From positions 1 through 24,623 of IMG/VR virus record IMGVR_UViG_3300042485_000886: a stretch of 24,623 nucleotides of DNA. One strand, written 5' to 3'. The position numbers and the translations under genes are program-made. The stretch is from a virus. Under the pieces are notes generated by a model. The model was not told where the DNA came from. It did no database searches and saw only the letters and a program-made list of their open reading frames with translations. The first letter of the stretch is position 1. The number at the start of each line of letters is the position of its first letter. Shown here one piece after another: positions 1 through 24,623 of the stretch.

Positions 1-334
1 ATCTCAAACTTTCTCCTGTTTCTATATCCCTTGGCCATGCTTTAATTGTTATTGATTCTCTAATCTCAAAGTAATCTGTACCTTCTAAATCAGATAATAA
101 AAGGATTTTTAGTACTTGCATCTCTGCATAATCTAGTGTCATCTTTTGTTCACCAATCTTAATCACAAATCCATCTTCAATATCTTTAATAGAACCTGCT
201 TTTTGTCCTTGCAAATACTCAGTCCATTCGCTATTGTGAGAGTATAGGCATATTGTTTTGCCATCCTCGTATTTAAGGTCATAGTCATAATCCATCTCTT
301 CTCCAATATTGTTTTCTACATACACTTGTTTCAT
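1..334 (-). CDS. Hypothetical phage protein, C-terminus outside window
   Basis: The frame is open from an ATG at 334 to the window edge (111 codons, no stop), so the C-terminal part is missing. The protein starts MKQVYVENNIGEEMDYDYD and is acidic, with alternating charged and beta-prone stretches. No motif is recognised. Its ATG follows the TAA of the upstream 75-residue gene after a single base (TAAAATG), a junction also seen elsewhere in this operon. An AACCAAAACAAA leader (339-350) lies just ahead, inside the end of the previous gene. It is the last leftward gene visible. The coding call rests on the open frame and tight spacing; the function is unknown. Confidence 0.72.
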   Translation of the reverse strand, partial: MKQVYVENNIGEEMDYDYDLKYEDGKTICLYSHNSEWTEYLQGQKAGSIKDIEDGFVIKIGEQKMTLDYAEMQVLKILLLSDLEGTDYFEIRESITIKAWPRDIETGESLR

Positions 335-335
335 T

Positions 336-563
336 TTATTTGTTTTGGTTATAAGTTTCGTTGTAGTAATCTTCCGATTCTGCCATTCTTGATTCTAAAC
401 TAAAATGATGGTCTTGTTGTCCGTTTAAATGTGCATCTAATATCTGCTCTTTTTCTTTTTCAATTAATTCATTAAGAATAACTAAATTTATGGCATTTCC
501 AAAAGTAAATGGTTGTTCACTCATTAAATCCATTAATTGTTGCATTGCTGTTTTTTGTTTCAT
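336..563 (-). CDS. Hypothetical small acidic protein (75 aa)
   Basis: This small soluble protein is rich in Gln, Glu and Asn. Its centre is predicted helical (residues about 22-45), and its C-terminal tail ends YNQNK. No family is recognised. Its ATG shares an ATGA overlap with the stop of a 23-codon hydrophobic ORF upstream, and its TAA is one base from the ATG of the next gene, so it is a translationally packed member of the leftward replication operon. The position downstream of the helicase suggests an accessory early protein, but nothing in the sequence gives a role. Confidence 0.7.
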   Translation of the reverse strand: MKQKTAMQQLMDLMSEQPFTFGNAINLVILNELIEKEKEQILDAHLNGQQDHHFSLESRMAESEDYYNETYNQNK

Positions 564-631
564 TTGTTTATTATTTTAAAGTAAAGAATCTTAAGTCCTT
601 CCCAAATTAATATTGTTAGTATTATTTTCAT
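560..631 (-). CDS. Putative 23-residue hydrophobic micro-protein
   Basis: The frame encodes 23 residues starting MKIILTILIW and ending KIINK, a short hydrophobic/amphipathic helix with Lys at both ends. It fits the gap between helicase and next gene exactly: its ATG overlaps the helicase TGA (ATGA, 628-631), and its own TGA overlaps the following ATG (ATGA, 560-563). That double ATGA coupling is the main evidence that it is translated. It may be a membrane-associated peptide, or it may be translated simply to carry ribosomes across to the downstream gene. No homology is known to me. Confidence 0.5.
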   Translation of the reverse strand: MKIILTILIWEGLKILYFKIINK

Positions 632-1965
632 AAGTTATTGTAATCTTCAAATTTCATTGTTTCAGGTAAAAATCTTAATGCTATATTTTTTGTTGATCCG
701 TGGCGATTCTTCTCAACCTTACAAACTACTAAATCACTTGGCGAATACTCTTTACCACCAATCTCAATAGCTTCTGTCATCTCGTAGTAATGTGGTCGCA
801 TAAGCATAATAACTGCATCAGCATCTTGTTCAATAGAACCTGATTCCCTTAAATCAGATAACTGAGGCATCTTATCTCCTCGTTCCTCTACTCTACGAGA
901 TAATTGAGATAGGGCGATAATAGGTACTTCCAACTCTTTAGCAAGGGCTTTTAGGCTTCTACTGATGTAGCTAACCTCTTGTTCCCTGTTTTGGTTTGAT
1001 TTGCCTGTACCACTCATAAGTTGGAGGTAGTCGATAAAGATTACCTTGATTCCATACTTTTGCTTTAAGATGGTGGCTTTTGCTCGGAGTTGGGTTACAC
1101 TTATACCGCCCATATCTTCAATATGTATGGGGGAAGTTAATAGTAAGTCATCTGTCTTTAGTAAAACCTTTCTTTGTGTAGTATCCAAAGTATTCATTCT
1201 AAGCCATTTTAAGGGCAGTTGTGAGCCGATTGACTCTAACCTTTCAACTAACTGTTCGGAGCTCATTTCAAGGCTAAAAACGGCCACAGGAACGCTATCT
1301 AAACAAGCTAGTTGGTAGATACTAGAAAGCATAAAAGCAGTCTTACCCATCCCTGGTCTTGCAGCTACGATTACTAGGTCAGGCTTAACCCATCCGCATA
1401 GGGTATTGTTTAGCTCATTAAACCCTGTGTTATAGCCCAATAAACCTCCTTTTTGAGCCATATCACGAGAATAATTGATTGATAAAATAATATCTTCCAT
1501 CATCTTCTCGTAGATATTCCCAAACTCTTGTAGCTGAATAAGTTTTTTGGATACCTCAGCCATAAAGTCTATCGTATCTTCCTCGCCATTGGTCGCCCCA
1601 ACCACAAGCTCTCCACCTAGCACCACCAACATTCTACGCTTATAAAGTTCTATTATTAACTCTATATGGGCTTCTAAGTGAGCAGTTGATACTACATCTT
1701 TAGTTAACTCAGAAAGGTAGTAGGCATTTACTTGATCGGTTTGTTTAGCATCTACGATGCGTTGGTAGAGTGTAGTAATATCTATTGGGATATTCTTATC
1801 GTACATCTCTCTAATGGTTCTAAATACAAGCTTATGCTTATAGTCGTAGAATATATCCTCTTTTAAGTAGTTGATTACTAATGACAAAGATTTTTTGTCG
1901 ATTAATAACGAGCCTAGGATATTGCGTTCAATCTCTGTGTTTTTAGGTAGGTCTATGACTTGCAT
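628..1965 (-). CDS. dnaB: Replicative DNA helicase, DnaB family
   Basis: This is a hexameric 5'-3' helicase that unwinds the replication fork and recruits primase. The 445 residues match the usual DnaB length. The N-terminal helical primase-interaction domain covers about residues 8-110, a linker follows, and the RecA-like C-terminal ATPase begins near 175. Visible motifs are Walker A ARPGMGKTA (about 202-210), SLEMS (231-235), Walker B VIFIDYLQL (about 308-316), SQLSRRVEER (353-362) and SIEQDAD (377-383). All catalytic motifs look intact. It starts within TAATG, overlapping the stop of the initiator gene, so the two are translationally coupled as an initiator-helicase pair. No DnaC-type loader is seen in the window. 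Confidence 0.97.
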   Translation of the reverse strand: MQVIDLPKNTEIERNILGSLLIDKKSLSLVINYLKEDIFYDYKHKLVFRTIREMYDKNIPIDITTLYQRIVDAKQTDQVNAYYLSELTKDVVSTAHLEAHIELIIELYKRRMLVVLGGELVVGATNGEEDTIDFMAEVSKKLIQLQEFGNIYEKMMEDIILSINYSRDMAQKGGLLGYNTGFNELNNTLCGWVKPDLVIVAARPGMGKTAFMLSSIYQLACLDSVPVAVFSLEMSSEQLVERLESIGSQLPLKWLRMNTLDTTQRKVLLKTDDLLLTSPIHIEDMGGISVTQLRAKATILKQKYGIKVIFIDYLQLMSGTGKSNQNREQEVSYISRSLKALAKELEVPIIALSQLSRRVEERGDKMPQLSDLRESGSIEQDADAVIMLMRPHYYEMTEAIEIGGKEYSPSDLVVCKVEKNRHGSTKNIALRFLPETMKFEDYNNL

Positions 1966-2588
1966 TACTTTAGTTTTATTTTGGTGTTTTGTGTTGCTAC
2001 TGGTTCAAAGTTTTTAGAGTTTTTAACCCATGTAGCTATTCTTCTACTTATGTCAAAGAATTTTTGGTCTTGGAATCTCATCTTTCCTTTTGCATCTTCT
2101 TCTGTCCAGTAAGATAAAAAAGAATCATATTGGTTACCTAGTTTATCCTTTAGTTCATCTAATCTAGAAACAAAAGATTGTTTGTCGTTATATATCTTAT
2201 TAGGTATTATATCTATATTATTAATAACTATATTATTATGTGCCAGTTTTTCGGCTGAGGGGTTAGCCGATTTTCTGGCTGAGGTGGGTTTATTTTCTGA
2301 CCTAGGTATCTCTATGTTAATTACTAATGATCTAAAGTCAAAATCACCATTTTCTTTTAGTTTAATAATCCTACCAAGTATTTTCATATCCTCAAGCTTC
2401 TTAAGGTGGTCTTTAATCGTAGATTCACCACAATCTAAACACTCACCTAAATACCTGTTTGATGCAAAGCAATAGCCTCTTTCGTTACTTAAATTAGATA
2501 TTAAAGCTATTAATAACTTTTGCTTATCTGTAAGCACCTTGCTTAATAAAACCTGTGCAGGAAGGACTGCAAACCAATTATGATTCAT
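1965..2588 (-). CDS. Phage replication initiator (winged helix, lambda O-like layout)
   Basis: From the ATG at 2588 the protein has 207 residues. Residues about 4-75 (NWFAVLPAQVL, then KQKLLIALISNLSNERGYCFASN and STIKDHLKKLE) form a winged helix-turn-helix of the type found in phage replication initiators. Residues about 97-125 are a low-complexity linker (SARKSANPSAEKLAH). Residues about 150-190 (FLSYWTEEDAKGKMRFQDQ) resemble the C-terminal partner-binding segment of such proteins. A longer frame reaches a GTG at 2639, but the domain begins right after the chosen ATG. The gene sits immediately upstream of the helicase, as lambda O sits before P. The likely role is origin binding and helicase recruitment; this is inferred from domain order, not proven. 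The linker DNA carries repeats that may be the origin. Confidence 0.82.
   Translation of the reverse strand: MNHNWFAVLPAQVLLSKVLTDKQKLLIALISNLSNERGYCFASNRYLGECLDCGESTIKDHLKKLEDMKILGRIIKLKENGDFDFRSLVINIEIPRSENKPTSARKSANPSAEKLAHNNIVINNIDIIPNKIYNDKQSFVSRLDELKDKLGNQYDSFLSYWTEEDAKGKMRFQDQKFFDISRRIATWVKNSKNFEPVATQNTKIKLK
2188..2306. other. Candidate replication origin inside initiator gene
   Basis: Three imperfect direct repeats lie in the linker-coding part of the initiator gene: TTTTTCGGCTGAGG (2247-2260), TTTTCTGGCTGAGG (2271-2284) and TTTTCTGACCTAGG (2293-2306), starting 24 and 22 bases apart. Directly beside them, 2188-2240 is almost pure A+T (6 G/C in 53 bases), as expected for an unwinding element. 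Lambda-type phages place iterons plus an AT-rich element in the same part of the initiator gene. The repeats also encode a Ser/Ala/Lys-rich linker, so low-complexity coding is an alternative explanation. Confidence 0.45.
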
Positions 2589-2680
2589 AAGAATAAAAAA
2601 GCCCATCGGTTTTGCTAGAAGTACGAGTTCTAACGCCACCTAGGGCAAAAATTTTAAATGTTATCTCGTACATAACATGA

Positions 2681-2688
2681 CAAATATA
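2681..2688 (-). promoter_or_regulatory. Candidate leftward promoter for initiator-helicase
   Basis: On the minus strand TATATTTG matches the Bacteroidota -7 box TAnnTTTG exactly. It lies just past the end of the preceding gene and about 93 bases before the initiator ATG, giving a leader of roughly 85 bases. No clear -33 TTG box is seen at the expected spacing, so confidence is moderate. Confidence 0.4.
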
Positions 2689-2904
2689 CTAAACTTCCTT
2701 AGATATCCTAAAAACTACCCTCCTATTATCCACTATAAAACGCTTACGAGCAATAGGGTTAAGCGATTCACGGATCACTTGTGATGCTATCTTTGTCTTA
2801 CGACTAGCCGCTGCCGCTGACTTAAATAGCACCTCTTCCATGGTGTCAGTATATACCATTCTAATTGGAATAGAGTTCTCTAATCCTTTAATCTCATTCG
2901 GCAT
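2689..2904 (-). CDS. Hypothetical small basic protein, NUMOD1-like helix-turn-helix
   Basis: The 71 residues include VYTDTMEEVLFKSAAAASRKT followed by ASQVIRESL and a basic RKRFIVDNRRVVFRI tail. The order (beta strand, F-x-S-x-x-A-A helix, second helix, basic strand) resembles the NUMOD1-type DNA-binding repeat. I infer this from pattern only. The ATG overlaps the end of the upstream gene by 11 bases and is preceded by AAACCCAAACCAG, a variant of the A-rich leader seen before many genes here. A small DNA-binding accessory protein would fit its place beside the initiator. A candidate promoter lies just after its end. Confidence 0.65.
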   Translation of the reverse strand: MPNEIKGLENSIPIRMVYTDTMEEVLFKSAAAASRKTKIASQVIRESLNPIARKRFIVDNRRVVFRISKEV

Positions 2905-3184
2905 CTGGTTTGGGTTTAAAGTGGTTTTTTAGGCCTTTGATAAATGATTGATTTGTTTCATGGAACTCCCTTTTAGAAAAATAATTCTCATCTACCTTAC
3001 CGCCATCCATTTCATTTGGGTAAACGAGTATGTCATCATCGTAAAAGTTACGCACTCTTCCTGTATCGTAACACACCACTTTCCATATGGTGTTAGTATC
3101 AGTTCCGTAATCAATCCATGCGATTGCTTTTCCATAGCCTAGTGGGGTTAAAACATCTATTGTTTGTTCTAATTGTAGTATCAA
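2894..3184 (-). CDS. Hypothetical phage protein (96 aa, beta-rich)
   Basis: The segment LTPLGYGKAIAWIDYG, then WKVVCYDTGRVRNFYDDDILV, looks like a small SH3-like beta barrel (about residues 12-55), followed by a charged, probably disordered tail (KNHFKPKPDAE). No function is recognised. No upstream ATG exists; the start appears to be TTG at 3184, which overlaps the TGA stop of the preceding 37-codon ORF (TTGA), consistent with translational coupling. The 3' end overlaps the next gene. It belongs to the leftward early operon. Confidence 0.65.
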   Translation of the reverse strand: MILQLEQTIDVLTPLGYGKAIAWIDYGTDTNTIWKVVCYDTGRVRNFYDDDILVYPNEMDGGKVDENYFSKREFHETNQSFIKGLKNHFKPKPDAE

Positions 3185-3294
3185 AATAATCGTTTTATTG
3201 CTTTGATTTTAAAATAAGTTTCACAGAATATTAATAGCAGCACCGCTATTGGTACTGCTATAAAGAAAAATTTAATGATTGCTAATACTTTCAT
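3181..3294 (-). CDS. Putative single-pass membrane micro-protein (37 aa)
   Basis: The frame encodes MKVLAIIKFFFIAVPIAVLL, then LIFCE and a basic tail (KIKAIKRLF), giving one transmembrane helix at about residues 3-25 with positively charged cytoplasmic flanks. The ATG lies one base after the TAA of the upstream gene (TAATATG), and its TGA overlaps the TTG start of the next gene. This exact fit in an otherwise empty gap supports translation. It could be a small inner-membrane modulator, but no homologue is known to me. Confidence 0.55.
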   Translation of the reverse strand: MKVLAIIKFFFIAVPIAVLLLIFCETYFKIKAIKRLF

Positions 3295-3295
3295 A

Positions 3296-3757
3296 TTACT
3301 TCTTTAAGGATATTTTAAAAGTAGTTGTACTGAACTTTGGAGCAGGATAAATCATCTCGCCAGTTTCAGGATCAACCAATGGCTCTTTAATAGTCTTAAG
3401 TAAAGACTCTCTTTCCTTTTGTTTAAACTTAATAGCTTCTAGCTCTTGGTTATACTTAAGCCATGTATGGTCACCATCATAGGCATACTTAACTCCTGAT
3501 TCTATTCTACTAATCTCAGCATCTAGCACGATTGCCTTACCTTGAGGATGCAAGTCTAACTGACTAATAACATCTTCTTTTAATTCAGCTCTAATTCCTT
3601 CTAGCAACTGAACTAATGCTTCTGCTTTAACGAGCATTTCAAGGGGGTTCTCGCCTGTTTCTCTGAAATGTGATACAACTACTTGCTTAAGTAATTCTAT
3701 GCTAAATTTGGATGGTGTAATTGAATTTAATTCAATAGATGGTAGTAAATTACTCAT
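3296..3757 (-). CDS. Hypothetical phage protein with coiled-coil (153 aa)
   Basis: The protein is mainly helical: residues about 16-65 (ELLKQVVVSHFRE, then MLVKAEALVQLLEGIRAELK) and about 85-125 (WLKYNQELEAIKFKQKERE) are predicted helices or coiled coil. The C-terminus is a proline-containing strand segment (DPETGEMIYPAPKFSTTTF). No catalytic motif is seen. It sits directly downstream of the putative annealing protein with a TAATATG junction (one-base gap), so a role in the same recombination/replication step is plausible but only inferred from context. Confidence 0.7.
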   Translation of the reverse strand: MSNLLPSIELNSITPSKFSIELLKQVVVSHFRETGENPLEMLVKAEALVQLLEGIRAELKEDVISQLDLHPQGKAIVLDAEISRIESGVKYAYDGDHTWLKYNQELEAIKFKQKERESLLKTIKEPLVDPETGEMIYPAPKFSTTTFKISLKK

Positions 3758-3758
3758 A

Positions 3759-4433
3759 TTATTTCTTTTTTGTTGTTAACGATTCTTTTTTAGCGGTCAT
3801 TAATTTCATTAATTGTTGGTCTTTTTCTATATATTCCTTATTAGAAAAGAATATATCAGTTAAGTCCTTCATCCTAGCAGCAGCTTGGATATCTTTAATG
3901 ATAGCATCACGATCTACCTCAACAGGAATCTCCTCTGCTACTACCTCAACTACTTTAGGTTTTTTGGTAGGTGTTTCTTCCTTGGCAAAGTCCATCTCTT
4001 CAGCAGGTGTCGCTTCGAATCCAGCAGCCTTCATTAACCAAGCAAGTAAGTTCCTATAAGCCTTGCCAATCGCCCTTGTTTGTGCCATACTAAGAATAGC
4101 ATATTCATCAAAGTATCTTTTAGTTTTTTCGGCATTCGAGCATAAGGCAATACCAGTAGCAACGAGCTGACCTGTCGTAATATTGCGTACTTCACAAGTC
4201 GCCATATATTTAATAGCAGTTTCATTTGATAAATCTTGAGTTGATGTGATAATAGGCATTAATCCAAGTGAAGCACCAGCAAATTGCCAACCTTCAACAT
4301 TAACGAATTGTTTACCTTGTATATTACTTGAGAGTCCTTTCTCTTTTATCAACTGAGATAGTTCTGTTGATAGTTTAAGCATAGAATCCTTGTTGATTAA
4401 TTCATACGAAGGATTAGTTAATTGCATTTCCAT
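3759..4433 (-). CDS. Putative single-strand annealing / ssDNA-binding recombination protein
   Basis: Residues about 37-60 (NIQGKQFVNVEGWQFAGASLG) and about 75-145 (KYMATCEVRNITTGQLVATG, then RYFDEYAILSMAQTRAIGKA and KAAGFEATPAEEM) match a recurrent phage pattern with the SMAQTRAI...A core. I associate it with Erf/Rad52-like annealing or ssDNA-binding proteins, without being able to assign a family. A Pro/Glu/Lys-rich linker (about 150-185) leads to a small helical C-terminal segment and a basic tail (TTKKK). Expected work is strand annealing or coating of ssDNA in phage recombination. The start has an AACCAAAAAACC leader seven bases upstream. No partner exonuclease is evident in the window. 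Confidence 0.6.
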   Translation of the reverse strand: MEMQLTNPSYELINKDSMLKLSTELSQLIKEKGLSSNIQGKQFVNVEGWQFAGASLGLMPIITSTQDLSNETAIKYMATCEVRNITTGQLVATGIALCSNAEKTKRYFDEYAILSMAQTRAIGKAYRNLLAWLMKAAGFEATPAEEMDFAKEETPTKKPKVVEVVAEEIPVEVDRDAIIKDIQAAARMKDLTDIFFSNKEYIEKDQQLMKLMTAKKESLTTKKK

Positions 4434-4620
4434 TTTGTAGGGTTTTTTGGTTGATTAAATTTTGTGTAAAAAACAATGCTTCACGAACAGGGTAAGTATC
4501 CCATAACTCTACTAAAGCTTTCATAAGTACTAAATTGTTCTGCGAATAGTTAATGTTGTGGATGATTTTAGCAACGAACAATCTTTGTTCCTGCTCATCC
4601 CATTTTGAAAAATCACTCAT
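4414..4620 (-). CDS. Hypothetical small protein (68 aa)
   Basis: This small, mostly helical protein reads MSDFSKWDEQEQRLFVAKII then INYSQNNLVLMKALVELWD. It overlaps the next gene by 20 bases, and its ATG is preceded directly by AACACCAAAAAC (4622-4633). No family is recognised. Spacing and leader support translation as part of the early operon. Confidence 0.65.
   Translation of the reverse strand: MSDFSKWDEQEQRLFVAKIIHNINYSQNNLVLMKALVELWDTYPVREALFFTQNLINQKTLQNGNAIN
4441..4452 (-). promoter_or_regulatory. AACCAAAAAACC leader element
   Basis: A perfect AACCAAAAAACC lies seven bases before the ATG of the putative annealing protein. The same 12-mer or close variants occur before several other starts in the window. 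It probably acts as an A-rich translation enhancer in place of a Shine-Dalgarno site. Confidence 0.5.
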
Positions 4621-4638
4621 AGTTTTTGGTGTTTTGAT

Positions 4639-4974
4639 TTATAAAATATTGATTAGGTTTTCTATGTCAGTACTAACTAACTCATCTACATCGGATTGAT
4701 CCTGTATAGATGCTATGCCGTGCATGACAGTACTATGGTCACGGCCAAACAAATCGCCAATAGATTTAAGCTTTAACTTAAGTCTAGTTCTTATTAGAAA
4801 CATAGACATATGTCTAGCCGTTACAATAGTTCTGTACCTCTTCTTGCCTCTAATCTCTTCATTAGTGATATTGTAATAGGTACATACCTTGGCTATAATC
4901 TCATTAGCAATGGCTTCTCTTTGTCTTGGGTTGAGCTTTGTCTTACGAATAGAAGGTATAGCCCAGTAGTCCAT
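4639..4974 (-). CDS. Stand-alone DnaA domain IV DNA-binding protein
   Basis: The 111 residues consist almost entirely of the C-terminal DNA-binding domain of DnaA: VCTYYNITNEEIRGKKRYRT, VTARHMSMFLIRTRLKLKLK, and the signature GRDHSTVMHGI (about residues 79-89). The AAA+ ATPase domain is absent. The HTH should recognise DnaA boxes; the protein could recruit or block host DnaA, or act in phage initiation or transcription. I chose the ATG at 4974 because it follows the upstream TAA by one base (TAAAATG), as at other junctions; in-frame ATGs at 4992 and 5016 would lengthen it by 6 or 14 residues. The family assignment is firm; the role is inference. Confidence 0.88.
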   Translation of the reverse strand: MDYWAIPSIRKTKLNPRQREAIANEIIAKVCTYYNITNEEIRGKKRYRTIVTARHMSMFLIRTRLKLKLKSIGDLFGRDHSTVMHGIASIQDQSDVDELVSTDIENLINIL

Positions 4975-4975
4975 T

Positions 4976-5170
4976 TTATTCTTGATGTTCATAGATAGAG
5001 TTTTTAAGTTGTTCAATCTTTTTTGCGTAGAAGGCTTCTACAACTTCTATCATTTCCTCATCAGCCGCAGCTAAACGAGTTTTTATTAGGTAGGGTGAAT
5101 AGCCTGTTACCTCACAAATCTTTTTTATATCGCCATACTTAAGTAAGGCACGATAATCTCTAATCAGCAT
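4976..5170 (-). CDS. Small helix-turn-helix-like hypothetical protein (64 aa)
   Basis: The segment KYGDIKKICEVTGYSPYLIK reads as a helix-turn-helix (first helix GDIKKICEVTG, recognition helix SPYLIKTRL), followed by an acidic/basic helix (EEMIEVVEAFYAKKIEQLK). Small HTH proteins of this kind are common in Bacteroidota phages; DNA binding is inferred from pattern only. It overlaps the upstream gene by 11 bases and sits just ahead of the DnaA-like gene, so the two putative DNA-binding proteins are co-expressed. Confidence 0.68.
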   Translation of the reverse strand: MLIRDYRALLKYGDIKKICEVTGYSPYLIKTRLAAADEEMIEVVEAFYAKKIEQLKNSIYEHQE

Positions 5171-5402
5171 TTTTTAGTTTTTTATATAGTTTGTAATGTC
5201 TATCAATGGAACGCATTGCTCCTTCAATAGATGTGAAATAATCTCCTCTCCAGTAGTAGAACTTATCTAGGGGTTTTTTGCTATCCCAATGGATAAACAT
5301 ACCACGATAGAGGTAATCCTTTTTGATCCTGTGGGCATCTATTGTGACCATAAAATAGTCACGAAGCCCTTTTTGTTTTAGATGTGATGGGGTTGGGTGC
5401 AC
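5160..5402 (-). CDS. Hypothetical protein (80 aa, or 63 from internal ATG)
   Basis: The C-terminal part (MFIHWDSKKPLDKFYYWRGD, then a basic helix RHYKLYKKLKN) is rich in aromatic and basic residues. No family is recognised. The longest frame starts at GTG 5402, 12 bases after the upstream stop; an ATG at 5351 (MVTIDAHRIKKDYLYRG) is the alternative start. The 3' end overlaps the next gene by 11 bases. Confidence 0.6.
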   Translation of the reverse strand: MHPTPSHLKQKGLRDYFMVTIDAHRIKKDYLYRGMFIHWDSKKPLDKFYYWRGDYFTSIEGAMRSIDRHYKLYKKLKNAD

Positions 5403-5414
5403 GATTGCAGATTT

Positions 5415-5618
5415 TTATTGAGTGATTGAATATCTTGTTTCTAGTACTTGCACAATAGGTTCAGTCTTTACTCCACTAGATATGTTTATGAATCTGTCAT
5501 AAGCTTTCTCTTTGCTATGACTTAAGGAATTTTCCATAAATAACTCATCTTTTCTAGTGTAGTAGATTACTGATTGCGTTACTACATTTGTTTCTGTTAC
5601 GAACTCGAATTTTGCCAT
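5415..5618 (-). CDS. Hypothetical small protein (67 aa)
   Basis: From the ATG at 5618 (MAKFEFVTETNVVTQSVIYY) the protein has an alternating beta-type pattern and a helical centre (ENSLSHSKEKAYDRF). A longer frame starts at 5660, but its extra 14 codons run through the AACACCAAAAAACC leader (5627-5640) and part of a terminator-like dyad, so the internal ATG is preferred. It is unrecognised. A stem-loop with a T5 tail lies in its leader and may control it. Confidence 0.62.
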   Translation of the reverse strand: MAKFEFVTETNVVTQSVIYYTRKDELFMENSLSHSKEKAYDRFINISSGVKTEPIVQVLETRYSITQ

Positions 5619-5626
5619 GTGTTTAA

Positions 5627-5640
5627 GGTTTTTTGGTGTT
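5627..5640 (-). promoter_or_regulatory. AACACCAAAAAACC leader element
   Basis: This variant of the recurrent leader motif ends eight bases before the ATG at 5618. It supports that start over the upstream in-frame ATG. Confidence 0.45.
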
Positions 5641-5706
5641 AAAAATATCCCTACTCCCATTGGGATAACCCACTAACGATTATAATTTGTTTAATTAGTA
5701 GGGATA
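5641..5706 (-). terminator. Large-loop stem with T5 tail (terminator or attenuator candidate)
   Basis: A perfect 10-bp inverted repeat, TATCCCTACT (5646-5655) and AGTAGGGATA (5697-5706), brackets a 41-base loop. Read leftward, the stem is followed by TTTTT (5645-5641), as in intrinsic terminators. It lies between the end of the gene at 5712 and the start at 5618. The unusually long loop makes a simple terminator uncertain; an attenuator or paired operator is possible. Confidence 0.4.
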
Positions 5707-5711
5707 GTGCT

Positions 5712-5927
5712 TTAAGTGTTAGGGTAAATCTTGTTAAGTTTTTTGTGTCGTTCAAAGTAGCTTTGTGCACCACGAGATTTTTGTTGGCTCATAATGTTCT
5801 CGTGATACACAGGATCAAGAAAGGTTTTTGCCTCATAATTGTAGTAAACTTGGTCACCACGACTGAAGTTTTTGCCAGTAAGACTGCATCTGCAATCATA
5901 CTTGGCAGTGATTAATTCAAAATTCAT
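5712..5927 (-). CDS. Hypothetical small Cys-containing protein (71 aa)
   Basis: The N-terminal half (ITAKYDCRCSLTGKNFSRGD, then VYYNYEAKTF) resembles a small beta module common in Bacteroidota phages and plasmids, with a C-x-C pair and a TGK-x-x-x-x-GD turn. The two visible Cys (residues 11 and 13) are too few for a full zinc finger. Its function is unknown. It has a perfect AACCAAAAAACC leader five bases before the ATG. Confidence 0.68.
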   Translation of the reverse strand: MNFELITAKYDCRCSLTGKNFSRGDQVYYNYEAKTFLDPVYHENIMSQQKSRGAQSYFERHKKLNKIYPNT

Positions 5928-5932
5928 AGATG

Positions 5933-5944
5933 GGTTTTTTGGTT
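5933..5944 (-). promoter_or_regulatory. AACCAAAAAACC leader element
   Basis: This is a perfect copy of the 12-base leader, five bases before the ATG at 5927. It is identical to the copy at 4441-4452. Confidence 0.5.
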
Positions 5945-5946
5945 AG

Positions 5947-6156
5947 TTATTCGTTAATTTGTTTTAATAACTCTAATTGAAGTATATGAGGCAATTCGCT
6001 ACACGAAATAGCAATATCATCAACCCCAGGCATTATGTCGTATTCCGCCTCTTCTTTTGTTCCATAAATAACAATTTTCTTGTCGGAGTCCCAACGATTT
6101 ACTTCTTTACATATTACATTGTAAACGACATAATCGGTTTTTTGTAGCATTTTCAT
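5947..6156 (-). CDS. Hypothetical small acidic protein (69 aa)
   Basis: The sequence MKMLQKTDYVVYNVICKEVN, then KKIVIYGTKEEAEYDIM and ELPHILQLELLKQINE, suggests a beta-beta-alpha small domain. No family is recognised. It is the first gene after the repeat-rich gap 6157-6472, so its transcription may start there. The ATG is preceded by AAACAAAAACC. Confidence 0.62.
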   Translation of the reverse strand: MKMLQKTDYVVYNVICKEVNRWDSDKKIVIYGTKEEAEYDIMPGVDDIAISCSELPHILQLELLKQINE

Positions 6157-6472
6157 AATAAAGGTTTTTGTTTGTGTAAGTAAAATTAAGAAGTTTTTGC
6201 AATTATTTCGGTTTTTTAGCAGGTTTTTTGTTAATCAATCGTTAAAAGTTTTTGGCTGATCCAAGCAGATTTTTGGCAGATTTTTGGCAGGTTTTTGGCC
6301 CGATATAGCAAAAAGTAGCAGAATTTAGTGCTAAAATCCTTAGCATTAGTGCAAAATGATTATAGTAAAGCATCCTAGAATCAAATCCTTGGCACTTTAC
6401 AGCCTCATTTTGGGCTTATCTTTATTGTTTAAGGTATAGACCTCAAACGCTTTTAGTATGTCTTATTTAGCC
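6157..6472. other. Repeat-rich non-coding control region or second origin candidate
   Basis: About 316 bases hold no convincing gene. The part near 6192-6297 is a string of T-tracts (A-tracts on the minus strand), three of them in an exact 11-bp tandem. Further right are TGCTAA/TTAGCA around a 5-base loop (6329-6345), two copies of AAATCCTTRGCA (6334-6345 and 6383-6394), GTAAAG/CTTTAC, and GTTTAAGGT-ATAG-ACCTCAAAC (6427-6448, 9 bp with one wobble). A 43-codon leftward frame (6242-6373) crosses the repeats but has no coupling to neighbours and is probably not a gene. Origin, promoter-curvature or operator roles are possible. Confidence 0.55.
6265..6297. repeat. Three tandem 11-bp repeats GCAGRTTTTTG
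   Basis: GCAGATTTTTG (6265-6275), GCAGATTTTTG (6276-6286) and GCAGGTTTTTG (6287-6297) are contiguous. Related units occur nearby: GCAGGTTTTTTG (6219-6230) and GTTTTTGGC (6248-6256). An 11-bp period places each A5 tract on the same helix face, which bends DNA. Confidence 0.8.
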
Positions 6473-6700
6473 TTATTTCGCTAAATATTCGCTTTGCTTA
6501 ATTTGTGCAATCTTTTCCGCTGTCGCTTTTATGTTGTAAGATTGGAAAGCAATACCTCCCCCAAATTGTTTATTGTGGAATTTACGCCCTCCGATTTTAC
6601 GACCTAAATAAAGGGCCCTTTCGTATGTGTCGGCAATTTGTAGGAAATGACAAACATAACGAGGGTTCCCGTTTATGTCATTGTTTACACGTGTGAACAT
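6473..6700 (-). CDS. Hypothetical protein (75 aa), conserved-looking
   Basis: The sequence MFTRVNNDINGNPRYVCHFL, then LGRKIGGRKFHNKQFGGGI and FQSYNIKATAEKI, has the Gly/Lys-rich beta pattern of small proteins that I recall from Bacteroidota plasmids and phages. No function is known. A leftward hairpin with a short T-run lies upstream, separating it from the 296-residue gene, so it may have its own transcription start. A 9-bp dyad follows its stop. Confidence 0.68.
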   Translation of the reverse strand: MFTRVNNDINGNPRYVCHFLQIADTYERALYLGRKIGGRKFHNKQFGGGIAFQSYNIKATAEKIAQIKQSEYLAK

Positions 6701-6722
6701 GGTAAATAATTTTGGTTAATAT

Positions 6723-6742
6723 AAAAGCCCAAATTAATGGGC
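6723..6742 (-). terminator. Weak intrinsic terminator after 296-residue gene
   Basis: Read leftward, GCCCA-TTAATT-TGGGC (6742-6727) is followed by TTTTAT. The stem is only five base pairs and the T-run four, so termination may be partial. It lies 31 bases past the end of the 296-residue gene. Confidence 0.4.
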
Positions 6743-6772
6743 CCTTATTTCGCTGATATTACAGCTCGTCAG

Positions 6773-7663
6773 TTAACCTAATAAAGAAACTACATTTTTT
6801 ACCTCAATTAGTGGTATTTTATGACAGCCAACGGATATAATTTCGCCCTCAATCCCATTAAAAGTAAAGTCGCCTACGTGTTGGCCCTTTATTAGTTGGT
6901 TATTGATTAAGCGTTGGTAAGCTGTTAAAAACACATTTTTAGCCATTTTTACGCCTCCGCTTGTTTCTACGTTCTCGGTTTCTTTGTTATATCTTAGCAA
7001 ATAGTGGCCCAAATTGGCATAAATAGAGGATATTTTGAACTCTCTAAATAGTTCAATGCTTTCCTTTGCCTTTTCGATTGCTTTTATTTCGGCTTTCTTT
7101 TTGTTTTCTTCTTGTTTTATTTGCCATTGTTTATACTCGCTTGAGTGTTTATACTCATGCAACCAATTAACAATGTCGGAATACCTACTATTTAAGGTAT
7201 TATATTCGATTATATTAAAGCCAAAAAATTTAATGTACTTTTCAAAAATATCGATACTTATTTCGGTTTGTGATATATAACCGTTTTTTAGCTTTGTCGC
7301 TGTTATTACTTTGCCTTTGCTTTCCTCGGCATATTCAAGGTAGTTTTTTAGGTTTTCTAAATGGGCCGTTGTCGAGGTCTCAATATCATCAAAGAAACTA
7401 CGAACTTTGAAAAATTCCACATTTGCAGGAATAGAACGCCAAACAAGGCTTTGCTGTTTTGCTGTACTGTTTGAATAGCTCCTATCATTAAAGAAAACAC
7501 ACTTTTTGCCCTCTTTGTTTGTTATATGTTTGGCAATCTTAAAATGATAACCGTATGAATAAATACTATCATGCTCAAAAAACATATTTGAGCCCTTACC
7601 ATGTGCTTGAGTTTGATTGGCCCAAACGTGCGAAAGTTCCGAATTGTTAAATTTAGTTTTCAT
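6773..7663 (-). CDS. Hypothetical phage/plasmid protein, HVWANQ-YSYGYHF type
   Basis: The 296 residues begin with FNNSELSHVWANQTQAHGKG, then SIYSYGYHFKIAKH and FFNDRSYSNSTAKQQSLV (about residues 5-75). I recognise this recurrent N-terminal pattern from hypothetical proteins of phages and plasmids with no assigned activity. The middle (about 175-205) is a highly charged coiled coil (KQEENKKKAEIKAIEKAKE). The C-terminus (about 255-296) is beta-rich (HVGDFTFNGIEGEIISVGCH). The conserved H, N, Y and S positions could form an active or binding site, but that is speculation. It lies in the first leftward operon after the divergent region, so it is probably expressed early. Confidence 0.75.
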   Translation of the reverse strand: MKTKFNNSELSHVWANQTQAHGKGSNMFFEHDSIYSYGYHFKIAKHITNKEGKKCVFFNDRSYSNSTAKQQSLVWRSIPANVEFFKVRSFFDDIETSTTAHLENLKNYLEYAEESKGKVITATKLKNGYISQTEISIDIFEKYIKFFGFNIIEYNTLNSRYSDIVNWLHEYKHSSEYKQWQIKQEENKKKAEIKAIEKAKESIELFREFKISSIYANLGHYLLRYNKETENVETSGGVKMAKNVFLTAYQRLINNQLIKGQHVGDFTFNGIEGEIISVGCHKIPLIEVKNVVSLLG

Positions 7664-7676
7664 TGTGTTTGATTTA

Positions 7677-7931
7677 TTAGTTTATTCTTATTAATGTGTT
7701 GCCTTCTCCGTTTATTATATCCATCGTTTCAGTTTCTTTTACTGTATCGTAATTATAAACAAAGTCCTCAAGGTTTTCGAATAGTTCCCCATTATTGTAC
7801 ATCTCAAGGGCTATTTTGTCGGCCTCCTCTTGCGTGGTGGCTTCAATAAATTTTATGCTAGATGTCCAAATTGTACAAAGTTGGTCAACTTGTACTCGAA
7901 ATTCTTTTGTTTGTGTTTGTGTGTTTGTCAT
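7677..7931 (-). CDS. Hypothetical small acidic protein (84 aa)
   Basis: The sequence TKEFRVQVDQLCTIWTSSIK, then EATTQEEADKIALEMYNNGE and a beta-type end (ETMDIINGEGNTLIRIN), gives a beta-alpha-beta-like small domain. The central A-T-T-x-E-E-A-x-x-x-A helix is typical of small phage/plasmid proteins. Its role is unknown. The ATG lies two bases after the TAA of the 29-codon membrane ORF (TAACAATG), and the 296-residue gene follows after 13 bases, so all are one transcript. Confidence 0.68.
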   Translation of the reverse strand: MTNTQTQTKEFRVQVDQLCTIWTSSIKFIEATTQEEADKIALEMYNNGELFENLEDFVYNYDTVKETETMDIINGEGNTLIRIN

Positions 7932-7933
7932 TG

Positions 7934-8023
7934 TTATTTTTTTAATAGTGTTTTTATAAAGGCGTAAAGTAAAATACTTACTAGGCTTATGGCTAGTAAT
8001 TCGAATAAGCTAATTGTTTGCAT
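7934..8023 (-). CDS. Putative membrane micro-protein (29 aa)
   Basis: The frame encodes MQTISLFELLAISLVSILLY, then AFIKTLLKK, giving one transmembrane helix (about residues 5-23) and a basic C-terminus. The ATG sits inside the last codons of the preceding 39-codon ORF (14-base overlap), and the stop is two bases from the next ATG. The exact packing and membrane-helix composition of both ORFs argue that they are real, perhaps a pair. Confidence 0.52.
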   Translation of the reverse strand: MQTISLFELLAISLVSILLYAFIKTLLKK

Positions 8024-8129
8024 TTTCAGTAATTAAAAGGTGAATGAATAACCTAGCAACAGATCCAACGAAATAAGCTACTAAGCAAGTAAATAAGATA
8101 GGTAATAATACCTCGGTAAATTGTGTCAT
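8010..8129 (-). CDS. Putative membrane micro-protein (39 aa), first gene of leftward operon
   Basis: The frame encodes MTQFTEVLLPILFTCLVAYF, then VGSVARLFIHLLITENANN. A hydrophobic helix spans about residues 7-25, and a second amphipathic stretch follows. It is the first ORF after the leftward promoter candidate (about 45 bases downstream) and overlaps the next membrane ORF. Being first in the early operon suggests early expression. It could be a host-envelope or superinfection modulator, but this is only inferred from size and position. Confidence 0.52.
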   Translation of the reverse strand: MTQFTEVLLPILFTCLVAYFVGSVARLFIHLLITENANN

Positions 8130-8174
8130 TTTGTTAGTGTTTAATGAGGTATAAAGATAGGGACTTTATCAATA

Positions 8175-8182
8175 CAAAGTTA
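8175..8182 (-). promoter_or_regulatory. Candidate leftward early promoter
   Basis: On the minus strand TAACTTTG matches TAnnTTTG perfectly. It lies about 45 bases ahead of the first leftward ATG (8129). The upstream flank is T-rich without a clear TTG box. A second, imperfect box (TATCTTTA, 8154-8161) lies closer to the gene, preceded by TTG at a 15-base spacing. Confidence 0.45.
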
Positions 8183-8680
8183 AAAAAGATTAAAAATAAT
8201 TAAAAGTATTTAGTTAAAATATTGTTAATTTGTTTAATTGATCAAAGTAGTATATATTATATTAGTACATACAATTATAGGTAACTTATATAATTATATA
8301 AATTACTAGTAAAGTAGTAAATTATAATAGTATTGATATTATCATTACAGGGATATATTAGAATATTCAATGATTATAAGTATTTATCCTAGATTGTTAG
8401 CGGATGCGAAAGAGTGACTAAACAATCAATACAATTAAAATACATATTTTTGCCCCTAGATAGTGAAGAGGGTAGGAGGGTTTGAGGGTGTCATATTGGC
8501 TATTTAACATAATATAGTTTATAAGACATTCGACCATGTACCCCCTACCACTTTGTTTCGTACGGAAAATTTCGTAGATCCCTTGTGCCCTCCAATATTC
8601 TGATATCAACCATTGTTTTAACATTTTTTGATATTTGATTTTTTTTATTTTCCATATAACCCATTATAATTTATTATAAT
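8183..8680. other. Divergent AT-rich intergenic region
   Basis: Nearly 500 bases separate leftward and rightward genes. The stretch 8190-8390 is extremely AT-rich. GATTGTTAG (8392-8400) pairs with CTAAACAATC (8418-8427) with one bulged base around a 17-base loop. The part 8460-8600 has higher G+C, with GGTAGG...CCTACC complementarity, and TTTCGTACGGAAA near 8560. A 68-codon leftward frame lies at 8418-8624 but shows no family resemblance or coupling. The region probably holds the rightward promoter and regulatory sites; no repressor gene is seen beside it. Confidence 0.5.
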
Positions 8681-8917
8681 ATGAATATACCGAAAAGAGA
8701 ACTAGACAAACGCTACAAGAAGGGAGTTGATACAGGAGCAATGAGCTTCCATAATGTTGAACTACCCTTAATGGACTATACGGCCTTAAATAGACCTGTA
8801 AGTGTAACGCCTAACCCTAATAAGCAAAATAGGAGAAAGGTCAGCGATGAGGCTAAAAAGAGGTATAAAAGGGATATGAAGCTTAAGAGCAGAAAAGCTA
8901 AACTAAAAAACCAGTAA
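8681..8917 (+). CDS. Hypothetical basic protein (78 aa), first late gene
   Basis: The protein starts MNIPKRELDKRYKKGVDTGA and ends in a long Lys/Arg-rich helix (SDEAKKRYKRDMKLKSRKAK, about 55-78), so it is strongly basic and probably binds nucleic acid. No family is recognised. It is followed after one base by the zinc-ribbon gene and then the small terminase, so it likely works at or near packaging. The ATG is preceded by a very AT-rich stretch. Confidence 0.68.
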   Translation: MNIPKRELDKRYKKGVDTGAMSFHNVELPLMDYTALNRPVSVTPNPNKQNRRKVSDEAKKRYKRDMKLKSRKAKLKNQ

Positions 8918-8918
8918 T

Positions 8919-9113
8919 ATGAAAGACACAGTAGCCAAGAGAACTTACAGATGTAAATGCGGAGTATCTACAGAAGATTATGTTTGGGATAGTTCCATAA
9001 GGGAACATACCATCAAGTGTACTAAGTGCGAAAGTGTACTTAGCTTTGACCATATCAAGGTAGAGAAGGTAGTACATATCACCTCTATACGAACACCAAC
9101 TAAAAACCGATAA
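8919..9113 (+). CDS. Small zinc-ribbon protein (64 aa)
   Basis: The pairs C12-x-C14 (YRCKCG) and C34-x-x-C37 (IKCTKC), with 19 residues between them, form a compact zinc-ribbon pattern. The remaining residues are basic. Such proteins are often found next to phage terminase genes; the role is unknown, but DNA or protein binding is likely. It lies one base downstream of the previous gene and one base upstream of the small terminase ATG. Confidence 0.75.
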   Translation: MKDTVAKRTYRCKCGVSTEDYVWDSSIREHTIKCTKCESVLSFDHIKVEKVVHITSIRTPTKNR

Positions 9114-9114
9114 T

Positions 9115-9642
9115 ATGAATGCAGAGTTCAAGGATATAAGCAAAGAAGCTTTTATCATAGCTTACAAGGAGAATTTTGGCAATATCACCATTGCTTGTGA
9201 ATCAGCAGGGGTTGGTAGAGGTCAATACAAGGCATGGTGTGATAAAGATCCTGAGTTTAGACAAAGATTGGCTGAAATAGAGCCTGAGGAGATTATGCTT
9301 GACTTCGGTGAGCATAAGCTGATGGAAAGAATTGCTAAGGGTGATACCTTGGCCACAATGTTCCTGTTAAAAACCAAAGGTAAGCGTAGAGGGTATATCG
9401 AAAGGCAAGAGGTTGCTCATGAAGGAGATGTAGTTAAGCAGATTACTGTTAATGTCCTAAAGGCTAGTCATGTAGAGGAGTTGTCTAATGGTGTTCAGCA
9501 GTTAGATGGTGATGAAAATGTAATCGAGGATACAGGATTTGTAGTTCCAGCTACCGAAGCTGCTAATATCCAAGATATTCCACTTTACGAGTTCGATAAA
9601 GAGGTAGAACTACCAAATGAGATGGATATTTACGAAGAATAG
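9115..9642 (+). CDS. terS: Terminase small subunit
   Basis: The small terminase recognises phage DNA and regulates the packaging motor. The 175 residues start with a helix-turn-helix region (about 10-60: AYKENFGNITIACESAGVG, then YKAWCDKDPEFRQRLAE). The typical oligomerisation stretch follows (about 75-105: MERIAKGDTLATMFLLKTKG and KRRGYIERQEV). The acidic C-terminal tail (about 130-175) probably contacts the large subunit. It is followed by the other packaging gene, but only after an unusual 540-base gene-free stretch that may contain its DNA target. Confidence 0.88.
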   Translation: MNAEFKDISKEAFIIAYKENFGNITIACESAGVGRGQYKAWCDKDPEFRQRLAEIEPEEIMLDFGEHKLMERIAKGDTLATMFLLKTKGKRRGYIERQEVAHEGDVVKQITVNVLKASHVEELSNGVQQLDGDENVIEDTGFVVPATEAANIQDIPLYEFDKEVELPNEMDIYEE

Positions 9643-9944
9643 ATCCGTAGGATATGAGAATAGCTCTATTTAGCATTTTAAGGCGATTCTACGGCATATC
9701 TGCCTTTCAGTAGTACTATCTATCCAAAAAGGTGTAGAGTGTCTTAAAACGCTTCTAAATGCCCTTTAATTAGATTGCATGAATTTTTTAGAATTATTCA
9801 TGCAGATTTGCCAAAGTCGGTAGTGAAACTTGGACAATATCCGAATTAGTGTTACCAATTTATATAAATATGTGACAAAGTGAGGGGTAATTCGGTAGTA
9901 ATACTACTCTATTATCAAAATATGTAAAATCTGCAAGTTTTGAT

Positions 9945-9974
9945 ATTACTCAATCGACTGAGTAATTTTACTCA
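9945..9974. repeat. Three alternating TTACTCA half-sites
   Basis: ATTACTCA (9945-9952), its inverse TGAGTAAT (9959-9966) and TTACTCA (9968-9974) form two overlapping dyads with 6-base and 2-base centres. This is the geometry expected of binding sites for a dimeric protein, or of mutually exclusive hairpins. Confidence 0.7.
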
Positions 9975-9975
9975 A

Positions 9976-10019
9976 TGAGCCGTAAATGATTGATAAACGG
10001 CTCAAGAATGATTGATAAA
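9976..10019. repeat. 8-bp dyad with 13-bp direct repeat
   Basis: TGAGCCGT (9976-9983) and ACGGCTCA (9997-10004) are perfectly inverted around a 13-base loop. Most of that loop is one copy of AATGATTGATAAA (9985-9997), and a second perfect copy lies at 10007-10019, 22 bp away (about two helical turns). Confidence 0.75.
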
Positions 10020-10141
10020 GTGCCTTATAAAGCACAAAAGCATATCAGAATGTGCATTTTATGACGCATTATGCACTCATTAGTGTCATTTAATGCACTT
10101 TATGGTGGATATCCCCTACTTTCCTATAAAACCAAAAAGAT

Positions 10142-10149
10142 TAGCTTTG
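10142..10149 (+). promoter_or_regulatory. Candidate promoter for large terminase
   Basis: TAGCTTTG matches TAnnTTTG exactly, 33 bases before the terminase ATG. An AAACCAAAA leader element (10158-10166) lies between. The -33 region has no TTG at the usual spacing. Confidence 0.42.
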
Positions 10150-10182
10150 TCTTGAGCAAACCAAAATTTTTAATTTATTTCT

Positions 10183-11319
10183 ATGGAAGTAACCACCAAT
10201 GTTGTCTTTGAGGTACTAAACAACTCGAAGAAGAGAATCTCTGTTATGCAAGGAGGTACGAGGTCAGGAAAGACTTACAATGTGCTTACCTGGTTTATAG
10301 TTAAGCTTTTGCAAGAAAGAGGTAAAACCCTAACAATTTGCCGTTCATCCCTACCAAGTATCAAGGGATCGGTCATGAGGGATTTTATTGAGATACTATC
10401 GAAGTATAAACTCTACTCGGAGGAGAAACACAACAAATCAGAGAATTTATACTTCCTTAATGGCAACACGGTAGAATTTGTATCTACCGACCAACCGCAG
10501 AAGATTAGAGGTCGTAAAAGGCACTATCTGTTTATTAACGAGGCAAATGAGGTTAACTACGAATCTTGGATGCAGTTAGCCCTAAGAACTACGGATAAAA
10601 TCGTACTTGACTATAATCCTTCCGATTATTACTCTTGGATTTACGATAAGGTCATTCCTAGAGAAGATACCGACTTTACCATCACGACTTATAAGGATAA
10701 TCCTTTTTTAGATAAAACCATTATTGCCGAGATTGAAAGATTAAAGGATGCTGACCACGAATACTGGAGAGTTTATGGATTAGGGGAAAGAGCGATTAGT
10801 GAAGCTACGATTTATAGCCATTGGAGAAGAAGAAGGAACTTCCCTGAGGGTGGAGATGTTTTCTACGGCCTTGACTTTGGTTATAACAACCAGACTGCTC
10901 TTGTAAGGTGTAAGAACTTCGATGGTGACATTTATGTCGAGCAACTGATATATGATACCAAGATGTCAACCTCACTCCTAATAGACCGCTTAAAGTCTAT
11001 GGGGCTATCTCGTAGAGATGAGATATTCGCAGATGCTGCCGAACCTAAAACAATAGCTGAGGTAAATAAAGCAGGGTTTAATTTAAAGTCTGCTACTAAA
11101 GATGTGTTCGCAGGAATTAACAAGGTTAAATCATTTCCGCTATTTGTAAAATCAGAATCCTTAGATTTGTTAGATGAGATTAAAAACTACAAGTGGAAAA
11201 CGGATCATGATGGCAATACAATGGATGAGCCTGTTAAGTTTCGTGACCACTTGATGGATGCTATGCGTTATGCTATCTACTCAAAATATGCGAAAGCAAA
11301 GAGAGGATGGGTGGTTTAG
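10183..11319 (+). CDS. terL: Terminase large subunit (packaging ATPase/nuclease, PBSX XtmB type)
   Basis: This is the motor ATPase that pumps DNA into proheads, with the nuclease that cuts the concatemer. The 378 residues contain Walker A GGTRSGKT (24-31), Walker B-like HYLFINEAN (about 114-122) with the catalytic Glu, and a coupling region near 140-150. The RNase H-like nuclease domain has YGLDFGYNN (about 228-236), EIFADAAEP (about 280-288) and the distal acidic motif FRDHLMDAMRYAIY (about 350-366). All key acidic residues are visible. It is at the short end for the family but complete. The portal gene follows after 36 bases containing a candidate promoter. Confidence 0.95.
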   Translation: MEVTTNVVFEVLNNSKKRISVMQGGTRSGKTYNVLTWFIVKLLQERGKTLTICRSSLPSIKGSVMRDFIEILSKYKLYSEEKHNKSENLYFLNGNTVEFVSTDQPQKIRGRKRHYLFINEANEVNYESWMQLALRTTDKIVLDYNPSDYYSWIYDKVIPREDTDFTITTYKDNPFLDKTIIAEIERLKDADHEYWRVYGLGERAISEATIYSHWRRRRNFPEGGDVFYGLDFGYNNQTALVRCKNFDGDIYVEQLIYDTKMSTSLLIDRLKSMGLSRRDEIFADAAEPKTIAEVNKAGFNLKSATKDVFAGINKVKSFPLFVKSESLDLLDEIKNYKWKTDHDGNTMDEPVKFRDHLMDAMRYAIYSKYAKAKRGWVV

Positions 11320-11332
11320 ACTAAAAATTTGT

Positions 11333-11340
11333 TACTTTTG
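11333..11340 (+). promoter_or_regulatory. Candidate promoter before portal gene
   Basis: TACTTTTG matches TAnnTTTG exactly and lies in GTTACTTTTGTAAAAAT (11331-11347). That 17-mer differs by one base from the one in front of the head-tail connector gene (15579-15595). Transcription would start only about 10 bases before the portal start codon. Confidence 0.5.
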
Positions 11341-11355
11341 TAAAAATATCATATA

Positions 11356-12765
11356 GTGAAGTTAACGGACATACTAAGTGCGGTTAATCCTTTTAAACAA
11401 AAGGCAGCCCCTAGAAAAAATACGAACCTTAATAACCCATTTGGTGATTTTGGTGGTTTAATAGGCGGTAGAACGCTTTACCCAAATTTAGACTATGCCA
11501 AGTTCGTACAGGATTACGATAACAATAGCGAAGTCTATTCTATCATCAAGCGTATCTCAAAAACAATCTCTACAGTTCCATTCTATGTTTATAAGGTTAA
11601 GAGCAAGAAAGACTTGAACACTTATAAATCTATGATGGCTAACGCATCAAGCGGAGCAGATATTGCTCGTGCGGAGTTAATAAGGATTAAGGCAGTTGAT
11701 GAGATTGCTGATAGTCCGCTAAACAAATTATTAGAAAGACCGAATCCATACCAATCATTCTCTGAGTTCATCGAGAATATCATTGGTTATAAACTTATTA
11801 CAGGTAACTCTTACATATGGGCTAATAGATTAGCTAGTGGTAAAGTTGCTGAACTTGTTACTCTCCCATCCCAATATGTCGCTATCATTAGCGATGGTAC
11901 TATCAATGGGGTTGAAGGCTACTCTTTCACATTAGTTGGGTGGGATCAGTTGGATGCTAAAGATGTAATCCACTTAAAATACTTCAACCCCTACTTCAAC
12001 ACTAATGGACAACAACTATATGGACTATCGCCTTTACAAGCTGCTTACAGAACTGTTCAACGCAGTAACGATGCTAAGGATACCTCTGTAGGTATGTTGC
12101 AGAATCAAGGGCCTAAGGGTATCTTGTATGCAGATGAATCAAATGATTTCGGCCCTGAACAAGCTGGTAAGTTAAAAGAAGATTTCTACAATCAGTACGG
12201 AACTAAAACGCAAGGAGGCATTATTCAAAATGCTGGTAAGATTTTAATTGCAGGTGCTAAATTAGGTTGGGTTAATATGGGATTATCTCCTGTTGACCTT
12301 CAGTTGTTAGAATCAGAGAAGATTACGCTTCGTGAGTTGTGTAATGTGTACGGAGTTAACTCTGCACTATTTAACGATCCTGATAACAAGACTTACAATA
12401 ACATGAAAGAGGCTAAGAAGGAAATGCTTACTCAAGTAGTACTTCCTGAATTAGTTTTAATTCGTGATGCGTTCAATAGATTCTTTGAGAATGAAATTGG
12501 ACAAGGTTACTATATCGATTTCGATATTACTGTGTTCCCAGAGTTGCAAGAGGATATGAAAGAGTTATCTGCTATCCTTTCTCAATCATGGTGGATTACA
12601 CCTAACGAAAAAAGACAAGCAATGAGATACGATACTGTTCAAGATGATGTCATGAACGCTATCTACATACCTGCTGGTTACTTACCTATCGATGAGTTAA
12701 CAATGTTGCAGAATCCAAGAGATGCTCAACAACAAGGAGATTATAATTTGCCTCCTGTAAAATAA
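11356..12765 (+). CDS. Portal protein, HK97 family
   Basis: The dodecameric portal forms the DNA gate of the capsid. The 469 residues fit the HK97 portal family: an N-terminal wing (about 45-75: YDNNSEVYSIIKRISKTIST), the PLNKLLERPNPYQSFSEFIE segment (about 117-136) leading to ITGNSYIWANR, the central stem/crown (YGLSPLQAAYRTVQRSNDAK, about 216-235), and the C-terminal LLESEKITLRELCNVYGVNS region (about 317-336). The start is GTG at 11356; no upstream in-frame ATG exists in the short gap after the terminase gene. The Pro/Gln-rich C-terminal tail is typical. Confidence 0.93.
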   Translation: MKLTDILSAVNPFKQKAAPRKNTNLNNPFGDFGGLIGGRTLYPNLDYAKFVQDYDNNSEVYSIIKRISKTISTVPFYVYKVKSKKDLNTYKSMMANASSGADIARAELIRIKAVDEIADSPLNKLLERPNPYQSFSEFIENIIGYKLITGNSYIWANRLASGKVAELVTLPSQYVAIISDGTINGVEGYSFTLVGWDQLDAKDVIHLKYFNPYFNTNGQQLYGLSPLQAAYRTVQRSNDAKDTSVGMLQNQGPKGILYADESNDFGPEQAGKLKEDFYNQYGTKTQGGIIQNAGKILIAGAKLGWVNMGLSPVDLQLLESEKITLRELCNVYGVNSALFNDPDNKTYNNMKEAKKEMLTQVVLPELVLIRDAFNRFFENEIGQGYYIDFDITVFPELQEDMKELSAILSQSWWITPNEKRQAMRYDTVQDDVMNAIYIPAGYLPIDELTMLQNPRDAQQQGDYNLPPVK

Positions 12766-12770
12766 TATGG

Positions 12771-13601
12771 ATGTCCAAGATATTACAACCTTCTCAGCAA
12801 TTCAATTTGCAACAAACCATAGCGAGGAAGTCCATCACGGAGTTTAGGCCACAAATAGAAAAGGCCTTACAAAGTGATTTTAACAAAGCTGCGGAGTTGG
12901 TAAAAGAGATGGGTGTATTCCAACTAGCTAACTATAACAAGACATTTTTCAACCAAGATAAGATTAGCAATATTTTACGAACTTTGTACGAAGGTACTGG
13001 TGGCTATACTGCTATGAGGTATCAGAAGATATTTGACAAGTATAAGAAAGCTGAAGATTTTGACCTTGATCCGTTAAACATAATGGATGAGTGGTTAGCG
13101 TTTATGTTGTCGTACTGGGTTTCAATTAGTGGCCCAAAAATGTACGGAATACAAAACACAACCGATAACGAGATAGCAAGGATACTAAATAATGTTATTG
13201 CTTATGGAAGGGCTAATAACCTTTCTACAAACGAAACAAACGCAATGGCTATTCAGCTTCTTAGAGAAGGGAAGATAAATGTTTCAAGGAGTTTATTAAT
13301 AGCAAGAACGGAATCTCATCAAGCTTTAAGCACAGGTGCGATTGGGGCAACACAAGGAATTAATATACCTTTGCTAAAACAATGGGTTCACGCTGAATAT
13401 GTTGGTAGTCCAAGAACTTGGCATCTAGCATTAGATAGGCAAACGAACCCTGATGATGGTGGAGTAAGAATACCTGTGAATCAACCATTCATGGTAAACA
13501 CTCCTAACTACGGTGTAATTGAAATGCAATATGCACATGATGCAAGTGGTGGAGCAGCTAATAACTGCAACTGCCGATGCTGCACAGTGTATGTCGCTTA
13601 A
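12771..13601 (+). CDS. Head morphogenesis protein (Mu F / SPP1 gp7 family)
   Basis: This minor capsid protein is probably brought into proheads by the portal, and the position right after the portal fits. The 276 residues contain the family's C-terminal domain: SRSLLIARTESHQALSTGAI (about 175-194), KQWVHAEYVGSPRTWHLALD (about 203-222), the Pro-rich VNQPFMVNT, and the final Cys cluster NNCNCRCCTVYVA. The N-terminal part is helical. It starts at ATG 12771, five bases after the portal stop. All hallmark residues (R-T-E, H, N-C-x-C) are present. Confidence 0.85.
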   Translation: MSKILQPSQQFNLQQTIARKSITEFRPQIEKALQSDFNKAAELVKEMGVFQLANYNKTFFNQDKISNILRTLYEGTGGYTAMRYQKIFDKYKKAEDFDLDPLNIMDEWLAFMLSYWVSISGPKMYGIQNTTDNEIARILNNVIAYGRANNLSTNETNAMAIQLLREGKINVSRSLLIARTESHQALSTGAIGATQGINIPLLKQWVHAEYVGSPRTWHLALDRQTNPDDGGVRIPVNQPFMVNTPNYGVIEMQYAHDASGGAANNCNCRCCTVYVA

Positions 13602-13611
13602 ACAAATAAAT

Positions 13612-14343
13612 ATGAGTAATTTTTATAACAAGAAGTCGATTGAAGGTTCTCCAATAGATATGGAGGATGGAAGTAGAGTTATTACTATGTACTACTCTGC
13701 TTTTGGTAATGTAGATTCCGATGGTGATATAATCACACCAGGAGCATTTACTAAAACACTAAAAGAAAATGGCCCACAAGCCAAAAATAGAATTTGGCAT
13801 CTAATGAACCACTCTACAGACAAGCCTATTGCTAAGCCATATGAGATGATGGAAGATGCTTATGGTTTAAGAGCAAGTGTTAAAATACCTAATACTACTT
13901 TAGGTAATGACTTGTATGAGTTATATAAAGATGGTCATATTACAGAACATAGTATCGGATTTCAGACTATTAAGTCACAACAGAAATCAGGGTACAATGA
14001 AATCAATGAAATAAAATTGTTTGAGGGAAGTTCAGTATTGTGGGGTGCAAACGCTAATACACCAACAGTTGGAGTTAAAAGTCAGATTAAGTCAACTCTA
14101 GTTGATGAGATGGGTAAAACCATTAAGTCATTGAGAAATGGACACTTTACTGATGAAACTTTTGAGTTGTTAGAACTTAAACTTAAGCAATTACAACAAT
14201 ATCTATCTGAGATGGAAGATGAACCTTCAATCACTCCTGAGCCAACCGCTGAAGAAGCATTGCCAACTGAGGAAGCTGATCCGATGATTTCCGTTGAACT
14301 AGAGGTAAACAAATATTTACAATCATTTAAAATTTTCAACTAA
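13612..14343 (+). CDS. Prohead maturation protease (HK97 gp4-like, S78)
   Basis: This serine protease cleaves scaffold and capsid N-termini during head maturation. From ATG 13612 it has 243 residues: the beta core YYSAFGNVDSDGDIITPGAF (about 28-47), the catalytic His region WHLMNHS (62-68, H67 the likely nucleophile partner) and the Ser region TEHSIGF (S114). The last 60 residues are a helical, acidic, Pro/Glu-rich segment (about 175-243) that may act as an internal scaffold. The frame extends upstream to 13519 inside the previous gene, but the protease domain begins after 13612. The stop overlaps the capsid start as TAATG. Confidence 0.9.
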   Translation: MSNFYNKKSIEGSPIDMEDGSRVITMYYSAFGNVDSDGDIITPGAFTKTLKENGPQAKNRIWHLMNHSTDKPIAKPYEMMEDAYGLRASVKIPNTTLGNDLYELYKDGHITEHSIGFQTIKSQQKSGYNEINEIKLFEGSSVLWGANANTPTVGVKSQIKSTLVDEMGKTIKSLRNGHFTDETFELLELKLKQLQQYLSEMEDEPSITPEPTAEEALPTEEADPMISVELEVNKYLQSFKIFN

Positions 14344-15509
14344 TGGTAGAAGAAATTAAAAGTGCATTCGAAGGCATTAAATCCGAAGTAAACGGAGCAA
14401 TCGAAAGTGCGAAGGCTGATAATGCTAGTGCATTAGAAAGCGTAAAGGCTGAATTAGAAGCTACTAAAGCTTCAATTACAGTTGTTAAGGATGAAATCGA
14501 AAAATTGGAAGCAAAACAAAATCGTGTTAAAATGAATCAAACAGAAGTAAAAGGGTTTAATGCTACCCTTGCAGAAGCTATCGAACAAAATGGTGATAGC
14601 TTAGCGAAATTAGCTCGTGGTGAACAAAAGCGTTCAAGCTTTATCTTGGATAGTAAAGCAGTTGGTAATATGACAGAAGCGGTTAACCTTACAGGTGACA
14701 TCACTCGTCAATATGCTAATCAAGTTTATGCTTTGCCTAGTCGTAAAGTGCATATGAGAAGTTTATTACCAATCGGTAGTTTATCTCAAGGTTTATTTAC
14801 TTTCCCTTACGAAAGTGGTGGAGAAGGTGCTCCAGCAGCTCAAACTCAAGGTTCTTCTAAAGCTCAAGTTGATTTTGATATTACAATGAAAGATGCAGCA
14901 GCTCAGTACATCGCTGGTTATGTTCGTATCTCTCGCCAAATGTTAGATGATATACCTGCTATGACTTCTTTCTTACAATCTCGTTTGTTAGAGAAGTATT
15001 TAGTTGCTGAAGATGCTCAAATCTTAAGTGGTGATGGTACTGCTCCTAACTTACAAGGTATCTTAGGTGTAGCTACTGCTGCAACTGGTGCTGCTACTGT
15101 AGATGTTGAGCAATTAGTTCAAGCTATTGCTCAGTTAGAAACTTCTAACTATTCTGCAACAGGTATTTTAGTTAACCCAACTGATTGGGCTGCTATCATG
15201 AATACTAAGAATACTAACTCTGCTTACACTTTACCTGCTTCTACAGTTGTTACAACTGATGGTAGTGTATCTATCGCTGGTATCCCTCTTTACAAATCAA
15301 CTGCAATCGCAGTAGATAAGTTTGTAGTAGGTGACTGGTCTATGGGTGCTCAAATCATGCAAAATCAAGGTATCTCAGTTCAATTCTCTGAATTTGATGC
15401 TGATAACTTTACAAAGAACATGATTACTGTAAGAGTTGAAGCTCGTATCGCTTTACCTATCTATTACGCAGGTGCGTTTATCTATGGGGATTTTGGTAAT
15501 GTTGCTTAA
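14343..15509 (+). CDS. Major capsid protein, HK97 fold
   Basis: The 388 residues begin with a long helical/coiled-coil delta domain (about 1-80: KSAFEGIKSEVNGAIESAK, then VKDEIEKLEAKQNRV), probably removed by the protease. The HK97-fold body follows: the E-loop/P-domain region around LFTFPYESGGEGAPAAQTQG (about 152-171), YIAGYVRISRQMLDDIPAMT (about 193-212), LSGDGTAPNLQGILGV (about 234-249) and the A-domain end (FVVGDWSMGAQIMQNQG). Codons here favour T-ending forms more than in the neighbours, as expected for a highly expressed gene. A strong terminator follows 22 bases downstream. Confidence 0.95.
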   Translation: MVEEIKSAFEGIKSEVNGAIESAKADNASALESVKAELEATKASITVVKDEIEKLEAKQNRVKMNQTEVKGFNATLAEAIEQNGDSLAKLARGEQKRSSFILDSKAVGNMTEAVNLTGDITRQYANQVYALPSRKVHMRSLLPIGSLSQGLFTFPYESGGEGAPAAQTQGSSKAQVDFDITMKDAAAQYIAGYVRISRQMLDDIPAMTSFLQSRLLEKYLVAEDAQILSGDGTAPNLQGILGVATAATGAATVDVEQLVQAIAQLETSNYSATGILVNPTDWAAIMNTKNTNSAYTLPASTVVTTDGSVSIAGIPLYKSTAIAVDKFVVGDWSMGAQIMQNQGISVQFSEFDADNFTKNMITVRVEARIALPIYYAGAFIYGDFGNVA

Positions 15510-15531
15510 TCTTTAATTAGATTTACAATAC

Positions 15532-15563
15532 AAGGGATAGCCTAGAAAGCTATCCCTTTTTGT
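15532..15563 (+). terminator. Rho-independent terminator after capsid gene
   Basis: AAGGGATAGC (15532-15541) pairs perfectly with GCTATCCCTT (15549-15558) around the loop CTAGAAA, followed by TTTTGTTT. It is the clearest intrinsic terminator in the window and closes the head-gene transcript after the major capsid gene. Confidence 0.88.
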
Positions 15564-15588
15564 TTACACTAAATTTTAGTTATTTTTG
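15560..15588 (+). promoter_or_regulatory. Bacteroidota-type promoter for connector/tail genes
   Basis: TTG (15560-15562), 18 bases, then TATTTTTG (15581-15588) fits the TTG-N17-23-TAnnTTTG consensus in full. The TTG lies in the T-tract of the preceding terminator. The connector ATG is only 15 bases past the -7 box, implying a leader of about ten bases. Confidence 0.7.
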
Positions 15589-15602
15589 TAAAAATTAGCA
15601 TA

Positions 15603-16148
15603 ATGCAGATACTAAGAGATGTAACGACTACAGTAGCCCCTTCGGCAACAATCGTTACCTTACAGACCGCAAAGGATTATTTAAGAGTAGATTATAGCGA
15701 AGATGATACTTTGATTACTAACCTTATAGAAACCGCTAGGATCAGATTAGAGCAGTACGCTTCAGTTGCTATGACTGCTAGAACCCTAAAGGTAGTAGCT
15801 TATGTAGATGAGTTTATAGAGCTTCCTTATGCTCCTATAAACAGTATTACATTGGTAGAGTATTGGGATGGTGCTGCATGGGTAGCAATGGTACTTGGTG
15901 ATTATAGAGTTATAGGTGATACCTACAAAAAGGTTTATTTTAATTCACCTCTTATGAGTGACTTTAGATTCACTTATACTTGTGGATATGCCACTACTCC
16001 AGAGTCTATGAAAACGGCTTTGTTGAAGATGGTAGGTGATTTATATGAGTACAGAGAATCAAGTGTTGAAAGCTCTAAGCCTTCAGCTAACTTAACAACG
16101 GCTTACGAACTAATGAAACCTTACAAAAGGGTAAGTATTATCTTCTAA
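15603..16148 (+). CDS. Head-tail connector protein (HK97 gp6-like)
   Basis: This is the adaptor ring below the portal. The 181 residues have the family's start (VTLQTAKDYLRVDYSEDDTL, then LIETARIRLEQYASVAMTAR, about 18-60), a beta region (LPYAPINSITLVEYWDGAAW) and a helical end (PESMKTALLKMVGDLYEYRE). The ATG at 15603 follows the promoter at 15560-15588, so it opens a new transcript. The stop overlaps the next ATG (TAATG). Confidence 0.85.
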   Translation: MQILRDVTTTVAPSATIVTLQTAKDYLRVDYSEDDTLITNLIETARIRLEQYASVAMTARTLKVVAYVDEFIELPYAPINSITLVEYWDGAAWVAMVLGDYRVIGDTYKKVYFNSPLMSDFRFTYTCGYATTPESMKTALLKMVGDLYEYRESSVESSKPSANLTTAYELMKPYKRVSIIF

Positions 16149-16468
16149 TGATAGGACAATTAAGAAATAGGATTACATTTAATACTAAAACAAGCGTTTC
16201 TGACAGTGCAGGAGGGTTTGTGAATACTTTAGTACCATACTACACTTGCTGGGCTGAATTGGTCAATAATACCAATAGTAGAACTAATATAACAGGTAGG
16301 GATAGTATTAATGATGGGGTTACATTTAGGATTAGATATACAACAGGCAAGACGTTTACTAATGCTCTTGTAATAACTTGGAAATCAAGGACTTATATGA
16401 TTAACTCTATTATTAACGAAGCCGACTTGAATCAATATTATTTAATAGGTTGTGCAACACTTAAGTAA
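16148..16468 (+). CDS. Head closure / head-tail joining protein
   Basis: The 106 residues begin MIGQLRNRITFNTKTSVSDS followed by AGGFVNTLVPYYTCWAELVN, the typical opening of SPP1 gp16 / phage head-tail joining proteins. An all-beta barrel is expected, ending IINEADLNQYYLIGCATLK. It plugs the connector after packaging. TAATG overlaps occur on both sides. Confidence 0.84.
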   Translation: MIGQLRNRITFNTKTSVSDSAGGFVNTLVPYYTCWAELVNNTNSRTNITGRDSINDGVTFRIRYTTGKTFTNALVITWKSRTYMINSIINEADLNQYYLIGCATLK

Positions 16469-16908
16469 TGAATGCATTTAGCGTAAAGGTAAAAGGGCTT
16501 GACTTTTTAGAAAAAAGGATTAAAGATGCTCACATTAAAATAACAGAGCAATATACAAAAATCATTAATGATTCTGTTATAGAAATATCTAAATTAGCTG
16601 AAAGTAAAGTACCAATAGGGAAAACAAGTAGGCTACAAGGATCTATTGGATATAGTTTATATAATGTTGCAACTGGTGCATCTGTATATGCTTCAATTCA
16701 TTACGCTCCTTATGTTGAATTTGGTACAGGGCAAAAATTTGGTATCCCATCATATCCAAATGTAAACAAAGGTAAATTAGATGCTTATGCTTTTACATTT
16801 AAAAGAAAAAAGCAGGTCATAGGAAGGCCTTATAAGCCGTTTATGTTTAATTCTTATAGTGAGGTTTATACAAAAATGCTTAGTAAATTAAGGAAAATAA
16901 AAATATAA
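16468..16908 (+). CDS. HK97 gp10-like tail completion protein
   Basis: The 146 residues follow the gp10 family pattern: a VKGLDFLEKRIKDA start, a helix with SVIEISKLAESKVPIGKTSRL (about 31-51), and the beta segment VYASIHYAPYVEFGTGQKFG (about 72-91) with the conserved Y-x-x-x-x-E-F-G-T. It likely acts at the head-tail interface. Its start overlaps the previous stop; a 26-base AT-rich gap follows. Confidence 0.82.
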   Translation: MNAFSVKVKGLDFLEKRIKDAHIKITEQYTKIINDSVIEISKLAESKVPIGKTSRLQGSIGYSLYNVATGASVYASIHYAPYVEFGTGQKFGIPSYPNVNKGKLDAYAFTFKRKKQVIGRPYKPFMFNSYSEVYTKMLSKLRKIKI

Positions 16909-16919
16909 ATATATTTCAT

Positions 16920-16927
16920 TAAATTTG
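16920..16927 (+). promoter_or_regulatory. Possible promoter before tail completion gene
   Basis: TAAATTTG matches TAnnTTTG but has no TTG partner upstream. It ends only seven bases before the ATG, so a transcript starting here would be nearly leaderless. The composition is very AT-rich, so a chance match is possible. Confidence 0.25.
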
Positions 16928-16934
16928 TACCAAA

Positions 16935-17363
16935 ATGAAGGACTGCGGATATACATTAAGGAAAGCTTATTTCGATAAGTTTATCTCGGCCTCCTACTCA
17001 TTAGCTGCTTATGATACCATAGCACCTGACACAGTAGAACCGCCTTATTTGATTATCAGTAGTCAGACACAAGTGGACAATAGTAATAAACAAAGCTTTG
17101 CTTATAATGTTACTATCCAATTTGACATAGTTTATAGGACTTTTAAAGCAGGGGAAGTAGGGCAGAAAACTGTTGATACTTATGCAAATGAGTTATTAGA
17201 AATAGTAGGTGTTAGACCACCAAGCTACCCTAGTACTGCACCTGACTTTAAAATAGTGACTTCTAAGATTAGTAGTAATATTGCTACCTTTGACTATGTG
17301 GATGAGGCTTATGTGTTTAGAAGGGTAATAACAATGGATCATTTCGTGAATCAATTAACATAA
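16935..17363 (+). CDS. Tail terminator/completion protein (gp17-like)
   Basis: The 142 residues include LRKAYFDKFISASYSLAAYD (about 7-26), the beta segment EPPYLIISSQTQVDNSNKQS (about 35-54), and VTIQFDIVYRTFKAGEVGQK with helix VDTYANELLEIVGVRPPSYP. This beta-alpha pattern is that of tail-terminator proteins placed between the gp10-like gene and the tube gene. Order supports the call more than sequence does. It should cap the tail tube at the head end. Confidence 0.72.
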   Translation: MKDCGYTLRKAYFDKFISASYSLAAYDTIAPDTVEPPYLIISSQTQVDNSNKQSFAYNVTIQFDIVYRTFKAGEVGQKTVDTYANELLEIVGVRPPSYPSTAPDFKIVTSKISSNIATFDYVDEAYVFRRVITMDHFVNQLT

Positions 17364-17380
17364 AAGAAAAATAAAATAAA

Positions 17381-17836
17381 ATGGCAACAACAAGTGTATT
17401 TAACGGAACTTCATTAGTAGTTCTAATTGGAACTGAAGTAATAGGTTTCGCTACTTCATGTTCTTTAAGTTTGGCTATCGATGCTCCAGACGCATCTACA
17501 AAACAAAGCTTAGGATGGGCTGATGAAATTGGTGGGCAAAGGTCTTGGTCTTTAACAACTGATGGCTTAGCTACAGTAGTTCCAGGAACAGTTGCTACTT
17601 ATGTAACTACTGCTGAATTGAATGCTTTAGCAATCGCTAGAACTGCAGTTCAAGTTAAGTTTACTACTGTAGATAACTCAACAGTTGGTGGTGTAACTCC
17701 AGTTACAGGTGATGTGATTTATTCAGGTTCAGCATTTATTGAGAGTGTAGATATGACTGCTGATATGGAGAATCCAGTTACTTACTCAGTTTCTTTCAAA
17801 GGAACAGGGCCATTAACTATCGCTACCAACGCATAG
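17381..17836 (+). CDS. Major tail (tube) protein, TP901-1-like
   Basis: The 151 residues form the hexameric rings of the tail tube: an N-terminal strand VFNGTSLVVLIG (about 6-17), GFATSCSLSLAIDAPDAST (about 22-40), the family motif RSWSLTTDGL (about 54-63), and C-terminal strands FIESVDMTADMENPVTYSVS then FKGTGPLTI. An A-rich leader (AAAAATAAAATAAA) precedes the ATG. A protein encoded further downstream (22730-23911) clearly shares the same skeleton. Confidence 0.87.
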   Translation: MATTSVFNGTSLVVLIGTEVIGFATSCSLSLAIDAPDASTKQSLGWADEIGGQRSWSLTTDGLATVVPGTVATYVTTAELNALAIARTAVQVKFTTVDNSTVGGVTPVTGDVIYSGSAFIESVDMTADMENPVTYSVSFKGTGPLTIATNA

Positions 17837-17844
17837 TAAAAACA

Positions 17845-17857
17845 AACCAAAAAAACC
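17845..17857 (+). promoter_or_regulatory. AACCAAAAAAACC leader element (rightward)
   Basis: AACCAAAAAAACC lies six bases before the ATG of the tail chaperone gene. It is the rightward counterpart of the AACCAAAAAACC leaders in the leftward operon, so the motif is used by both early and late genes. Confidence 0.48.
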
Positions 17858-17863
17858 AAACAT

Positions 17864-18235
17864 ATGAGAGGACAATTTGAATTAACTCTTTCCGATGGAA
17901 AGAAGATACCGATGCGTTTTTGTACTTGGAGTCTTAAAAGATTCTGTCAATTACAAGGGATAGGGCCTTCTGACATAGGAGGATCTTTAAGTGGCAAGGA
18001 TTCACTTGATGCTATTGTTAACTTACTGAAATCTGCTGCTGAATATCCATTATATTCTCAAGGAATCACTCCAAGCTTCACAGAGATGGAAGTATGTGAT
18101 TGGATAGATGATATGGGTGGCATGGGTGGACAAAAGTTCCAAGATGTGATGTCAGCTCTTGCAGACAGTATGAATAGCGGCATAGAAGATAAGCCAACAA
18201 AGTCAACTAAAAAGGATGGAGTAAAAAAAAATTAG
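17864..18235 (+). CDS. Tail assembly chaperone (lambda G analogue)
   Basis: The 123 residues (MRGQFELTLSDGKKIPMRFC, then a helical body with DSLDAIVNLLKSAAEYPL) match the small soluble chaperone that precedes tape measure genes. The end is basic and disordered (KPTKSTKKDGVKKN) over an A9 run that contains an in-frame A AAA AAA slippery site, ten bases before the TAG. Most ribosomes should stop here, making the short form; some should slip -1 to make the longer form with the domain encoded downstream. Confidence 0.85.
   Translation: MRGQFELTLSDGKKIPMRFCTWSLKRFCQLQGIGPSDIGGSLSGKDSLDAIVNLLKSAAEYPLYSQGITPSFTEMEVCDWIDDMGGMGGQKFQDVMSALADSMNSGIEDKPTKSTKKDGVKKN
18223..18229 (+). promoter_or_regulatory. 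Programmed -1 frameshift site A AAA AAA
   Basis: The zero-frame codons are GTA AAA AAA AAT TAG, so A AAA AAA (18223-18229) fits the X XXY YYZ rule. After a -1 slip reading continues without a stop (KLEWIDIERYTMGECKVLP) into the frame ending at 18549, giving a fusion of about 228 residues from 17864. This is the phage G/GT arrangement. Confidence 0.85.
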
Positions 18236-18549
18236 AGTGGATTGACATAGAAAGATATACAATGGGGGAGTGCAAAGTGCTTCCCCATTTGTTTTGGGAG
18301 ATGACCATGGCTGAATTAGATTTTGTGTGGTATGGGTATAGACACGAGGAAGAACAGAAGTGGATTAGAACTAGATGGCAGACAACTTTACTTATTAATA
18401 TTCAGCTACCTAAGGGTAAGAAAGTTAAGCCAAAAGAGCTTATTGAATTAGACTGCGATACTCGTAACTTTGTAAAGCAAAGAGTGATGACAGAAGATGA
18501 GCTTAAAGAAGTTTTAAATAAATATAAAATTGTTAAACCGATAATGTAA
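18229..18549 (+). CDS. Tail assembly chaperone C-terminal extension (lambda T analogue)
   Basis: This is the second half of the frameshifted chaperone. The frame is open from the slippery site to the stop at 18547-18549: EWIDIERYTMGECKVLPHLF, then WEMTMAELDFVWYGYRHEEE and a basic IRTRWQTTLLINIQLPKGKK. The F/W-x-x-M-T-x-x-E-L motif is typical of chaperone T domains. An ATG at 18262 would give a 95-residue separate protein, but it lies inside the domain and has no leader motif, so translation by frameshift is preferred. The stop overlaps the tape measure ATG (TAATG). Confidence 0.82.
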   Translation, partial: KLEWIDIERYTMGECKVLPHLFWEMTMAELDFVWYGYRHEEEQKWIRTRWQTTLLINIQLPKGKKVKPKELIELDCDTRNFVKQRVMTEDELKEVLNKYKIVKPIM

Positions 18550-20786
18550 TGGCTAACGAAGAAGGTGTTAAAATTATTATAACCGCAGAAGATAGGTTTA
18601 GTGAAACAATGAAGAAGATTGATGCTTCTTCTAAAATATTTGGTGAAACAACTAAAAATACACAAAGAAATCTGGAGGCTCTTGAAAGAGAAATGGTTAG
18701 GCTTGTTGCCAATGGCTTAGATCCTGCTGATAAGAAGATTAAAGAGATGAAGGCTAATTATGATAAATTAAGCCAATCATTAAAAGGAGGAGATGCTTCT
18801 TTAAAAAAATCAAACCAACAATGGACTAACCTTGCATTGGTTATTCAAGATTTACCTTATGGATTTAGAGGTATTCAAAATAACCTACCTGCTCTTATTG
18901 GTGGATTTGCAGGTGTTAGTGGTGCAGCCTATGTTTTAGGTTCTGCATTAATTGCTATATGGACTGCATATGGCGATAAAATAACAGAAGTAATATTTAA
19001 AACAAATGCATTAGATACTGCTAATAAGCAACTTAAAGACGGAATGCTAGAATCCGTAAAATCAACATCTAGTGCAAGAGAAGAATTATTTAAAGTATCA
19101 GCAGTAATAAAAGCTGGTAAAGATAATTTAATTGATAAAACTGCTGCTTTAGATTATTATAATAAACAACTTGGAACAACATTTGGTGTAGCAAAAACAT
19201 TAGAAGAGGCTGAAGCCAAAATAGTTGAAAAAACTCCAAAATATATAGAGGCTATAGGATTAAAAGCTAAAGCTCAATATTATTACGCAAAAGCAGCAGA
19301 ATATGCAATTAAAGGAGATATAGCTGGATTAGAAGACCAAACAAATATTTTTGATAAGTTAATTGCTTTTTCTAAGGGGTTTGCAGATGTTGCAACTATT
19401 GGCCCAAAGGAAATAATAAAAAGTATTTTAGGTTCATTATCAACTGCCCAAAGCGATGCCGTTAATAAGATAACTAAAAACTCAAAACTAATTGGTGATA
19501 TTTTGTTTAAGAGTGGCAATGATGCCATGGATCAATATTTCAAAGCATTTAAAGAAGCTGGTTTATCTGATAAGGAAATAGCAGACATATTTAAAAAGTT
19601 TAATGATGCAAGAAATAGGGCCTTTGATAAATCAAATACATTAAATCAAGATAATAGTTTATTAAATTCATTAAAATCTGAACAAGCATTATATAAAGAT
19701 GATATGTTCATGAAAAGAGCTATTGGTCTTGAAATATTAAATGAAGAGGAAAGGTTGGCGATTGAAAAAGCAACATTTGAAAAAGCTTCTGTTCAAACAT
19801 TGTTAAATATAGCAAATGATTTTAAGTTTAAAAGGCTAGCAGTTGAAAAGGAAACTTTAGATGAATTACAAAAAATAAGAAATGAAGCTGCAAATCAAGC
19901 CGCAAAAGATAAAGAGAAAGCAGATAAAGATGCAGAAAATGCTGCTCAAAAAGTAAACGATAGAAATTTACAAAACGCTCTTACTGCTTTAAAAATAGAA
20001 TCTGATGTAGCCACTAAAATAGCTAATGCTAGTGGCAAAACGACAGCTACGGATAGGATTAAAATATTAGAAGACTATAAAAATAAATTATACGAATTAG
20101 CTTCAGTTGGTGGATATACTGCTGAACAATTTGATAAAATATCAGATGCATTAGTTAATGTCGATGCTGCAATAGAAGGATCACAAGATAAGGTAAGAAC
20201 ATTTAATGTTACATGGACAGATACAATGAATGGTATAAATAGTATTATTAATGATTTTATTAATAACTCTTTATTTGCATTAGGGGAATCCATGGGCAAG
20301 ATATTTGCAGGAGAAACTGTAGATGCAATAGATGTTTTTGGGACATTAATAGCAGATGCATTACAATCATTAGGTAAGCAATTAATAGCATTTGGAGTTG
20401 CTAAATTAGCAGCATTTGAAGCATTAAAAAGCGGCACTCCAGCAGGAGCGGCATTGGCTATAGCAGCAGGTCTTGCGGCAGTCGCAGCAGGAGCACAAAT
20501 GAAATCTATGATAACTAGAACAAGTAGCGGAAGAAATACCCCTGCTGGTAATATTCCTGCGTTTGCAAATGGAGGTATTATTTCTGGCCCTACAATGGGT
20601 TTAATGGGTGAATATCCAGGAGCTAAATCTAACCCTGAAGTAGTCGCACCATTAGATAAGTTAAAAGATATGCTAGGTGGTGGACAAGGGGGTACTTTTG
20701 TATTAAGAGGACAAGACTTACTTTTGTCGGTAAATAGAGCACAAAAGGCATCAAGTATTAAAGGACAAACAATTAGTTTAGCATAA
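18549..20786 (+). CDS. Tape measure protein
   Basis: The 745 residues set tail length; at about 1.5 angstrom per residue this suggests a tail near 110 nm. The N-terminus is coiled coil (about 10-85: FSETMKKIDASSKIFGETTK, then EALEREMVRLVANGL). A hydrophobic segment lies near 110-150 (LIGGFAGVSGAAYVLGSALI). Long Lys/Glu/Ala helices follow (about 400-480). A second hydrophobic block (about 610-660: GAALAIAAGLAAVAAGAQM) precedes the typical C-terminal Gly-rich segment IPAFANGGIISGPTMGLMGE. Overlaps of TAATG bind it to both neighbours. Confidence 0.92.
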   Translation: MANEEGVKIIITAEDRFSETMKKIDASSKIFGETTKNTQRNLEALEREMVRLVANGLDPADKKIKEMKANYDKLSQSLKGGDASLKKSNQQWTNLALVIQDLPYGFRGIQNNLPALIGGFAGVSGAAYVLGSALIAIWTAYGDKITEVIFKTNALDTANKQLKDGMLESVKSTSSAREELFKVSAVIKAGKDNLIDKTAALDYYNKQLGTTFGVAKTLEEAEAKIVEKTPKYIEAIGLKAKAQYYYAKAAEYAIKGDIAGLEDQTNIFDKLIAFSKGFADVATIGPKEIIKSILGSLSTAQSDAVNKITKNSKLIGDILFKSGNDAMDQYFKAFKEAGLSDKEIADIFKKFNDARNRAFDKSNTLNQDNSLLNSLKSEQALYKDDMFMKRAIGLEILNEEERLAIEKATFEKASVQTLLNIANDFKFKRLAVEKETLDELQKIRNEAANQAAKDKEKADKDAENAAQKVNDRNLQNALTALKIESDVATKIANASGKTTATDRIKILEDYKNKLYELASVGGYTAEQFDKISDALVNVDAAIEGSQDKVRTFNVTWTDTMNGINSIINDFINNSLFALGESMGKIFAGETVDAIDVFGTLIADALQSLGKQLIAFGVAKLAAFEALKSGTPAGAALAIAAGLAAVAAGAQMKSMITRTSSGRNTPAGNIPAFANGGIISGPTMGLMGEYPGAKSNPEVVAPLDKLKDMLGGGQGGTFVLRGQDLLLSVNRAQKASSIKGQTISLA

Positions 20787-22702
20787 TGGCATACGGAAAA
20801 AGATACCTATTACAACAAGCATTAAGAGATGGCACTCAGTTGCTAGTAAATATCTATGAAGATGGATATACTGGATCTGTTTATAATTATGATGCAGTAT
20901 CTATTTCTATAACTCCAAATTCTAATAGCGATGAGCCAGAACCTGGCATTATCTCATCTCAATTAAATATCTCATTTTTAATGGGTACTGATGCTGATAA
21001 TAGCAATTTCCCAATCCTTCTTACTTTTAATGATAAATTCTACTATGTAGAAGTAACTCGCATAGATTCCATTGCAGTAGAATCTGTTATTTGGAAAGGT
21101 TATACTTTTAATGACTATGTAACGCTGCCATTTACTACTGGTACTACACAAGTTGACATTATTTGTATAGACGCATTGTCGTTTATGAAAAATACCTTTT
21201 ACCCTTATACTGCTTCATCAAATCAATTAGAAAATTTATATACTGTATTGGCTCAAGGGTTAAACTCAATAGGGTTTGTTAATGGATCAAGCTTGTATCA
21301 ATGTTGCTCTTATTTTGGTTCTGCTATGGCTAATAGAGGTGCAAGTACTGCTAATGAACCATTTTCTCAAACATATATTTATAGAAGAGATTTACAGCAA
21401 AATAGTTATTATGATTTAGTAGAAAAAATAGTTAAGTCCTTTGGGTGTAGATTATTTCAACAAAATGGAGATTGGTGGATTATGTCAGCTAATGAAATGG
21501 CTGCATCAACAATTTATTTTACAAAGTATAATTTAAGTACTGGAACATCTACTAGTGGCACGTTAAGTAATGCGTTAACTATAGAACCATATTCTTCTAA
21601 TAATATTCACTTTGTTAATAATAGTCAAACTAAAATAACTAGAAAAGGTTATCCAGTTGTAAAGGTTTCTGCTCCAGTTAGGTTTACAAGTGATTATATA
21701 GCAAATGGTACATTTAAAATAAATAGTGCTGGGGTTGTTACTAACTGGACTCAAGCAACAACTTTTTCAACAATTACAGTAGTACCTATTCCATCTGAGC
21801 CTTATGATGTAGTTGAATTAATTAATAATACATTTAGTGGAGGAGCAACTTTTTCTTATGTTACTGCTGGTACTTTACCGTATTTTAATGCTCCAGGATT
21901 TGATTTATCTTTTGATTTTTCAATATCACGTCCTGGAGGCCCTCAAATATCAATATCTGTAGAAAACTCTATTGGACAAAAATTCTATGCTGATGCAAAT
22001 GGTGTATGGGGTGCACCTGGAGTACAAGTATATTATATTGTTGACTCTAATGCTGGTAATAATGTATGGCAAACTGCTAATATTAATCTTCAGTTAGGAG
22101 CTTTTAATATTGGAGGTACGAATTATAATGTAGAAGGATATTTTAGATTTGAATTTACTAATCTTGGTTCAGGATTTGTTTCAACTACAAAATTAAGAAA
22201 CGTTAGAGCAAGCCAATCTTCAACTGCATTGCCAAGTTCTTTAAATGCAACAAGATACGTAACTACAACAAATTCTTTAACTAAGGATTTTGAATCTTCT
22301 CTTGGTATTTATAGGTCTGATATTGCTAATTGTTATGGTGCTTTATTCTATTCAAATGGAGCCCCTATTACATTATGGTATAGATATTCTCATTTAGGAA
22401 CAACGTATCCTTCATTGCCAATACTTGTAGCAAGAGAGTTATCTAATTTGTTTAATAGAAACTATGCTACATTAGAAGCTGAATTAGGTAAAACATTTAA
22501 TGGTAATTCATTAATTTATTTATCTAACACATATAGTGTAACAGATTCTGCATCTAGTGCATTAACTTATGATGGAAAGAAATTTCTACTAAATAGGGTT
22601 TCAGCAATTCCGTATATTGACCAATCAACAGGCATACAATTATTAGAAATAATAGATGAAGACAATACATCTACAGAAAAAACTGAGTGGATTTTAAGTT
22701 AA
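20786..22702 (+). CDS. Tail-tip / distal tail protein
   Basis: The 638 residues are encoded directly after the tape measure, the usual place of distal tail or baseplate-hub proteins. The N-terminal part (about 1-150: YLLQQALRDGTQLLVNIYED, then GIISSQLNISFLMGTD and FYYVEVTRIDS) is beta-rich and resembles Bacteroidota phage tip proteins. The middle (about 200-235: DLVEKIVKSFGCRLFQQNGD, then WWIMS) looks like a hub-type domain. A region near 310-470 (VPSEPYD-type strands, GPQISISVENSIGQKF) looks like a carbohydrate-binding beta sandwich. Exact family unknown. Confidence 0.72.
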   Translation: MAYGKRYLLQQALRDGTQLLVNIYEDGYTGSVYNYDAVSISITPNSNSDEPEPGIISSQLNISFLMGTDADNSNFPILLTFNDKFYYVEVTRIDSIAVESVIWKGYTFNDYVTLPFTTGTTQVDIICIDALSFMKNTFYPYTASSNQLENLYTVLAQGLNSIGFVNGSSLYQCCSYFGSAMANRGASTANEPFSQTYIYRRDLQQNSYYDLVEKIVKSFGCRLFQQNGDWWIMSANEMAASTIYFTKYNLSTGTSTSGTLSNALTIEPYSSNNIHFVNNSQTKITRKGYPVVKVSAPVRFTSDYIANGTFKINSAGVVTNWTQATTFSTITVVPIPSEPYDVVELINNTFSGGATFSYVTAGTLPYFNAPGFDLSFDFSISRPGGPQISISVENSIGQKFYADANGVWGAPGVQVYYIVDSNAGNNVWQTANINLQLGAFNIGGTNYNVEGYFRFEFTNLGSGFVSTTKLRNVRASQSSTALPSSLNATRYVTTTNSLTKDFESSLGIYRSDIANCYGALFYSNGAPITLWYRYSHLGTTYPSLPILVARELSNLFNRNYATLEAELGKTFNGNSLIYLSNTYSVTDSASSALTYDGKKFLLNRVSAIPYIDQSTGIQLLEIIDEDNTSTEKTEWILS

Positions 22703-22729
22703 TAAACATATAAAAATTAATATAATAAA

Positions 22730-23911
22730 ATGGCAAGTGTAATAAATGGGACAAATATAGTTTTATATGAATATGATAGCAACGCTACTTATTTCTTTAA
22801 TGGAGATTTTGGTGGAGGTGTCTTTGATGGCATTGTGTGTAAGCAAATGAGCAGAACTCAAGAGGTAGAAACCTCATCAAACTTTACTAAAACAGGAGCA
22901 GGTACAATAGCTGCGTTTATTACAGATGCTGGAGAGCCTGGAGTAACTACCATACCAGCAGGAACTTGGAGTTTTAGTGCTTATTATTCTGTTGTAACCG
23001 CCTTTGCAGGTGCTGAAGTTAAGTATGAGTTATATAAATATAATGGTAGTGTTGCTACCTTGTTGTTTACATCGGCAATAACACCCTTAACAACCCTAGC
23101 AAAGACCTTATATACTACGGCAATGACAGTTACTCAAACAACTATAGGCTCGACAGATAGGCTTCTAGTTAAGGTTATTTATACTGGCTTAACAACTACT
23201 AATCAAATTACGCTTTATACTCAATTTACTAATCCAGCTCAAGTAACTACAACTATACCATTAGGGACTCCAATGGGAGCTTCTACAAGTTGCTCATTTG
23301 AGGCATCTACCGAACAAGTAGAAGTAACCTCTCAAACATCAGCTTGGTTTAGGGAGTTTAAAAGTGATATTACTTCATGGACAGTTAATTGTGATGGCTT
23401 TATAGCCTTAAGTGGTTACTCTTATCTTGCTTTAATGCAGAAGCAATTAAACAGAGCTTCAATAGATGTAAGATTCTCAATAGATAATGACAATGCAGAT
23501 AATAGTGATACTTATGGATATTCGATAGTAAGCGGAACGGCTAATATCACATCTATTAGCTTAAGTGCTCCTGTAGAGGGTGCATCTACTTATTCATTGG
23601 CATTACAAGGCACAGGCCCTTATGCAATAACAGGAACTCAAGTCATAGACGGAGGTTCTACAATATCAACTTCAAGCGTGAATAGTTTTTCTTATACGGC
23701 AGCAGGTGGTGAAACAACTGTTACCTTCTCAGGTGCAATCGGATCTACTTGTATATCGGTTACAAGAGGTGGTGTAGAGGTTAGAACGATAGCTACAAGC
23801 GGTGTACCAACCGATGAAAATGTTAGCTTTAATACTGCCACAGGAGTTCTTACCTTTGCAACGGCAAGACCACTAGAGGTAGATGAGTTTGTCAGAATGA
23901 TTACTAAATAA
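22730..23911 (+). CDS. Tail-tube-domain paralogue with inserted and C-terminal beta domains
   Basis: The 393 residues share the skeleton of the major tail protein: N-terminal ASVINGTNIVLYEY (2-15) matches SVFNGTSLVVLI. After about 162 extra residues it resumes with GTPMGASTSCSFEASTEQVE (179-198), TSWTVNCDGF (215-224) and YSLALQGTGPYAI (288-300), matching GFATSCSLS, RSWSLTTDG and YSVSFKGTGPLTI. The insert (about 16-177: TTIPAGTWSFSAYY, KYELYKYNGS, DRLLVKVIYTG) looks like a jelly-roll fibre module. Residues 303-393 form another beta domain (SFSYTAAGGETTVTFSG). It probably forms a decorated ring or tip of the tail. Fold inference is from my own alignment. Confidence 0.75.
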   Translation: MASVINGTNIVLYEYDSNATYFFNGDFGGGVFDGIVCKQMSRTQEVETSSNFTKTGAGTIAAFITDAGEPGVTTIPAGTWSFSAYYSVVTAFAGAEVKYELYKYNGSVATLLFTSAITPLTTLAKTLYTTAMTVTQTTIGSTDRLLVKVIYTGLTTTNQITLYTQFTNPAQVTTTIPLGTPMGASTSCSFEASTEQVEVTSQTSAWFREFKSDITSWTVNCDGFIALSGYSYLALMQKQLNRASIDVRFSIDNDNADNSDTYGYSIVSGTANITSISLSAPVEGASTYSLALQGTGPYAITGTQVIDGGSTISTSSVNSFSYTAAGGETTVTFSGAIGSTCISVTRGGVEVRTIATSGVPTDENVSFNTATGVLTFATARPLEVDEFVRMITK

Positions 23912-23926
23912 TTAATTAGAAATAGA

Positions 23927-24623
23927 ATGAGTCAACAGATACAGATTACTGGAGGTGCGAAAGTGAGGAATTTACAAGATGTAATTATTGGAACAAGTGG
24001 GGTATTGACTTCATTAGGATTTGATGTTGCAAATGGTGTGCCAAGACTTGATGTAAATGGTAAGATATTAGTAAGTCAGTTACCTAACTCGGTTATGGAG
24101 TACAAGGGTACTTGGAGTGCTGCGACTAACACACCAACCCTTGTAAATGGTACAGGAAATCAAGGTGATGTTTACTTATGTAATGTTGCAGGTACAGTTG
24201 ACTTTGGTGCTGGTCCGATAGCTTTCTTTGTAGGCGACCAAGTTATTTATAGCGGTTCAATTTGGCAAAGGGCTTCAGGTGCAACAGGAACAGTTACGAG
24301 TGTAGCGGTTACTGAAAGCGGAGATAGTTTAAATATCACAGGCTCACCGATTACTACAAGCGGAACGATTAACATAGGATTCAACGGAACGAATTTACAA
24401 TATGTAAACGGAGCAGGAAACTTAACAACCTTTCCTACATTAATCACTTCCATAGGCTTATCTATGCCGAGTGCTTTTAGTGTCGCAAATAGCCCTTTAA
24501 CGGCTAATGGAACGATTGCAGTAACAGGAGCAGGTGTTGCTTCACAATATATCAGGGGAGATGGTACTTTGGCTAACTTTCCGACATCTGGAGGTGGTGG
24601 AAGTTCTGTTTCTTATTATTTAA
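23927..24623 (+). CDS. Tail fibre / host-recognition protein, partial
   Basis: The frame is open from ATG 23927 to the window end (232 codons, no stop), so the C-terminus is missing. The N-terminus (MSQQIQITGGAKVRNLQDVI) probably attaches to the tail. VNGKILVSQLPNSVMEYKGT (about 43-62) and GNQGDVYLCNVAGTVDFGAG with FVGDQVIYSGSIWQ form a small beta domain seen in phage fibres. Two tandem units follow: SPITTSGTINI...QYVNGAGNLTTFPT (140-171) and SPLTANGTIAV...QYIRGDGTLANFPT (189-220). A Gly-rich stretch (SGGGGSS) comes next. It is likely a receptor-binding fibre. Confidence 0.8.
   Translation, partial: MSQQIQITGGAKVRNLQDVIIGTSGVLTSLGFDVANGVPRLDVNGKILVSQLPNSVMEYKGTWSAATNTPTLVNGTGNQGDVYLCNVAGTVDFGAGPIAFFVGDQVIYSGSIWQRASGATGTVTSVAVTESGDSLNITGSPITTSGTINIGFNGTNLQYVNGAGNLTTFPTLITSIGLSMPSAFSVANSPLTANGTIAVTGAGVASQYIRGDGTLANFPTSGGGGSSVSYYL

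Follow-up and report, generated by a model that had tools for sequence, protein, structure and literature searches.

Palindromes in the terS-terL gap

The stretch analysed here (the window) is a 24.6-kb record of an uncultured virus, in which the genes for the small and the large terminase subunits (terS and terL) are separated by a gap of 540 nt (9643-10182). An earlier note on this DNA described at least four perfect 8-bp dyads in the gap, expected fewer than one by chance, and offered a packaging initiation site, a regulator array for late genes or a structured RNA as possible functions. We counted perfect dyads with loops of at most 40 nt and used 300 dinucleotide shuffles as the null. Five dyads with arms of at least 8 bp were found, against 0.65 in the shuffles, confirming both figures of the earlier note, and lowering the arm limit to 7 bp raised the count to ten, where the shuffles gave 2.3; none of the 300 shuffles contained as many in either class. 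The five lie at 9776-9804 (9 bp), 9841-9895, 9913-9945, 9945-9966 and 9976-10004, and no other 500-nt bin of the window holds more than two. The features of the gap and its flanks are as follows.

9115-9642, plus strand: small terminase gene (flank); weak PHROG match to terminase small subunit, 74-98% identity in relatives
9643-9765, plus strand: conserved left flank of the array, kept by all relatives (alignments, fold)
9776-9804, no strand: module m02, TGCATGAAT-N11-ATTCATGCA (dyad count, module sharing)
9841-9895, no strand: outer dyad CCGAATTA/TAATTCGG, enclosing the AbiE-type module at 9850-9877 (dyad count, alignment)
9850-9877, no strand: TGTTAC-N16-GTGACA, degenerate, AbiE type (likeness to the TGTCAC..GTGACA palindrome)
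9895-9907, no strand: GTAGTAATACTAC dyad, usually adjoining m07 (alignment, module order)
9913-9945, no strand: module m07, TATCAAAA-N17-TTTTGATA (match to the palindrome of PDC-S01-type AAA_14/DUF4143 genes, subfamily 2)
9945-9974, no strand: module m03, ATTACTCA-N6-TGAGTAAT plus a half site TTACTCA (match to PDC-S01-type sites, subfamily 1)
9976-10004, no strand: module m00, TGAGCCGT-N13-ACGGCTCA (TGAGCCG..CGGCTCA; pattern search)
10009-10019, no strand: TGATTGATAAA repeat, right half of the TTTATCAATCA/TGATTGATAAA pair found on either side of modules in other arrays
10052-10098, no strand: module m06, GTGCATT..AATGCAC, with a hairpin inside (dyad count, module sharing)
10142-10149, plus strand: TAGCTTTG, a Bacteroidota-type -7 box in the right flank, kept in relatives; probable promoter of terL and the late genes, judged from its sequence
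10183-11319, plus strand: large terminase gene (flank), Pfam Terminase_3

The left flank directly after terS can form a long stem whose pairing partners vary among relatives; it may be a 3' UTR or a processing signal, distinct from the array. Elsewhere in the window, a DnaA-like replication initiation protein is encoded at 4639-5016 on the minus strand, with a DnaB helicase gene in the same leftward cluster.

Turnover of the array among close relatives

At least 307 IMG/VR contigs carry a relative of the window's terL; none was found in GTDB genomes, and the best identity to a cultured phage is about 36%. Among relatives with 94-100% identical TerL, the gap ranges from 197 to 2516 nt. Alignments showed that entire hairpins are gained or missing and that deletions are bounded by short direct repeats, TCGGTAGT among them. 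Two stretches are conserved: roughly 100 nt following terS, and the last 80 nt or so ahead of terL, which include the TAGCTTTG box. Near-identical phages carry anything from one hairpin to more than ten modules: some relatives, with 94-95% identical TerL, are left with one tiny hairpin (three retain no more than one), the array being close to absent in L066, L073 and L077. No array was seen elsewhere in the contigs of the near-empty relatives, which are incomplete. As some relatives keep a single hairpin, the array is not essential everywhere.

This variability bears on the idea that the gap is a replication origin or another single cis-acting replication site. Such a site would account for the presence of one AT-rich array per genome, the recurring TTTATCAATCA/TGATTGATAAA repeat and the DnaA-like initiator encoded in the window; however, the swing from one hairpin to more than ten modules, and near-empty relatives with no array elsewhere in their (incomplete) contigs, make it a very improbable explanation.

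Several gaps or arrays differ in other ways. Six (L004, L013, L035, L070, L133 and L176) contain an ORF of 156-158 aa inside the gap or array, with a T5orf172/MUG113 (GIY-YIG-like) N-terminus and a helix-turn-helix like that of mobile mystery protein A; the product may act at the same operators as a repressor carried by the phage, or it may be a homing endonuclease. The 1039-nt gap of L079 contains a 217-aa ORF resembling DNA adenine methylase. In L005 terL is almost identical, yet no recognisable terS lies within 4.3 kb upstream, possibly owing to a large insertion or recombination. Contig ends, taken from the contig sequences, are spread through the gap with no single point; they were rejected as genome termini, since hypervariability accounts for the scatter.

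Hairpin modules common to unrelated phages

More than 20 hairpin families are common to unrelated phages of 34-84 kb, in varied order and both orientations, and modules also occur singly, in any order and either orientation. The most widespread, m00, was found in 109 IMG/VR contigs, including genomes of 67-84 kb without the window's terminase pair. The window's segment 9895-10116 has a 95% match over 222 bp in two other phages (L157 and L228), where it lies in an early gene region. A distant blastn search of cultured phages and plasmids with the gap gave no match.

The position of the array differs between phage groups. In the window's family it separates terS from terL; in G022, L190 and L228 it stands between early units that diverge; and in G030 and G042 its neighbours are a tail-side and a portal-side gene, some 10 kb away from terL. 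At the tail-side/portal-side locus, it stands in opposite orientation in L187 and L218 between the same flanking genes. A single array per record was found in the window and in all seven scanned records of 34-84 kb, not copies dispersed over one genome as would be expected of REP or MITE elements. The array resembles REP/BIME and MITE elements as short intergenic palindromes in mosaic clusters and in both orientations, but differs from them in being single per genome, in the lack of a detectable transposase and in its matches to defence operators. The promoter stem-loop (PeSL) cassettes of T4-type phages are mobile, intergenic regulatory hairpins that carry promoters. Like PeSLs, the modules are mobile regulatory hairpins between phage genes; unlike them, the arrays are depleted of promoter boxes (see below).

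These loci argue against a pac or cos site, the first function offered by the earlier note. In the window's family the terS-terL position would suit packaging initiation and some contigs end in the gap, but a packaging site is expected to stay beside the terminase genes, and the modules occur in G030 and in the early regions of G022, L228 and L190. In type C phages with the same modules, some 10 kb separate terL from the array; relatives whose TerL is 94-95% identical manage with a single tiny hairpin; the array is almost missing in L066, L073 and L077; and the contig ends scatter as expected of a hypervariable region. We therefore hold a packaging site to be scarcely credible.

A cluster of transcriptional insulators or terminators between transcription units would also fit several positions: the array separates the end of terS from the terL promoter in the window's family, follows an intrinsic terminator in type C phages, and has divergent promoters on either side in type B phages. 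However, T tracts and GC-rich stems are absent, a terminator is not needed between the divergent genes of type B phages, and neither the sharing between unrelated phages nor the matches to defence operators described below would be explained. We consider this reading very improbable.

Matching palindromes upstream of bacterial defence genes

The modules are almost absent from bacterial genomes. Among about 85,000 GTDB species genomes, the strict m00 pattern was found in one contig, which is phage-like and belongs to the Chitinophagaceae MAG UBA8137; two contigs binned in this MAG (C36 and C198 of G038) are phage-like and bear arrays. Eight module families nevertheless have look-alike palindromes at the promoter-operator position of genes in Chitinophagaceae and other Bacteroidia. 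Their partners are PDC-S01 AAA_14/DUF4143 genes (two subfamilies), AbiE (three types), mobile mystery protein A, SoFic and another Fic protein.

At a chromosomal-looking locus of UBA8137, a GTTCAC palindrome lies 8 nt upstream of AbiEi_2/AbiEii with a TTACTCA double dyad nearby, and an exact GTTCACTGCCCGTGAAC core is common to this MAG's phage contig C36 and its AbiE locus. GTTCAC sites upstream of AbiEi_2 occur in two genomes. In six genomes besides UBA8137, AAA_14/DUF4143 genes have the TTACTCA dyad 3-33 nt ahead of their ATG; in two genomes, genes of the second AAA_14/DUF4143 subfamily have the TCAAAACTTG dyad 23-25 nt upstream. TGTCAC, GTTCAC and TGTC(C/A)AG modules match palindromes at the AbiEi-operator position in Chitinophagaceae. 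PADLOC assigned both AAA_14/DUF4143 proteins to PDC-S01 (E 4e-189 and 2e-143) and others to AbiEi, AbiEii and SoFic, with no match for the AbiEi_2 and mobile mystery A proteins; an NCBIfam match was to mob_myst_A.

An unbiased search was made of 149 Chitinophagaceae genomes with a query of module variants; the control was this query read backwards but not complemented, so that its composition and palindromes were preserved. The module query gave 24 scored bacterial loci. Intergenic palindromes made up 13 of these, and at 8 loci a Fic, mobile mystery protein A or AbiEi gene followed 0-60 nt downstream; the 30 control loci yielded three intergenic palindromes and none at such genes (Fisher p = 0.0007). 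Direct placement upstream of such a gene, as expected of an operator, thus held for 8 of 13 intergenic palindromes against 0 of 3 in the control. The genes concerned are SoFic (L486), Fic (L487), mobile mystery protein A (L488, L490), AbiEi with AbiEii (L489, L491, L492) and AbiEi_2 (L507); a further locus, L496, adjoins AbiEii. Bacterial matches at E ≤ 0.01 are mostly background, as 29 of the 149 genomes also match in the control, and the two queries are separated only by the class of intergenic palindromes upstream of a defence gene. Degenerate patterns and the variant-rich query were more productive than a long query of concatenated modules, which in 395 class-level genomes recovered, apart from the UBA8137 phage contigs, the m07 type alone.

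Three modules of the window have bacterial partners. The AbiE-type module at 9850-9877 shares 21 of 28 positions with a Chitinophagaceae site upstream of AbiEi/AbiEii and 23 of 28 with a solo host site; m07 (9913-9945) is identical at 27 of 33 positions to the palindrome upstream of PDC-S01-type AAA_14/DUF4143 genes of subfamily 2; and m03 (9945-9974) agrees at up to 28 of 30 with bacterial sites of the subfamily 1 kind. Bacterial partners were also sought for m02 and m06, and none was found. Together, these comparisons of sequence give good support to the view that the modules resemble operators of host defence or toxin-antitoxin (TA) genes.

About one third to one half of the bacterial palindromes are solitary, with no defence gene adjoining. 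Two solo palindromes (L470, L482) are accompanied by gene relics. In G569, a PDC-S01-type AAA_14/DUF4143 gene (C33:3942-5268; L472, L476) has the same palindrome on both sides in inverted order, which suggests a mobile cassette. At L481 (G482:C29), some 1.2 kb separate a TTACTCA double dyad from an ORF like the N-terminus of Cas9.

Operator-like evolution and loss of promoter boxes

In 10 of 13 module families the arms diverge less than the loops (exceptions: m02, m04 and m21). Base pairs with both partners changed number 0-2 per family in 12 of 13 families; in m04 there are 8, against 355 other changes. Conserved arms with rare compensatory changes are expected of recognition by a protein rather than of RNA structure. 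This bears on a large structured non-coding RNA, another function proposed in the earlier note. Folded as RNA, the gap reaches -139 kcal/mol (z = -5.1; 0 of 100 shuffles equally low), and most related gaps show a similar excess over shuffles. However, covariation within the module families, a kind of check that the note had called for, revealed almost no compensatory changes; an Rfam scan and a tRNA search of the sequence returned nothing; and L187 and L218 have the array in opposite orientations, with modules also found singly in any order or orientation. Such an RNA is, in our judgement, very unlikely.

For 11 of 17 bacterial sites, a TAnnTTTG box occurs in the 110 nt that precede the start codon, in most cases beside the palindrome or overlapping it. 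In the phage arrays, this box occurs at 0.53 of expectation in gap interiors and 0.33 in other arrays, against 0.97-1.39 elsewhere in the phages; non-independence of related arrays inflates the depletion statistics somewhat. TAnnTTT[ACT] shows no depletion. No TAnnTTTG was found in the window at 9770-10100, and the phage GTTCAC module keeps the half-sites and spacing of the host site but not the host's TATATTTG. Across 3.7 Mb of phage DNA there are no AbiE, Fic or AAA_14 genes or fragments, and similarity to mobile mystery protein A is confined to the T5orf172/MUG113-HTH protein encoded in arrays. With the -7 box depleted and no TA gene in the phages, the modules do not have the setting of an operator that overlaps a promoter and controls a phage gene. 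The sequences read as operators without promoters. The regulator array of the earlier note was the nearest of its three guesses: the dyads resemble operators bound by proteins, but their counterparts belong to host defence/TA genes, not to phage late genes.

The palindromes may alternatively be debris: remnants or ends of mobile TA or AAA_14 cassettes, or MITE-like elements, which gather in one tolerant spacer and spread by recombination without benefit to the phage. Consistent with this, whole modules come and go, deletions run between short direct repeats, homing-endonuclease-like ORFs lie in some gaps, and bacteria contain solo palindromes with gene relics as well as an AAA_14 gene flanked by palindromes on both sides. 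Against it, there is one array per genome in place of dispersed copies, no AbiE, Fic or AAA_14 gene or fragment accompanies the palindromes in the phage DNA, and decaying debris would not be expected to show the conserved arms of most families or a loss of promoter boxes specific to arrays. We regard debris as unlikely.

A putative DNA decoy for host defence regulators

We propose, at about even chance, that the gap is a DNA decoy array for autoregulators of host defence. The array is a mosaic of operator-like palindromes, several of them like PDC-S01, AbiE, mobile mystery A and Fic operators minus their promoters. After infection, replicating phage DNA would present many copies of these sites, which would bind the host's DNA-binding autoregulators or antitoxins; control of the defence systems would be disturbed, either because fresh antitoxin synthesis is forced or because DNA-bound effectors are sequestered. 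The proposal presumes that host proteins recognise the phage copies, that the array phages, whose hosts are assigned by indirect evidence, infect Bacteroidota carrying these systems, and that titration would benefit the phage. Titration on amplifying phage DNA would account for the independence of locus and orientation, the single array, the fast turnover, the absence of promoters and the dispensability of the array. The benefit is not obvious, as titrating an autorepressor would raise toxin and antitoxin alike. It also counts against a decoy that the commonest module, m00, as well as m02, m06 and others, have no bacterial partner, that so many of the bacterial palindromes are solitary and that some relatives manage with a single hairpin. 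To our knowledge, DNA binding is not known for AAA_14/DUF4143 proteins.

AbiEi antitoxins of S. agalactiae and M. tuberculosis repress their own synthesis by binding inverted repeats at the promoter (PMC3985639, PMC7319586). In type IV abiE loci these repeats lie over the promoter just upstream of the antitoxin gene, and the phage modules match Chitinophagaceae palindromes so placed; the phage array differs in having neither promoter box nor abiE gene and in stringing many operator types together. A precedent for imitation is phage PhiTE, which escapes a type III TA system through pseudo-ToxI, imitation antitoxin repeats that evolve by expansion and recombination and defeat abortive infection (PMC3475682). 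The array would likewise be a repetitive imitation of TA elements; unlike the PhiTE repeats, which are an RNA mimic of one antitoxin, it consists of operator-like DNA sites for many systems, with a putative effect. No description of such an element was found in the literature searched, a search that left most subscription journals outside its scope.

More tentatively, and at somewhat less than an even chance, we suggest that these phages keep a single, fast-reshuffled library of promoter-less copies of host defence operators. The library would serve as a DNA sponge with many targets among abortive-infection and candidate defence systems, and what it contains would track the defences of local hosts. 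If so, this would be counter-defence built of DNA sites, not of protein or RNA, which acts on several systems together and passes between unrelated phages. The contents of an array would then predict the defences that a phage meets and the operators of those defences. For the candidate defence gene PDC-S01 (AAA_14/DUF4143), autoregulation via DNA binding would be suggested.
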